Assembly (NCBI RefSeq): GCF_001423125.1
Contig: NZ_LMNW01000001.1
Coordinates: forward strand, 483,433-547,432
DNA from: Duganella sp. Leaf126
GTDB lineage: Bacteria > Pseudomonadota > Gammaproteobacteria > Burkholderiales > Burkholderiaceae_D
Direction of reading: 5' to 3'
Length of the DNA: 64,000 bases
Shown: in pieces, positions 1 to 64,000 of the stretch
How the letters are laid out: every line of letters begins with the position of its first letter
Numbering within the stretch: position 1 is the first letter of the stretch
Notes under the pieces: model-generated
What the model was told of the DNA's origin: nothing
Database searches by the model: none
What the model saw: the letters and a program-made list of their open reading frames with translations, nothing else
Made by a program: the position numbers and the translations under genes

Positions 1-82
1 GAAACCATCATAGAACCGGGCGACTCTCCACAAGCTTGCGGTGACATTACAAACAGGAAAGCTAGTTACACGCCAGCGTGCG

Positions 83-1489
83 CTAGTTCGTGGCCAGCGG
101 CAGCACCAGCCGCGCCACCAGGCCCGGCGCATTGTCTTCCAGCGCCAGCCGGCCGCCGTGCGAGGTGGCGGTGGCGCTGACGATCGACAGCCCCAGGCCG
201 TTGCCCGGCAGGTGGCGGCTCTTGTCGAGGCGGTAGAAGCGCTGGGTCACCTTGTCCAGCTCCTCGGGCGGGATGCCGGGGCCGTTGTCGCTCACGGCGA
301 TCGACGCCATGCCGTGATGCAGGCCGGCGCGCACCCGCACCGCCGATCCCGGTCCCGCATACTTGAAGGCGTTTTCCAGCAGGCTGGCAATCGCGCTGGC
401 GAGCAGGTTGCGGTCGCCATCCACGTACAGCGACTCGGGCGCTTCCACGGTCAGCGCGATGTTGTCGTCTTCCGCGATGGCTTCGTACATCTCGCCGATG
501 TCGGCCACCACGCGGCCCAGGTCGAGCCGCTCGAACATGCTGGTGCGCATGCCCGACTCTACCTCGGCGATCTGCAGCAGGCGTTCGAACAGGCGGATCA
601 GGTCGTCGATGTCGTCGATGGCGTCGTGCGAGGCGCCCGACAGCCGTTCGACGCTGGCATCGTGGCGCAGCGCGTCGTCGAGCCGGCCGCGGATGCGCGA
701 GAGCGGCGTGCGCAGGTCGTGGGCGATGGCGTTGGAGACGTGGCGGATACCTTCCATCAGCAGCTCGATGCGGTCGAGCATGCGGTTGATGTCGCGGTTC
801 AGGCGCGCGAATTCGTCGTCGCCGCTGATGGTGATGCGGTGACTGAGGTCGCCCGCCTCGATGCGGGCGGCGGTGCCGCGTATCTCGCCCAGCTTGCCCT
901 CGATGGTGCGCCGGAACAGCAAGGCGCCCGCCACCGTCAGCAGCAGCGACACGCCGGCGCCGGCCAGCAGCGCATCCCAGATCAGCTCGCGCACTGCTTC
1001 CTGCTCGCTCAGGTCGCGGCCGACGATCAGCACGCCGCCGCCGGCCAGCGGCAGCAGGTACAGGCGCGCCGGTTTCAGGTGGCCTTCGCGCACCACGTCG
1101 GCGCTGAGCATGGTGGCGCGCGGTGCGGTCTTGCCGGCGATGGTCCCTTCGGCCAGCGGCCACGAGCCGAGGTTGCCCGCCAGCGCCTTGCCGCCGCTGT
1201 CGAGCAGCTGGTAGATTTCGCGGTCGCTGTCGATGCCGTCGTTGAGCAGGCGCCGGACTTCCTCGATCAGGCTTTCATGGCCGCCGGTGGCCGCGCGGTG
1301 CAGCAGGCGCCGGGCCTGGGCGACGATCTTGCCATCGAGGTTTTGATCGAGCACGCCGATGGTGCCGGTGTAAAACACCAGCGACACCACCGCGATCGAC
1401 AGGGTGCCCAGCAAGCCGTAACCGAGCACCAGCTTGGCGGCGATCGATGCGCCCCACAGCCGCGAGGCGGACCGCAGCCGGTCAGCCAA
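83..1489 (-). CDS. Sensor histidine kinase of a two-component system
   Basis: This 468-residue inner-membrane kinase should sense a periplasmic or membrane signal and phosphorylate the response regulator encoded just upstream. A first membrane segment lies near residues 17-41 and a second near 170-193, flanking a periplasmic domain of about 125 residues. A HAMP linker follows, then the HisKA box with His257 in AHDLRTPLSR, the N box around Asn373 (LLENAFKY), DNGPGIP at 401-407 and GNGLGLS at 429-435. All catalytic boxes are intact. Its start overlaps the end of the regulator gene by 8 bases, so the two are co-translated. The signal cannot be read from the sequence; QseC/CusS-like kinases are the nearest type. 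Confidence 0.9.
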   Translation of the reverse strand: MADRLRSASRLWGASIAAKLVLGYGLLGTLSIAVVSLVFYTGTIGVLDQNLDGKIVAQARRLLHRAATGGHESLIEEVRRLLNDGIDSDREIYQLLDSGGKALAGNLGSWPLAEGTIAGKTAPRATMLSADVVREGHLKPARLYLLPLAGGGVLIVGRDLSEQEAVRELIWDALLAGAGVSLLLTVAGALLFRRTIEGKLGEIRGTAARIEAGDLSHRITISGDDEFARLNRDINRMLDRIELLMEGIRHVSNAIAHDLRTPLSRIRGRLDDALRHDASVERLSGASHDAIDDIDDLIRLFERLLQIAEVESGMRTSMFERLDLGRVVADIGEMYEAIAEDDNIALTVEAPESLYVDGDRNLLASAIASLLENAFKYAGPGSAVRVRAGLHHGMASIAVSDNGPGIPPEELDKVTQRFYRLDKSRHLPGNGLGLSIVSATATSHGGRLALEDNAPGLVARLVLPLATN

Positions 1490-2201
1490 GCGGATACTCC
1501 CCGTCCGCCGGCGCCGTGGCGCCCATGCGGTAACCGACGCCGCGCAGGGTGTGGATCAGCATCACCGGGAAGTCCTTGTCCACCTTGGCGCGCAGGCGGC
1601 TGATCTGGACATCGATCACGTTGGTTTGCGGGTCGAAGTGATAGTCCCATACCGATTCGAGCAGCATGGTGCGGGTGACCACCTGGTTCTCGTTGCGCAT
1701 CAGGTATTCGAGCAGCCGGTACTCGCGCGGCTGCAGCGTGATGACCTTGGTGCCGCGCGTGACGCGCATGGTGCGCAGGTCGAGCCGCAGGTCGGCCACC
1801 TGCAGCTGGGTGCTGTCGGCGCCGGGGGCGCTGCGCCGCAGCAGCGCCTCCACCCGCGCCAGCAGTTCGGAAAACGCGAACGGTTTCGGCAGGTAGTCGT
1901 CGGCGCCGCCGCGCAGGCCCGTCACGCGGGCGTCGATGGTGGACAGGGCGCTGACGATGATGACCGGCGTGTGCTTGCCCAGCGCGCGCAGTTTGTCGAC
2001 GATGGACAGGCCGTCGATGCGGCCCGGCAGCATGCGGTCGAGGATGATGATGTCCCAGTCCTCGCCGGTGGCGTAATCGAGTCCGTCCGGGCCGGTGGCG
2101 CAGGCGGTCACCAGGTAGCCCGCCTCGCGCAGGCCCTTGCAGATGTAGTTCGAGGTTTCGGCTTCATCTTCGATGACCAGGCAGCGCACGCGTTTCTCCA
2201 T
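1482..2201 (-). CDS. OmpR-family response regulator
   Basis: This 239-residue DNA-binding regulator is the partner of the downstream kinase. The receiver domain has the acidic pair near residues 11-12, phospho-acceptor Asp55 (IIILDRMLPG) and Lys106 (LPKPF). The C-terminal half is a winged helix ending in HTLRGVGYRMG, typical of OmpR/PhoB proteins. I start it at MEKRVRCLVIEDE, because the in-frame sequence further upstream encodes no receiver-domain residues. It is the first gene of the pair, and the 209 bases upstream up to the glycosyltransferase stop should hold its promoter. Its target genes are not evident. Confidence 0.88.
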   Translation of the reverse strand: MEKRVRCLVIEDEAETSNYICKGLREAGYLVTACATGPDGLDYATGEDWDIIILDRMLPGRIDGLSIVDKLRALGKHTPVIIVSALSTIDARVTGLRGGADDYLPKPFAFSELLARVEALLRRSAPGADSTQLQVADLRLDLRTMRVTRGTKVITLQPREYRLLEYLMRNENQVVTRTMLLESVWDYHFDPQTNVIDVQISRLRAKVDKDFPVMLIHTLRGVGYRMGATAPADGEYPLG

Positions 2202-2410
2202 CAGGGGGTGATGGCCTATTTTAACCGCATCCACTGCAAATACCGGGGTGAACCCCCGCCGGAACGCCGTCGTTGCGTCGCACAGCGATGACGCCATCTT
2301 GGCAGCGTCAACGGAGAGGACCGTCGTCAGGGCGCAGAGTTCGCTTGCAATGATAATTTTTTGCCCTGGAAAAAGATTTGCGCCAGATCAAAAAGTGCCG
2401 CAATGGCGGC

Positions 2411-3598
2411 TCACACAGCTCCAGGCCGCTGCTGCAGTTGCCGGTACAGCGCATGGTAGTCGCGCGCCATGCGCTCGGCCGTAAACAGCGCGCCGTAGCG
2501 CACCGCGGCCTGCCGGCCCATGGCGGCAACGCGCTGCGGGTCGTCCCACAGCGCGCGCATGGCGGCAGCCAGCGCGATCGGATCGTCGGGCGGCACCGCC
2601 AGCCCGGTCTGGCCGTCGAGATTGACATAGGTGGTGCCGGTGCCGATCTCGCAGGAGATCAAGGGCTTGCCGAACATGGCCGCCTCCAGCAGCGAGATGC
2701 CGAACGCCTCCGCGCGCAGGTGCGACGGAAAGACCATGGCGTAGCAGGCCTGCAGCAGCGCACTCTTGTCGTCCTCGTCCACCGCGCCCACGAAGTGCAC
2801 GTGGTCGAGGCCCAGCCGCGCAGCGTGCTGCCGCAACGCCTGCTCGAGCGGGCCGGCGCCGGCGATCACCACCGGATAGCGGCCGGCAGCGCCGGTAACG
2901 GGCGTGGCCAGGTGGGCCAGCGCATCGAGCAGGACATGCAAACCCTTGTAGTAGCGCAGCACGCCGAGGAACAGGAAAAAGCGTCCGGGGAGCGGATCGC
3001 CCGCAGGCGTGCCGCAGCGCGCGCGCCAGCGCGCCACCGCCGCCGCCGGCGGCGTGCGGTAACCGGCCCGGTCCAGACCATAGCCGATCACGCGGGTCTT
3101 GCCGGCAAACCGGCGCAGTACCGGCGACGACGCCAAGTAATTGGGCGACGCGGCGACGATGGCGTCCACCCGGCCCAGAAAGCAGTGCTGCAGCGGTGCG
3201 TACAGGCGCAGCAGCCTTTTCTGGCGCACGATGTCGGCGTGGTAGCTCACCACCGTCGGCTTGTCCACCCTTGCCAGGAAGTGCGCCAGGTCCATGAACG
3301 GCCACGGGAAGTGGTAGTGCACGATGTCGGCCTGGCGCGCCAGCGCAGCGAGCTTGCCGATGGCGCCCAGCGAAAAGCCGGTGGACGCGATCTCGATATT
3401 TTGCCGCGCGCGGTGCACGACATGGCCTTCGACGTCGATGCGCGAGGCGCCGCCGCGCCCGAGCGTGAGCACGGTGTTCTCCACGCCCAGCCGGCCGGTG
3501 CCCACGCACAGCTGGCGGATCGCCTGCTCCACCCCGCCCCACGAGTCGGGATAATACGTCTTGTAGAAATGCAGCACGCGCATGGCGGCGCCGCTCAC
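2411..3598 (-). CDS. GT4-type glycosyltransferase (distal gene of nucleotide-sugar operon)
   Basis: This 395-residue protein has the two Rossmann-like halves of group 1 glycosyltransferases. It opens with MRVLHFYKTYYPDSWGGVEQ, the N-terminal acceptor-side fold, and later has FLFLGVLRYYKGLHVLLDA and the donor-binding stretch EAFGISLLEAAMFGKPLI with the usual E-x7-E spacing. It probably adds a sugar to a surface glycan from the GDP-deoxyhexose made by the operon. The GTG start overlaps the TGA of the preceding glycosyltransferase as GTGA, which indicates translational coupling. The exact linkage and acceptor cannot be predicted. Confidence 0.85.
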   Translation of the reverse strand: MSGAAMRVLHFYKTYYPDSWGGVEQAIRQLCVGTGRLGVENTVLTLGRGGASRIDVEGHVVHRARQNIEIASTGFSLGAIGKLAALARQADIVHYHFPWPFMDLAHFLARVDKPTVVSYHADIVRQKRLLRLYAPLQHCFLGRVDAIVAASPNYLASSPVLRRFAGKTRVIGYGLDRAGYRTPPAAAVARWRARCGTPAGDPLPGRFFLFLGVLRYYKGLHVLLDALAHLATPVTGAAGRYPVVIAGAGPLEQALRQHAARLGLDHVHFVGAVDEDDKSALLQACYAMVFPSHLRAEAFGISLLEAAMFGKPLISCEIGTGTTYVNLDGQTGLAVPPDDPIALAAAMRALWDDPQRVAAMGRQAAVRYGALFTAERMARDYHALYRQLQQRPGAV

Positions 3599-4779
3599 GC
3601 TGCCAGCACTTGCCGGTACACGGCGGCGGTGCGGCGCGCCGCGTCGTCCCAGCGCATCGCCAGCGCGCGCTGCCGGCCGGCGGCAATCAGGCGCGCGCGC
3701 ACGCCGTCGTCGCGCGCCAGCGTGCCCAGGGCAGCGGCGATGTCGTCCACCGACAGCGGATCGAATTCCAGCGCTGCGCCCTGCGCCACCTCGGGCAGCG
3801 ACGCGGCATGCGCGCAGGCCACCGGCACGCCGCTGGCAAACGCTTCGAGCAGCGGCAGGCCGAAGCCTTCGTACAGCGACGGAAACACGAAGGCGCCGGC
3901 GCCCGCGTACAGGTGGCGCAACTGCATGTCGTCGGTCACGCGGTCGAGCCAGACCACGCGCTCGCCGCGCTCGCGCGCCGCCTTCAGGCGCTGCACCAGT
4001 TCGGCGCTGCGCCAGCCCGGCGCACCGGCGATCACCAGCTGCCGCGCGGCGCGCAGCACCGGCGGCAGCGCCAGGTAGGCGTCGAGCAGGCGTCCAACGT
4101 TCTTACGCGGCTGCAGGGTGCCGACGCACAGGTAATAGCCGGCCTGCAAGCCATAGTGCGTCAGGGTGGCCGCCAGCGCTGCGGGCGCGGGCGCCTCGAA
4201 CCACTGGGCGCCCACGCCGTGGTGCAGCACGCTGATGCTGCGCGCGTCGATGCCGAAGTGTTCGACCAGCTCGCGCGCGGCAAACTGCGACGGCGCGATC
4301 ACGTGCTGCGCCTTGCGCACGGCGCGCCGTTGCAGCCAGTTTTTCAGGCGCCGCCACTTGGGATTGCACCAGTGCGGGTGCGAGACGGGCAAGGCGTCGT
4401 GCAGGGTCGCCACCACCGGGCAGTCCATGCGCACGATGCGGTAATCGGTGGCGTGGAACAGGTCCAGCCGCTTGCTGTCACCGCCTGCGCCGGCGGTCAG
4501 CGTACGGCTCACGTCGAGATAGGCGCCGGCCGGCAACAGCAGGTCCCCGAGCGTGGCGACCGGAAACGACAGCGGCAGCGCGCGCCCGGCGCTGAGCGGC
4601 GCGCCGCCGCCGGGCGGGGCAAAGCTGAACGGCAGCACCTCAATGTCGGCGGCGCCCGGCAAATGCTCGAGCAAGGCCCGCGTGTAGACACCGATGCCGT
4701 CGATGCGCCCGCCGGTCAGCGCCGGCTCGATCATGGTGGTGGACAGACCGACCCGCAACGGCGCTGCCACGCCGCTCAT
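3595..4779 (-). CDS. GT4-type glycosyltransferase
   Basis: This 394-residue enzyme resembles mannosyl- and rhamnosyltransferases of O-antigen clusters. Recognisable parts are the N-terminal VGLSTTMI with GGRIDGIGVYTRALLEHL, the central HATDYRI and VATLHDALPVSHP, then YYLCVGTLQPRKNVGRLLDA and the donor site FPSLYEGFGLPLLEAFASG. The ATG overlaps the TGA of the reductase gene upstream as ATGA, so I prefer it to longer in-frame starts. The likely donor is GDP-D-rhamnose supplied by the two preceding enzymes. That inference rests on context. Confidence 0.87.
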   Translation of the reverse strand: MSGVAAPLRVGLSTTMIEPALTGGRIDGIGVYTRALLEHLPGAADIEVLPFSFAPPGGGAPLSAGRALPLSFPVATLGDLLLPAGAYLDVSRTLTAGAGGDSKRLDLFHATDYRIVRMDCPVVATLHDALPVSHPHWCNPKWRRLKNWLQRRAVRKAQHVIAPSQFAARELVEHFGIDARSISVLHHGVGAQWFEAPAPAALAATLTHYGLQAGYYLCVGTLQPRKNVGRLLDAYLALPPVLRAARQLVIAGAPGWRSAELVQRLKAARERGERVVWLDRVTDDMQLRHLYAGAGAFVFPSLYEGFGLPLLEAFASGVPVACAHAASLPEVAQGAALEFDPLSVDDIAAALGTLARDDGVRARLIAAGRQRALAMRWDDAARRTAAVYRQVLAA

Positions 4780-5717
4780 GCTGCAAACATCCAGCGCAGC
4801 GTGTCGGCCAGCGGCACCGGCGCCAGGTCGCCGATCACGGCGGCCAGCCGGCGGTTGTCGCCCACCAGCCGCACCACTTCGTTGGCGCGCACAAAGGCCG
4901 GATTGACGCGGACGTCGATGCGGTAGCCGGCAATGTCGGCCATCAGGTCCAGCACTTCGCCCAGCGACCAGCCCGTGCCCGAGCAGACATTGAAGACGCG
5001 GCCGGCGGTCGCGGCGACCGGTGCGGCCAGCAGGCGCCGGTAGCTGTGCGCCACCATGCGCACGTCGGAAAAATCGCGCCATACCTGCAGGTTGCCCAGC
5101 TCGATGCTGGCGGCGCGCCGGCGGCAGTGGGCGACGATCTTGGACAGCAGGAAGTGCTCGTCCTGGCCCACGCCCGTGTAGTTGAACGGCCGGGCGACGA
5201 TCAGCGGCAGGCGGTCGGCCCACAGGCGCGCCATGGTTTCCATTGCCAGCTTGCTGACCGCGTAATCGTTGGCGGGCGCGGGCGGCACATCCTCGCCGAT
5301 CGGGTCCGCTGTGGCGTTACCGTAGATATTCGCGCTCGAGGCCAGCAGCACTGCCGAGGGGCGCTGGCCAGATGCGTCCAGTGCAGCGAGCGCCTCCAGC
5401 AGGTTGCGGGTGCCGACCAGATTGACCCGGTACATCTGTTCGGCGTCGCCGTGGTGGACGAAGGCAATCGCCGCCAGGTGCACCACCACGTCGGGCCGCA
5501 CCTGCTGCACCACTGCCGCCAGGCCGGTGCGATCGTTCAGGTCCACGCCGAATTCGTCCTCGCTGGCAGGGTCGCCGGCGCCGGGCAAGACGATGCCGAA
5601 CACCCGGTAACCGGCCGCGCGCAAGGCCTGCACCACGTAACGGCCCGTGAAGCCGGCGCTGCCGGTGACCAATGCGCGCCGGCCGGCGCCCTCTGCTGTC
5701 GTCGCAACATTCACCAT
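4776..5717 (-). CDS. rmd: GDP-4-keto-6-deoxy-D-mannose reductase (SDR family)
   Basis: This 313-residue extended short-chain dehydrogenase should reduce the product of Gmd to GDP-D-rhamnose. The dinucleotide fold is shown by ALVTGSAGFTGRYVVQAL near the N-terminus. The catalytic Ser lies in LLASSANIYGNA and the Tyr/Lys pair in DYAVSKLAMET. The later RPFNYTGVGQ and RDFSDVRMVAHSY are typical of Rmd-like reductases. It follows gmd by six bases. GDP-fucose synthase (an epimerase-reductase) is an alternative, but the short Rmd-like architecture and pairing with GT4 enzymes favour the rhamnose route. Confidence 0.82.
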   Translation of the reverse strand: MVNVATTAEGAGRRALVTGSAGFTGRYVVQALRAAGYRVFGIVLPGAGDPASEDEFGVDLNDRTGLAAVVQQVRPDVVVHLAAIAFVHHGDAEQMYRVNLVGTRNLLEALAALDASGQRPSAVLLASSANIYGNATADPIGEDVPPAPANDYAVSKLAMETMARLWADRLPLIVARPFNYTGVGQDEHFLLSKIVAHCRRRAASIELGNLQVWRDFSDVRMVAHSYRRLLAAPVAATAGRVFNVCSGTGWSLGEVLDLMADIAGYRIDVRVNPAFVRANEVVRLVGDNRRLAAVIGDLAPVPLADTLRWMFAA

Positions 5718-5723
5718 CGGCTC

Positions 5724-9252
<3,529 letters not shown>

Positions 9253-9340
9253 GCTCTACTGCCTTCCTGTTTGTGCGGTCGGAAAGCCTACGATTTTATC
9301 AGACCCAACTTTGCGCATAACTAGGTATTTTCACGCAGGG

Positions 9341-9355
9341 TGATAATAGTTATCA
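9341..9355. promoter_or_regulatory. Candidate Fur box
   Basis: TGATAATAGTTATCA agrees with the Fur 7-1-7 pattern TGATAAT-N-ATTATCA at 13 of 14 defined positions and has perfect six-base palindromic arms. On the plus strand it overlaps a possible -35 (GTGATA, 9340-9345), which is 18 bases from a good -10 (TATGAT, 9364-9369). It lies 85 bases from the maeB start and 190 bases from thiL. No typical iron gene is adjacent. Confidence 0.5.
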
Positions 9356-9451
9356 GTATTTGTTATGATGATTCACATCAAATCTCCAAATTTTCCTTGC
9401 TTTTAGGCGCATTAGCCGTAGGGATGCGGTCATATGCCATATTTTCAGCAA

Positions 9452-9529
9452 TTATCGGTTTTTACTATTTATCCGATAACGCTCATTGAAAATGGCAATG
9501 ATGCAGTACTGCGTGGCGTGACAAGCGCC
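9452..9529 (+). ncRNA. Structured leader or small RNA candidate before thiL
   Basis: Three hairpins follow one another: arms TTATCGG/CCGATAA (9452-9479), TCATTG/CAATGA (9483-9501) and GGCGT/GCGCC (9515-9529, ending in GTTT). They lie downstream of the putative promoter at 9340-9369 and end 14 bases before the thiL ATG. No TPP riboswitch consensus is present. It could be a 5' leader of thiL or a short independent transcript. The region from 9253 to 9543 holds no convincing gene. Confidence 0.3.
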
Positions 9530-9543
9530 GTTTACAATGGCGC

Positions 9544-10524
9544 ATGCTCTCCGAATTCGACCTCATACACCATTATTTCCAGCGGCCCGACCACCGCGCT
9601 GCCCCTGCCGTCGCGCTGGGCATCGGCGACGACTGCGCCCTGCTCACTCCCACGCCCGGCATGCAGACGGCGATCTCGTCGGACATGCTGGTCGAAGGCC
9701 GCCATTTTTTTGCCGGCGAAGAAGCGCTGCGGCTCGGCCATAAAAGCCTGGCGGTCAACCTGTCCGACCTCGCTGCGATGGGCGCGCGCCCGGTCGGCTT
9801 CACCCTGGCGCTGGCCTTACCAAGCGCCGAGCGCGACTGGCTAGCCGGCTTTTCCCGGGGCCTGTTCGCGCTGGCCGATGCGCACGACATTGCCCTGATC
9901 GGCGGCGACACCACCAAGGGACCGCTCACCATCTGCATCACCGTGTTCGGCGAAGTGGCGCCGGGGCGCGCCCTGCGCCGCAGCGCCGCTGTGCCCGGCG
10001 ACGACATCTGGATTTCCGGCACGCTCGGCGACGCCCGCCTGGCGCTGGCGGCCTATCGCGGCGAGCTGGCCACGCCGCTGGCCGCAGCGGACCACCAGCA
10101 GGCGGCCACCCGCATGCACACGCCCACGCCGCGGGTGGCGCTGGGCATGGCGCTGGCGGCATCCGGCATGGTCCATGCGGCGATCGATATCTCGGACGGC
10201 CTGGTGGGCGACCTCGCACATATCCTCGCGCGCTCGGGCGTGGGCGCCACGCTCGATGTCGATGCGCTGCCACCCGGCCCGGTGCTGGCCACGCAGGACG
10301 CCGCGCTGCGCCGCGCCTATTGTGCGGCCGGCGGCGACGATTACGAGCTGTGTTTCACGGCGCCGGCCGGCGCCCGTGCAGCCATCCTGGCGGCCGGCGC
10401 CAGCACGGCGACGCCAGTGAGGCGGGTCGGCAGCATCGCGGCGCAGCCCGGCCTGCGCCTGGTCGATGCGCACGGCACTGCGCTCGATCTCGGCTTAACC
10501 GGCTTCGATCACTTCAAGTCCTGA
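9544..10524 (+). CDS. thiL: Thiamine-monophosphate kinase
   Basis: This 326-residue cytoplasmic enzyme phosphorylates thiamine monophosphate to thiamine pyrophosphate. It shows the PurM/ThiL-type fold: N-terminal GIGDDCALL, the metal-binding SSDMLVEGRHF, LAVNLSDLAAMGARP, IGGDTTKG, and C-terminal DISDGLVGDLAHI and GGDDYELCFT. The length matches the family. Its 3' end overlaps the convergent gene by 16 bases. There is no good Shine-Dalgarno sequence before the ATG, and a hairpin sits directly upstream, so initiation may be inefficient or regulated. Confidence 0.93.
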   Translation: MLSEFDLIHHYFQRPDHRAAPAVALGIGDDCALLTPTPGMQTAISSDMLVEGRHFFAGEEALRLGHKSLAVNLSDLAAMGARPVGFTLALALPSAERDWLAGFSRGLFALADAHDIALIGGDTTKGPLTICITVFGEVAPGRALRRSAAVPGDDIWISGTLGDARLALAAYRGELATPLAAADHQQAATRMHTPTPRVALGMALAASGMVHAAIDISDGLVGDLAHILARSGVGATLDVDALPPGPVLATQDAALRRAYCAAGGDDYELCFTAPAGARAAILAAGASTATPVRRVGSIAAQPGLRLVDAHGTALDLGLTGFDHFKS

Positions 10525-13148
10525 GCCAGCACGGTGGCAGCGGCTGTCGCCACATCGACCGCCGTCTCGTCTTCCTCGGGCAGGCCCACCTTGCGGCCGC
10601 TGCCCTGCATCAGCCAGTAATGGTGGAAGGCCAGGCGGATGTTGTCGCGCAACTGCACGTCGTCCCACGGCTTGGTGTAGAAGCGGTAGATGGCGCCGCG
10701 GTTGATCGATTCGAGCACGGCGTCCACGCCCAGGTAGCCGGACAGGATGATGCGGATGGTTTGCGGATACAGGTCCTTGACCTGGCTGAGGAACTCGGTG
10801 CCGCTCATGCCGGGCAGGCGCTGGTCGCACAAAATCACCTGCACGTCGTGCAGCGCCAGCTGCTCGAACGCTTGGTCGGCGTTGCCGGCCATGAGCACGT
10901 TGTAGTGATCGGGTTCGAACAGCTGGCCCAGCGCCCACAGCACGTCCGGGTTGTCGTCCACCAGCAGCAGGGTTTGCGCCGGCTGCAGCGGCTTGTCCGG
11001 GTCCACCGGCAGGCAGCGGCCCGACTCCACCAGCACGCCCATGTCGCGCGGCGCCACCGGGCGGCTGAAGAAATAGCCCTGGATTTCGTCGCAGCGGCCG
11101 CGGCGCAGGTATTCGAGCTGGGGCCGGGTTTCCACGCCCTCGGCGATCACCCGCAATTTCAGGCTGTGCGCCATGCTGATGATGGCGGTGGCAATGGCCG
11201 CATCGTTGGGATTGGTGGTGATGTCGCGGACAAAGGCGATATCGATTTTCAGCTTGTCGATCGGGAAGCGCTGCAGGTACGCCAGCGACGAGTAACCGGT
11301 GCCGAAGTCGTCGATCGCCACCTTGATGCCCAGCGCTTTCAGGCGCGTGAGCACGTCGATGGTGCGTTCGGTGCTCGACATCAGCGCCGTTTCCGTCAGC
11401 TCCAGTTCCAGCAGCTCGGGCGGCACGTCGTGGCGCGCCAGCGCACCGCGCACCACCTGTTCCAGGTCGCCTTCTGAAAACTGGCGGCTGGCGACATTGA
11501 CCGCCACCCGCACCGGCCCCACCGAGCTGCGCAGCCAGGCGCCGATCTGGCGGCAGGCGGCGTCGATGATCCAGTCGCCCACCTGCACGATCAGGCCCGT
11601 GTCTTCCATCACCGCCACGAAATCGGACGGGTGGACCAGGCCATAACCGGGCCGCTGCCAGCGCAGCAGCGCTTCGGCGCCGGCGATGGCGCCCGTGTGC
11701 AGGTTGACTTTCGGCTGGTAGTACAGCAGCAGCTCGTCGTTCTCGATGGCCCGGCGCAGCGCCAGCTCCAGGTCCAGGCGCGCCAGCACCTGCACGTTCA
11801 TGCCGGGCGTGAAGAAGCGGTAGCCGTCGCGGCCGGCCAGCTTGGCGCGGCCCATGGCGGTATCGGCATACTTGATCAGGGTTTCGGGATCGCCGGCGTC
11901 GTCCGGGTACATGGCGATGCCGATGCTGGCGCTGAGCACGACCTGGTGACCATCGAGGTCGAATGGCGTGCGCAGCGTCTCGCGCACGTCGGTGGCCATG
12001 TGCACGGCTTCCTGCTGGTCGCGCGGCATGGTCATGATCAGCGCGAATTCGTCGCCGCCGATGCGCCCCACCGTGTCGCGCAGGCGCGCCGTCTGCATCA
12101 GGCGGTTGGAAAACTGGCGCAGCAGCTCGTCGCCCATGTTGGAGCCGAGCGTGTCGTTGACGACCTTGAAGCGGTCGAGCGCGATCATCAGCACCACCAC
12201 CCGGCAGCCCTTCTCTTGCGCGGCGTCGAGCGTATCGGCCAGGGTCTGGAAGAACAGCGTGCGGTTGGGCAGGCCGGTCAGGCTGTCGTAATGCGCCATG
12301 TGCTGCAGCATTTCCTCCGAGTGGCGGCGTTCGCTGACATCGCGCGCCACGCCCAGCAGCAGGGCGCCCTCGCCCGGCCGCTTGAGCAACTGCCAGTACA
12401 GCTCCACCGGCACCGACACCAGGTCGCGGCGCATCAGCTCTCCTTCGGCCAGCTCGGGCGCGCGCGGCTGGCCGATGGCGGCCGCGTAATCGTCGAGCCG
12501 CAGCGCCTGCGCGCGCAGCGACGCCAGCGTGCCCAGGCCGAGCCGGCTGGCGGTCTGGCCCAGCATGTCGGCGCGCGGGTAGTCCAGCATGCGACAGGCG
12601 CCGTCGTTGACGTCGAGCAGTTCTGCGGTGGCGGCGTCGAGCAGGAAGATGGCGTCGGCCGTGGCGTCCATGGCGCTGCGGAAGCGCTGCAATTCGGCCG
12701 TGCGCTCGCGCACCGTCGCTTCCAGGCGCGCATTGTAGTCGCGCGCCTGGCGGTGCATCAGGCGCACTTCGAGCAGGTTGCGGATGCGCGTGAGCGCCTC
12801 GACCGGGTCGATCGGCTTGCTGAGAAAATCGCGCGCGCCCTGTTCCAGCGCGCGCACCTTGTGGTCCGGTTGCGCCGTCACCACCAGCACCGGCAGCCAT
12901 GCGCCGGTTTCGAGCGGGCGCAGTTGCGCCATCACTTCGAAGCCGTCCATGCCGGGCATCTGCAGGTCGAGGATGATCAGGTCGTAATGGTGTTCGGCGT
13001 GCAGGCCGACGACGGCGCACGGATCGGTGGTGGCGCTGACCGCCTGGTAGCCGGTGGACGTCAGCAGGTATTCGAGCAGTTCCACATTGACCGGCTGGTC
13101 ATCGACGATGAGTATGCGCGCATGGAAGATGTCGGTCTCGCTGATCAT
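10509..13148 (-). CDS. REC-PAS-GGDEF-EAL-REC c-di-GMP signalling protein
   Basis: This 879-residue cytosolic protein combines five domains. The first receiver (about 10-125) has Asp61 and Lys110. A PAS-like domain spans about 150-275. The GGDEF domain has GGDEF at 363-367 and an I-site RxxD at 354-357. The EAL domain has EALLR at 491-495, ELTETALM and DDFGTGYSSL. A second receiver at the C-terminus has Asp774. The first Asp of the DLD metal-binding motif is Ala here (IALDRFKVVND), which should impair cyclase activity, so it may act mainly as a phosphodiesterase. I start it at MISETDIF, nine bases after AGGAGG. It is monocistronic. Confidence 0.92.
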   Translation of the reverse strand: MISETDIFHARILIVDDQPVNVELLEYLLTSTGYQAVSATTDPCAVVGLHAEHHYDLIILDLQMPGMDGFEVMAQLRPLETGAWLPVLVVTAQPDHKVRALEQGARDFLSKPIDPVEALTRIRNLLEVRLMHRQARDYNARLEATVRERTAELQRFRSAMDATADAIFLLDAATAELLDVNDGACRMLDYPRADMLGQTASRLGLGTLASLRAQALRLDDYAAAIGQPRAPELAEGELMRRDLVSVPVELYWQLLKRPGEGALLLGVARDVSERRHSEEMLQHMAHYDSLTGLPNRTLFFQTLADTLDAAQEKGCRVVVLMIALDRFKVVNDTLGSNMGDELLRQFSNRLMQTARLRDTVGRIGGDEFALIMTMPRDQQEAVHMATDVRETLRTPFDLDGHQVVLSASIGIAMYPDDAGDPETLIKYADTAMGRAKLAGRDGYRFFTPGMNVQVLARLDLELALRRAIENDELLLYYQPKVNLHTGAIAGAEALLRWQRPGYGLVHPSDFVAVMEDTGLIVQVGDWIIDAACRQIGAWLRSSVGPVRVAVNVASRQFSEGDLEQVVRGALARHDVPPELLELELTETALMSSTERTIDVLTRLKALGIKVAIDDFGTGYSSLAYLQRFPIDKLKIDIAFVRDITTNPNDAAIATAIISMAHSLKLRVIAEGVETRPQLEYLRRGRCDEIQGYFFSRPVAPRDMGVLVESGRCLPVDPDKPLQPAQTLLLVDDNPDVLWALGQLFEPDHYNVLMAGNADQAFEQLALHDVQVILCDQRLPGMSGTEFLSQVKDLYPQTIRIILSGYLGVDAVLESINRGAIYRFYTKPWDDVQLRDNIRLAFHHYWLMQGSGRKVGLPEEDETAVDVATAAATVLAQDLK

Positions 13149-13362
13149 GAAAACATGCCTCCTGGTGAGCCTCCTGGTGGGCGTTCGACGCCGGCCGTTC
13201 TGGCCGCCATAGTCCGTCTGAGTGTACGCATGTTCGACATGATGGTCTAATGAATTCAAATAATACCGGTAGTCACTGAAATCCTAGTGCACGGCTCGCA
13301 ACGATTGCGATCTGCATGGTACAGTGGGGCCACCCTTGATTGCCACACCAAAGGAGACTTCC

Positions 13363-13848
13363 ATGAGCAGCGACACCATCCTCGCCCTGGCCGCGCAAGT
13401 CGGCAAAGCCTTGCAAGACAAGGGCCTGATCCTCACCACCGCCGAGTCGTGCACCGGTGGCGGCGTGGCCCAGGCCATCACCGAAATCGCCGGTTCCAGC
13501 GACTGGTTCGACTGCGGTTTCGTCACCTATTCCAACGCCTCGAAAACCGAAATGCTCGACGTCGCCGCCGCGCTGATGGCGCAGATGGGCAGCGTCTCCG
13601 AGGAAGTGGCCGGCGCCATGGCAACCGGTGCGCTCGGTGCCAGCAACGCCCACATCGCGCTCTCGACCACCGGCATCGCCGGTCCCACCGGCGCCGTGCC
13701 GGGCAAGCCGGTCGGCACGGTGTGCTTCGGCTGGGCCAATGCCGACAGCGTGCATACCGAGCGGCTGGTGTTTTCCGGCGACCGCCAGGCCGTGCGCGAG
13801 CAGAGCGTGATCCATGCGCTGCAAGGGCTGCTGCGCTTTATCGACTGA
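13363..13848 (+). CDS. pncC: Nicotinamide-nucleotide amidohydrolase (CinA C-terminal domain)
   Basis: This 161-residue protein is the stand-alone CinA C-terminal domain that hydrolyses nicotinamide mononucleotide to nicotinate mononucleotide in pyridine nucleotide recycling. It contains the catalytic Ser in TTAESCTGGGVAQAI, GFVTYSNASKTEML, and the loop STTGIAGPTGAVPGKPVGTV. AAGGAG lies eight bases before the ATG, which sets the start. It is followed after about 95 bases by the TraL-like gene and is probably a separate unit. Its size is normal for PncC. Confidence 0.9.
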   Translation: MSSDTILALAAQVGKALQDKGLILTTAESCTGGGVAQAITEIAGSSDWFDCGFVTYSNASKTEMLDVAAALMAQMGSVSEEVAGAMATGALGASNAHIALSTTGIAGPTGAVPGKPVGTVCFGWANADSVHTERLVFSGDRQAVREQSVIHALQGLLRFID

Positions 13849-13942
13849 GGCCCCGCCCTTGCACGCAAATATTGCCTTCGAGCCATAAAACAATTACCCT
13901 CTTCCGGGCGGCGATTTTCCCGGAACAACAGGAGTGGTTCAG

Positions 13943-14683
13943 ATGCATAACACGGTACATTTTATTCTCCAGGGCAAAGGTGGCATCGGCAAGACGCTGG
14001 TGTCCACCATTCTTGCGCAGTGGATCGCCAGCAAGGACGTGGCCGAAGGTGCGCAGCCGCTGCGCTGCTACGACACCGACCAGGAGAACGCCACCTTCAC
14101 CCGCTACAAGGCGATGCAGGTCAAGCACGTGCCGGTCATGACCGACAGCCGCACCATCGATCCCAAGCGCTTCGACGCGCTGATGATCGACATCCTCGAG
14201 CAGGACGGCAACTGCGTGATCGACAACGGCGCCAACACGTTTTCGCCGCTGATGGGCTATCTGATCGAGAACGACTGCTTCGCGCTGCTCGCGGAATCGG
14301 GCCGCAAGGTCTATATCCACACCATCGTCGGTGGCGGCGACACGCTGCACGACACGGCCATGGGCTTCGTCTCCACCGCCAAGGCCACCAGCGTGCCGCT
14401 GGTGCTGTGGGAAAACGAGCACTTCGGCCTGCTGCAATCGGCGGCCGGCAAGCAGTTCACCGAATCGCAGACCTTTGCCGACAACGCCGCGCGCGTCTGC
14501 GGCCGCGTGGTGCTTTCGGCCCGCAACGCCGACACCTTCGGCGCCGACCTCAAGAAGATGAACACGGCGCGCCTGACCGCGGCCGAAGTGCGCGAGAGCG
14601 ACAAGTTCAACGTGATGGAAAAGCAGCGCATCAAGGTCGTGTTCCGCGACCTGTTCGAGCAGCTCGACAAGGTCGCGTGGTAA
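13943..14683 (+). CDS. TraL-like ParA-superfamily ATPase (orphan conjugation-type protein)
   Basis: This 246-residue protein is a deviant Walker A P-loop ATPase (LQGKGGIGKT). It resembles TraL of IncP plasmids along its length: DTDQENATFTRYKAMQV, VIDNGANTFSPLMGYLIEN, IHTIVGGGDTLHD and the C-terminal QRIKVVFRDLFEQLD. That similarity is from memory of the family. AGGAG sits eight bases before the ATG at 13943, so I prefer this to the GTG nine bases earlier. A TraM-like gene follows after six bases. No relaxase, coupling protein or pilus gene is visible nearby, so the pair is an orphan. Its cellular role is unknown. Confidence 0.7.
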   Translation: MHNTVHFILQGKGGIGKTLVSTILAQWIASKDVAEGAQPLRCYDTDQENATFTRYKAMQVKHVPVMTDSRTIDPKRFDALMIDILEQDGNCVIDNGANTFSPLMGYLIENDCFALLAESGRKVYIHTIVGGGDTLHDTAMGFVSTAKATSVPLVLWENEHFGLLQSAAGKQFTESQTFADNAARVCGRVVLSARNADTFGADLKKMNTARLTAAEVRESDKFNVMEKQRIKVVFRDLFEQLDKVAW

Positions 14684-14689
14684 GCGGCC

Positions 14690-15244
14690 ATGGCCATGGA
14701 TCAGCACAAGCTGCGCACCCTCGTATTTGAAAAAACCGGCGTCCGGATCGATATCGACGATCCGGTGTTTGCGCTGGTGGCCCTGAACGAGGCGGTGCTG
14801 GAAGACGCGGTGGAACGCCACGTTGCCGCCATCGACAGCGCCACGCGCGAACTGCTGCGCCGCGCCCGCGACGCCGGCGGCCTGCCGCCGGAGCGCCACC
14901 GCGGCCACGACGCCTCCAATGAGCTGGGCCCGGACGACGCGGCGCATGCCGGTGCGGCGCCGGTCGCGGCTTCGGTCACTGCGCCCGGCGCCGGCAGCGC
15001 CACCACGCATCGCGACAGCAGCGCTGTCCACATCACCGTGCGCGAGTGGCGCCTGCTGGCGGCAGCGGCCGGCGTCGCCGTCCTGTCGGCGCTGCTGGTG
15101 CTGGCCGGCCAGGCGGCATTCACCAAGCCCGGCCCCACTGCCGCCCAGCTCCGGAGCCTGCAGGAAGCCGAACAGTTAAAAGCGGCCATCGACCGGCTCG
15201 ATCCCAAGCTGCGTGCTGAAGTGCGGTCGCAGCTTCCCAGATAA
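14690..15244 (+). CDS. TraM-like membrane protein paired with the TraL-like ATPase
   Basis: This 184-residue protein has an N-terminal region (KLRTLVFEKTGVRIDIDD followed by PVFALVALNEAVLE) that recalls TraM of IncP plasmids. A Ala/Gly/Pro-rich linker follows around residues 80-110, then one membrane helix near 117-138 (LLAAAAGVAVLSALLVLA) and a short charged tail. It probably anchors in the inner membrane with its N-terminus in the cytoplasm. It begins six bases after the TraL-like stop. A second in-frame ATG lies six bases later. Confidence in the TraM relation is moderate, because such proteins are short and diverge fast. Confidence 0.55.
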   Translation: MAMDQHKLRTLVFEKTGVRIDIDDPVFALVALNEAVLEDAVERHVAAIDSATRELLRRARDAGGLPPERHRGHDASNELGPDDAAHAGAAPVAASVTAPGAGSATTHRDSSAVHITVREWRLLAAAAGVAVLSALLVLAGQAAFTKPGPTAAQLRSLQEAEQLKAAIDRLDPKLRAEVRSQLPR

Positions 15245-15342
15245 TTTCCGCTGAACTTGTCAGCCTCGCCCGACTCCAACCGTTCGACCGGTTAGATCCA
15301 CAATATGTGGTTCAACTGCGTTGGGATCTGCTACGCTCGATC

Positions 15343-15360
15343 GGTTGTCACTTGACAACC
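15343..15360. promoter_or_regulatory. Perfect 18-bp palindromic operator of the HicA-like/HTH pair
   Basis: GGTTGTCACTTGACAACC is a perfect inverted repeat with eight-base arms and a two-base centre. It covers the -35 box of the promoter for the next two genes, so a bound repressor would block RNA polymerase. The HTH protein encoded by the second gene is the obvious candidate. A second small palindrome, CCACAATATGTGG, lies at 15298-15310. Confidence 0.65.
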
Positions 15361-15380
15361 ACGAGTCCTTTATCTAGTAT
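15352..15380 (+). promoter_or_regulatory. Promoter of the HicA-like/HTH pair
   Basis: A perfect -35 TTGACA (15352-15357) is separated by 17 bases from TAGTAT (15375-15380). Transcription would begin near 15387, only a few bases before the ATG at 15391, so the message may be nearly leaderless. Confidence 0.6.
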
Positions 15381-15390
15381 GAGAGCTGCC

Positions 15391-15654
15391 ATGGCACGCA
15401 ACCGCCATCCGAACAAGGAAGTAGAGCAGGCAATCCGCCACGCCGAACACCATGGTTGGCGGGTGATGGTCGGCGGCAGTCACGCCTGGGGAAAACTCTA
15501 TTGCCCCTATAACGACAGCGAGTGTCGTTGCGGAACTTTTTGCATAGCAAGTGTCTGGAGCACACCGCGAAATCCCAGCAGTCACGCGCGGGATCTCCGC
15601 AGGGTCGTCGATCACTGCACGGCGAACCGACATCAGAACGATGGAGCACAATGA
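15391..15654 (+). CDS. HicA-like putative toxin with a cysteine cluster
   Basis: This 87-residue basic protein has the order of elements found in HicA mRNA-binding toxins. An N-terminal helix is followed by HHGWRV, then GGSHAWGKLYCPY in the place of the HicA G-S-H catalytic strand, and a C-terminal basic helix SHARDLRRVVDH. Between them is CPYNDSECRCGTFC, whose four cysteines could bind zinc; ordinary HicA lacks this. The start at 15391 is preceded by GAGAG; an ATG at 15379 is in frame but has no ribosome site. Its stop overlaps the next start as ATGA. Toxicity is inferred from fold resemblance and gene pairing. Confidence 0.6.
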   Translation: MARNRHPNKEVEQAIRHAEHHGWRVMVGGSHAWGKLYCPYNDSECRCGTFCIASVWSTPRNPSSHARDLRRVVDHCTANRHQNDGAQ

Positions 15655-16175
15655 TGGAATACGAATTTACGCTCAAGTACCAACTCGATGCGGCCGATTG
15701 TCATGTCGACGACCTGATCGAACGGCTGGGTGCGGCCGGCTGCGACGATGCGCTGATCGGTACCGGACAGGCAGGGCAGCTGGGGCTCAAGTTCAGTCGT
15801 GAAGCGGGGTCGGCCAAAGAAGCCTTGAGGAGCGCACTGGAGGACATCCGTGGCACCATACCAACGGCAAAGCTGGTGGAGGCAGGTCCCGATTTCGTGG
15901 GTCTGACCGACGTCGCGGAGTTGATGGGCATGAGCAGACAAAACCTGCGCAAGCTGATGGTCACCAACCCTGCCACGTTTCCTCTGCCGGTGCACGAGGG
16001 CAGTTCGGGCATCTGGCACCTGGCAGATCTGCTCGGCTGGCTGCAAGAAAAGGAATATGCTGTGGAAGAAGGTATGGTCGAAGTCGCCCAAACTACGCGC
16101 CAGCTTAATCTGCTCAAGGAGCTGCAGCGCCTGCCTGCGGAAATCGATGGCGAAATGCGCAAGTTGTTGGCATGA
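15651..16175 (+). CDS. Helix-turn-helix protein, putative antitoxin and autorepressor
   Basis: This 174-residue protein has an N-terminal alpha/beta domain of about 75 residues (EYEFTLKYQL, then LKFSREAGSAKEALRSALE), which may bind the partner. A MerR/excisionase-like helix-turn-helix follows around residues 85-115 (VGLTDVAELMGMSRQNLRKL), with a C-terminal helical tail. It is translationally coupled to the HicA-like gene by ATGA (ATG at 15651, a second at 15654). The 18-bp palindrome on the shared promoter is its likely target. Relatives are generally annotated only as DNA-binding proteins. Confidence 0.62.
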   Translation: MMEYEFTLKYQLDAADCHVDDLIERLGAAGCDDALIGTGQAGQLGLKFSREAGSAKEALRSALEDIRGTIPTAKLVEAGPDFVGLTDVAELMGMSRQNLRKLMVTNPATFPLPVHEGSSGIWHLADLLGWLQEKEYAVEEGMVEVAQTTRQLNLLKELQRLPAEIDGEMRKLLA

Positions 16176-16212
16176 GCAGGTTTAAAAGCCGCCACCGGCA
16201 TTTCCGTGCTAA

Positions 16213-16234
16213 CATATGAATACCTATTCATATG
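16213..16234. promoter_or_regulatory. ArsR/SmtB-type operator
   Basis: A perfect inverted repeat with ten-base arms CATATGAATA and TATTCATATG separated by CC lies 17 bases before the arsR-family start. It matches the imperfect ATA-rich 12-2-12 operators of metal-sensing ArsR/SmtB/CzrA repressors. The regulator most likely represses its own operon here. Confidence 0.8.
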
Positions 16235-16251
16235 ACGAAATGTGACGCTTC

Positions 16252-16578
16252 ATGAGCTGCCAACACGATTACACCGGCTGCGATCCTGCGATTGCCGAGC
16301 TGGCCGACCTGTTCCACCTGCTGGGCGACCCGACCCGGCTGCGCATCGTGCTGGCCTGCGTGGCCGCGCCGATCGCGGTCAGCGATATCGCCGCCTCGCT
16401 CGATCTGAGCAGCTCGCTGGTCAGCCACCACCTGCGCCTGCTGCGCGCCGCGCGCATCGTCAAGTCCGAGCGCCAGGGCAAGCAAGTGTTTTATTCCGCC
16501 GCCGATGCCCATATCAGCGGTGTCCTCAACGATATGCTCGAGCATATCGCCGAACCGGCCAACGGGAGCGACGCATGA
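16252..16578 (+). CDS. ArsR/SmtB-family metal-responsive repressor
   Basis: This 108-residue winged-helix protein should bind the adjacent palindrome and release it when metal binds. The DNA-recognition helix is in LDLSSSLVSHHLRLLRAARI, followed by the wing KSERQGKQVFYSAAD. Possible ligands are Cys3, His5 and Cys10 at the N-terminus and Asp/His residues near DAHISGVLNDMLEHI in the last helix, the alpha5 site of zinc sensors. Its stop overlaps the start of the efflux gene as ATGA. Zinc, cadmium or cobalt are plausible inducers. Confidence 0.9.
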   Translation: MSCQHDYTGCDPAIAELADLFHLLGDPTRLRIVLACVAAPIAVSDIAASLDLSSSLVSHHLRLLRAARIVKSERQGKQVFYSAADAHISGVLNDMLEHIAEPANGSDA

Positions 16579-17630
16579 GCCAGCACCACAGCCACGACAC
16601 CCACGAGCCCCCCCATCATCACGCGCACGGCAGCGGCACGCACGCCGATCACGACCACGACGACCGGCACGGCCACGATCATGGACACGGGCACGATCAT
16701 GGACACGGTCATGGCATCGGCCACCACCATCACGGCGACCCCAACACCATGGGCCGGGCGTTTGCGATTGCCATCGTGCTCAACCTCGGCTTCGTGGTGG
16801 TGGAATTTTTCTACGGTTATCTCGCCAACTCCACCGCGCTGATGGCCGACGCCGGCCACAACCTGTCCGATGTGCTGGGACTGATGCTGGCCTGGGGGGC
16901 GGCCATCCTGGTCAAACGCCAGCCCAGCGCACGCTATACCTACGGCCTGCGCGGCAGCTCGATGCTGGCGGCGCTGTTCAACGGCATGTTGCTGATGGCT
17001 GCCTGTGGCGTGATCGCCTACGAGGCGATACAGAAGCTGATCACGCCCGATCCGGTGGCCGGCCTGACGGTGTCCATCGTGGCCGGCGTCGGCATCCTGA
17101 TCAACGGCTTCTCGGCCTGGCTGTTCATGGCCGGCAGCAAGGACGATATCAACGTCCGCGGCGCCTATCTGCACATGGCGGCCGATGCGGCGATCTCCCT
17201 CGGCGTGTTGCTGGCGGGCCTGGCGGTGCGCTACAGCGGCTGGGACTGGATCGATCCGGCACTGAGCATGGTGATCGTTGCGATCATCGTCTGGAGTACG
17301 TGGGGCCTGCTGACACAGTCGCTGCGCATGGTGCTGGCGGCCGTGCCCGACAACGTGGACCGCGCCGGCGTCGAGCAATTCCTGCGCGCCCAGCCTGGCG
17401 TGAGCGCCGTGCACGACCTGCATATCTGGGCCATGAGCACCACCGAGAATGCGCTGACGGTACAACTGGTGACGCCGGCCGGCTACCCGGGCGATGTGGC
17501 GGTGGACCGCATCAGCGCGGCGCTCAAGGACCGGTATGCGATTGACCACAGCACGCTGCAGGTGCGCCTGGGCGCCATGCCGCAGGCGTGCTGCCTGCAG
17601 GTGGCGGCGCACGCCGGCGGGCACGACTGA
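16575..17630 (+). CDS. Cation diffusion facilitator metal efflux protein
   Basis: This 351-residue inner-membrane antiporter exports divalent metal. Its first 53 residues are very rich in His and Asp, likely a metal-buffering segment. Six membrane helices follow from about residue 60. The transport site is formed by HNLSD in TM2 and HMAAD in TM5, both HxxxD, the pattern associated with zinc-selective CzcD/ZitB-type carriers. A cytoplasmic C-terminal domain (VSAVHDLHIWAMS) completes the protein. It is coupled to the ArsR-type repressor and abuts the convergent FKBP gene without a spacer. Confidence 0.92.
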   Translation: MSQHHSHDTHEPPHHHAHGSGTHADHDHDDRHGHDHGHGHDHGHGHGIGHHHHGDPNTMGRAFAIAIVLNLGFVVVEFFYGYLANSTALMADAGHNLSDVLGLMLAWGAAILVKRQPSARYTYGLRGSSMLAALFNGMLLMAACGVIAYEAIQKLITPDPVAGLTVSIVAGVGILINGFSAWLFMAGSKDDINVRGAYLHMAADAAISLGVLLAGLAVRYSGWDWIDPALSMVIVAIIVWSTWGLLTQSLRMVLAAVPDNVDRAGVEQFLRAQPGVSAVHDLHIWAMSTTENALTVQLVTPAGYPGDVAVDRISAALKDRYAIDHSTLQVRLGAMPQACCLQVAAHAGGHD

Positions 17631-18134
17631 TTACTTGACGTCGACCAGTTCGACGTCGAAGATCAGCGCCGAGTTCGGCGGAATGCCGCCGCCCGGTGCG
17701 GCGCGCGAGCCATAGGCCAGTTCCGACGGAATGATCAGGGTGCGCTTGCCGCCCACCTTCATGCCGACGATGCCCTGGTCCCAGCCCTTGATCACGCGGC
17801 CGGCGCCGAGCACGAAGTCGAGCGGCTCGCCGCGCGGAATCGACGAGTCGAACTGGCGGCCGTGCATGTGCTTGGCCAGCGGACGATACAGCCAGCCCGT
17901 GTAGTGCATAAAGACGGTGGAACCGCTGGTCGCTTCGCGGCCGGTGCCGATCTTGGTATCGGTGACGATCAGCGATTCGGCAGCCGGACCCGGGGTGGCG
18001 GAACCGACGACCACCGGAGCGGCCGGTGCAGACGGTGTTTCGGCCGGGGCAGCAGGAGCAGCAGGAGTCTGGGCCTGGGCCGACAGCGATGCCAGCGCCA
18101 GCAGCGTTGCTGCAAAAACGGAACTACGCTTCAT
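17631..18134 (-). CDS. Periplasmic FKBP-type peptidyl-prolyl isomerase
   Basis: This 167-residue protein begins with a cleavable signal peptide ending at about ASLSAQA and then a Pro/Ala-rich linker. The FKBP domain spans about residues 60-167, with VFMHYTGWL, FDSSIPRGEPLDFVLGAGRVIKGWDQG split across the strand region, MKVGGKRTLIIPSELAYGS and the end FDVELVDVK. The active-site aromatic residues are present. It probably assists folding in the periplasm. The gene is monocistronic and convergent with the CDF gene. Confidence 0.9.
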   Translation of the reverse strand: MKRSSVFAATLLALASLSAQAQTPAAPAAPAETPSAPAAPVVVGSATPGPAAESLIVTDTKIGTGREATSGSTVFMHYTGWLYRPLAKHMHGRQFDSSIPRGEPLDFVLGAGRVIKGWDQGIVGMKVGGKRTLIIPSELAYGSRAAPGGGIPPNSALIFDVELVDVK

Positions 18135-18222
18135 AGATTGATTCTCTCTCTGGATGACTGGGGGACGGCACGCGCACGCGTACCGGCGCGCACCATGATA
18201 GCAAACCTGTCCTGGCGCAGGC

Positions 18223-19056
18223 TTAAATCGCGGCGACGGCTTCCGCTGCAGCGGGCACGGCCGCCAGCTGGCGCAGCACGTGGCCGGCTGCCACCATGCC
18301 GAAGGTGGCAGTGACCACCATGGCCGAGCCGAAGCCGGCGCAATTGAGGCCGGTGATGCCGGCAGCGTCGACCTCGCACGCGGCGTCCGGGTACTTGAGC
18401 GGCTCCATCGAAAACACCGCATCGACGTGGAACTTGGTCTTTTCGCCGCGCGGAAAACCATAGTCGCTGCGCAGCAGGCGCCGTACCTTCTTGAGCAGCG
18501 GTTCCTGCTCGGTGCGGGCCAGGTCGCGCACGGCAACCTGGGTCGGATCGGTCTGGCCGCCGGCGCTGCCGATGATGACCAGGGGAATCTCATGGCGGCG
18601 GCAGTGGGCGATCATCGCAGCCTTGGCCTTCACGCTGTCGATGGCGTCGATCACGTAGTCGAAGCGGCCGGTGCCGAGCATGGCGTCGAGATTGTCGGGC
18701 GTGACGAAATCCTCGACCTGGTGCACCACGCAGAACGGATTGATCCCGGCGATGCGCTCGGCCAGCGCGTGGATCTTGGCCTGGCCGACCGTGCCGCTCA
18801 GGGCCTGGATCTGGCGGTTGATATTCGATTCGGCGACGTTATCGAGGTCGATCAGGGTCAGCTGGCCGATGGCGCTGCGGGCCAGCGCCTCGACGATCCA
18901 CGAGCCGACGCCGCCCACGCCCACCACGCACACATGGGCGCTGCGAAAGCGCGCCAGCGCCGGCGCGCCGTACAGGCGCGCGATGCCGCCGAAGCGGCGT
19001 TCGAAGTCGACCTCGTCGTCGACATCGGCGGGATTGAAGGGTGAATTGGTATCCAT
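18223..19056 (-). CDS. tcdA: tRNA threonylcarbamoyladenosine dehydratase (ThiF/E1-like)
   Basis: This 277-residue E1-like ATPase forms cyclic t6A at position 37 of ANN-decoding tRNAs. It has the nucleotide fold [20 protein letters not shown], the [13 protein letters not shown] motif that positions ATP, and C-terminal [18 protein letters not shown]. The length and layout match TcdA/CsdL rather than MoeB or ThiF, since no C-x2-C zinc pairs are visible. Its start faces the hemerythrin-PdxH gene across a 74-base divergent promoter region. Confidence 0.88.
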
Positions 19057-19083
19057 CCCGCCATTTTAGCGGACGCGGCAAGA

Positions 19084-19105
19084 AAAATTATTCTAGAATG
19101 ATTTT
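19084..19105. promoter_or_regulatory. Palindromic divergent promoter between tcdA and the hemerythrin-PdxH gene
   Basis: An eleven-base-arm palindrome with one mismatched pair is centred on CTAG at 19093-19096. Its core ATTCTAGAAT supplies a -10-like TAGAAT on both strands (19094-19099 plus; 19095-19090 minus). The -35 regions are weak. It may be a shared promoter, an operator, or both. Confidence 0.4.
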
Positions 19106-19130
19106 CTCCCCCAGCCAGAGCATTGATCCC

Positions 19131-20366
19131 ATGAGCAACACACTGTTCGACACCGCCCCCGATTTCCACCAGCCGATCGCCGTGCTCAAGCATTGCCACG
19201 ACCGCATCCGCAAGCAACTGGCGACGCTGGCCAGGCTGCCGGACCACCTGGCCGCCCACGGCGCCGATGCCGAAGCGCAAAAGGCGGCCCAGGTCGTCCT
19301 GAAATATTTCAACCACGCGGCCCAGTTGCACCACGACGACGAAGAACAGAATCTGGTGCCGATGCTGCAGGCGACCGCGCGCGACGCCGACCTGGCCCTG
19401 CTAGCCGAGCTGGTGCCCGGCATCCTGGCCGACCACGCTGCCATGGACCAGGACTGGGCGCTGCTGCAGGGACAACTCGCCGCGATCGCCAGCGGCGCCG
19501 GCGCCGCCCTCTCGGCGGAGAACGTCCAGCGCTTCTGCGACGCCTACGCGGCCCACATGGCCAAAGAGGAAGCCCATATCGCACCGATGGCCAAGCGCCT
19601 GTTCAGCCCGGAGCAGATGGCGCAGCTGGGCAGCGCCATGCAGGTCCGGCGCGGCCTGTCCCCCACCCTGCCCGCCAGCCAGGTGCCCGAGCAGCAACAG
19701 GTACCGGTCCACAACACGGTCGCGGACGGCGTGGTGCTGGCCGACCTGCGCCTCGACTACGGTCGCGCCAGCCTGACCGAACACGATGTGCTGGACGACC
19801 CGATCGCGCAGTTCGGCAAGTGGTTCGACGAGGCCCTGCACGCCAGGGTCAACGAACCGAACGCGATGAGCGTGGCCACCGTCGATGCCGACGGCCGCCC
19901 CAGCTCGCGCATCGTGCTGATCAAGCAGTTCGATGCGCGCGGCTTTACCTGGTACACCAATTACGCCAGCCAGAAGGGCCGCCAGCTGGACGCCAACCCG
20001 CACGCGGCGCTGCTGTTCTTCTGGAGCGAACTGGAACGCCAGGTGCGCATCGAAGGCACGGTCGTGAAAACCTCGGCCGAGGAAAGCGACAAGTATTTTT
20101 ATAGCCGCCCGCTGAAAAGCCAGATCAGCGCGATCGCGTCGCAGCAGAGCGCCCCGATCGCCAACCGCGAGCAGATGGAAACCCGCTACGAGGCCGTGGC
20201 CGCGGCCAGCGGCGAACACCCGGTGCGCCCTGAACACTGGGGCGGCTACCGGCTCGACCCGGTGCGCATCGAATTCTGGCAGGGGCGCCGCTCGCGCTTC
20301 CACGACCGCATCGTGTACCTGAAGCAGGCCGACGGCAGCTGGCGCAAGGAACGCCTGCAACCGTAG
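19131..20366 (+). CDS. pdxH: Hemerythrin (HHE) domain fused to pyridoxamine 5'-phosphate oxidase
   Basis: This 411-residue open frame joins two proteins that are normally separate. Residues 10-160 form a hemerythrin-like four-helix bundle with candidate iron ligands His23, His62, His67/68 with Glu71/72, His102, His142 with Glu146, and His149. After a linker near 171-200, residues about 203-411 are a full PdxH, with [43 protein letters not shown], the FMN/PLP-binding [19 protein letters not shown] and the terminal WRKERLQP. PdxH oxidises pyridoxine or pyridoxamine phosphate to PLP using FMN and O2. A di-iron O2-binding module on an O2-using oxidase is suggestive. Nothing in the linker resembles a clear internal start. 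Confidence 0.85.
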
Positions 20367-20522
20367 GGTAGCAGCACCACCTGCGGGGCGGTCCGCGCTC
20401 GCTGCGGCGGTGCCCGGCGTAGCGCCGTGCGCTTGGGGCGCGCGCCACGGTTTGCAGGTTTTCCTGGCGTTAGCCCCGGCCTGCCGATCTTTGGCATAAT
20501 GGCAAAAAGACTCAGGCTGACC

Positions 20523-21026
20523 ATGCATACCATTTCCCCCCGCGCCGCAGAACGGCCGTTCGACACCGCCCACTTCCGCCAGGCCCTGGGCCAGTTTGCC
20601 ACCGGCGTGACGGTGATCACCACGCGCCTGGCCGACGGCACCTTTCGCGGTTTGACCGCCAGCTCCTTCAATTCGGTCTCGCTCGAGCCGCCGCTGGTGC
20701 TGTGGAGCTTGTCCAACGGCGCCACCAGCATGCCCATTTTTACAGGCAACTCGCACTACGTGATCAATGTGCTCAGCGCCAGCCAGGCCCACCTGGCCAA
20801 GCTGTTCGCCACGCGCGGCGCCGATCCCTGGGCCAGCGCCGAGTACGACCTGTCGCGCACGGGCCAGCCGATCCTGAAAGGCGCTTCGGCCTGGTTCGAA
20901 TGCCACAACCGCAGCCGCTATCCCGAAGGCGACCACGTGATTTTCGTGGGCGAAGTGGAACTGTGCGAATTCTCGCCGAGCCCGCCGCTGATCTTTCACG
21001 GCGGCCAGTTCGGCAGCCTGGGCTAA
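20523..21026 (+). CDS. Flavin reductase-like FMN-binding protein
   Basis: This 167-residue protein belongs to the flavin reductase-like split-barrel family. FRQALGQFATGVTVITTR, the FMN-contacting GLTASSFNSVSLEPPLVLWSL (quoted in part), YVINVLSASQAHLAKLFA and the terminal FHGGQFGSLG are characteristic. It would supply reduced FMN or FAD to a partner monooxygenase, or reduce another substrate. No partner oxygenase is adjacent. The ATG at 20523 is used because the family motif begins shortly after it; an ATG 24 bases earlier is also in frame. Confidence 0.82.
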   Translation: MHTISPRAAERPFDTAHFRQALGQFATGVTVITTRLADGTFRGLTASSFNSVSLEPPLVLWSLSNGATSMPIFTGNSHYVINVLSASQAHLAKLFATRGADPWASAEYDLSRTGQPILKGASAWFECHNRSRYPEGDHVIFVGEVELCEFSPSPPLIFHGGQFGSLG

Positions 21027-21114
21027 AAACGCAAATTGGTGTCGCCATCAGAAAAGCCGCCCGCCCGGCAGCGGCTTAGAATGCCAACAGCATTCACCAT
21101 AATGAGAGACCACC

Positions 21115-22299
<1,185 letters not shown>

Positions 22300-22313
22300 G
22301 CGCCGCATGGACG

Positions 22314-22343
22314 AAAAAAAACCGCGCAGTGCGCGGTTTTTTT
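22314..22343. terminator. Bidirectional terminator between gcdH and ompW
   Basis: Arms CCGCGC and GCGCGG around AGT are flanked by eight A residues on the left and seven T residues on the right. The hairpin serves the convergent gcdH and ompW genes. Confidence 0.9.
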
Positions 22344-22359
22344 ATGGGGCATCCAAGTC

Positions 22360-23049
22360 TCAGAAATTCAGGCCCTTGAAGTTGTAGCCGATGCTGACGC
22401 TGGCGGCGACCGGGTCCAGGCGCACGTCCTGGGTCTGGCCGGTCGAGAAGTGCACCTTGGTCTTGAGCTTGGTCTTGATCACGGTGGCGTCGAGGAACCA
22501 GTTGTCGTCGATGCGCCAGGTAGCGCCGATCTGGCCGCTGACGCCGGCCTTGTCGTCGAGCTTGTACGTCGCGCCGGGGCCGCCCGTGTTCAGGATCGCG
22601 GTCAGCTGGCCCGAACCGCGTTCCTTGACGAACATCGCGTAGGTGACGCCCAGGCCCACGTACGGCCGCAACGTGGCGTTGGCCGGCATGAAGCGGTACT
22701 GGATGAAGGCGGTCGGCGGCAGCACCTTGGCGTCGCCGAGCTTGCCGGTACCCTTGATCGAGCCGGCGCCGATCAGGTCGTGCTTGTACGGCACGCCCAG
22801 GTCCAGCTCGGCCGACCAGTTATCGGTCAGCATGTAGGCGATGGCAAAGCGCGGCTTGGTGTCGGATTCGACGTCGGCCTTGGTGCCCGGCAGGGCCGGC
22901 GCCGAGACGTCGCCCGAATCGACTTTCGGCGTGATCTTGTTCAGGCCCAGGGTGCCCAGCCAGGTGCCGGCCGTTTGTTGCGCCGAGGCGGCCGTGGCCA
23001 GCGACATGGCGGCAGCCAGCACCAGCAGTTTGCGCGAGGTTTTGTTCAT
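22360..23049 (-). CDS. ompW: OmpW-family outer membrane protein
   Basis: This 229-residue protein has a signal peptide cleaved near ATAASA-QQ and an eight-stranded beta-barrel sequence ending in an aromatic residue (GYNFKGLNF), as outer-membrane insertion requires. OmpW motifs include [17 protein letters not shown], the [19 protein letters not shown] strand, [10 protein letters not shown] and [11 protein letters not shown]. OmpW forms a narrow hydrophobic channel. It ends at the shared terminator with gcdH. An upstream gene encodes a secreted hydrolase on the same strand after about 80 bases. Confidence 0.92.
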
Positions 23050-23130
23050 AGTGTCTCCAGATTTTGTGCGTGTTCTCGTTCGATCGATTCGCCGGCCATC
23101 ACCTTGGCGGTGGCCGGCGCCAGGCCGGTG

Positions 23131-24498
23131 TTACAGCCAGCCCTTGGTCACCAGGCTGCGCGACACGTAGCGGGCCAGCAGCAGGTTGTTGAACGGGGTC
23201 GGATGGACCTCGTCGGCGAACGAGTAGTGGCTGATGTCACCCGAGATCAGGTTGCTGCCGTTGCAGACGATCGAGGAGCCGATCGGGTTTTTTGCGGCAC
23301 TGAGGTCGCAGGCCGGCTCGGAGACGTTGGTCAGCCCGTAAGGTCCAGGATTCATCGACTGATCGTGGCTGACCGCGTACACATCGACGATCACGACCTT
23401 GGGTTCGCTGCCCAGGCCCGAGGTCAGGGCCGTATTGTAGGCACCGACCATGGCGTCGATCAGGGTGCGGATCTCGGCCGAGCGCGCCCGGCCGCTTGGC
23501 GTGGTGGCCACGTCCGGCAGGTTGTTGACGGTGACGTAGTTGGCGCCGTTGGCGATGATCTGGTTTTTTACCAGCGACACGAGCTGGGTACCGGCGTCGC
23601 TCATGGCCTTGACCAGGGTCGGACCGTTGGCGGTGGCAAAATCGGCACCGGCCTTGGCACCGGCAGCGGTCGCGTCGGCCGTGGCCTTGGTGACGATGGC
23701 GCCGGCATTGGCGAGCACCGCCGTGTTGCCTGGCTGGGCGGCGGCAGTGCCGATCGCGGCCTGGGTAATCGAGGTCTGGGTCGCGCCCGCAGCCTGCCGC
23801 GCCGTGGCGACAGCGCCACCGATCGCTTGCGCTGCCGTGGCCGGATTGGTGGCGCCTGCCGCCAGTTGCGAAATCAGGCTGGTGAAGTAGGCGGTGGCGC
23901 CAGCAGCGGTACCGGCAGCAGTGGCATCGGCGTTGAGCTTGGAGAGCAGGAACAGCACGTCGTTACCGCCGGCCATGACCAGCACCAGCTCGTCGCCCTT
24001 GAACTTGCCGCCCACGGCGGCGAGGTGATTGGCAACCTGGGTAACGACCGGGACGGTCATGAAGCCGGTGGCGGCGCCGGTGGCGATATTGCCCGGCCCG
24101 ACCGCTTCGGTGACACGGGCGCCGCCCTGGGCGTAGCCGAAGCAGCCGGCATTGGTCTTGCGGGGTACGCTGAAGCCGGGGGCAGTGCCGTCCAGGCCGG
24201 TCATGGCAGCGCACGGCGCCGGCAGACCCAGTTGTGCCGCCACCAGTTCGGTCCAGTTACGGCCGGTCAGCGTGGGGCTGATGGCGGTGTTGTCACCGTT
24301 GATCGTGAATTTGCCGCCCTTGAGCGCAGCGATGGCGCCGACATTGTAGGAGCCGACGTCGGACAGGCTGTCGCCGAACGACACTTGCGAATTGAATTTG
24401 ACGCGCAGGGTTTGATCGCCTGCTTCCGGGCTCGAGCCACCGCAACCGGCCAGGATGGTGAGCGCCATGGCGGCGATGGCAAATTTGGTGTGACGCAT
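23131..24498 (-). CDS. Lipoprotein SGNH/GDSL-family hydrolase with Ala-rich insertion
   Basis: This 455-residue protein carries a lipoprotein signal with lipobox LAGC (Cys19). The GDSL block is VSFGDSLSDVGSYN, the oxyanion Asn is in MAGGNDVLFLL, and the catalytic Asp/His are in DEVHPTPFNNLLLA. All SGNH residues are therefore present, predicting a secreted esterase or lipase. Between GGND and the final block, around residues 200-310, is a long alanine-rich, low-complexity helical stretch (ATAAGTAAGATAY and similar) not usual in the family. AGGAG lies five bases before the ATG. The substrate is unknown. Confidence 0.85.
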   Translation of the reverse strand: MRHTKFAIAAMALTILAGCGGSSPEAGDQTLRVKFNSQVSFGDSLSDVGSYNVGAIAALKGGKFTINGDNTAISPTLTGRNWTELVAAQLGLPAPCAAMTGLDGTAPGFSVPRKTNAGCFGYAQGGARVTEAVGPGNIATGAATGFMTVPVVTQVANHLAAVGGKFKGDELVLVMAGGNDVLFLLSKLNADATAAGTAAGATAYFTSLISQLAAGATNPATAAQAIGGAVATARQAAGATQTSITQAAIGTAAAQPGNTAVLANAGAIVTKATADATAAGAKAGADFATANGPTLVKAMSDAGTQLVSLVKNQIIANGANYVTVNNLPDVATTPSGRARSAEIRTLIDAMVGAYNTALTSGLGSEPKVVIVDVYAVSHDQSMNPGPYGLTNVSEPACDLSAAKNPIGSSIVCNGSNLISGDISHYSFADEVHPTPFNNLLLARYVSRSLVTKGWL

Positions 24499-24658
24499 AT
24501 TGTCTCCTGAGATATTTTGGCCCAATAGTACGGGCGTGCTTTTCATGCCCAACTAGTCTGCCAGCGTTATGCGCGAATGTATAGCGGCGCGCAGTCAAAT
24601 CGTCGAGGCTTGTGTTCAAAAAAGAACAATTGCTCGGAAGAGAAACAATTTACTTAAT

Positions 24659-24684
24659 CCATATCAAGCAATCGCTTGATATGG
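24659..24684 (-). terminator. Hairpin immediately downstream of sua5
   Basis: Perfect eleven-base arms CCATATCAAGC and GCTTGATATGG enclose AATC, four bases beyond the sua5 stop. On the minus strand only a broken T tract follows, so termination may be partial or the hairpin may protect the 3' end. Confidence 0.6.
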
Positions 24685-24688
24685 CTCG

Positions 24689-25789
24689 TCACACGTGGCG
24701 CGGTGCCTCCCTCAGAAACCGCGCCAGCACGCCCGCCGAGCCGAATACCGACCTGCGCAGGCGGTCGTTCACGCCGAGCCAGCGCTCCTCCTGCGGTGGG
24801 GTTTCCACCAGGATCACGTCGGCCTGTACCAGGTCCAGCGCGCGCAGTGCCGCATAGATGCCGTAGGCATAGCCGACCGGGTCGGCCGGCAGCAAGCGCC
24901 CGCTGTCGCCGAGCGGCGCCGTCAGCTGGCTGCAGCCATGGCCGATCAGCGCCACCCGCACGCCCTGCGCCTGCAAACGCGCCACGGTGGCGGCCAAGGC
25001 GTCGTGGTCGACCAGGGTGACCGGCGTGTGCGGGGCGTAATGCGATTCCAGCGTGCCGGACGCGCGCGGCGCCGCCTGGTCTGGCGCGGCTGGCAGCTGG
25101 CCGATCACGTCGGCAATCTGCTGCGCCGTGATGTGGCCCGGGCGCAGCAGCACCGGGCCGTGCGTGACCAGGCGCGAGAGGTCGATGATGGTCGATTCGA
25201 TGCCGACCTGGCTGGCGCCGCCTTCGAGCACGGTCACGTGCAGGCCGGCCGCACACGCCGGTTCGCCGTCGATGGCGCCCTCTTCCACGTCGTCGAGGTG
25301 AAATTCGTCGCGCACATGCTGGGCGGTGGTGGGACTGACATTGCCGAACTTGTTGGCGGACGGCGCCGCCACCCCGCCGCGCCCGTTCTTGAACGCGCTG
25401 AGCAGGGCAATCGCGACCGGATGCGACGGGCAGCGGATGCCGACCGTGTCCTGGCCGCCGGACACGGCGTCGGGGATGTGGCTGGCGCGCTTGAGAATCA
25501 ATGTGAGCGGGCCGGGCCAGAAGGCGGCCGCCAGCTGGCGCGCAGCGTCGGGGATGTCGGTGACCCAGTAGTCGAGGTCGGCGCCTGGCGCGACGTGGAC
25601 GATCACCGGGTGATCGTTGGGCCGGCCCTTGGCCTGGTAGATGCGCGCCACCGCCGCCGGGTTTTCGGCATCGGCGCCGAGGCCGTAGACGGTCTCGGTG
25701 GGAAACGCCACCAGGCCGCCTGCTTCGAGCACCCGCGCCCCCGCAGCAATGGCCGCTGCAGCGGCAGGCGTTGCACGCACGTCGTTCAC
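24689..25789 (-). CDS. L-threonylcarbamoyladenylate synthase (Sua5 type)
   Basis: This 366-residue enzyme makes threonylcarbamoyl-AMP for the t6A37 tRNA modification. The YrdC-like domain (about 1-210) has [40 protein letters not shown] and [15 protein letters not shown]. The C-terminal Sua5 domain (about 240-366) distinguishes it from short TsaC. The GTG start overlaps the purK stop as GTGA. Its product acts in the pathway ending in the tcdA product encoded about 6 kb away. It is the last gene of the purCEK unit. Confidence 0.92.
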
Positions 25790-26985
25790 GGCGCGATCCC
25801 GAGGATGGCGCAGGCGGCCAGCAGTTGCTGCTGCGCCTGTTCCAGGGTGGCCGCCACCAGCGTCAGGTGGCCCATCTTGCGGGCGCGGCGCGGTTCGTCC
25901 TTGCCGTACAGGTGCAGGCAGGCGCCCGGCAGCGCCAGCACCTGGTCCCAGGCCGGCTCGCGGACCTCGTCGCTGGCGCCGTCGAACCAGACATCGCCGA
26001 GGATGTTGAGCATGACGGCCGGCGAATGCTGGCGCACGTCGCCGAGCGGCAGGCGCGCCATGGCCCGCACCTGCTGCGCGAACTGGCTGGTGATGCAAGC
26101 GTCCATCGTGTAGTGGCCGCTGTTGTGCGGCCGCGGCGCCATCTCGTTGACCACCAGCGTGCCGTCGGTCAGCACGAAAAATTCGATGCACAGCACGCCC
26201 ACGTAACCGAGTTCGGCAACGAAGGCTTGTGCTGCCCGCTGCGCCCTGATTGCGCTGTCGGCCGACACGTTCGGGCCCGGCACCGTGGTGGTAAACAGGA
26301 TGCCGTCGCGGTGGACGTTTTCGGCAATCGGATAGACCACCGATGCGCCGTCGTGGCCGCGCGCGGTCAGCACCGACACTTCGTACGCCAGCGGCAGCAT
26401 TTTTTCCAGCAGACAGGTCACCTGCCCCATCTCGGCAAACGCGGCGCGCACGTCGTCGCGGGTGGTGACGCGCACCTGGCCCTTGCCGTCATACCCCATG
26501 CGCACGGTTTTCAGGATGCCGGGCAGCAGCTCGTCGGCTATCGCCGCAATGTCGGCCTCGCTGGCGATCACCTGGTGCGGCGCCGGCAGCACGCCCGATT
26601 TTTCCGCGCAGCCGACAAAAAAGCGCTTTTCGGCAATGCGGTCCTGCGCCACCGACACCCCCTGGGCATCGGGCGCGACAAACACGGTCTGCGCCAGGCG
26701 CGACAGGCTGTCGGCCGGGACGTTTTCAAATTCGGTGGTGACCGCCAGGCATTGCGCGGCCAGCGCGTCGAGGCCGGCGGCGTCGTCATAGCCGGCGTTG
26801 ACCAGGCGCTGGGCCACCTGCCCGGCCGGGCAGGACGCGGCAGGTTCCAGCACGGCCACCTGGTAGCCCATGCTCTGAGCGGCGTGGGCGAACATGCGGC
26901 CGAGCTGGCCGCCGCCCATCACCCCCAGCCAGGCTGGCGGGTTGGCGGCGGGCGGCAGGGGAAGATCGTTAGAATGACTCATCAT
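25786..26985 (-). CDS. purK: N5-carboxyaminoimidazole ribonucleotide synthase
   Basis: This 399-residue ATP-grasp enzyme converts AIR to N5-CAIR in purine synthesis. It shows [21 protein letters not shown] at the N-terminus, [11 protein letters not shown], the ATP-binding [12 protein letters not shown], and the metal-binding [16 protein letters not shown]. It directly follows purE, three bases away, and feeds it. Length and motifs are standard. Confidence 0.95.
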
Positions 26986-26988
26986 GTC

Positions 26989-27483
26989 CTACAACGGCAA
27001 TGTCATGGCCTTGGCGGCATCGTTCTGGCTCACGCGGAATGCTTCGAGCCGGTCGGCCAGCGCGGCGTCGGTGGCGGCGATCATCGCCACCGCCGTCAGC
27101 GCCGCATTGGCGGCGCCCGCTTCGCCGATGGCAAAGGTCGAGACCGGCACGCCTTTGGGCATCTGCACGATCGACAGCAGCGAATCCTCGCCACGCAGAT
27201 ATTTCGACGGCACCGGCACGCCCAGCACCGGCACGATGGTCATGGCCGCCACCATGCCCGGCAGATGGGCGGCGCCGCCGGCGCCGGCAATGATGGCGCG
27301 CAGGCCACGTGCGCGCGCACTCTTGGCGTAGGCGAACATTTCGTCGGGCATGCGGTGGGCCGAGATGACTTGCGCCTCGAACGGTACGCCGAACTGCTTG
27401 AGCATGGCGACCGCGTGCTGCATCACGTCCCAGTCCGAGGACGAGCCCATGATGACGCCGACCAGTGGCTGTTGTTCAGTCAT
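26989..27483 (-). CDS. purE: N5-carboxyaminoimidazole ribonucleotide mutase
   Basis: This 164-residue class I PurE rearranges N5-CAIR to CAIR. It begins with [16 protein letters not shown], the substrate-binding loop, followed by [12 protein letters not shown] with the catalytic His, [15 protein letters not shown] and [20 protein letters not shown]. The gene lies between purC (one base upstream) and purK, so the three steps are co-expressed. Confidence 0.96.
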
Positions 27484-27484
27484 G

Positions 27485-28381
27485 TTAGGCCTTCAGCTTT
27501 TCGCCGGTCAGGCGCTCGATGGCTTCGAAATACTTGGCCTGGGTCTTGTCGATGACGTCGGCCGGCAGCGCCGGCGCCGGTGCGGTCTTGCCCCAGTCGG
27601 TCAGCGTTTCCAGGTAGTCGCGCACGAACTGCTTGTCGAACGACGGCGGCGAGATGCCCACCGCGTACGAGTCGGCCGGCCAGAAGCGCGAGCTGTCTGC
27701 GGTCAGCACTTCGTCCATCAGGTGCATCACGCCATTCTCGTCGAGGCCGAATTCGAACTTGGTATCGGCAATGATGATGCCGCGCGTGGCGGCGTACTCT
27801 GCCGCTGCCGTGTACAGCTGGATGCTGACATCGCGCATCTTGGCGGCCAGTTCGGCGCCGATGCGGCTTTCCATGTCGGCAAAGCTGATGTTTTCGTCGT
27901 GTTCGCCCAGGTCGGCCTTGGCCGCCGGGGTAAACAATGGCTCGGGCAGCTTTTCGGCCTGTTGCAGGCCTTGCGGCAGCGTGATGCCGCAGATGGCGCC
28001 CGTCGCCTGGTAATCTTTCCAGCCCGAACCGATGATGTAACCGCGCACCACGGCTTCGACCATGATCGGCTTCAGCCGCTTGGCCACCACGGCACGGCCC
28101 TTGACCTGCACCACTTCGTCGGCGGACACCACGGACTCGGGCGCAACGCCGGTCAGGTGGTTCGGCACGATGTGGCCCAGCTTCTCGAACCAGAAATCGC
28201 TCATCTGGTTCAGTACCATGCCCTTGCCGGGGATCGGTTCGTTCATCACCACGTCGAAGGCGGACAGGCGGTCGGTGGTGACGATCAGGATCTTGTCGTC
28301 GCCGACGGCGTAGTTGTCGCGGACTTTGCCGTGACCGAGCAATGGCAGGGAGGTAATGGAAGACTGGTAGAGGGCGTTCAT
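27485..28381 (-). CDS. purC: SAICAR synthase
   Basis: This 298-residue enzyme joins aspartate to CAIR. It carries [22 protein letters not shown] split over the ATP site, the [15 protein letters not shown] loop, [14 protein letters not shown] and ADTKFEFGL. The longer form of about 300 residues is the fungal/betaproteobacterial type. I start it at MNALYQSS rather than an in-frame ATG 14 codons upstream. It heads the purC-purE-purK-sua5 unit, behind the fbaA terminator. Confidence 0.95.
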
Positions 28382-28399
28382 AGCTTGGCGTATGTTATT

Positions 28400-28436
28400 A
28401 AAAGCGAAACCGGCGGAAAGCAACGCTCTCCGCCGG
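28400..28436 (-). terminator. Intrinsic terminator downstream of fbaA
   Basis: On the minus strand perfect arms CCGGCGGA and TCCGCCGG with an eleven-base loop are followed by TTTCGCTTTT. It separates fbaA from purC. Confidence 0.8.
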
Positions 28437-28476
28437 TCGAGAACTCACGGGTCAGTGTCCCGTTGCAGACAGGATT

Positions 28477-29541
28477 TTACTTCACAATTTGCGACAGCTC
28501 GCCGGCCTTGTAACGCTCGGCCATTTTTTCCAGCGACACCTGCTTGATTTTCGACGCCTGGCCGGCGCAGCCGAATGCTTCGAAACGGGCGCGCACGACC
28601 TGCTCGGCAGCCAGGCGGGCCGGTTTCAGGTAATCGCGCGGATCGAACTTCGACGGGTTCTGGAACATGAACTGGCGGATCGCAGCGGTCATGGCCAGGC
28701 GGATGTCGGTGTCGATATTGATCTTGCGCACGCCGTGACGGATGCCTTCCTGGATCTCTTCGACCGGCACGCCGTAGGTCTCTTTCATGTCGCCGCCGAA
28801 TTCGCGGATCACGGCCAGCAGTTCCTGCGGCACCGACGACGAACCGTGCATCACCAGGTGGGTGTTCGGGATGCGCGCGTGGATTTCCTTGATGCGGTCG
28901 ATGGCCAGGATGTCGCCGGTCGGCTTGCGGGTGAACTTGTAGGCGCCGTGCGAGGTGCCGATGGCAATGGCCAGCGCGTCGCACTGGGTCTGCTTGACGA
29001 AGTCGGCCGCCTGGTCGACGTCGGTCAGCAGCTGTTCGCGGGTCATGGTGCCGTCGGCACCGTGGCCGTCTTCCTTGTCGCCTTTCATGGTTTCCAGCGA
29101 GCCCAGCACGCCGAGTTCGGCTTCCACGGTGACGCCGATCGCGTGCGAGAACTTGACCACTTCGCGCGACACTGCGACGTTGTATTCGTACGAAGCGACC
29201 GACTTGCCGTCCGCTTCGAGCGAGCCGTCCATCATTACCGACGAGAAGCCGGAGCGGATCGCGGCCATGCACACGGCCGGCGACTGGCCGTGGTCCTGGT
29301 GCATCACGACCGGGATGTGCGGGTAGGCTTCGATGGCGGCGTCGATCAGGTGACGCAGGAACGCCTCGCCGGCATATTTGCGGGCGCCGGCCGAGGCCTG
29401 CATGATGACCGGCGCGTTGACCGCGTCGGCGGCAGCCATGATGGCCTGCACTTGTTCCAGATTGTTGACGTTAAAAGCAGGAATGCCGTAACCATTTTCA
29501 GCAGCATGGTCCAGCAGTTGACGCATCGATACGAGGGACAT
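28477..29541 (-). CDS. fbaA: Class II fructose-bisphosphate aldolase
   Basis: This 354-residue zinc-dependent aldolase interconverts fructose 1,6-bisphosphate and two triose phosphates. Zinc ligands and substrate loops are seen in [37 protein letters not shown] and [11 protein letters not shown]. The subtype is the Calvin-cycle-like class IIB. Start at [10 protein letters not shown] is set by GGAG eight bases upstream. It follows pyk after a strong hairpin, so expression may come from read-through or its own promoter. Confidence 0.95.
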
Positions 29542-29560
29542 GGTATGTACTCCAAACAAT

Positions 29561-29619
29561 TAAAAAAAGAAACCTTGCCGGAGCAGCACCACGCCCGCGC
29601 GCGCGGGCATGGTCTCCGG
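29561..29619 (-). terminator. Long hairpin terminator between pyk and fbaA
   Basis: On the minus strand CCGGAG pairs with CTCCGG, and inside it CCATGCCCGC pairs with GCGGGCGTGG with one wobble, giving a long stem. A T-rich tract with seven consecutive T follows at 29568-29562. It should reduce transcription from pyk into fbaA. Confidence 0.75.
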
Positions 29620-29621
29620 AC

Positions 29622-31076
29622 TTACTTGTTGACGACCTGACCGACCTTGACGATCCGCAGCGCATTGGTGCCGCCGGCATACCCCATGCGCGAACCCCAG
29701 GTGACCACGATGATGTCATCCTTCTTGACGATGCCGCGCGCCACCAGCAGCTCTTCGGCCTGGCGCATCACGGTCGCGCTGTCGCCGGCCTGGGCCAGGT
29801 TGAACGCCTTGACGTTGCGGTACAGCGAGGCTTTGCGCTCGGTCACCACGCTTGGCGTCAGCGCGTAGATCGGCGTGTCGATGTTGTGACGGCTCATCCA
29901 CAGCGCCGTGGAACCGGACTCGGTCAGCGCCACAATCGCCTTCACTTCCAGGTGATGCGAGGTAAACAGGGCCGCGTAGGCGATCGACTGGTCGATGCGG
30001 GTAAACGTGGCGTTGAGGAAGTCGGCGTCGAGCTTGTTGTACTCGGACTGCTCGGCTTCCACGCAGATGGCTGCCATCATTTCCACCGTCTCGATCGGGT
30101 AGCGGCCCGAGGCCGTTTCCGCCGACGTCATCACCGCATCGGTGCCGTCCAGCACCGCGTTGGCCACGTCCGACACTTCGGCGCGCGTGGGCACGGCGTT
30201 GAAAATCATCGATTCCATCATCTGCGTGGCCGTAATGGCCAGCTTGTTCGATTCGCGCGCCATGCGGATCATGCGCTTCTGCAGCGCCGGCACGGCCGCG
30301 TTGCCCACTTCCACCGCCAGGTCGCCACGGGCGACCATGATGCCGTCGGACGCGTCGAGGATGTCCTGCAGCACCGGAATCGCTTCCGCGCGCTCGATCT
30401 TGGCGATCATCATCGGCTTGTGGCCGTACGGCTCGCCGGCGATATTGGCCAGCTGGCGCGCCATTTCCATGTCGGTCGCGCTTTTCGGGAACGAGATCGC
30501 CAGGTAATCGCACTGGAAGCTCATCGCGGTCTTGATGTCTTCCATGTCCTTGGCGGTCAGCGCTGGCGCGGTCAGGCCGCCGCCCTGGCGGTTGATGCCC
30601 TTGTTGTTGGACAGCTCGCCGCCGATCTTGACGGTGGTGAAGATCTCGCTGCCGACCACCTTGTCCACCACCAGTACGATCAGGCCGTCGTTGAGCAGCA
30701 GCTTGTCGTCGGGACGCACGTCCTGCGGCAGCGCCTTGTAATCGAGGCCCACGCGTTCCTGGTTGCCCAGCTCGCCGTTCTCGCCCCACTTGGCGTCGAG
30801 AATGAACTTGTCGCCGTTGGCCAGTTCGATCTTGCTGTTTTCAAATTTGCCGACACGAATCTTCGGTCCCTGCATGTCGGCCATGATCGCCACTTCGCGG
30901 CCGCATTCGGCAGCCGCTTCGCGCACCAGGCGGGCGCGGTCGATATGGTCTTGTGCCTTGCCGTGCGAGAAGTTCAGGCGAACGACATCGACGCCGGCGC
31001 GGATCATCTTGACCAGGACATTGAAATCGGTGGAAGCGGGACCGATCGTGGCGACAATTTTGGTGCTACGGGACAT
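29622..31076 (-). CDS. pyk: Pyruvate kinase
   Basis: This 484-residue enzyme converts phosphoenolpyruvate and ADP to pyruvate and ATP. It has KIVATIGPAS at the N-terminus, RLNFSHGKAQDH, MADMQGPKIRVGKF, the catalytic Lys region MIAKIERAEAI, MVARGDLAVE and ATQMMESMI. A C-terminal regulatory domain is present (ALTESGSTALWMSRH). Two HexR-like palindromes cover its promoter. It lies downstream of pgk and upstream of fbaA. Confidence 0.96.
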   Translation of the reverse strand: MSRSTKIVATIGPASTDFNVLVKMIRAGVDVVRLNFSHGKAQDHIDRARLVREAAAECGREVAIMADMQGPKIRVGKFENSKIELANGDKFILDAKWGENGELGNQERVGLDYKALPQDVRPDDKLLLNDGLIVLVVDKVVGSEIFTTVKIGGELSNNKGINRQGGGLTAPALTAKDMEDIKTAMSFQCDYLAISFPKSATDMEMARQLANIAGEPYGHKPMMIAKIERAEAIPVLQDILDASDGIMVARGDLAVEVGNAAVPALQKRMIRMARESNKLAITATQMMESMIFNAVPTRAEVSDVANAVLDGTDAVMTSAETASGRYPIETVEMMAAICVEAEQSEYNKLDADFLNATFTRIDQSIAYAALFTSHHLEVKAIVALTESGSTALWMSRHNIDTPIYALTPSVVTERKASLYRNVKAFNLAQAGDSATVMRQAEELLVARGIVKKDDIIVVTWGSRMGYAGGTNALRIVKVGQVVNK

Positions 31077-31158
31077 AGTATTCCTTGAGCGAGGTGGTCA
31101 TGCGAACAGTTTCCGCACCGGGCAGAAACCAGAAAAATGCTGCGTCATCGACAATCAA

Positions 31159-31173
31159 TGTAGCCAGACTACA
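31159..31173. promoter_or_regulatory. HexR-like operator 1 upstream of pyk
   Basis: TGTAGCCAGACTACA is TGTA-N7-TACA with one more complementary pair inside, matching the outline of the HexR site (TGTAATTAAATTACA). It lies near the likely -10 of pyk; a TTGACA -35 on the minus strand is at 31208-31203. Confidence 0.5.
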
Positions 31174-31179
31174 AAACTT

Positions 31180-31194
31180 TGTAGCATTCTTACA
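31180..31194. promoter_or_regulatory. HexR-like operator 2 upstream of pyk
   Basis: TGTAGCATTCTTACA repeats the TGTA-N7-TACA pattern 21 bases from the first site centre to centre, so both would lie on the same DNA face. It sits between the -35 and -10 of the inferred pyk promoter. Confidence 0.5.
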
Positions 31195-31285
31195 AAAATC
31201 ATTGTCAAACACTGACATAACAGCGATTTTACTGGTAAATCACTACACGCACGACCCTGCTATCGACGAAACTTTTCCGACTTAT

Positions 31286-32503
31286 TTATTGCGCTGCAGC
31301 GCGCTGGGTCAGGATCTCGACCGCAGGCAAGGTTTTACCTTCCAGGAATTCCAGGAAGGCGCCGCCGCCGGTCGAGATATAGCCGATCTTGTCGGTGATG
31401 TCGTACTTGGCGATCGCGGCCAGGGTGTCGCCACCGCCGGCGATCGAGAACGCCTTCGAGTCGGCAATCGCCAGCGCCAGGGTTTTCGTGCCTTCGCCGA
31501 ACTGGTCGAATTCGAAAACGCCCACCGGGCCGTTCCAGACGATGGTGCCGGCGGCGCCGATCTGGTCGGCCAGCATGGCGGCAGTTTTCGGGCCGATGTC
31601 GAGGATCATGTCGTCGTCCGCCACGTCGGCCACGTCCTTGACGGTGGCGGCAGCGGTGGCCGAGAATTCCTTGGCGCATACCACGTCCACGGGAATCGGC
31701 ACGGTGGCGCCGCGCTTGGCCATGAGCTCGATGATCGCTTTCGCTTCATCGACCAGCTCGTTTTCCACCAGCGACTTGCCGATGTTCAGGCCGGTAGCCT
31801 TCATGAAGGTGTTGGCAATGCCGCCGCCGACGATCAGGTTGTCCACCTTGTCGGCCAGCGCTTTCAGGATCGACAGCTTGGACGACACTTTCGAGCCGGC
31901 GACGATGGCCAGCAGCGGACGGGCCGGCGCACCGAGCGCCTTGCCCAGTGCGTCGAGCTCGGCCGCCAGCAGCGGGCCGGCAGCCGCCACCGGGGCGAAC
32001 TTGGCGATGCCGTGGGTCGAGGCTTCGGCGCGGTGCGCGGTGCCGAACGCATCGTTGACATAGATGTCGCACAGCTTGGCCATTTTCTGCGCCAGCTCGT
32101 CGGCGTTCTTCTTTTCGCCCTTGTTCACCCGCACATTTTCCAGCAGCACGACCTGGCCCGGCTGCAGATTGTCGAGACCGGCGCCATCGACCCAGTCCTG
32201 CTTCAATTCGACCGGCTGGCCCAGCAGTTCCGACAGGCGCGCGGCGACCGGCGCCAGGCTGTCTTCGGGCTTGAATTCGCCTTCGGTCGGGCGACCGAGG
32301 TGGGAGGTAACCATGACCTTGGCGCCGGCGGCAGCCGCAGCGCGGATCGCCGGCACCGAGGCGCGGATGCGCGTATCTTCGGTGATCTTGCCCGCATCAT
32401 CCTGCGGCACGTTCAAGTCGGCACGGATGAATACGCGCTTGCCCTGCAGGGCATTTTGGTCGATCAGATCTTGCAGACGGATAAAATTGAGCACAGCGGA
32501 CAT
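31286..32503 (-). CDS. pgk: Phosphoglycerate kinase
   Basis: This 405-residue glycolytic enzyme transfers phosphate from 1,3-bisphosphoglycerate to ADP. Motifs are [68 protein letters not shown] and the terminal [12 protein letters not shown] with [18 protein letters not shown]. It is upstream of pyk on the same strand, with 209 bases between them that carry the pyk promoter. Confidence 0.96.
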
Positions 32504-32595
32504 GGCAACCCGTTAGTTGAGTGATAAGAAGGCGCTATTCTACCGCAAGGCTGGCGTGATTTAATTGTTATTGAAATACAGGAACAGCCCTCGAC

Positions 32596-32925
32596 CTAAA
32601 CCCAGAAAAGCCTTAACAACGTGAAACACACCATGCCGAAAATAATCGTTTCCAGCATATTGCGACGCAGCAAATAATAGAGTGTGGCTGCGATTCCAGA
32701 CAGCAATTTGATATTGGTCAAATCAAGCACCACTTGACCGCCCGGCGCCAGCACCAGGTCCGGGCCGATGATGGCGGCCAGCGCGCAGGCCGGTGCGTAC
32801 CGGAGCATGGCCTGCACCCGCTTCGGAATGTTAATGTGGTGGCCGATCAGCCAGAGCGAACTGCGCGCAGTCGCCGTGGCCAGCACCAGCGCGCCGATCA
32901 CGATCCAGATCTCGAGATCAGACAT
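32596..32925 (-). CDS. azlD: AzlD-family membrane subunit of branched-chain amino acid exporter
   Basis: This 109-residue inner-membrane protein has three to four hydrophobic helices and the AzlD-type features RYAPACALAAIIGPDLVL. It overlaps the end of azlC by eight bases and works with it. The family exports branched-chain amino acids or analogues. The second hydrophobic helix region, TARSSLWLIG, is followed by a short basic loop (NIPKRVQ). Confidence 0.87.
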   Translation of the reverse strand: MSDLEIWIVIGALVLATATARSSLWLIGHHINIPKRVQAMLRYAPACALAAIIGPDLVLAPGGQVVLDLTNIKLLSGIAATLYYLLRRNMLETIIFGMVCFTLLRLFWV

Positions 32926-33652
32926 GGCCGCTCCCCCGGCGCGCAGTCACGCTCTCGACCAGCATGGCCGCGCCCATGCCGGCCACCACCGCCACCAGCA
33001 GGCCCAGTTTATACGGCAGACCGAACGCCGCCACCGCCACCGCACCGGCCACCAGCACGCCGCACAGCGCGGGCACGCCGGCGATCAGGGGAATCATCAC
33101 GCACACGATGGCCAGCGTGCCGGCAAAGCCGAGCCCCCACTCGGGCGGCACCGTGCTGCCCAGGCAGATGCCGGCGATGGAGCCGACCTGCCACGCCGAC
33201 CAGTTCGGGTAGATCAGCCCTTTCAGATAGGACAGCTTGCCCGCCTGCGGCGCCGTGTCCGGGTATTTTTGCAGGAACAAGGCCACTGCCAGGTCGCCCG
33301 AGATATAGCCGAGCAGCAGGCGCTGGCGCCATGGCAGGTGGGCAAAGTGCGGCGCCAGCAGCGCGGAAAAGATCACGAAGCGCAGGTTGACCACCACGGC
33401 CGTCAGAAAGATCACCGAGACCGGTGCGCCGCTGGCAATCAGGGGCAGCGCTGCCAGCTGCGCCGAGCCGGCAAACACCAGCAGGGTCATGGCCAGCGCC
33501 TGCGGTACCGACAGGCCCGATTTGACCATCGCCACACCGACCACCAGGCCCCAGGCGGCAATACCGAACAGCGTGGGCAGGCCGGTGCGCAGGGCCTCGC
33601 GCCAGGCCTGCGGGTGGTGCCGGTCCAGGGCGTGCAAGGGAGTGTTGGGCAT
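32918..33652 (-). CDS. azlC: AzlC-family permease of branched-chain amino acid exporter
   Basis: This 244-residue protein is the larger membrane subunit, with about seven helices. It has the family features FGIAAWGLVVGVAMVKSGLS, MTLLVFAGSAQLAALPLI and AVVVNLRFVIFSALLAPHF. Translation likely starts at MPNTPLHALD; in-frame codons further upstream are not supported. It is the promoter-proximal gene of azlCD, divergent from the small zinc-finger gene. Confidence 0.9.
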   Translation of the reverse strand: MPNTPLHALDRHHPQAWREALRTGLPTLFGIAAWGLVVGVAMVKSGLSVPQALAMTLLVFAGSAQLAALPLIASGAPVSVIFLTAVVVNLRFVIFSALLAPHFAHLPWRQRLLLGYISGDLAVALFLQKYPDTAPQAGKLSYLKGLIYPNWSAWQVGSIAGICLGSTVPPEWGLGFAGTLAIVCVMIPLIAGVPALCGVLVAGAVAVAAFGLPYKLGLLVAVVAGMGAAMLVESVTARRGSGHV

Positions 33653-33786
33653 GAAAAAGGTGTGGCATTCCTGCCACATAGCAGGGTTCGCCAAGAAGGG
33701 AGAGGCGCTATTTTACCGATGATTTTTGCGCACTGCGCGAATCCGTTAAAATCGTGGTTTTCCCTTGCCTTCGGAGCCCGCATAAC

Positions 33787-33990
33787 ATGACCGCCCAACC
33801 CACCAACGCAGCCGCCGCAGTTGAACTCGACGGCAAGGACCTGCCGGCGCACTGCCCCAACCCGGCCATGCCGCTGTGGTCGTCGCACCCGCGCGTGTTC
33901 CTCGAATTCGACCACCACGGCAGCGCCAAGTGCCCGTATTGCGGCACCGCCTACCGCCTGAAACCGGGCACCGTCGTCGGCCACCACTAA
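33787..33990 (+). CDS. Small CHCC zinc-finger protein
   Basis: This 67-residue protein has the zf-CHCC layout: a Cys and His in LPAHCPNPAMPLWSSHPRVF, then KCPYCGTAYRLKPG with C-x2-C. The family includes bacterial relatives of the mitochondrial complex I subunit NDUFS6. It is common upstream of other small conserved genes in Burkholderiales. Start is the ATG at 33787 that gives the compact family size. Its role is not known. Confidence 0.82.
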   Translation: MTAQPTNAAAAVELDGKDLPAHCPNPAMPLWSSHPRVFLEFDHHGSAKCPYCGTAYRLKPGTVVGHH

Positions 33991-34023
33991 GTCCCTTGTT
34001 GCCCATTGCCCGGAATTTGCAGC

Positions 34024-34452
34024 ATGCCCAATAAACGTCTCAAACAGATGAACGGCAGCGCTGCCGAAACCGAAGCGGCGTTCTACGATGCCCTCAACCG
34101 GGCCGATGTCGATGCGCTGATGGCCCTGTGGGCCGACGACGACGAGATCGTCTGCATCCACCCGGGCGGCCCGCGCCTGATCGGCCATGCCGCCATCCGC
34201 ACCGCGTGGGAGGCGATCCTGGCGCAGGGCGGCCTGCAGATCCTGCCGTCGCAGCTGCACGAAACCCACACGCTGATGAGTTCGGTCCACACGGTGGTCG
34301 AAGGCACGACTGCCGCCAGCGGCGAGCCGGCGCACCTGCTGGCGACCAATGTCTACAGCAAAACGCCGCGCGGCTGGCGCATCGTGCTGCACCACGTATC
34401 GATCGCGCCCGGCCCCGCGCCTGTCGATCCGCAGGCGCAAATCCTGCACTGA
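34024..34452 (+). CDS. SnoaL/NTF2-like protein
   Basis: This 142-residue protein has an NTF2-like cone fold: helix AFYDALNRADVDALMALWADD, then CIHPGGPRLIGHAAIRTAWEAI and a C-terminal sheet ending RIVLHHVSIAPGP. Such proteins often assist or mimic ketosteroid-isomerase-type chemistry, and this subgroup with DEIVCIHPGG is uncharacterised. It lies 33 bases after the zinc-finger gene and 9 before the hydrolase, probably one operon. Confidence 0.75.
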   Translation: MPNKRLKQMNGSAAETEAAFYDALNRADVDALMALWADDDEIVCIHPGGPRLIGHAAIRTAWEAILAQGGLQILPSQLHETHTLMSSVHTVVEGTTAASGEPAHLLATNVYSKTPRGWRIVLHHVSIAPGPAPVDPQAQILH

Positions 34453-34461
34453 CCGCCCGCA

Positions 34462-35445
34462 GTGAACTACCCCGCACCGTTGTGGCTGCCCGGCGGCCAC
34501 CTGCAAACCATTTATCCCGCCAAGTGCATCGCCAGACCGGCCGTGCGCTACCGGCGCGAGCGCTGGGATGCACCGGACGGCGACTTTATCGACGTCGATG
34601 TGGTCGACGGGACGCCGGGCCAGCCGCTGGTGATCCTGTTTCACGGACTGGAAGGCTCGTCCGACAGCCATTACGCGCGCGCGCTGATGGCGGCCGTGGC
34701 CGCGCGCGGCTGGACCGGCGCGGTGCCGCATTTTCGCGGCTGCTCGGGCGAGGCCAACCGCGCGCCGCGCTTCTACCACTCGGGCGACGCCGCCGAGGTG
34801 GACTGGATCGTGCGCCGCCTGCACGCCCGCCACGCCGGACCATGCTACGCCGTCGGCGTCTCGCTCGGCGGCAACGCCCTGTTGCGCTGGCTCGGCGAAT
34901 CGCAGCACCAGGCCGATTTCATCGCTGCCGCCTGCGCGATATCGGCGCCGCTGGACCTGGCCCAGGGCGGCGCCGCGCTGTCGCGCGGCTTCAACCGCGT
35001 GTACACGCGCATGTTCCTGCAAACGCTCAAGCCCAAGTGCATCGCCAAGCTCGACCAGTTCCCCGGCCTGTACGACCGCGAAGCACTGCGCGCCGCGCGC
35101 GACCTGTACGCGTTCGACAACGTGGTGACCGCCCCGCTGCACGGCTACCGCGACACCGACGATTACTGGGACCGCGCCAGCGCCAAGCACATCCTCGGCG
35201 ACATCACCGTGCCCACGCTGGTGCTCAACGCGAAGAACGATCCCTTCCTGCCCGGCCGCCACCTGCCGCAACGTGCGGCGCCGAAGGTGGTGCTCGCGTA
35301 TCCTGAACATGGTGGCCACGTGGGCTTTGCGGTGGGCGCACTGCCCGGCAGGCTGGACTGGCTACCGCAGCGCGTGCTGCAGTTTTTCGACGGCGCCGAC
35401 GATCAACGAGACAGCGAACCTGAAGGACGGCTGAAACATGGGTGA
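34462..35445 (+). CDS. YheT-family alpha/beta hydrolase
   Basis: This 327-residue protein belongs to the YheT/ABHD family. PLWLPGGHLQTIYPA at the N-terminus is diagnostic. The oxyanion-side strand is VILFHGLEGSSDSHYA, the nucleophile is in AVGVSLGGNALLRW, and acid and base residues lie in NAKNDPFLPG and PEHGGHVGF. Substrate is unknown; relatives hydrolyse short esters. It uses a GTG start at 34462 right after the NTF2-like gene. Confidence 0.87.
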   Translation: MNYPAPLWLPGGHLQTIYPAKCIARPAVRYRRERWDAPDGDFIDVDVVDGTPGQPLVILFHGLEGSSDSHYARALMAAVAARGWTGAVPHFRGCSGEANRAPRFYHSGDAAEVDWIVRRLHARHAGPCYAVGVSLGGNALLRWLGESQHQADFIAAACAISAPLDLAQGGAALSRGFNRVYTRMFLQTLKPKCIAKLDQFPGLYDREALRAARDLYAFDNVVTAPLHGYRDTDDYWDRASAKHILGDITVPTLVLNAKNDPFLPGRHLPQRAAPKVVLAYPEHGGHVGFAVGALPGRLDWLPQRVLQFFDGADDQRDSEPEGRLKHG

Positions 35446-35450
35446 GATGA

Positions 35451-36044
35451 ATGGATGAGATAGTCCGGCAGGCACTGGCCAAGTGGCCCGACGTACCCCA
35501 TTGCTACGGCTGGCTGGCGCTCGACGCACGCGGCCACTGGCGCATGCGCGACGAGCGCGCCCAGCACCTCGAGCTGCCCGGCGACAAGCTGACCAACGCT
35601 GCCCTGGTCGGCTTCATCAACCGCAATTACGCTGCCGACCAACGCGGCTGCTGGTACTTCCAGAACGGTCCCCAGCGCGTGTACGTGCAGCTGGCGGCAA
35701 CGCCCTACATCGTGCGCACCGATCCTGCCGCCGGCTGGCTGCTGCACACGGGCACGGCGATGCCCGCCATTGAGACGGTGGCGCTGACCGGTGACGGTGC
35801 GCTGGTCGTGGCCGGAAACGATGTCGTGGCCCAGCTCGACGACCGCGACATCGCCCAGGTCTTGCCGCGCCTGCGGCTGCACGGCGTACCGGTCAGCGAC
35901 GAGGCGCTGCTGGCCTGGCTCGACGATCCGGCGGCGCCGCTGATGCTGGCCGATGGCGACCGCCAGCTCGCCGTCGAACGCGTGCACGCCGATCAGCTGG
36001 GCCGGCGCTTCGGTTTCATCAGCGTGCCCACTGCTGCCGGCTAG
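35451..36044 (+). CDS. Conserved hypothetical protein (DUF2946-like, tentative)
   Basis: This 197-residue protein starts with MDEIVRQALAKWPDVPHCYG and continues with WLALDARGHWRMRDE, a pattern I associate with a conserved betaproteobacterial family of unknown function. It has no signal peptide or membrane segment. The middle contains GCWYFQNGPQRVYVQLAATP and the C-terminus ERVHADQLGRRFGFI. It begins five bases after the hydrolase stop, so it is co-transcribed. The 66-bp tandem array starts about 195 bases after its stop. Confidence 0.7.
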   Translation: MDEIVRQALAKWPDVPHCYGWLALDARGHWRMRDERAQHLELPGDKLTNAALVGFINRNYAADQRGCWYFQNGPQRVYVQLAATPYIVRTDPAAGWLLHTGTAMPAIETVALTGDGALVVAGNDVVAQLDDRDIAQVLPRLRLHGVPVSDEALLAWLDDPAAPLMLADGDRQLAVERVHADQLGRRFGFISVPTAAG

Positions 36045-36239
36045 CGGCGCGATGCTTGCCGAACCGGAAGTGCTGCAGCGCTGCGGTGCGCGGTCGGTGC
36101 GCGGTCGGTGCGAGGCCGGGCCTGCCGGCACACGTCCCCGTCGCTGCACCCTGCCGGCCTTCGAGGCATTGACACGTCTGCCGAGACTGTCGTCCACGAC
36201 GGCCGTGGCCCGATGTCGCGCCGTCGCTGCCGCAAGCTG

Positions 36240-36905
36240 ACCAGGCCAAGCGTCGCCTTCCTGCCGACACGGTCGCCTGTGTGACGGCGGTGACCTGACT
36301 TTCTGCCGCCGCTGGGCTACGCTGGTCTGCCGACACAGTCGCCTGCGTGATGGCGGTGACCAGACTTTCCGCCGTCGCTGGGGTATGCCGTCCTGCCGAC
36401 ACGGTCGCCTGGGTGATGGCGGTGGACCAGACTTTCCCCATCACTGGGGTACGCCGGCCTGCCCACACGGTCGCCTGCATGACGGCGGAAGCCAGACTTT
36501 CCGTCGTCGCTGGGGTATGCCGTCCTGCCGACACGGTCGCCTGGGTGATGGCGGTGGACCAGACTTTCCCCATCACTGGGGTACGCTGGCCTGCCCACAC
36601 GGTCGCCTGCATGACGGCGGAAGCCAGACTTTCCGTCGTCGCTGGGGTATGCCGTCCCGACGACACGGTCGCCTGGGTGATGGCACTGGACCAGACTTTC
36701 CCCATCACTGGGGTACGCTGGCCTGCCCACACGGTCGCCTGCATGACGGCGGAAGCCAGACTTTCCGCCATCACTGGGGTATGCGGTCACGCCGAAACGG
36801 TCACCTGTTTGAAGGCGAGGCCGGACTTACTGCCGTCGTTGGCGTACGCTGGCCTGCGGGCACGGTCGCCTGCGTGACGGCGGCGACCGGACTGTCCGTC
36901 ATCGC
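36240..36905. repeat. Tandem array of about ten 66-bp units (132-bp higher order)
   Basis: Units begin with GACTTTCC or a variant at 36297, 36363, 36430, 36495, 36562, 36627, 36694, 36759, 36824 and 36890, giving spacings of 65-67 bases. Two alternating unit types (67 + 65) form an exact 132-base period at 36363-36759. A common core is ACACGGTCGCCTG. The array fills most of the 941-base interval between the convergent ends of the DUF gene and the BepA-like gene. Because 66 and 132 are multiples of three, long open frames appear on both strands, but none has a ribosome site; I regard it as non-coding. The rest of the interval (36045-36239, 36906-36985) shows no gene, only a degenerate REP-like sequence at 36931-36955. 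Confidence 0.85.
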
Positions 36906-36985
36906 CGGGGGACGCAGGCCTGCCCACCTCGTCGTCTCTGCGAAGGCACGAACCGCCGACCGCCAGCGCCATGGCGACGGACGCT

Positions 36986-38794
36986 CTAGCGCGACCAGCC
37001 GTCGCTGTCCGGCCGTTGCCGCAGGCGCTCGAACGGGTCGCTGCGTTGATGCAGGCGGCCCGACGGATCGGTCCAGTCCCTGTCGCTGTCGCCGGCGGCG
37101 CCATTGAGACCGTTGGCACCGTTACCGGCGTTGCTGCCGCTGCCACCATTGCCGCCATTACTGCTGCGCAGCTCGGCCTTGAACGCCGGCTGCGACGCCA
37201 GGTCTTTCTTGGCCTTGTCGCCCATCGCCTCGCGCTGGCGCGCCTGCCACTCGCGCTCGCGCGCATCGATCAGGGCCTGGTCATAGAACGAGGCGTCGGG
37301 CGCCTTGCGCGCCAGACTGAGCTGGTCCAGCGCCGACAGCGTGCCCCCTTGCAGCATGTACGATTCGGCCAGCGCAATGTGCTGCAAGGCGATCTTGCCC
37401 TGCTTGGAATACACCTGCGCCAGGTAATCGAAGACTTCCGGTTCGTCGCGGTAAAGCTGGGCCTGGTCGCGCAGGTAGCTGTCCGCCTCGTCGTACTTGC
37501 CGGCAGCGATCATGGCTTCGGCATACAGGTGCGATACCGTGCGCGACAGCGGAAACTTCTGCTGCGCTGCTTTGGCTTCGGCCAGGCCCTGGGCAATCGA
37601 GGCCGGATCGTCGGTCTTGCCCAGCTTGATTTCGATCGAGGTGGTGACGAAGATCGCATCGGACGCCGGCTTGGGCGCGGCGCTGAACGTGCCGGCCGGC
37701 GGCGGCTTGTTGAAGGTACCGCGCGCCTTGTCCAGCCACAGCTGGGCGCTGGCCGGGTCGCCATTCTTGAGCGACCAGAACGCCATGCCATACTGGCCGG
37801 CCGTCAGCTGGTAGCGGTTTTCCTGCTTCATCTGCTGTTCGAAGAATTGCCTGGCCTCGGCCATGTCCTGCGCGCCTTGCGCCTGCAACACGCGCGCGCG
37901 CGAGCGCACCAGGTAAAACTCCAGGCTGTCGGCGCGCTGTTTATACGGCTGCTCGCGGATGCGCGCCTGGATGTCGGCGATGCGCTCGGTGGTCAAAGGG
38001 TGGGTTTGCAGATAGGCCGGCACCAGGTCGCTGTAATTGCGCGTGGCCGACTGCATGCGCTGGAAGAACGCCACCATGCCGGTCGTATCAAAGCCGGCTT
38101 CGCCCATGATCTGGAAGCCAATGCGGTCGGCCTCGCGCTCGGCATCGCGGCCGAAATTGAGCTGGCGCTGCATCGCCAGCCCCTGCCCGCCCAGGAACAC
38201 ACCCATTGCCGCATCGCCGCCAGCGCGCGAAGCCAGCGCGGCCAGGATCATGGCCGCCAGCGGGATCAGCGCATCCTGCTTTTGCTGGCCGATCGAGCGG
38301 GCAATATGACGCTGCACCACGTGGCCGATCTCGTGCCCCATCACCGACGCCAGCTCCGACTCGCTCTGCGCGGCCAGCAGCAGGCCCGAGTGCACGGCGA
38401 TGAAGCCGCCGGGCAGCGCGAAGGCATTGAGCTGGGGATCGCGCACCGCGAAAAAGTAATAGTCGTAATTGGCTTCGCCGCGCGCGCCCGGGCGCGCCGC
38501 CACCAGCGCGTTACCGAAGTTGTTCAGGTATTCGAGGATGGGGCCGTCGTCGAGGAAATCGCGGTCACGGCGGATGTCGCGCATGATTTCTTCGCCGATC
38601 TTGCGTTCCGTAATCGGCGACAGGTCCTGGCGCTCGGCATCGCCCAGCGTCGGCAGGTTGGGAATCCTGGCCGGCGCCAGCGCGGTTTGCGCCAGCGCCA
38701 GCGGCATCGCGATCGACAAGGCCGCCACGGCCACGCGCAGGCTCAGGCGCAGGGGACGGCGGGCGCGGGGTAGGAGGCGGTGTTTTGATTTCAC
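36986..38794 (-). CDS. bepA: BepA-like M48 metalloprotease with TPR domain
   Basis: This 602-residue periplasmic protein has an N-terminal signal sequence (hydrophobic to about residue 40). The M48 zinc site is HEIGH at 154-158 with the third ligand Glu221 in EREADRIGF. The C-terminal half is helical TPR repeats (about 300-540), then a Gly/Asn-rich tail (SNGGNGGSGSNAGNGANG). BepA/YfgC proteins chaperone or degrade outer-membrane proteins such as LptD. The start is a GTG at 38794. The Gly/Asn tail and the charged end LHQRSDPFERLRQRPD exceed the E. coli length of 487. Confidence 0.88.
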   Translation of the reverse strand: MKSKHRLLPRARRPLRLSLRVAVAALSIAMPLALAQTALAPARIPNLPTLGDAERQDLSPITERKIGEEIMRDIRRDRDFLDDGPILEYLNNFGNALVAARPGARGEANYDYYFFAVRDPQLNAFALPGGFIAVHSGLLLAAQSESELASVMGHEIGHVVQRHIARSIGQQKQDALIPLAAMILAALASRAGGDAAMGVFLGGQGLAMQRQLNFGRDAEREADRIGFQIMGEAGFDTTGMVAFFQRMQSATRNYSDLVPAYLQTHPLTTERIADIQARIREQPYKQRADSLEFYLVRSRARVLQAQGAQDMAEARQFFEQQMKQENRYQLTAGQYGMAFWSLKNGDPASAQLWLDKARGTFNKPPPAGTFSAAPKPASDAIFVTTSIEIKLGKTDDPASIAQGLAEAKAAQQKFPLSRTVSHLYAEAMIAAGKYDEADSYLRDQAQLYRDEPEVFDYLAQVYSKQGKIALQHIALAESYMLQGGTLSALDQLSLARKAPDASFYDQALIDAREREWQARQREAMGDKAKKDLASQPAFKAELRSSNGGNGGSGSNAGNGANGLNGAAGDSDRDWTDPSGRLHQRSDPFERLRQRPDSDGWSR

Positions 38795-38870
38795 GGTGCT
38801 ATGATACCCGCAACCGGGGCGCCGGCCCACTGCCGCGCCCATCCGAACATCCTCGCCACCGACGCCATCC

Positions 38871-39398
38871 ATGACCGACACCGTATCGCACTCCCCTGCC
38901 GTTGCCCCCCTTGACCAGGCCGACCACCTGACCCACTTCGACGCCACCGGCCAGGCCCACATGGTCGACGTCGGCGCCAAGGAACAAACCCACCGCATCG
39001 CCGTTGCCTCCGGCACCATCCGCATGAAGCCGGAAACGCTGGCCATCATCCTGGGCGGCACGGCAAAAAAAGGCGACGTGCTCGGCATCGCCCGCATCGC
39101 TGCCATCATGGCGGCCAAGCGTACCAGCGACCTGATCCCGCTGTGCCACCCGCTGGCCCTGACCCGCGTGGCGGTCGACTTCGAGACCGACACCGCCCAC
39201 GCCAGCGTCCATTGCCGCGCGCAGGTGGAGACCTACGGCAAGACCGGCGTCGAAATGGAAGCACTGACCGCCGTGCAGGTCGGCCTGCTGACCGTCTACG
39301 ACATGTGCAAGGCCGTCGATCGCGGCATGGTGATGGGAGAAATCCGGGTCATGGAAAAGCACGGGGGTAAATCGGGGGACTGGAGTGTGACCAGCTGA
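38871..39398 (+). CDS. moaC: Cyclic pyranopterin monophosphate synthase
   Basis: This 175-residue enzyme makes cPMP in molybdenum cofactor synthesis with MoaA. It shows [51 protein letters not shown] and [20 protein letters not shown] with the catalytic Lys in the DMCKAVD segment. It is divergent from the BepA-like gene, and no other moa gene is in the window. Confidence 0.95.
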
Positions 39399-39550
39399 GC
39401 CGGTCTGAAAGTGGCGCATTGCGCCCAGGAAGCTTGCGGGGAGAACGTACCCGCGATACAGCGACAGGGACGTTACAGCTTTGCCAGAAGGGGAAGTGAT
39501 ACGGGGAGGAACCGGCCTGCCGATCGTCCTCCTCCGTGCCTGTTACTAAA

Positions 39551-40048
39551 TTAGTTGCTTGCAACTGCTGGAGGATTGTTTTTCGTCAGCGCGTCGGAGA
39601 ATGCCGTATTGGTCACTGCGGTCGTCGCGGTCCAGGTCACACTGGAACTGCCAGCGGTGATGTTAGGCGTAAAGGTGACAGTCTGGCCTTGGGCACCGCT
39701 CGCCACACCGTCGGCCAACGTCAGCACGATGATGCCGTCCGTCACCGTGCCGGAGGCGATTTCCTTGGTCTTGTTAATGGTAGGAACACCGTTCGCGCCG
39801 GCGTTGCAACCGGCAGCTGAACCGCCAGCTTCCTGCGCGCACATGGCGACAGCGGTCTTCACAGGATCGGCAGCCGACATGATGTTAGCAACCTTGGCCT
39901 TGACCGTGTAGTTGCTGTAAGCAGGAATGGCCACGGCGGCCAGGATGCCGATGATGGCGACGACGATCATCAGTTCGATCAGGGTGAAGCCGGCTTGTGC
40001 CTGGGACTTCATCGATTGCATGGACTTCATGGATTTCAGCGATTTCAT
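39551..40048 (-). CDS. pilA: Type IV major pilin with long MKS-repeat leader
   Basis: This 165-residue prepilin is cleaved by PilD at QAG-FTLIE and assembled into type IV pili. Glu5 of the mature chain and the hydrophobic helix [20 protein letters not shown] are intact, and two Cys residues near 70-80 could form a disulfide. The 20-residue leader is built from MKS-type triplets ([16 protein letters not shown]) with four in-frame ATG codons. GGAG nine bases before the first ATG favours the long form; the fourth ATG would give an eight-residue leader typical of the class. A sigma-54 promoter lies upstream. Confidence 0.9.
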
Positions 40049-40095
40049 GGTTGCGTCTCCGGGTTGAGAGGGTTGGGTGTCACCACCGCTCTATC

Positions 40096-40110
40096 GCAAG
40101 CGCCGTGCCA
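40096..40110 (-). promoter_or_regulatory. Sigma-54 promoter of pilA
   Basis: On the minus strand TGGCACGGCGCTTGC matches the -24/-12 consensus TGGCACG-N4-TTGC perfectly. The predicted start lies roughly 35-40 bases before the pilA ATG. PilA genes are classically transcribed by sigma-54 with PilR. Confidence 0.85.
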
Positions 40111-40182
40111 GCGCCGCGCCCGGGTAAATCCTGTCACGGGCACGCCAAAACTGCCGTTTTTTGTCAGCCGTGCTGGCGCGAT

Positions 40183-40198
40183 TTGTCAGGCCTGACAA
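40183..40198. promoter_or_regulatory. Palindrome at enhancer distance upstream of the pilA promoter
   Basis: TTGTCAGGCCTGACAA is a perfect 16-base palindrome about 94 bases upstream of the -12 element. Another TTGTCA lies at 40161-40166. TGTC-containing sites are bound by PilR in other bacteria, so this is a candidate activator site. Confidence 0.5.
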
Positions 40199-40227
40199 TT
40201 TTCGTCAATCCTCGTGCGGCCGACATG

Positions 40228-40254
40228 AAAAAAGGGAGCACGAGGCTCCCTTTT
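40228..40254 (-). terminator. Intrinsic terminator downstream of sucD
   Basis: On the minus strand arms GGGAGC and GCTCCC, flanked by A and T tracts, enclose a five-base loop and end in six T. It closes the sucCD operon. Confidence 0.88.
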
Positions 40255-40278
40255 GTTATCCTGCAATCGCGCTGACTG

Positions 40279-41160
40279 TTACAGCATCGCTTTCAGCAGA
40301 CGCGCCATTTCCGACGGGTTCTTGGTGACGGTGATGCCGCATGCTTCCATGATGTCCAGCTTGGCTTGTGCGGTGTCGTCGCCGCCCGAGATCAGCGCGC
40401 CGGCGTGGCCCATGCGCTTGCCTGGTGGCGCGGTGACGCCGGCGATGAAACCGACCACTGGCTTCTTCATGTTGTCCTTGATCCAGCGCGCTGCGTTGGC
40501 TTCGTCCGGACCGCCGATTTCGCCGATCATGATGACCGCGTCGGTATCAGGATCGTCGTTGAACATCTTCATCACGTCGATGTGCTTGAGACCATTGATC
40601 GGGTCGCCGCCGATACCGACTGCCGACGACTGGCCCAGGCCCAGTGCGGTCAGCTGGCCGACTGCTTCATAGGTCAGGGTGCCCGAGCGCGAGACCACGC
40701 CGATACGGCCCTTCTTGTGGATGTGGCCTGGCATGATGCCGATCTTGATTTCGTCAGGGGTGATCAGGCCTGGGCAGTTCGGGCCCAGCAGCAGAGTCTT
40801 GGAACCGGCTTTGGCCATGCGGTCTTTCAGTTCCATCATGTCGCGCACTGGAATGCCTTCGGTGATGCAAATGGCCAGGTCCAGGTCCGCTTCCACGGCT
40901 TCCCAGATCGCAGCTGCTGCGCCTGCTGGCGGCACGTAGATCACCGACACGGTGGCGCCGGTTTCTTTTTTCGCTTCGGTGACATTGGCGAAAATCGGGA
41001 TGCCTTCGAAGTCTTCGCCGGCTTTTTTCGGGTTCACGCCAGCAACGAAGGCGTTTTTGCCGTTCGCGTAGTCGCGGCACATGCGGGTGTGGAACTGGCC
41101 GGTTTTACCGGTGATGCCCTGGGTGATGACTTTGGTGTCTTTGTTGATCAGAATAGACAT
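40279..41160 (-). CDS. sucD: Succinyl-CoA synthetase alpha subunit
   Basis: This 293-residue subunit binds CoA and carries the phosphohistidine of the TCA-cycle enzyme. Seen are VITQGITGKTGQFHTRMCRDY, the CoA-site region FANVTEAKKETGATV with YVPPAGAAAAIWEA, LLGPNCPGLITPDE, and the active His in GHAGALISGGDDTAQAK. It follows sucC by 13 bases and forms the alpha2beta2 or alpha-beta enzyme with it. Confidence 0.96.
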   Translation of the reverse strand: MSILINKDTKVITQGITGKTGQFHTRMCRDYANGKNAFVAGVNPKKAGEDFEGIPIFANVTEAKKETGATVSVIYVPPAGAAAAIWEAVEADLDLAICITEGIPVRDMMELKDRMAKAGSKTLLLGPNCPGLITPDEIKIGIMPGHIHKKGRIGVVSRSGTLTYEAVGQLTALGLGQSSAVGIGGDPINGLKHIDVMKMFNDDPDTDAVIMIGEIGGPDEANAARWIKDNMKKPVVGFIAGVTAPPGKRMGHAGALISGGDDTAQAKLDIMEACGITVTKNPSEMARLLKAML

Positions 41161-41173
41161 AGTGGTTCCTTAA

Positions 41174-42340
41174 TTATTTACCAGCAGCGGCTGCAACAAC
41201 GCTCTTCGCTGCGTCTTCCATGGTGTCGGCGGCGATGATCGGCAGACCGGAGTCGGCCAGCATCTTCTTGCCCAGGTCTTCGTTGGTGCCCTTCATGCGG
41301 ACGACCAGTGGCACTTGCAGCGACACGGCTTTCGATGCGGTGATCACGCCTTCGGCGATCACGTCGCAGCGCATGATGCCGCCGAAGATGTTCACCAGGA
41401 TCGCTTTCAGTTCCGGGTTTTTCAGCATGATCTTGAACGCTTCGGTCACTTTCTCGGCCGTGGCGCCACCGCCCACGTCCAGGAAGTTGGCCGGTTCGCC
41501 GCCGAACAGCTTGATGGTGTCCATGGTGGCCATGGCCAGGCCGGCGCCGTTCACCAGGCAGCCGATGTTGCCGTCGAGCGAGATGTAAGCGAGGTCGAAT
41601 TTCGATGCTTCGACTTCGGCCGGATCTTCTTCGTCCAGGTCGCGGTAGGCGACGATGTCAGGACGGCGGAACAGCGCGTTCGCATCGAAGTTGAACTTGG
41701 CATCCAGGGCGATGACCTTGCCCGAACCGGTCAGGATCAGCGGGTTGATTTCGGCCAGCGACGCGTCGGTTTCCCAGTAGGCTTTGTACAGGCCTTGCAG
41801 GTTAGTGACGGCATCGGCGATCGAGCCTTCCGGCACGCCGATCTTGGCGGCGATGTCGGCCGCTTCGGCGTCGGTCAGGCCGACGGCCGGATCGATGGCG
41901 ATCGAGTGGATTTTTTCAGGGTGCGATTCAGCGACTTCTTCGATGTCCATGCCGCCTTCCGACGAGGCCATCAGCACGACGCGCTGCGACACGCGGTCGG
42001 TGACCAGCGAGACGTACAGTTCTTTCTTGATGTCCGCGCCTTCTTCGATCAGCAGGCGGCGTACTTTCTGGCCTTCCGGGCCGGTCTGGTGGGTCACCAG
42101 CTGCATGCCCATGATCTGGTCGGCGTATTCCTTGACTTGTTCGATCGACTTGGCAACTTTCACTCCGCCGCCTTTACCACGGCCACCGGCGTGGATCTGC
42201 GCTTTTACAACCCAGACCGGGCCGCCCAAGGTTTCAGCAGCTTTGACTGCCTCTTCTACGGTCATGCACGGAATGCCGCGCGGTACCGTCACTCCGTATT
42301 TCCGGAGGATTTCTTTGCCTTGATACTCATGGATCTTCAT
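41174..42340 (-). CDS. sucC: Succinyl-CoA synthetase beta subunit (ADP-forming)
   Basis: This 388-residue ATP-grasp subunit binds nucleotide and partners SucD. It begins [20 protein letters not shown], has [41 protein letters not shown] (quoted in part), the [14 protein letters not shown] loop and [15 protein letters not shown]. It leads the sucCD operon. Upstream is a 425-base region with its promoter. Confidence 0.96.
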
Positions 42341-42765
42341 GCTGGCTTCCCTTCTGATGCTGATGTGTATAAATCGGTTAAGACTGCGGAATAGTGTGCT
42401 GCTCTAACGGTGAAGCTGTGTTCGGGGGGTGCAGGAGGGGGTGTAACCGGCATCGATACCATGGGGCCCACCACGGCGCAGGTACGCTGTAGCGACGATC
42501 GCGCGCGTGCAGGACGCACAACGGGAAACAGGAATCGACAATGACATAAGATGACTACCGCTCGCGCGGCATGATTGGTTAGCAGCCCTGTATATTCTCT
42601 TATAAAAAATATACGTTGCCGTAGCTTCTACGGACAACCACCGCACCCACGGTGCTGCAAAAACCGTAAAAGTGTAGCACACACCAGACCGAGTTGATAC
42701 CGATCATTGCATCGAGCACGCAACCATGGTGGGCGGCGCGGTATACACGTCGCAGATGGCGGTCA
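42341..42765. other. 425-base intergenic region between sucC and recX
   Basis: Both flanking genes read leftward, so this is sucC promoter plus recX 3' flank. A palindrome GTATATT-N11-AATATAC lies at 42590-42614 in an AT-rich patch. On the minus strand TGCTACACT resembles an extended -10. Short open frames lack ribosome sites and family features, so I see no gene here. Confidence 0.5.
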
Positions 42766-43221
42766 TCACTGGTCGAAATCGGCCGTGCCCTGCATGGCGG
42801 TGCGGATCGCGCGCTGGGAAAAGCCGCGCTGCAGCAGGAAACGCATCTGCTTGTTGCGCTGCTCGGGGTCGGTGGCGACCGCGCCGAACTTGCGTTGCCA
42901 GATCTCGCAGCAGCGCGCAGTCTCGGTATCGGCCAGGCCTTCCTTGAGTTCCTGCAGCGCCTCGCCCTGCACGCCGTGGCTTTGCAGTTCGGCCATGATG
43001 CGGGCGTTGCCGAAGCGGGCGGCGCGGCGGTGGATCAGCGATTCGGAAAAGCGTGCCTGCGACAGCCAGTTGTTTTTTTCGAGCAGGTCGAGCAGGGCCT
43101 CGACGTCGTCGCCGTCTTCCGCATAGCGCGCCAGCTTGCGCGACAGTTCGAGACGACTGTGCTCGCGCTGTGACAGATAGCGCAGGGCGCGGGCCTTGAG
43201 GCTGAGGGGAGGACGGGGCAT
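42766..43221 (-). CDS. recX: RecX-family regulator of RecA
   Basis: This 151-residue basic helical protein modulates RecA filaments. It has the three-helix repeats of Rec[40 protein letters not shown] and [17 protein letters not shown]. The start at MPRPPLSLK fits the family length. It follows recA after an interval holding a large inverted repeat, which may lower its expression relative to recA. Confidence 0.92.
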
Positions 43222-43251
43222 GGTGGGGAACCTCTGCGACAGCAGTTGCGC

Positions 43252-43322
43252 CGTCGCCCTGCGCAGGCGGGAGCCCAATTGACGGCGTGGACAATTGGAT
43301 CCCCGCCTGCGCGGGGGTGACG
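43252..43322. repeat. REP-type inverted pair between recA and recX
   Basis: The arm 43252-43281 and the arm 43292-43322 form an imperfect hairpin of about 30 base pairs. Both arms contain GCGCAGGCGGG and CAATTG. Each arm matches the pattern CGTC-N2-CCCGCGCAGGCGGGGAYCC, also seen at 60718-60806. Beside it, at about 43340-43372, is a short run of GATTACGAC-like direct repeats. Confidence 0.8.
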
Positions 43323-43400
43323 GGACGACTGCCAACGGTTACTACGATTACGACGATTACGACGATTACTACAGTTACAGCAAGACTTTACTGGCTTGGC

Positions 43401-44495
43401 TTACGCCGCGTCGGCCTCGCCCTTGACCGGCTTGAGCTTGACCACGGTTTCCGGCTTGTCGGCCGCCAGTGGCGGCAGTGCGCGCACGCCCAGCGATTCG
43501 CGCACGCGGTTTTCGATTTCCCACGCCAGCTGCGGACGCTCCTGCAGGAAGATGCGGGCATTGTCCTTGCCCTGACCGACGCGCTCGCCGTTGTAGCTGT
43601 ACCACGAGCCCGATTTCTCGACGATCTTCGCTTCCACGCCCAGGTCCAGGATCTCGCCTTCGCGCGAGGTGCCGGCGCCGTACAGGATGTCGAAGTGCGC
43701 TTCCTTGAACGGCGGCGCGATCTTGTTCTTGACGACCTTGACCTTGGTTTCGTTACCGATCACCTCGTCGCCGGACTTGATCGAGCCGGTGCGGCGGATG
43801 TCCAGACGCACGGAGGCGTAGAACTTCAGCGCGTTACCGCCGGTGGTGGTTTCCGGGCTACCGAACATGACGCCGATCTTCATGCGGATCTGGTTGATGA
43901 AGATGACCAGGGTGTTGGTGCGGTTGATCGAGCCGGTCAGCTTGCGCAGCGCCTGCGACATCAGGCGCGCCTGCAGGCCGGGCAGCGAGTCGCCCATGTC
44001 GCCTTCGATCTCGGCGCGCGGCGTCAGCGCTGCCACGGAGTCGACCACGACCATGTCCACCGAGCCCGAGCGCACCAGCGCGTCGCAGATTTCAAGCGCC
44101 TGTTCGCCCGTGTCCGGCTGCGAGATCAGCAGTTCGCCCAGGTTGACGCCGAGCTTCTGGGCGTAGGTGACGTCGAGCGCGTGTTCGGCGTCGATAAAGG
44201 CGCAGGTGCCGCCCAGTTTTTGCATTTCAGCGATGGTTTGCAGGGTCAGCGTGGTTTTACCCGAAGATTCCGGGCCATAGATTTCCACCACACGGCCGCG
44301 CGGCAGGCCGCCGACGCCGAGCGCCACGTCCAGCCCCAGCGAGCCGGTGGAGACGACCTGCACTTCTTCGATCGGCGCACTGGAATCCATGCGCATGACG
44401 GAACCTTTGCCGAACTGCTTCTCAATCTGTGCCAGCGCGGCGGCCAGCGCCTTGGCTTTCTCGGATGCGGGTACTACAGCTTTTTTATCGTCCAT
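43401..44495 (-). CDS. recA: Recombinase A
   Basis: This 364-residue protein catalyses strand exchange and triggers LexA cleavage. Walker A is GPESSGKT at 74-81, followed by FIDAEHALD, the Walker B region [12 protein letters not shown], the L2 region [20 protein letters not shown] and [12 protein letters not shown] near the end. A perfect LexA box lies 40-60 bases upstream. recX follows on the same strand. Confidence 0.98.
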
Positions 44496-44533
44496 AATGT
44501 GCTTTCAACCAGTGGAGTGGCGACAATGTGTCG

Positions 44534-44553
44534 GTACAGGCAGTACTGTATAA
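44534..44553. promoter_or_regulatory. LexA (SOS) box of recA
   Basis: TACTGTATAAAAAAACAGTG contains CTGT-N8-ACAG (44536-44551), matching the proteobacterial LexA consensus. It lies 40 bases upstream of the recA ATG and should repress recA until DNA damage. Confidence 0.92.
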
Positions 44554-44696
44554 AAAAACAGTGCTGAGCGCAAGCGCGATTTGATTGAAATGTCGATTAA
44601 TTTTGCCGGACCACGGCTGCGCGCAAAAATTCGCCATCGTGGGCAAAATCCCACACAATACCGGTTTCAGCTCTTGCAGGCGCCCGGAACAACCCC

Positions 44697-45407
44697 ATGC
44701 GAATATTACTTGCCGAAGATGACAGCGTTCTGGCCGACGGCCTCACCCGCTCGCTGCGCCAGTCCGGCTACGCCATCGATTGCGTGCGCAACGGCCAGGA
44801 AGCCGACACCGCCCTCTCCACCCAAGAGTTCGATTTGCTGATCCTCGACCTCGGCCTGCCGCGGCTGTCCGGGCTGGAGGTGCTGCGCCGACTGCGCGCG
44901 CGCGGGTCGCTGCTGCCAGTGCTGATCCTGACGGCGGCCGACTCGATCGAGCAGCGCGTCAACGGCCTCGACCTGGGCGCCGACGACTACATGGCCAAGC
45001 CGTTCGCGCTGTCGGAGCTCGAGGCGCGCGTGCGCGCCCTGACCCGCCGCGGCGCCGGCGGCGGCGCCACCGTGATCCGCCACGGCCCGCTGTCGTACGA
45101 CCAGGTGGGGCGCAGCGCCTACATCCACGAGCAGATGCTGGATCTGTCCGCGCGCGAGCTGGGCTTGCTGGAAATTCTGCTGGCCCGTACCGGCCGCCTG
45201 GTCTCCAAGGAACAGCTGGTCGATCACCTGTGCGAATGGGGCGAGGAAGTGAGCAACAACGCCATCGAAGTCTATGTCCACCGGCTGCGCAAGAAGATCG
45301 AGGTGGGCGGCGTGCGCATCGTCACCGTGCGCGGCCTCGGCTACTGCCTGGAAAAATACAGCGATGCGCGCGCCACGGTCGTGGAAGCCGGGGACGCCGT
45401 CAAGTGA
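44697..45407 (+). CDS. OmpR-family response regulator (TctD/QseB-like)
   Basis: This 236-residue regulator has a receiver domain with EDD at residues 7-9, phospho-acceptor Asp51 (LLILDLGLPR) and the Lys in YMAKPF. The winged helix includes LSARELGLLEILL and VYVHRLRKKIEV, ending GLGYCLEKY. Its stop overlaps the kinase start as GTGA. The downstream sodium:solute symporter is the likely target of the system. Confidence 0.92.
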   Translation: MRILLAEDDSVLADGLTRSLRQSGYAIDCVRNGQEADTALSTQEFDLLILDLGLPRLSGLEVLRRLRARGSLLPVLILTAADSIEQRVNGLDLGADDYMAKPFALSELEARVRALTRRGAGGGATVIRHGPLSYDQVGRSAYIHEQMLDLSARELGLLEILLARTGRLVSKEQLVDHLCEWGEEVSNNAIEVYVHRLRKKIEVGGVRIVTVRGLGYCLEKYSDARATVVEAGDAVK

Positions 45408-46942
45408 AGCCTGCGGCGCCCGACGACACGCCGGAGTACCAGCCGCCGGCCGTCGAGCCCGACGAAAGCATGCAACGCTCGCTGTTCGGCGAGATCCTCG
45501 ACTGGATGCTGGCGCCGCTGCTGCTGCTGTGGCCGATGAGCATCGTGATCACCTACCTGGTGGCCAAGTCGATCGCCAACCAGCCGTTCGACCACGCGCT
45601 CGAGGACAGCGTGACGGTGCTGGCGCAGCAGGTGCGCTCGGTCGACGGCAAGCTGATCCAGGGTCTGTCCAGCGCCGCGCGCGACATCTTGCGCGCCGAC
45701 GATATCGACAATATCTATTTCCAGGTCCAGGACCCGCACGGCAACATCATCGACGGCGACCGCGACCTGCCGCACCCGGGCAGCGATCCCGATGAAGACC
45801 TGGTGCGCGCCGGCAGCGTACGCTTTCGCAACGACATCATGCATGGCACGCCGGTGCGCGTGGCCTCGATCCACCTGCGCCTCGAAGCGGGCGCCGATGC
45901 CGGCGCCGGCCATCCGCCGCTGGCGCTGGTGCAGGTGGCAGAGACGCTGGAAAAGCGCGCGCGCCTGGCCAACGAGATCATCAAGGGCGTGATCCTGCCG
46001 CAGTTCATCATCCTGCCCATCGTGCTGGCGCTGGTCTGGTTTGCGCTGTCGCGCGGCCTGTCGCCGCTGGCCCAGCTGCAGGAGCGGATCCGCGCGCGCG
46101 GCTCGGACGACCTCAGCCCCATCGCCGCCAACCTGGTGCCGGAGGAAATCTCGCCGCTGGTCGGGTCGCTCAACGAGATGCTGGAACGGCTAGGCCACAC
46201 GATCGAGATGCAGAAACGCTTCATCGCCGACGCCGCGCACCAGATGCGCACGCCGCTGGCCGGCATGCGTATGCAGTCCGAGCTGGCGCTGCGCCAGACC
46301 GACAGCGGCGAAATCCACCGCTCGCTGGAACAGCTGGCCAAGAGTTCGCAGGCCGCCACGCGGCTGGTCAACCAGCTGCTGGCGCTGGCGCGGGCGGAGA
46401 ACCAGCCGCAGTCGGGCGCCGCGCTGGTGCCGCTGGAACTGTCGGCGCTCGCGCGCAGCACCGTGCACGACTGGGTGCAGGCGTCGTTCGCCCAGCAGAT
46501 CGACCTCGGCTACGAAGAACCGCCGGCGCCTGTCCACATCGCGGGCGACCCGACCATGTTACGCGAGCTGCTGTCGAACCTGATCGACAACGCGCTGCGC
46601 TACACGCCGGCCGGCGGCAGCGTCACCGTGCGCGTGCGGGCCGACCCCGAACAGCACGCGCTGCTGGAAGTGGAAGACACGGGACCGGGCATTCCGCCGG
46701 CCGAGCGCACGCGCGTGTTCGAGCGCTTTTACCGCATCCTCGGCAACACCGCCGAAGGCAGTGGCCTGGGCCTGGCGATCGTGCGCGAAATCGCCCACCA
46801 GCACGGCGCCGAGGTCGATGTGTTCAACAACCCGCGCGTGCAGCTGGCGCGCCTGCCGGGCAGCCTGTTCCGCCTGACCTTCCCGCTGCCGCCCGCCCCT
46901 GCCGCACCGGATGCGCCCGACGAACCGCCCCACTTTGGATAA
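45404..46942 (+). CDS. Sensor histidine kinase (TctE-like)
   Basis: This 512-residue kinase has a TM segment near 36-55, a periplasmic domain of about 140 residues, a second TM near 196-216 and the phospho-acceptor His279 in ADAAHQMRTPLAGM. The ATPase domain has NLIDNALRYTPAGG, EDTGPGIPPAERTRVF and EGSGLGLAIVREIA. The GTG start overlaps the regulator stop. An N-terminal tail of about 30 residues precedes TM1. Position before a symporter suggests it senses the transported carboxylate or metabolic state. Confidence 0.9.
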   Translation: MKPAAPDDTPEYQPPAVEPDESMQRSLFGEILDWMLAPLLLLWPMSIVITYLVAKSIANQPFDHALEDSVTVLAQQVRSVDGKLIQGLSSAARDILRADDIDNIYFQVQDPHGNIIDGDRDLPHPGSDPDEDLVRAGSVRFRNDIMHGTPVRVASIHLRLEAGADAGAGHPPLALVQVAETLEKRARLANEIIKGVILPQFIILPIVLALVWFALSRGLSPLAQLQERIRARGSDDLSPIAANLVPEEISPLVGSLNEMLERLGHTIEMQKRFIADAAHQMRTPLAGMRMQSELALRQTDSGEIHRSLEQLAKSSQAATRLVNQLLALARAENQPQSGAALVPLELSALARSTVHDWVQASFAQQIDLGYEEPPAPVHIAGDPTMLRELLSNLIDNALRYTPAGGSVTVRVRADPEQHALLEVEDTGPGIPPAERTRVFERFYRILGNTAEGSGLGLAIVREIAHQHGAEVDVFNNPRVQLARLPGSLFRLTFPLPPAPAAPDAPDEPPHFG

Positions 46943-46944
46943 CC

Positions 46945-47205
46945 ATGGATAAAGCCACCCGCCACCGCCACTGGCAGCAGACGCGCCGCCTGACGGCCGG
47001 CCTGTTGCTGCTGTGGCTGGTGACCACGTTTTGCGCGGCGTTTTTTGCACGCGAACTGAACCACCTGTCGGTATTTGGCTGGCCGCTGTCGTTCTACCTG
47101 GCCGCACAAGGCGCGTCGCTCGTGTACCTGGCCATCGTCGGCTTCTATGCCTGGCGCATGCGCCGCCTCGACCGCCAGGCGCGCGCCGCTGCGGAGGCGC
47201 GATGA
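46945..47205 (+). CDS. DUF4212 small symporter subunit
   Basis: This 86-residue membrane protein has two helices (GLLLLWLVTTFCAAFFA and FYLAAQGASLVYLAIVGFYA) and the HWQQTRRLT N-terminal motif of DUF4212. It is consistently encoded just before VC_2705-type sodium:solute symporters and is thought to be an accessory subunit. It lies two bases after the kinase gene and overlaps the symporter start as ATGA. Confidence 0.9.
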   Translation: MDKATRHRHWQQTRRLTAGLLLLWLVTTFCAAFFARELNHLSVFGWPLSFYLAAQGASLVYLAIVGFYAWRMRRLDRQARAAAEAR

Positions 47206-49256
47206 CGGAGCGCAGCTTCTTCGGCAAACTGCGCCGCTACTACCTGCTGTTTACGGCCGGCTTCGGCGGCTTCCTGCTGGCGCTGATCCTGCTGGAACAG
47301 GAGGGCATGCCGCGCATCTGGATCGGCTACCTGTTCATGTTCGCCACCATCGTGCTGTACGCCACCCTGGGCGTGCTCAGCCGCACATCGAATGTGCTCG
47401 AATATTACGTGGCCGGGCGGCGCGTGCCGGCCATGTTCAACGGCATGGCCACCGCTGCCGACTGGATCTCGGCGGCCAGCTTCATCAGCCTGGCCGGCGG
47501 CCTGTACCTGCACGGCTTCGACGGCCTGGCCTACATCATGGGCTGGACCGGCGGCTACGTGCTGGTGGCGCTGCTGATCGCGCCCTACCTGCGCAAGTTT
47601 TGCCAGTACACGATCCCCGACTTCCTGGCCATGCGCTTCGGCGGCGTCGGCGACGACGACAACCGCGCCGGCAGGCTGGTGCGCATCATGGCGGTGCTGG
47701 CCACCATCATCGTCTCGTTTACCTACGTGGTGGCGCAGATCTACGCGGTGGGGCTGATCACGTCGCGCTTTACCGGCGTCGATTTTTCGGTGGGGATTTT
47801 TCTCGGGCTGGCGTCGATCCTGGTGTGCTCCTTCCTGGGCGGCATGAGGGCCATCACCTGGACCCAGGTGGCGCAATACATCATCATCGTGGTGGCGTTC
47901 CTGCTGCCGGCGGTCTGGATGTCGATCAAGCTCAGCGACAACCCGGTGCCGCAGGTGGCCTACGGCAAGCTGCTGCCCAAGCTCAGCGCGCGCGAGGCGG
48001 TCTTGCAGGCCGATCCGAAGGAAGCCGAGGTGCGCGCCATCTTCCGGCAGCGCGCCGACGATTACCGCCAGCGCCTGGCCGACCTGCCCGCCTCGTGGGA
48101 AGCGGGGCGGCGCAACGCCGAGCGCCGGCTCGACCAGGTCAAGCGCCGCAACGCCTCGCTGTACGAGATCCGCAGCGCCGAGCGGGCGCTGATGGCCTAT
48201 CCCAAGAACCCGGACATCGCCGCCAGCGAATGGGCCCAGGCGCTTGCCTACAACCTGGCCCGGGCCCGGCCGATCAACCCGCATGCCGAACCCTATGCGG
48301 GCGACGCCGCCACCTCCGCCATCAAGCGCAACAACTTCGTCGCGCTGGTGTTCTGCCTGATGCTGGGCACGGTGGCGCTGCCGCACATCCTGATGCGCGC
48401 CTACACCACGCCGTCGGTCCACGCCACGCGGCAATCGATGGTGTGGTCACTGTTCTTCATCCTGCTGATCTACCTGACCATCCCGGCCATGGCGGTGCTG
48501 GTCAAGTACGACATCTACACGGCGCTGGTCGGCAGCGATTTCAATCACCTGCCGGGCTGGGTATCGTACTGGGCCAACGTGGACAAGCTGACGCCGCTGT
48601 TCAGCATCACCGACGTCAACCACGACGGCGTGGTGCAACTGGCCGAGATCACCATCGATGCGGACGTGCTGGTGCTGGCCGCGCCCGAGATCGCCGGGCT
48701 GCCGTACGTGGTGTCAGGCCTGGTGGCGGCCGGCGGCCTGGCTGCCGCCCTGTCCACCGCCGACGGCCTGCTGCTGGCGATGTCGAACGCGCTGTCGCAC
48801 GACATCTATTACAAGATCGTCGATCGCCACGCCTCGACCCAGAAGCGGGTGACGATTTCCAAGCTGCTGCTGCTGGGCGTGGCCTTCATTGCCGCCTACG
48901 CCGCCTCGCAGCGGCCGGGCGACATCATCACGCTGGTGGGCGCGGCGTTTTCGCTGGCCGGCTCCACGCTGTTCCCGGCGCTGGTGCTGGGCGTGTTCTG
49001 GCAGCGCGCCAACTACCAGGGCGCCGTGGCCGGCATGGTGGCCGGTTTCGGCGTCTGCCTGTATTACATGTTGCACGCCAACCCGGTGCTGGGCGGCAGC
49101 GCCGGCGGCCAGTGGTTCCACATTGCGCCCACCTCGGCCGGTATCTTCGGCGTGCCGGCCGGCCTGCTGGTGATGACAGTGGTCAGCCTGCTGACGCCGC
49201 CGCAGGATGGACAGACCGGGGCGCTGGTGGACTATATTCGTGCTCCTGAAAAATAA
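47202..49256 (+). CDS. VC_2705-type sodium:solute symporter with EF-hand loop
   Basis: This 684-residue transporter belongs to the SSS family, in the group linked with acetate or other short carboxylates. Family features include VLEYYVAGRRVPAMFNGMAT, ADWISAASFISLAGGLY and GLVAAGGLAAALSTADGLLLA. It has 13 or more helices. Residues about 265-365 form a charged, coiled-coil-like cytosolic or periplasmic insertion. Residues 471-482 (DVNHDGVVQLAE) match a full EF-hand calcium loop. The substrate is inferred from family only. Confidence 0.88.
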   Translation: MTERSFFGKLRRYYLLFTAGFGGFLLALILLEQEGMPRIWIGYLFMFATIVLYATLGVLSRTSNVLEYYVAGRRVPAMFNGMATAADWISAASFISLAGGLYLHGFDGLAYIMGWTGGYVLVALLIAPYLRKFCQYTIPDFLAMRFGGVGDDDNRAGRLVRIMAVLATIIVSFTYVVAQIYAVGLITSRFTGVDFSVGIFLGLASILVCSFLGGMRAITWTQVAQYIIIVVAFLLPAVWMSIKLSDNPVPQVAYGKLLPKLSAREAVLQADPKEAEVRAIFRQRADDYRQRLADLPASWEAGRRNAERRLDQVKRRNASLYEIRSAERALMAYPKNPDIAASEWAQALAYNLARARPINPHAEPYAGDAATSAIKRNNFVALVFCLMLGTVALPHILMRAYTTPSVHATRQSMVWSLFFILLIYLTIPAMAVLVKYDIYTALVGSDFNHLPGWVSYWANVDKLTPLFSITDVNHDGVVQLAEITIDADVLVLAAPEIAGLPYVVSGLVAAGGLAAALSTADGLLLAMSNALSHDIYYKIVDRHASTQKRVTISKLLLLGVAFIAAYAASQRPGDIITLVGAAFSLAGSTLFPALVLGVFWQRANYQGAVAGMVAGFGVCLYYMLHANPVLGGSAGGQWFHIAPTSAGIFGVPAGLLVMTVVSLLTPPQDGQTGALVDYIRAPEK

Positions 49257-49319
49257 TTTCATGGCTTTTGGCAGAGGCCGGTGCTATTGTGGAGCGCTTA
49301 TCAATTCCACCATATTTTT

Positions 49320-51371
49320 ATGGGCACGCCACGTTCGTTTGCACGGTTGTTCGGCTTCAGCGTCCTGATGGCGCTGGCAGCCGCCGGGTCTCCCCTGACT
49401 GCCGCGCAGGCAGCCGATACTGCGGCCACGGCACCGCCGCCGATTGCCGACTTCTTTGCCAACCCTGAATTCAGCGGCGCCCTGCTCTCGCCCAGCGGCA
49501 AATACCTGGCGGTCCGCATGGGCGCCAAGGACCAGCGCGACCGCCTGGCCGTGGTCACGCTGGCCGACAACAGCGTCAAGGTGGTGGCGTCGTTCAGCGA
49601 CGCCGATATCGGTAACTTCCAGTGGGTAAACGACGAGCGACTGGTGTTTACCGCCACCGACCGCACCGTGGGCCAGGGCGATGCGCGCTACGCGCCGGGC
49701 CTGTACGCGATCAACCGCGATGCGACCAAGTTCGTCCAGCTGGCCAGCCGCAGCGCCAAACCGTTCATCACGTCCGGCGACAGCCTGGTACGCAGCCGAG
49801 ACCTGCTGCCGTGGAACACCTACCTGCTGGGCCAGAAGTCGGCGCAGGACAGCGAGTTCGTGTACGTGGAACAGCCCGACATCACGGCGCCCGGGCAGGT
49901 GCGCAAGGTCAGGCTGCTGCGCCTGAACACGCTCAACGGGCGCTGGACGCCGGTGCACGGCGCGCCCGACGACAGCAGGCATTGGCTGCTCGACGACAAG
50001 GGCGAGCCGCGCATCGTCACCACGTTCAGCAAGGGCGTGGACACAATCATGTACCGCGACCCGGCCACCGATGCCTGGCGCGAACTGGTCCATTACAACG
50101 CCTACACCGGCGGCAAGGGCAGCTTCACGCCGCGCGCCTTCGGTCCCGACGGCACGCTGTACGTGGTCACCTACGCCGGCAAGAATACCGCGTCGCTGCG
50201 CAAGTTCGACTTCGCCACCAACGAGGTGGCGCAGCAGCCGCTGGTGGTACTCGACGGCTACGACTTCAAGGGCAGCCTGCTGACCGCCCAGGGCAAGCTG
50301 CTGGGCGTGCGCTACCTGACCGATGCGCGCGGCACCGCCTGGTTCGACGCCGACATGAAGGCGCTGCAGGCCAGGATCGACGCCATGCTGCCCAACACCA
50401 TCAACCTGATCGACGCCCCGACCCGGCCCGAAGCACCGTGGATGCTGATCACCGCGTACGGCGACCTGTTCCCGTCGCGTACCCTGCTCTACAACAGCGC
50501 TACCGACAAGCTGACCATGGTCGGCATCAGCCATCCGAACATCAAGCCGGAACAGATGGCGCACCAGACCCTGGTGCACTACAAGGCGCGCGACGGCCTC
50601 GAGATACCGGCCTGGCTCACCGTGCCCAAAGGCAGCGGCAAGCACCTGCCGCTGGTGGTGCTGGTGCACGGCGGCCCCTATGTGCGCGGCAACAGCTGGG
50701 GCTGGGATGCGGCCGGCCAGTTCCTGGCCTCGCGCGGCTACGCGGTGCTGGAACCCGAGTATCGCGGCAGCACCGGCTTCGGCACCCGGCTGTTCCGCGC
50801 CGGCTGGAAGCAATGGGGCCTGAAAATGCAGGACGATATCGCCGACGGCGCGCGCTGGGCCATCGCCGAGGGCACGGCCGACCCCAAACGCATCTGCATC
50901 GCCGGCGCCAGCTACGGCGGCTACGCCACCCTGATGGGCCTGATCAACGACAAGGACTTGTACAAGTGCGGCATCGACTGGGCCGGCGTGACCGACATTA
51001 ACATGCTGTACGACGGTCACTGGAACTTCACGTCCGACCTGGCCGAGGAGTGGAAACATTACGGCATGCCGCAATTGGTGGGCGACCAGGTCAAGGACGC
51101 CGAGCAGCTGAAAGCGACCTCGCCGCTGCTGCGCGCCGCCGAAATCACGCAGCCGCTGCTGCTGGCCTACGGCGGCGCCGACATGCGCGTGCCACTGCCG
51201 CACGGCACCAAGTTCTATAACGCGGTCAGGCAGACCAACCCCAACGTCGAATGGATCGAATACCCGGAAGAAGGCCACGGCTGGGCGCTGCCGAAGAACC
51301 GCATCGACTTCTGGGGCCGGGTGGAAAAATTCCTCGATAAGCAGATCGGCCAGGCCGGAGCTGCGCCATGA
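49320..51371 (+). CDS. S9-family (prolyl oligopeptidase-like) secreted peptidase, copy 1
   Basis: This 683-residue protein has a signal peptide (hydrophobic to about residue 33, ending PLTAAQA), a beta-propeller-like N-terminal half and a C-terminal alpha/beta-hydrolase domain. The nucleophile is Ser531 in GASYGGYATLMG; the Asp is in YGGADMRVPLPHG and the His in EEGHGWALP. It probably cleaves peptides in the periplasm. The start is uncertain: ATG at 49320 gives a good signal peptide but lacks a ribosome site, and GTG at 49281 is in frame. It overlaps its paralogue as ATGA. Confidence 0.87.
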   Translation: MGTPRSFARLFGFSVLMALAAAGSPLTAAQAADTAATAPPPIADFFANPEFSGALLSPSGKYLAVRMGAKDQRDRLAVVTLADNSVKVVASFSDADIGNFQWVNDERLVFTATDRTVGQGDARYAPGLYAINRDATKFVQLASRSAKPFITSGDSLVRSRDLLPWNTYLLGQKSAQDSEFVYVEQPDITAPGQVRKVRLLRLNTLNGRWTPVHGAPDDSRHWLLDDKGEPRIVTTFSKGVDTIMYRDPATDAWRELVHYNAYTGGKGSFTPRAFGPDGTLYVVTYAGKNTASLRKFDFATNEVAQQPLVVLDGYDFKGSLLTAQGKLLGVRYLTDARGTAWFDADMKALQARIDAMLPNTINLIDAPTRPEAPWMLITAYGDLFPSRTLLYNSATDKLTMVGISHPNIKPEQMAHQTLVHYKARDGLEIPAWLTVPKGSGKHLPLVVLVHGGPYVRGNSWGWDAAGQFLASRGYAVLEPEYRGSTGFGTRLFRAGWKQWGLKMQDDIADGARWAIAEGTADPKRICIAGASYGGYATLMGLINDKDLYKCGIDWAGVTDINMLYDGHWNFTSDLAEEWKHYGMPQLVGDQVKDAEQLKATSPLLRAAEITQPLLLAYGGADMRVPLPHGTKFYNAVRQTNPNVEWIEYPEEGHGWALPKNRIDFWGRVEKFLDKQIGQAGAAP

Positions 51372-53386
51372 GGCCGCCGCGTCTCGCGCAGGCCCTGCGC
51401 ATGGCGGGCGGCATCTGCGCCGCCGTGCTGGCGCTGACCGCAGCGCCAGCCGGCGCTGCAGCGGCAGCGGCGGCGCCGCCGCCGATAGCCGCCTTCTTCA
51501 GCAACCCCGCCTTCAATGGCGCCATGCTGTCGCCCAACGGTCGCTACCTGGCCGCGTTCATCGGTGCCGAAGGCCGGCATGACGGCCTGGCCGTGGTGGA
51601 CCTGGCGGACATGCAGGCGCAGATGGTGGCCCAGTTTGCCGATACCGATATCGGCGAGGCGCGCTGGGTCAACAACGACAGGCTCGTGTTCAGCACGGTC
51701 GACAAGTCGCTGGGCCGGCGCGACGTGCGCTTTGCGCCCGGCATTTTTGCCGTCAACCGCAATGGCAAGCAGTTCCGCCAGCTGGCGATGCGCAACAACC
51801 AGTTCGTCCGCGACGGCAACGCAACGGAAATGCTGCCCTGGCACACCTACATGATGGACCAGGACGGACCGCAGGACAGCGACGATATCTACGTGATGGA
51901 CAATGGCATCATCGCGCCCGGCATCCTGGTGTCGGTCGATCTGCTGCGGCTCAACACCAAGAACGGCACCTGGCGCGGCGTCGATCACCCGGGCACGGGG
52001 CGCGACTGGCTGCTCGACAACAAGGGCGAACCGCGCCTGATGCATACGCTGGACAAGAACATCCACGCGATCCACTACCGCGATCCGGCCAGCGGGACAT
52101 GGCGCCAGCTGACCAGCTTTGACGCCTACACCGGCGGCAAGCAGGCGTTCACGCCGCTGGCCTTCGGACCGGACGGCACGCTGTACGTGGTGGCCAACAA
52201 CGGCAGCGATCACAGCCAGCTGTACCGCTACGACCTGCAAAACAACAAGCTGGGCCAGAGCCTGGTGGCGCTGGACGGCTTCGATTTCCGCGGCCACCTG
52301 GTGATCAGCAGGAACACGCTGCTCGGCGTGCGCGTCAATGGCGACGCCGAGGGCACGACCTGGTTCGATCCGGCCATGAAGGCCTTGCAGCAGAAGATCG
52401 ATGCGCGGCTGCCGGGTATGGTCAACCTGATCACTCCGCCCAAGGCGCCGGAAACCGCGTGGGTGCTGGTGGAATCGTACTCGGACCGCCAGCCGCGCCG
52501 TTTCCTCGTCTTCAATACCGAAACCGGCAAGCTCAGCGAAGTAGGCAACCTGGCGCCGGCCATCAAGCCTGCCGCCATGGGGCCGCGCGACCTCGTGTAT
52601 TACAAGGCGCGCGACGGCCTGACCATCCCCGCCTGGCTGACCCTGCCGCCGGGCGGCAAGGACAAGAATCTGCCGATGGTGGTACTGGTCCACGGCGGCC
52701 CGTTCCTGCGCGGCGGCTACTGGAACTGGAATGCGGACGCCCAGTTCCTGGCCTCGCGCGGTTACGCGGTGCTGGAACCGGAGTTTCGCGGCAGCACCGG
52801 CTACGGTAACGCCCACTTTGTCGCCGGCTGGAAGCAATGGGGCTTGAAGATGCAGAACGACATTGCCGACGGCACGCGCTGGGCCATCGCCCAGGGCACG
52901 GCAGACGCCAGACGCATCTGCATTGCCGGCGCCAGCTATGGCGGCTATGCCACGCTGATGGGCCTGATCAACGATCCCGACCTGTACCGCTGCGGCATCG
53001 ACTGGGTGGGCGTGACCGACATCGACCTGATGTACAACAGCGGCTGGCGCTACAGCTCGGACCTGTCGGCCGACTGGAAGCAATACGGCATGCCCGAGCT
53101 GGTCGCCGACCAGGTCGGGGACGCCGCGCAGATCCGCGCCACCTCGCCGCTGCGGCGGGCCGCCGAAATCCGGCAGCCGCTGCTGCTGGCCTACGGCGGC
53201 GCCGACGTGCGCGTGCCGCTCAGCCATGGCATCGAGTTCTACAATGCCGTGCGCAAGACCAATGCCGACGTCGAATGGATCGAATACCCGGAAGAAGGCC
53301 ACGGCTGGGCGCTGCCGAAGAACCGCATCGACTTCTGGGGGCGGGTGGAAAAATTCCTCGATAAGCAGATCGGCGCAGCGCCCTAG
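51368..53386 (+). CDS. S9-family secreted peptidase, copy 2 (tandem duplicate)
   Basis: This 672-residue paralogue has the same plan: a signal peptide ending near AGAAAAAAA, a propeller half and the hydrolase domain with Ser523 in GASYGGYATLMG, Asp in YGGADVRVPLSHG and His in EEGHGWALP. It is translationally coupled to copy 1. The last 106 bases (53269-53374) match copy 1 (51245-51350) at all but one position, while the rest has diverged at many synonymous sites. Substrate preferences may differ between copies. Confidence 0.88.
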   Translation: MRPPRLAQALRMAGGICAAVLALTAAPAGAAAAAAAPPPIAAFFSNPAFNGAMLSPNGRYLAAFIGAEGRHDGLAVVDLADMQAQMVAQFADTDIGEARWVNNDRLVFSTVDKSLGRRDVRFAPGIFAVNRNGKQFRQLAMRNNQFVRDGNATEMLPWHTYMMDQDGPQDSDDIYVMDNGIIAPGILVSVDLLRLNTKNGTWRGVDHPGTGRDWLLDNKGEPRLMHTLDKNIHAIHYRDPASGTWRQLTSFDAYTGGKQAFTPLAFGPDGTLYVVANNGSDHSQLYRYDLQNNKLGQSLVALDGFDFRGHLVISRNTLLGVRVNGDAEGTTWFDPAMKALQQKIDARLPGMVNLITPPKAPETAWVLVESYSDRQPRRFLVFNTETGKLSEVGNLAPAIKPAAMGPRDLVYYKARDGLTIPAWLTLPPGGKDKNLPMVVLVHGGPFLRGGYWNWNADAQFLASRGYAVLEPEFRGSTGYGNAHFVAGWKQWGLKMQNDIADGTRWAIAQGTADARRICIAGASYGGYATLMGLINDPDLYRCGIDWVGVTDIDLMYNSGWRYSSDLSADWKQYGMPELVADQVGDAAQIRATSPLRRAAEIRQPLLLAYGGADVRVPLSHGIEFYNAVRKTNADVEWIEYPEEGHGWALPKNRIDFWGRVEKFLDKQIGAAP

Positions 53387-53425
53387 GCAGGGTATAGTCG
53401 GGTTTCTTCATCACCGGGAGAGACC

Positions 53426-54640
53426 ATGACTTCATGCAAAATTCTGGTAGCGCAAGGGGGCGGCCCGACCGCTGTGATCAACCAGTCGCTGGCCGGCGTG
53501 GTGCTTGAGGCGCGCCGCTTCGGCGACATCGGCCGCGTGTACGGCGCCCTGCACGGGGTGCGCGGCATCGTCGACGAGGACCTGGTCGATCTGAGCTGCG
53601 AAACCCGCCACAACCTCGAGATGGTGGCAGCCACGCCGTCGTCGGCGCTCGGCTCCACCCGCGACAAGCCCGATGCGGCCTACTGCGCCGAGATCTTCCG
53701 GGTGCTGCGCGCCCACCAGATCGGGCAGTTCTACTACATCGGCGGCAACGATTCATCGGACACCGTGCGCATCGTCAGCGAACAGGCGCAGCAGGCCGGC
53801 TATCCGCTGCGCTGCATCCATATTCCGAAAACCATCGATAACGACCTGGTCGGCAACGACCATACGCCCGGCTTCCCGTCGGCCGCGCGCTTTGTCGTGC
53901 AGGCGTTCGCTGGCGCCAACCTCGATAACGCCGCGCTGCCCGGCGTGTACGTGGGCGTGGTGATGGGCCGCCACGCCGGCTTTCTTACCGCGGCGGCCGC
54001 GCTCGCCAAGAAATTTCCCGACGATGGCCCGCACCTGCTCTACCTGCCGGAACGGGTGTTCTCGCTCGACCAGTTTCTGCTGGACGTCAAAGACGTGTAT
54101 GCGCGCCACGGGCGCTGCGTGGTGGCCGTGTCGGAAGGCATCCACGATGCCTCGGGCGCAGCGATGGCCACCCTGCTGGCGAAAGAAGTCGAGCGCGATG
54201 CCCACGGCAACGTGCAGCTGTCGGGTACCGGCGCGCTGGCCGACCTGCTGTGCGACGCCATCAAGGCCAGGCTCGGCATCAAGCGCGTGCGCGGCGACAC
54301 CTTCGGCTACCTGCAGCGCTCGTTCCTGGGCTGCGTCTCGGACGTCGACCAGCGCGAGGCGCGCGACGTCGGCGAAAAGGCCGTGCAGTTCGCCATGTGG
54401 GGCGGGCGCGACGGCTCGGTGGCGATCCGCCGCACGGGCGACTACGCGGTCGAGTACAGCCTGCAGCCGTTGCAGGACGTGGCAGGCAAGACGCGGGTGA
54501 TGGACGACGCCTTCATCAGCGCCAGCGGCACCGATGTCACGGACGTGTTTCGCCTGTACCTGCGGCCGCTGCTGGGGTCGGGCATGCCCGATCCGGCCCG
54601 GCTGCGGCACGCGTCGGTCGACAAGATACTCAAGCGATAA
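53426..54640 (+). CDS. 6-phosphofructokinase, probably PPi-dependent
   Basis: This 404-residue enzyme phosphorylates fructose 6-phosphate. The nucleotide or PPi site reads GGNDS at 106-110, with Asp replacing the Gly of ATP-dependent enzymes (GGDGS), and PKTIDND at 134-140 has Lys in place of Gly. Both changes are the signature of PPi-PFK. MGRHAGFLTAAAALA is the sugar-phosphate loop. It closes a near-complete lower glycolytic set in the window. It shares a terminator with purM. Confidence 0.88.
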   Translation: MTSCKILVAQGGGPTAVINQSLAGVVLEARRFGDIGRVYGALHGVRGIVDEDLVDLSCETRHNLEMVAATPSSALGSTRDKPDAAYCAEIFRVLRAHQIGQFYYIGGNDSSDTVRIVSEQAQQAGYPLRCIHIPKTIDNDLVGNDHTPGFPSAARFVVQAFAGANLDNAALPGVYVGVVMGRHAGFLTAAAALAKKFPDDGPHLLYLPERVFSLDQFLLDVKDVYARHGRCVVAVSEGIHDASGAAMATLLAKEVERDAHGNVQLSGTGALADLLCDAIKARLGIKRVRGDTFGYLQRSFLGCVSDVDQREARDVGEKAVQFAMWGGRDGSVAIRRTGDYAVEYSLQPLQDVAGKTRVMDDAFISASGTDVTDVFRLYLRPLLGSGMPDPARLRHASVDKILKR

Positions 54641-54643
54641 CCG

Positions 54644-54671
54644 TAAAAAAAGCACGCCGCAGCGTGCTTTT
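54644..54671. terminator. Bidirectional terminator between the PFK gene and purM
   Basis: Arms GCACGC and GCGTGC around CGCA are flanked by seven A on the left and four T on the right. It serves both convergent genes. Confidence 0.87.
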
Positions 54672-54687
54672 GTGTTCAACCGGGTCG

Positions 54688-55731
54688 TTACACGACGATG
54701 GTCTGGTGCTCGTCGCCGACGCGGGCGCGGATCTTGCCGATCGTGTACACGGTTTCGCCGGCCGCTTCGAGCTGGGCCACTGCTGCTGCCGCATGTTCCT
54801 GCGCGACGATCACGGTCATGCCGATGCCGCAGTTGAACACGCGGTGCATTTCGGCGTCGGCCACGCCGCCGTGCTGCTGCAGCCAGGTGAACAGCGGCGG
54901 CAGCGTCCACGATTTGCTGTCGAGCTCGGCCACCAGGCCGGGCTGCAGCACGCGCGGGATGTTTTCCACCAGGCCGCCGCCGGTGATGTGGACCATGCCC
55001 TTCACTTCCAGCGACGCCATCAGCGCCAGCAGCGGCTTGACATAGATGCGGGTGGGCTGCATCAGCACGTCGGCCAGCTTGCGGCCGTGGAAGTCGCCTT
55101 CCAGGTCCGGCTTGGCCACCTCGATGATCTTGCGCACCAGCGAATAGCCGTTCGAGTGCACGCCCGACGAGGCCAGGCCCAGGATTACGTCGCCGGCGGC
55201 AATCTTGGTGCCGTCGATGATCTGCGATTTTTCCACGGCGCCCACGGCAAAACCGGCCAGGTCGTATTCGCCGGCCGGGTACATGCTTGGCATTTCAGCC
55301 GTTTCGCCGCCGATCAGCGCGCAACCGGCCTGCTCGCAACCCTGCGCGATACCCTTGATGACGTCGGTGGCGATCGCCACGTCGAGCTTGCCGCAAGCGA
55401 AATAATCGAGGAAGAACAGCGGCTCGGCGCCCTGCACCAGGATGTCGTTGACGCTCATGGCCACCAGGTCGATGCCGACCGTGTCGTGGCGGTTCAGCTC
55501 GAACGCCAGCTTGAGCTTGGTGCCGACACCGTCCGTGCCCGACACCAGCACCGGTTCCTTGAACTTCTTGCTGATCTCGAACATCGCGCCGAAACCGCCG
55601 AGGCCGCCCAACACGCCTTCGCGCAGCGTGCGCTTGGCAAATGGCTTGATCGCTTCGACTAAGGCGTCGCCTGCATCGATATCGACGCCGGCGTCACGGT
55701 AGGACAGGGAAACATTTGAAGGTTGGCTCAT
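54688..55731 (-). CDS. purM: Phosphoribosylformylglycinamidine cyclo-ligase (AIR synthetase)
   Basis: This 347-residue enzyme closes the imidazole ring to give AIR, the substrate of PurK. It shows [59 protein letters not shown] (in part), [20 protein letters not shown] and [15 protein letters not shown]. It is divergent from hda with 288 bases between them. Confidence 0.96.
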
Positions 55732-55932
55732 GGTGTATTTCGCAGCGGAGGCGGTAAAATAGAAGGCGGAGACCGTTTTTACAGCGCGGTCGGTCCGCTA
55801 TTTTATCAAACTGCCCCGTCCATCTGCCGTTTTTAACCGTCAACTTCCATTTTTATGCCCGGTGCGGCCGTTTTCCGGACCGATCGGGCGAAAACAGGCT
55901 GCGTTTCTGGCAATTCCGGGGGTTCTACCTTC

Positions 55933-55938
55933 TATAAT
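55933..55938 (+). promoter_or_regulatory. -10 element of the hda operon
   Basis: A perfect TATAAT lies about 80 bases before the hda start in the 288-base purM-hda interval. The -35 is weak (CTGGCA-like, 19-20 bases upstream). The remainder of the interval (55732-56019) holds no gene. Confidence 0.5.
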
Positions 55939-56019
55939 GCATCACGTTGACAAGAACAATGACAAAGGGAATACCAAAAGCGACGTTATGCAGATGAGGG
56001 AACAGATAAGGGAAACTTC

Positions 56020-56706
56020 GTGAAGCAGCTGGTGCTCGACCTGGGCGCGGATCAGCCGCACAGCCTCGACGCGTTCGAGGTTGGCCAAAATGCCGAGGCG
56101 ATGGCGCTGCTGGCGCAGTTCGCCTCGCGCACGGCGCGCGAGCACTTTGCCTACCTGTGGGGCAACGCCGGCGTCGGCAAGACCCACCTGCTCAAAGCCC
56201 TGGCCTCGGCCGGCAGCGAAGACCAGCAGCTGCGCGCACGCTATATCTCGCCGTTCTCGATCGAAACCGAATTCGTGTATTCCCCCGACGTGGATCTGTA
56301 CCTGCTCGACGACTGCGAAAAACTGTCGCCGGTGGCGCAGATCGACGCCTTTGCCCTGTTTAACGAAATCCGCGCCAACCACGCCTTCATGGTGTGCAGC
56401 GGCGCCGTGGCCCCGGCCGTGTTGCCCGTGCGCGAGGATCTGCGCACCCGCATGGGCTGGGGCCTGATCTACCAGATCCACGGCCTCAGCGACGACGAAA
56501 AGGCTGCCGCACTGGGCGCCGCTGCCACCGCGCGCGGCTTGACGCTGTCGCCGGGCGTGATACCCTACCTGCTATCTCATTTCCAGCGGGACATGAGTTC
56601 CCTCTCGACCATGCTCGATTCGCTGGATCAATATTCACTGGAAACCCAACGCCCGATCACGCTGCCGCTGTTGCGCGAGTGGTTGCAGGCGCAAGCACAA
56701 GAATGA
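56020..56706 (+). CDS. hda: DnaA regulatory inactivator Hda
   Basis: This 228-residue AAA+ protein, with the sliding clamp, stimulates ATP hydrolysis by DnaA to prevent re-initiation. The N-terminal KQLVLDLGADQP is the clamp-binding segment. Walker A is WGNAGVGKTHLLKA and the Walker B equivalent is LYLLDDCEKLS. The C-terminal DnaA-like DNA-binding domain is absent, as expected. The GTG start has AAGGGA seven bases upstream. Its stop overlaps the next start as ATGA. Confidence 0.93.
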   Translation: MKQLVLDLGADQPHSLDAFEVGQNAEAMALLAQFASRTAREHFAYLWGNAGVGKTHLLKALASAGSEDQQLRARYISPFSIETEFVYSPDVDLYLLDDCEKLSPVAQIDAFALFNEIRANHAFMVCSGAVAPAVLPVREDLRTRMGWGLIYQIHGLSDDEKAAALGAAATARGLTLSPGVIPYLLSHFQRDMSSLSTMLDSLDQYSLETQRPITLPLLREWLQAQAQE

Positions 56707-57377
56707 AAAACCTCGCCTTATTTGACCTCGACCACACGCTGCTGCCCATCGACTCCGACCACGAGTGGGGCGAATTTCTGGTCCGCATCGGCGCCGTCGA
56801 TGCCGTCGAGTTTGCCCGCCGCAACGACGCCTTCTATGCCCAGTACCAGGCCGGCACGCTCGACCCGGTCGAGTACCTGGAGTTCGCACTCGGCACGCTG
56901 GCCCGTTTCCCGCGCGCCAGGCTCGACCAGATGCGGGCGCAATACATGACCGAGGTGGTGGTGCCCCATATCCGCCCGGCCGCACTGGCGCTGCTGAAAA
57001 AACACCAGGATGCGGGCGACCTGGTGGCCATCGTCACCGCCACCAACCACTTTGTCACCGAGCCGATCGCCCGCGCACTGGGCGTCGACCACCTGATCGC
57101 CGCCATGCCCGAGTACGACGCCGAAGGCAATGTCACCGGCCGTCTGCTGGGCACCCCGACCCAGGGCAAGGGCAAGATCACCCATACCGAAGCGTGGCTG
57201 GCCGGCATGGGCAAGACCTTTGCCGATTTCGGTACCGTCCACTTCTACAGCGACTCGCACAACGACCTGCCGCTGATGTCGCTGGTGAGCCACCCGGTGG
57301 CCACCAATGCCAACGCCACCCTGAAAACGCACGCCACCGCCCAAGGCTGGCAACTGATTGAACTGTTCAATGATTAA
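56703..57377 (+). CDS. HAD-IB family phosphatase
   Basis: This 224-residue phosphatase has the HAD motifs: LFDLDHTLLP (nucleophile Asp), VAIVTATNHF (motif II) and FYSDSHNDLPLM (motif III/IV). It resembles SerB-type and PhoN-like HAD-IB proteins often encoded between hda and pcnB in Burkholderiales. Histidinol-phosphate or a phosphoserine-like ester are possible substrates; none is proven. It overlaps both neighbours. Confidence 0.87.
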   Translation: MKNLALFDLDHTLLPIDSDHEWGEFLVRIGAVDAVEFARRNDAFYAQYQAGTLDPVEYLEFALGTLARFPRARLDQMRAQYMTEVVVPHIRPAALALLKKHQDAGDLVAIVTATNHFVTEPIARALGVDHLIAAMPEYDAEGNVTGRLLGTPTQGKGKITHTEAWLAGMGKTFADFGTVHFYSDSHNDLPLMSLVSHPVATNANATLKTHATAQGWQLIELFND

Positions 57378-59169
57378 GAAACTGATCCGCAAAATCCTCG
57401 GCGCCAAGAGCAAGGTGCGCGATACCAATACCCCGGTGGTGCTGGGGCCGGAGGCGCACGGCATCGATCCGAAACTGCTGTCCAACAACGCGGTGCGCGT
57501 GACCAGCACCTTGCAGGAGGCGGGCTTCGAAGCGTTCGTGGTGGGCGGCGCCGTGCGCGACCTGCTGCTCGGCGTCAAGCCCAAGGACTTCGACATCGCC
57601 ACCAACGCCACGCCGGAACAGGTGCGCAAGCTGTTCCGCCGCGCCTTCATCATCGGCAAGCGCTTCCAGATCGTGCACGTGATGTTCGGCCAGGACCTGC
57701 TGGAAGTGACCACCTTCCGCGGCACCACCTCGGACAACGCGCCCAAGGATGAACATGGCCGCGTGCTGCGCGACAACACCTTCGGCTCGCAGGCCGAGGA
57801 TGCCGTGCGGCGCGACTTCACCATCAACGCCATGTACTACAACCCGGCCAACGGCCAGGTGCTCGACTACCACGGCGGCATCGAGGACATCCGTGCCAGG
57901 ACGCTGCGCATCATCGGCCAGCCGGAAGCACGCTACCGCGAAGACCCGGTGCGCATGCTGCGCGTGGTGCGTTTTGCGGCTAAACTGAAATTCACGATCG
58001 AACCGACCACCGCTGCGCCGATCGCGCTAATGGCGCCGCTGATCGACAACGTGCCGGCCGCGCGCGTGTTCGACGAAATGCTCAAGCTGCTCATGAGCGG
58101 CCACGCGCTGGCCTGCCTGCAGCAGCTGCGCAAGGAAGGCCTGCATCACGGCCTGCTGCCGCTGCTCGACGTGGTGCTGGAACAGCCGATGGGCTTCAAG
58201 TTCGTCACGCTGGCGCTGGACTCGACCGACGCCCGCATCGCGGCCGGCAAGACCGTCTCGCCGGGCTTCCTGTTCGCATCGCTGCTGTGGCACCAAGTAC
58301 TCGAGAAATGGACAGCCTACCGCGCGGCCGGCGAGCAGACCATCCCGGCGCTGCACCTGGCCGCCGACGACGTGCTCGATTCGCAGACCGAAAAGCTGGC
58401 ACTGCAACGCAAGATCGGCACCGACATGCGCGACATCTGGTCGATGCAGCCGCGCTTCGAGCGCCGCACCGGCAAGGCGCCGCACAAGCTGCTCGAACAC
58501 CTGCGTTTCCGCGCCGGTTACGACTTCCTGCTGCTGCGCTGCGCCTCGGGCGAGCTCGATGCCGAACTCGGTCAATGGTGGACGGCGTTCTACGAGGCCG
58601 ACGAAGCGGGCCGCGATGCGCTGATCGCCAGCGCCAGCCGCTCCCCGCGCCCTGCCCGGGCTGCTGGCGGTAATGGTGCCAATGGCGGCAATGGCGGCAA
58701 TGGCACCCGCGCTGGCGGCCGGGGCGCCGGCAACGCCGGCCAGGGCGCGGACGAAGGCGACGATGATTACGCCGCGCCAGCCGCCACCGACGCCGCCCCG
58801 AAACGCAAGCGCGCACCGCGCCGCAGCCGCACACGCGGTCCGGCAGCGGCTGCCGAAAGCGGCGCGCAGCTTGCTGGTGCTAATGCTGGCGCTAATGCTG
58901 GCGCTGGCGCTGGCGTCGGTGCTGGTGCTGGTGCTGGTGCTGGTGCTGGTGCTGGTGCTGGCGCTGGCGCTGGCGCTGGTGCTGGCGCTAGCGTCGGTGC
59001 TGGTGCTGGTGCTGGTGCTGGTGCTGGTGCTGGCGCTGGGGTCGGTGCGAGCGCTGGTGCTGGTGCTGGTGGCGCCGGTGCTGACGCTGCTAAAGCTGGG
59101 GCCGCAGGCAAGGCTGGCGCGGCTGTCGGCGTCGGCGCTGGCGGCAGTGCGGGTTCCGACCGCGACTGA
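57370..59169 (+). CDS. pcnB: Poly(A) polymerase I with Gly-Ala repeat tail
   Basis: This 599-residue enzyme adds 3' poly(A) tails to RNA. The nucleotidyltransferase head has FVVGGAVRDLLLGVKPKDFDIATNA, split here as GGAVRD and DFDIAT, then RRDFTINAMYYNP and EDPVRMLRVVRFAAKL. The catalytic core ends near residue 430. A basic patch (KRKRAPRRSRTRG) around 475-490 should bind RNA. Residues about 501-575 are an almost pure Gly-Ala repeat encoded by a hexanucleotide microsatellite. The start overlaps the HAD gene by eight bases. Confidence 0.93.
   Translation: MIKKLIRKILGAKSKVRDTNTPVVLGPEAHGIDPKLLSNNAVRVTSTLQEAGFEAFVVGGAVRDLLLGVKPKDFDIATNATPEQVRKLFRRAFIIGKRFQIVHVMFGQDLLEVTTFRGTTSDNAPKDEHGRVLRDNTFGSQAEDAVRRDFTINAMYYNPANGQVLDYHGGIEDIRARTLRIIGQPEARYREDPVRMLRVVRFAAKLKFTIEPTTAAPIALMAPLIDNVPAARVFDEMLKLLMSGHALACLQQLRKEGLHHGLLPLLDVVLEQPMGFKFVTLALDSTDARIAAGKTVSPGFLFASLLWHQVLEKWTAYRAAGEQTIPALHLAADDVLDSQTEKLALQRKIGTDMRDIWSMQPRFERRTGKAPHKLLEHLRFRAGYDFLLLRCASGELDAELGQWWTAFYEADEAGRDALIASASRSPRPARAAGGNGANGGNGGNGTRAGGRGAGNAGQGADEGDDDYAAPAATDAAPKRKRAPRRSRTRGPAAAAESGAQLAGANAGANAGAGAGVGAGAGAGAGAGAGAGAGAGAGAGASVGAGAGAGAGAGAGAGVGASAGAGAGGAGADAAKAGAAGKAGAAVGVGAGGSAGSDRD
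58872..59090 (+). repeat. GGTGCT/GGCGCT hexanucleotide microsatellite inside pcnB
   Basis: About 35 imperfect copies of GGTGCT or GGCGCT encode the Gly-Ala tail. The longest pure GGTGCT runs are five to six units. Unit gain or loss changes tail length by two residues without a frameshift. Confidence 0.9.
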
Positions 59170-59183
59170 GCCAGCGTGCCGGC

Positions 59184-59696
59184 ATGAGCATCACCGATCG
59201 CGCGGATGAAGGCGGCTTCGCCTTCACCATCGCCTACATCGGCATCGGCGCCAACCTCGGCGACGCGCGCGCCAACGTGGCCGACGCCATCGCGCGCCTG
59301 CAAAAGGTGCCCGGCTGCACGCTGATGGCGACATCGCGCCTGTACCGCACGGCGCCGATCGACGCCGGCGGCGACGATTACATCAACGCCGTGGCCCGCG
59401 TCGCCACCACGCTCCCGGCGCACGACCTGCTGCAGGCGCTGCACGGCATCGAACAGGCGCACGGGCGCGAACGCCCGTACCGCAACGCGCCGCGCACGCT
59501 CGACCTCGACCTGCTGCTGTACGGCGACGCCGTGATCGACAGCAACGATCTGACCGTGCCGCATCCGCGCATCACGGAGCGCGCCTTTGTGCTGGTGCCG
59601 CTCGTCGAGCTGGCGCCGGCGATTCATATTCCGGGCCGCGGCGCTGCGCAAGCCTGCCTGCCTGCCGTGGCCGACCAGGGCATCACACCGCTCTGA
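59184..59696 (+). CDS. folK: 2-amino-4-hydroxy-6-hydroxymethyldihydropteridine diphosphokinase
   Basis: This 170-residue kinase transfers pyrophosphate from ATP in folate synthesis. It has AYIGIGANLGDARANV, TSRLYRTAPI, the catalytic loop RPYRNAPRTLDLDLLLYG with both Mg-binding Asp residues, and PHPRITERAFVLVPL. It follows pcnB by 14 bases, the usual order in Burkholderiales. Confidence 0.95.
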   Translation: MSITDRADEGGFAFTIAYIGIGANLGDARANVADAIARLQKVPGCTLMATSRLYRTAPIDAGGDDYINAVARVATTLPAHDLLQALHGIEQAHGRERPYRNAPRTLDLDLLLYGDAVIDSNDLTVPHPRITERAFVLVPLVELAPAIHIPGRGAAQACLPAVADQGITPL

Positions 59697-59786
59697 CCGC
59701 ATTTTAGAACGACGGGCAAGCACCAGCGCCACGCACACCACTGCAGGCTACACTGACGCGGTCCGCCCCATTTTTAAAGGATTACC

Positions 59787-60668
59787 ATGTCTGGTTATTT
59801 GCAAGGAAACGAACTGGCCGCGAGCCAGCAACCGGCCGCCAACGTCCACGCGCCAGCGCCGACCAAGCCGCCCGCCACCAAGACCGTCACCGTCCACACG
59901 CTGACCGAGCTGCGCGCGCGCGGTGAAAAAATCGCCATGCTCACCTGCTACGACGCCAGCTTCGCCGCGCTGATGGACCGCTGCGGTGTCGAGATGCTGC
60001 TGATCGGCGACTCGCTGGGCATGGTCTGCAACGGCCACCCGTCAACGCTGCCCGTCACCGTGGCGGAACTGGCCTACCACACGGCCGCCGTCGCGCGCGG
60101 CAGCAAGTCGGCCATGATCGTGGCCGACCTGCCGTTCGGCGCCTACGGCACCACGGAGACCGCTTACCACAACGCCGTGCAGCTGATGCAGGCCGGCGCC
60201 CACATGATCAAGATCGAAGGCGGCGCCTGGCTGGCCGACACCGTGCGCTTCATGACCGAGCGCGGCGTGCCGGTCTGCGCCCACCTGGGCCTGACCCCAC
60301 AATCGGTGCACCAGCTGGGCGGCTACAAGGTGCAGGGCAAGACCGCCGACAGCGCCGACCTGCTCAAGCGCGACGCCATGGCCCTGCAGGCGGCCGGCGC
60401 CTCGGTAGTGGTGCTGGAAGCGATTCCCGCCACGCTGGGCAAGGAAGTGACCGCCCTGCTGGCCATTCCGACCATCGGCATCGGCGCCGGCCCCGACTGC
60501 TCGGGCCAGGTGCTGGTCATGCACGACCTGCTCGGCGTCTTCCCGGGCCGCAAGGCGCGCTTCGTGAAAAACTTCATGGACGGCCAGACCAGCATCGACA
60601 ACGCCATCACCGCCTATGTCACCGCCGTCAAGGACGGCAGCTTCCCCGCTCCCGAGCATTGCTTCTAA
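59787..60668 (+). CDS. panB: Ketopantoate hydroxymethyltransferase
   Basis: This 293-residue enzyme makes ketopantoate for coenzyme A synthesis. It shows [81 protein letters not shown] and [19 protein letters not shown]. An N-terminal extension of about 35 residues (Ala/Pro-rich) precedes the core. panC is not adjacent. A nested palindromic element begins three bases after the stop. Confidence 0.96.
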
Positions 60669-60671
60669 CCC

Positions 60672-60872
60672 CCACTTCGGGGTCGGTTCCTGATGCCGTT
60701 AAATTAAGGTCTTCATTGCCGTCGTACCCGCGAAGGCGGCACCCAAGTTCTGCGAGAGGCGTCCAAGTGTCAGCCAAATCGGGTCCCCGCCTGCGCGGGG
60801 ACGACGTTTTTATGCTGACAAAATGAATACCTTTCGCTTAACTTAACGGCATCAGGGCCGGTTCCGAAGTGG
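60672..60872. mobile_element. Nested palindromic element (MITE-like) enclosing two inverted REP sequences
   Basis: About 200 bases between the convergent panB and aminotransferase stops form a nested inverted repeat. Outer arms are CCACTTCGG (60672) and CCGAAGTGG (60864-60872). Next come CTGATGCCGTTAAATTAAG (60690-60708) and its partner (60837-60855) with one mismatch. Inside lie two inverted REP copies, at 60720-60744 and 60781-60806. No open frame lies inside. It could be a non-autonomous element, a REP doublet or an elaborate bidirectional terminator. Confidence 0.7.
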
Positions 60873-62273
60873 TTACAGCCAGCCGCGCTGCTGCAGGTCG
60901 GCCTGGGTCAGGTCGAGGCAGTGGCGGATCAGGGCGATCATGTCGTCGATCTGCGTGCGCGTCATGACCAGCGGCGGGGAGATGATCATGCGGTCGCCGA
61001 CGGCGCGCATGATCATGCCGTTGCCGAACATGTGGGCGCGGCACACCATGCCCACCCCGAGCGCGCTGTCGAACGCGGTGTGCTCGTGCCGGTTGCCGCC
61101 CTTGCGGCGTACGAGATCGAGACCCGCGACCAGGCCGCAGCTGTCGGCGTCGCCGACCAGCGGGTGGTGGGCCAGGTCGGCAAAGCGCTGCTTCAGATAG
61201 GGGCCGGTATCGGCGGCCACGCGCTCGACCAGCTGCTCTTCTTCCAGGATGCGGATGTTTTCCAGCGCCGCCGCGCAGGCGACCGGGTGGCCCGAATAGG
61301 TGAAGCCGTGCTGGAATTCGCCGCCCTGCCCGATCAGTACATCGGCCACGCGGTCGCCCACCAGCACCCCGCCCAGCGGCACGTAGCCGGACGTGACGCC
61401 CTTGGCAAACGTGATCAGGTCGGGGCGGATGCCGAACAGGTCGGAAGCGAACCAGCGTCCCAGCCGCCCGAAACCGCAAATGACTTCGTCGGCGATCAGC
61501 AGGATGCCGTATTTGTCGCAGATGCGCTGGATCTCGGGCCAGTAGGTGGCGGGCGGGATGATCACGCCGCCTGCGCCCTGCACCGGCTCGCCGATGAAGG
61601 CGGCCACCTTGTCCGCGCCCACCTCGAGGATTTTCTGCTCCAGCCAGGACGCCGCCTCGATGCCGAATTCGTCCTCGCTCATGCCGCGCCCCGCCGTCCG
61701 GTAATCGGGCTGGCCGATGTGGACGATGCACGGGATCGGCAAACCGCCCTGCGCATGCATGTCGGGCATGCCGCCGAGCGAGGCGCCGGCCATCGTGCTG
61801 CCGTGGTAGGCATTGTGGCGGCTGATGATGGTGTGGCGCTCGCTGTAGCCCAGCACATCCCAGTAGCGCCGCGCCATGCGCACATTGGTGTCGTTGGCTT
61901 CCGAGCCGGAATTGGTGAAGTACACGTGCTGGAACTGCGGCGGCGAAATCGCCGCCAGCTTGTTGGCCAGCAGGACCGCCGGCACATTGGTGGTGTTGAA
62001 GAAGCTGTTATAGAACGGCAGCGTCTCCATCTGGCGGTAGACCGCGTCCGAGATGCTCTTGCGCCCGTAGCCCACGTTCACGCACCACAGGCCCGACATG
62101 CCGTCGAGGATCTGGTTACCTTCCGAATCCCACAGGTAGATGCCTTCGCCGCGCACCATCACGCGCGCGCCCTGCTCGCCGAGCGTGCGGTGGTCGGTGA
62201 ACGGGTGCAGATAGTGCGCCGTGTCGAGTTTCTGGATGGCGGCCGTGTCGTACAGTTCCTTCAGCATGGTCAT
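60873..62273 (-). CDS. Class III aminotransferase, probably putrescine/omega-amino type
   Basis: This 466-residue PLP enzyme probably transfers the amino group of a diamine or omega-amino acid to pyruvate. Recognisable parts are YLWDSEGNQILDGMSGLWCVN, FTNSGSEANDTNVRMAR, ISRHNAYHGSTMAGASLGG, LLIADEVICGFGRLG and the Schiff-base Lys in ITFAKGVTSGYVPLGG. It resembles SpuC. AGGAG eight bases before the ATG at 62273 sets the start. The upstream genes are PuuA- and PuuD-like, consistent with polyamine catabolism. Confidence 0.88.
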   Translation of the reverse strand: MTMLKELYDTAAIQKLDTAHYLHPFTDHRTLGEQGARVMVRGEGIYLWDSEGNQILDGMSGLWCVNVGYGRKSISDAVYRQMETLPFYNSFFNTTNVPAVLLANKLAAISPPQFQHVYFTNSGSEANDTNVRMARRYWDVLGYSERHTIISRHNAYHGSTMAGASLGGMPDMHAQGGLPIPCIVHIGQPDYRTAGRGMSEDEFGIEAASWLEQKILEVGADKVAAFIGEPVQGAGGVIIPPATYWPEIQRICDKYGILLIADEVICGFGRLGRWFASDLFGIRPDLITFAKGVTSGYVPLGGVLVGDRVADVLIGQGGEFQHGFTYSGHPVACAAALENIRILEEEQLVERVAADTGPYLKQRFADLAHHPLVGDADSCGLVAGLDLVRRKGGNRHEHTAFDSALGVGMVCRAHMFGNGMIMRAVGDRMIISPPLVMTRTQIDDMIALIRHCLDLTQADLQQRGWL

Positions 62274-62302
62274 GCTCTGGTCTCCTTGTCCTTGGTGCCC
62301 GG

Positions 62303-63673
62303 TCAGACGTGCAGCAGCAGGTGCTCGCGTTCCCACGGGCTGATGACGGTCATGAATTCCTGGTGTTCGAGATCCTTGATGGCGGCGTAGACATCGATGA
62401 AGCGCTCACCGAGCACGCTGCGCAGCCGGTCCTGGCGGCGCAGCAGTTGCAGCGCCTCGGGCAGCCCTTGCGGGAGCTCTACCTCGAGGTCGTAGGCGCT
62501 GTCGGTGGTCATCGGCGTCGGCTCCAGCTGCTCGGTCATGCCCAGGTAGCCGCAGGCCAGCGTGACGGCCAGCGCCAGGTAGGGGTTGGCGTCGGCGCCG
62601 ATGATGCGGTTTTCCACGCGGCGGTCGTTCACGCCCGATTCGGGCACGCGGAAGCCGACCGTGCGGTTGTCCATGCCCCACTGGATATTGATCGGCGCGG
62701 CCGTGTGGCGCACGATGCGGCGGTAGGAATTGACGTACGGCGCCACGATGGCCATCGCCGACGGCATGTAGCGCTGCAGGCCGCCGATGTAGTGCTTGAA
62801 GATGGGCGCGGCCGAACCGTCGTCGGCGCTGAAGATGTTCCGGCCGGTCTTGAGATCGACCACGCTCTGGTGCACATGCATGGCCGATCCCGGCTCGCCG
62901 GCCATCGGCTTGGCCATGAAGGTGGCGTACATGTCGTGCTTGAGCGCCGCCTCGCGCAAGGTGCGCTTGAAGAAGAACACCTTGTCGGCAAGTCCCAGCG
63001 GATCGCCGTGCAGGAAGTTGATCTCCATCTGGCCGGCACCGATTTCGTGGATCAGCGTATCGACATCGAGGTTCATCGTCTCGCAGTAGTCGTAGATGTC
63101 CTCGAACAGCGGGTCGAACTCGTTGACGGCATCGATGCTGTACACCTGGCGGCTGGTTTCGGCGCGGCCGCTGCGCCCGATCGGCGGGCGCAGCGGCAGG
63201 TCGGGATCGGTGTTCTTGGCGGTCAGGTAGAACTCCAGCTCGGGCGCCACCACCGGCTGCCAGCCGCGGTCCGCGTACAGCTTGAGCACGCGCCGCAGCA
63301 CCGAGCGCGGCGCGAAGTCCACCAGCCGACCGTCGGCAAAATAGCAGTCGTGGATCACCTGCGCGGTGGGATCGCTGGCCCATGGCACCATGGTGATGGT
63401 GGTCGGATCGGCCTTCAGTATCATGTCGCGGTCGGTGCTGGAGATGGCGCGGTCGTAGGCGGCATCGGCCACCGGGTAGTTGCCGGTGACGGTCATGCCC
63501 AGCACCGCTTCCGGGATGCGCATGCCGCGCTCCTCTGTGAATTTGGCGCGCGGCAGGATCTTGCCGCGCGCCACGCCGGTCAGGTCAGGCACCAGGCATT
63601 CGATTTCGGTGACGTGCTTGTCGTTGAGCCAAACGTCCATGTCGGTGTAAGTGAAGTTCTCGCGTATTGCCAT
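62303..63673 (-). CDS. puuA: Glutamine synthetase-like protein, probable gamma-glutamylputrescine synthetase
   Basis: This 456-residue ligase joins glutamate to an amine using ATP. It carries GVARGKILPRAKF at the N-terminus, APELEFYLTAKN, the metal ligands in IHEIGAGQMEINF and SAMHVHQSVVDL, and RVENRIIGADANPYLALAV. It lacks the adenylylation segment typical of GlnA, so I assign it to the PuuA-type group. The ATG at 63673 follows GGAGAG and overlaps the stop of the upstream hydrolase. The true amine could be putrescine, spermidine or another polyamine. Confidence 0.87.
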   Translation of the reverse strand: MAIRENFTYTDMDVWLNDKHVTEIECLVPDLTGVARGKILPRAKFTEERGMRIPEAVLGMTVTGNYPVADAAYDRAISSTDRDMILKADPTTITMVPWASDPTAQVIHDCYFADGRLVDFAPRSVLRRVLKLYADRGWQPVVAPELEFYLTAKNTDPDLPLRPPIGRSGRAETSRQVYSIDAVNEFDPLFEDIYDYCETMNLDVDTLIHEIGAGQMEINFLHGDPLGLADKVFFFKRTLREAALKHDMYATFMAKPMAGEPGSAMHVHQSVVDLKTGRNIFSADDGSAAPIFKHYIGGLQRYMPSAMAIVAPYVNSYRRIVRHTAAPINIQWGMDNRTVGFRVPESGVNDRRVENRIIGADANPYLALAVTLACGYLGMTEQLEPTPMTTDSAYDLEVELPQGLPEALQLLRRQDRLRSVLGERFIDVYAAIKDLEHQEFMTVISPWEREHLLLHV

Positions 63674-64000
63674 CACATCTCTCCGCTGGTGACTGTGTTC
63701 CTGCTTTGTTTATATGCGCGGCAGGCGTCGCCGAAGGCCTGCAGCAGCTTGATCGAAACCGGGTTTTCCATCGCCTGCCATTCCGGGTGCCATTGCACCG
63801 CGAGCGTGAAGCCGCGCGCATCGCGCACGCGGAACGCTTCGACCAGGCCATCGTCGGCGCGCGCTTCCACCGCCAGGCGCGGCGCCAGGCGATCGATGCC
63901 CTGCCCGTGCAGCGAGTTGACCATGAGCGGTTCGGCGCTGCCCAGCACGCGGGCCAGCACGCCGTCGGGCGCCGGCAGCACCCGGTGCGCTGGCCCATAC
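63673..64000 (-). CDS. puuD: Gamma-glutamyl-gamma-aminobutyrate hydrolase, 3' part only
   Basis: Only the last 108 or so codons are in the window; the gene continues past position 64000. VNSLHGQGIDRLAPRL and the catalytic His-Glu pair in FTLAVQWHPEWQ identify a class I glutamine amidotransferase of the PuuD/YcjL type. It would release GABA from gamma-glutamyl-GABA. It sits directly before the PuuA-like gene with overlapping stop and start, consistent with one operon. Confidence 0.85.
   Translation of the reverse strand, partial: YGPAHRVLPAPDGVLARVLGSAEPLMVNSLHGQGIDRLAPRLAVEARADDGLVEAFRVRDARGFTLAVQWHPEWQAMENPVSIKLLQAFGDACRAYKQSRNTVTSGEM

Follow-up and report, generated by a model that had tools for sequence, protein, structure and literature searches.

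In the 64-kb stretch of Duganella DNA analysed here (the window), two short overlapping genes, A and B, lie behind a palindrome that spans part of a predicted promoter (Table 1). A first-pass annotation read them as a candidate toxin-antitoxin module with its own operator. This raises the question of whether the pair is inherited and regulated as a unit, which of its genes would encode the toxin, and how it relates to known systems.

Table 1. Features of the A-B locus and its immediate neighbours in the window.
Feature	Position	Strand	Basis or remark
Upstream neighbour, 184-aa gene, no Pfam match	14690-15244		
Putative operator, GGTTGTCACTTGACAACC = GGTTGTCA-CT-TGACAACC, perfect 8-bp arms, 2-bp centre	15343-15360	.	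Conserved upstream of A
−35 box TTGACA, in right half of operator	15352-15357	+	Promoter scan
−10 box TAGTAT, 17-bp spacer	15375-15380	+	Promoter scan
Gene A, candidate toxin (PDC-M06A), 87 aa, predicted HicA-like fold	15391-15654	+	
His31 codon, candidate catalytic residue	15481-15483	+	Position computed from 15391
Cysteine insert C38-x6-C45-x-C47-x3-C51	15502-15543	+	Position computed from 15391
GGAG, likely ribosome-binding site of B, within gene A	15643-15646	+	Read from sequence
ATGA overlap of genes A and B	15651-15654	+	
Gene B, candidate antitoxin and repressor (PDC-M06B), 174 aa	15651-16175	+	
B residues 2-79, predicted ferredoxin-like domain, strand-helix-strand-strand-helix-strand	15654-15887	+	Position computed from 15651
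B residues 82-135, winged HTH, AlpA/excisionase-like	15894-16055	+	Position computed from 15651
ArsR-type regulator gene, downstream	16252-16578		

The locus is, as had been stated, less GC-rich than its surroundings: positions 15340 to 16175 have 58.0% GC against 65.6% for the window, within the lowest 2.9% of 836-bp stretches. Third-codon GC is 0.61 in A and 0.69 in B compared with 0.82 to 0.90 in four neighbouring genes, which suggests that the pair arrived recently. The window neighbours with a Pfam match encode CinA, the ArsR-type regulator, and a cation efflux protein, the gene for the last also lying downstream of the pair; Rfam and tRNA scans of the 64-kb window returned nothing. A homologue of the ArsR gene was present in all 60 same-genus genomes searched, and 17 of the 30 loci fetched carried the upstream 184-aa gene in the same stretch. 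Among these 17, A and B are present in the window, a single relative (G106) has only the N-terminal part of B, and 15 have neither. Because the flanking genes are 68 to 293 nt apart in 11 of the 15 empty sites (read from coordinates) and a piece of B survives in G106, A and B appear to have been inserted here, and a relative carries a relic in the matching position.

In the window, the ArsR-type gene is closely preceded by CATATGAATACCTATTCATATG (16213 to 16234), which is palindromic around a 2-bp centre. Same-genus loci have a similar motif in front of their ArsR gene, and CATATGAATACCTATTCATATG is probably the operator of the ArsR-type regulator itself. Near-perfect palindromic inserts were also seen upstream of the ArsR gene in loci of the same genus (L176, L190, L193, L201, L202, and L204), bounded by GGGGTCAG...CTGACCCC and resembling a small repeat family.

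The two genes travel together. B was directly downstream of A in 66 of 66 distinct related loci (64 by tblastn, 2 with a diverged B by eye), so that homologues do keep A and B side by side, the check that the first-pass annotation had proposed. Of 19 further loci from the class, 12 had both genes complete, 3 had only A broken, 1 had both broken, and 3 gave a weak A match without B. Left out of the counts were L033 (A and B lengths and upstream sequence the same as in L004), L144 (same place as L023), and a second copy of the window. Pairwise dN/dS was 0.05 to 0.26 for A in the 16 pairs with intact A and computable dS (of 18 run, L063/L064 with dS 0 and L031/L032 with a broken A were set apart) and 0.05 to 0.28 for B in all 18; both proteins are under selection. 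A-B is a real module inherited as a unit, with the two adjacent, co-inherited small genes expected of a type II toxin-antitoxin system. At L061 (6001 to 6819), A and B occupy one open frame with no stop between them, possibly a natural fusion or a sequencing artefact.

The module is also mobile, moving horizontally. Among 294 genomes of the family, 32 contain A (2 as weak matches), as do 20 of the 369 sampled from the class (4 with E above 1e-6). A was also detected in 36 loci of genome_contigs, in 123 plasmid records, and in 3 phage records from two phages; in viral_contigs, a pattern search for relatives of A matched five stretches, none of which was confirmed. Named hosts include Pseudomonas, Cupriavidus, Paraburkholderia, Pantoea, alphaproteobacteria, cyanobacteria, and a Coriobacteriia bin, with identities to the A of the window of 69, 61, 59, and 45% in cyanobacterial L036, L040, L045, and L057 (the last with an internal duplication) and 52% in the Coriobacteriia bin. 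In a Pseudolabrys bin (L068, 5992 to 7582), a distant A-B pair is followed directly by ORFs that, by eye, resemble a phage or gene-transfer-agent terminase.

The palindrome upstream of A had been described as perfect over 18 bp. Its 8-bp arms are indeed perfect, but the CT centre is noncomplementary, so that 16 of the 18 positions pair; the −35 box lies inside it, as claimed. Allowing up to 3 mismatches, the pattern of this palindrome occurs once in the 64-kb window (expected, 0.11), and the operator core TTGTCANNTGACAA occupies a single place in the whole 5.3-Mb genome. Of 67 loci (window, L001, included), 46 have the exact core upstream of A and 60 have it with at most one mismatch, the latter set extending to cyanobacteria and the Coriobacteriia bin. 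The exact 16-mer GTTGTCANNTGACAAC was found in 29 of the 294 family genomes, 25 times at an A-B or B locus and 4 times elsewhere, the same number as that of genomes with the reversed control pattern. This conservation suggests that the palindrome is an autoregulatory operator. A reading as an integron attC site was dropped: the attC core is GTTRRRY, and the half-sites do not fit it.

The promoter scan found one TTGACA-17-TAGTAT site against a shuffle mean of 0.5 and put the predicted transcription start about 4 nt before the ATG of A, in keeping with the nearly leaderless message suggested earlier; an alternative, upstream in-frame ATG at 15379 would give an A of 91 aa. TTGACA is unbroken at the operator position in 58 of 60 loci and is followed by TANNNT at a spacing of 15 to 19 in 42 of the 60, with a spacing of 17 in 39 of these; TANNNT at exactly 17 is counted in 41 of 60 loci. 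Shuffled downstream DNA yields a −10 box in 7.9%. With transcription assumed to start 7 nt downstream of the −10 box, 33 of these 42 promoters have a leader of 3 to 7 nt and 6 have one of 10 to 43 nt; in the other 3, the start falls inside the gene and the promoter call is therefore wrong. Most promoters predicted in the family would thus give a near-leaderless message. GGAG often adjoins the −10 box in relatives (read from the sequences) and may be a discriminator element; alternatively, the true start may lie further upstream.

In some lineages, the repeat is longer. The core is fully paired in 42 loci, and in 10 of them (L006, L007, L008, L009, L010, L016, L026, L032, L040, and L055) its arms extend perfectly by at least 5 further bp, and by up to 14, with 0.04 such loci expected by chance, and the extensions differ in sequence between lineages. 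Of the background palindromes in the same DNA, 1 of 25 with a 2-bp spacer and 3 of 40 with a 4-bp spacer reached an extension of at least 5 bp, and none exceeded 5. In one genus, 13 orthologous loci have covarying flanks: they show 15 extra Watson-Crick pair types where shuffling gives a mean of 4.15, and 15 was reached in 0 of 2,000 shuffles, which take no account of relatedness. The long repeat is either selected or repeatedly re-perfected by template switching; the operator of the window itself carries no arm extension. An identical GGTTGTCACTTGACAACC was noted in viral contig L072 (4540 to 4557), flanked by two ORFs, one of them small and HTH-like, with no A or B by eye in the surrounding 1.5 kb.

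Both proteins match profiles of the PADLOC candidate system PDC-M06 over nearly their full length: A matches PDC-M06A (E 5.7e-48, profile positions 1 to 84 of 91) and B matches PDC-M06B (E 5.5e-74, positions 1 to 172 of 174), with the A and B letters following the gene order seen here and the two genes adjacent with a 4-nt overlap. PDC stands for phage defence candidate. The pair, a candidate HicA-like toxin with a candidate AlpA-type antitoxin, is hence already catalogued, in PADLOC as a candidate name only; the name PDC-M06 was absent from a full-text search of the open-licence PMC literature, in which we found no function, mechanism, operator, fold, antitoxin architecture, or toxin/antitoxin assignment for it.

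These matches, together with the patchy spread across the family, speak for a dedicated phage-defence module in which A is an abortive-infection effector freed when a phage removes or titrates B. Such a reading overlaps the toxin-antitoxin one and differs from it in making defence the function. In relatives, some of 117 flanking ORFs (33 loci, crude longest-ORF rule) match RmrA/RmrT, mad2/3, SoFic, or capP among the best 25 of 47 families, yet these matches have no control set, and we claim no enrichment and set the defence-island argument aside. The Pfam-matched neighbours in the window are not of this kind, the name itself is missing from the literature searched, and two other PADLOC candidates gave no evidence of defence in their native host according to the excerpted text of PMC12409345. 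A dedicated defence module is an unlikely reading, if one to be kept in sight.

Both proteins were also compared with HicA and HicB. Searched against Pfam at E up to 1, A matched nothing, not even HicA_toxin (PF07927), although the host genome has a PF07927 member above cut-off at another locus, and its profile-profile probabilities against HicA were 17 and 7.6. The predicted model resembles HicA chains, with predicted secondary structure in the alpha-beta-beta-beta-alpha order of the dsRBD-like HicA fold, and weakly supports a HicA-like fold; a Foldseek search with it gave no significant match, and a PDB sequence search with A and B gave none at E up to 10. Weak matches of A to NCBIfam (E 0.046 and 0.081) and to pPIWI_RE_Z among the PADLOC profiles (E 0.028) were regarded as chance. 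In alignment A2 (60 of the best 120 of 235 homologues plus 11 loci), His31 is identical in 71 of 71 relatives and, being aligned with the histidine of the HicA G-S-H motif in a weak profile-profile alignment only, may sit where the catalytic histidine of HicA stands. The HicA-like label thus has some support from the predicted model and the histidine, the model not contradicting HicA, but sequence kinship with HicA was not demonstrated. The cysteines stand at 38, 45, 47, and 51 exactly as first described, and 64 of the 71 relatives retain all four; because distant relatives have lost them, the cluster is common in the family yet not defining.

B, which was confirmed to overlap A as ATGA, was aligned as the query plus 41 of the best 120 of 2,584 homologues and 13 loci (alignment A1). 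The earlier view that it has an HTH instead of a HicB fold stands in part. Since E. coli HicB also carries an HTH (PMC11594946, as excerpted), this domain does not separate the two; what sets B apart is its predicted ferredoxin-like N-domain, the N-domain of HicB having a partial RNase H fold in the same excerpt. HicB was not among the structural matches listed for B, though B may still be related to it. A Pfam match to AbiEi_4 (E 0.17, below cut-off) fits no more than an HTH. The N-domain was also observed by itself (about 85 aa; L133 and L134) and fused to a different C-terminal part (L137 and L138), which gives it the look of a module that has been shuffled to other partners.

The decay of the locus bears on which gene is the toxin. 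By a length rule, both genes are complete in 72 of 88 loci (window included), B is complete beside a broken (7) or absent (3) A in 10, A is complete with a cut B in 1, and both are broken or unrecognised in 5, the last class including weak, probably spurious A matches without B at L220, L222, and L223. At twice the length of A, B should be hit more often by chance breakage. On the other hand, L031 and L032 are probably one event, 3 of the 10 loci were fetched because A was missing, and the count omits phage loci L002 and L003 as well as nine loci with only the B N-domain or a piece of B (L133 to L139, L142, and L143), while L029, with A frameshifted after about residue 60, scored as complete. 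Given the shared event, the fetch bias, and the nine omitted loci, the asymmetry is a trend and not a clean test. One locus (L131, genome G210) has kept the operator and B with only a scar of A. The lone reverse case, L023, has kept A and the B N-domain and lost both the HTH and the operator, and its A lacks Cys47 and may therefore be weakened. The decay of A beside B, and the loss of DNA-binding part and operator in the one reverse case, fit A as the toxin and B as the antitoxin and repressor; the losses in L131 and L023 likewise fit an N-domain that neutralises and an HTH that reads the operator.

The same pattern weighs against a regulatory pair of a mobile element, in which B would be an AlpA/Xis-type regulator and A a nontoxic RNA- or protein-binding cofactor: loss of A beside an intact B is expected of a harmful gene, not of a cofactor. 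The PHROG matches of the pair are phrog_5923 (unknown function) and phrog_2620 (excisionase and transcriptional regulator), families of the latter description matching B with a best E of 1.5e-19, and the pair occurs in SSU5-like phage-plasmids. A precedent is Shi of ICEclc, a HicA-diverged small protein whose operon is headed by alpA and which works with ParA, is not toxic alone, and needs its partner for growth arrest (PMC6812849, as excerpted). The likeness is one of description; the nontoxicity of Shi by itself is a caution for calling A a toxin. Among the 25 most frequent of 107 Pfam families matched by the 117 flanking ORFs, there was no integrase, par, or conjugation family, and none was found in more than 6 ORFs. 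We consider such a pair improbable.

Phage-plasmids Cyrano (CYRAN_51/50) and SSU5 (SSU5_055/054) carry homologous A and B genes in the same order, 32 to 38% identical, 52 to 60 nt apart, and without the Cys4 cluster. In Cyrano, annotated as HicA and putative antitoxin HicB, the pair is expressed 30-fold and 14-fold above the prophage median in the excerpted text of PMC9928086, and an inverted repeat with 7-bp arms containing TTGACA lies upstream of A. This repeat, GTTGACA-nn-TGTCAAC, shared with L066, has the −35 box as its left half-site, compared with the right half in the window; SSU5 has only a looser repeat with TTGACT, seen by eye, and no palindrome with arms of at least 6 bp listed.

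A bolder reading would make the pair a new, phylum-crossing family: a zinc-stabilised RNase of HicA fold, made from a near-leaderless message and countered by a ferredoxin-like/AlpA-type antitoxin, with a long, re-perfected inverted-repeat operator in several lineages. Under it, B could be titrated by a hairpin or by phage DNA bearing the same site, making the operator a sensor, but we see this as a long shot. As for a diverged but ordinary HicAB system, the gene order and sizes, the model of A, the possible G-S-H histidine, the second gene with a DNA-binding domain and the putative operator at the promoter (HicAB as excerpted in PMC11594946), and the Cyrano annotation all agree with it, but we reject it as highly improbable because A has no PF07927 match, besides carrying a Cys4 insert and facing a B with a different predicted N-domain.

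We therefore favour, at a probability of about 0.6, a small type II-like toxin-antitoxin module that moves horizontally and in which A is RNase-like, B is antitoxin and repressor, and the palindrome mediates autoregulation. The candidate module of the first-pass annotation is partly supported, by the linkage of the two genes, the conserved putative operator over the −35 box, the HicA resemblance of the A model and histidine, and the decay that we saw in A rather than B; it was already catalogued as PDC-M06. Such a module would probably be carried for stability or phage defence. A would be the toxin, most likely a HicA-like-fold RNase using His31, its beta-hairpin braced by the Cys4 knuckle, probably around zinc, and the retention of the B N-domain suggests that this ferredoxin-like part neutralises A. 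As operator conservation suggests, the AlpA-type HTH, alone or within an A-B complex, would bind the palindrome and block the −35 box. Little A would be made from a message without a leader and more B from its own GGAG, favouring the antitoxin; were B lost or titrated, free A, probably acting as an RNase, would halt growth.

If confirmed, PDC-M06, a named but uncharacterised defence candidate, would gain a mechanism, a toxin/antitoxin assignment, and a ready assay, and a HicA-like toxin would be joined by an antitoxin domain that the excerpted text of PMC11594946 does not report for HicB. It would likewise mean an operator kept almost letter for letter across phyla. The family also bears on common phage-plasmids, near copies of the Cyrano pair being found on plasmids in 110 of 5,426 complete E. 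coli genomes.
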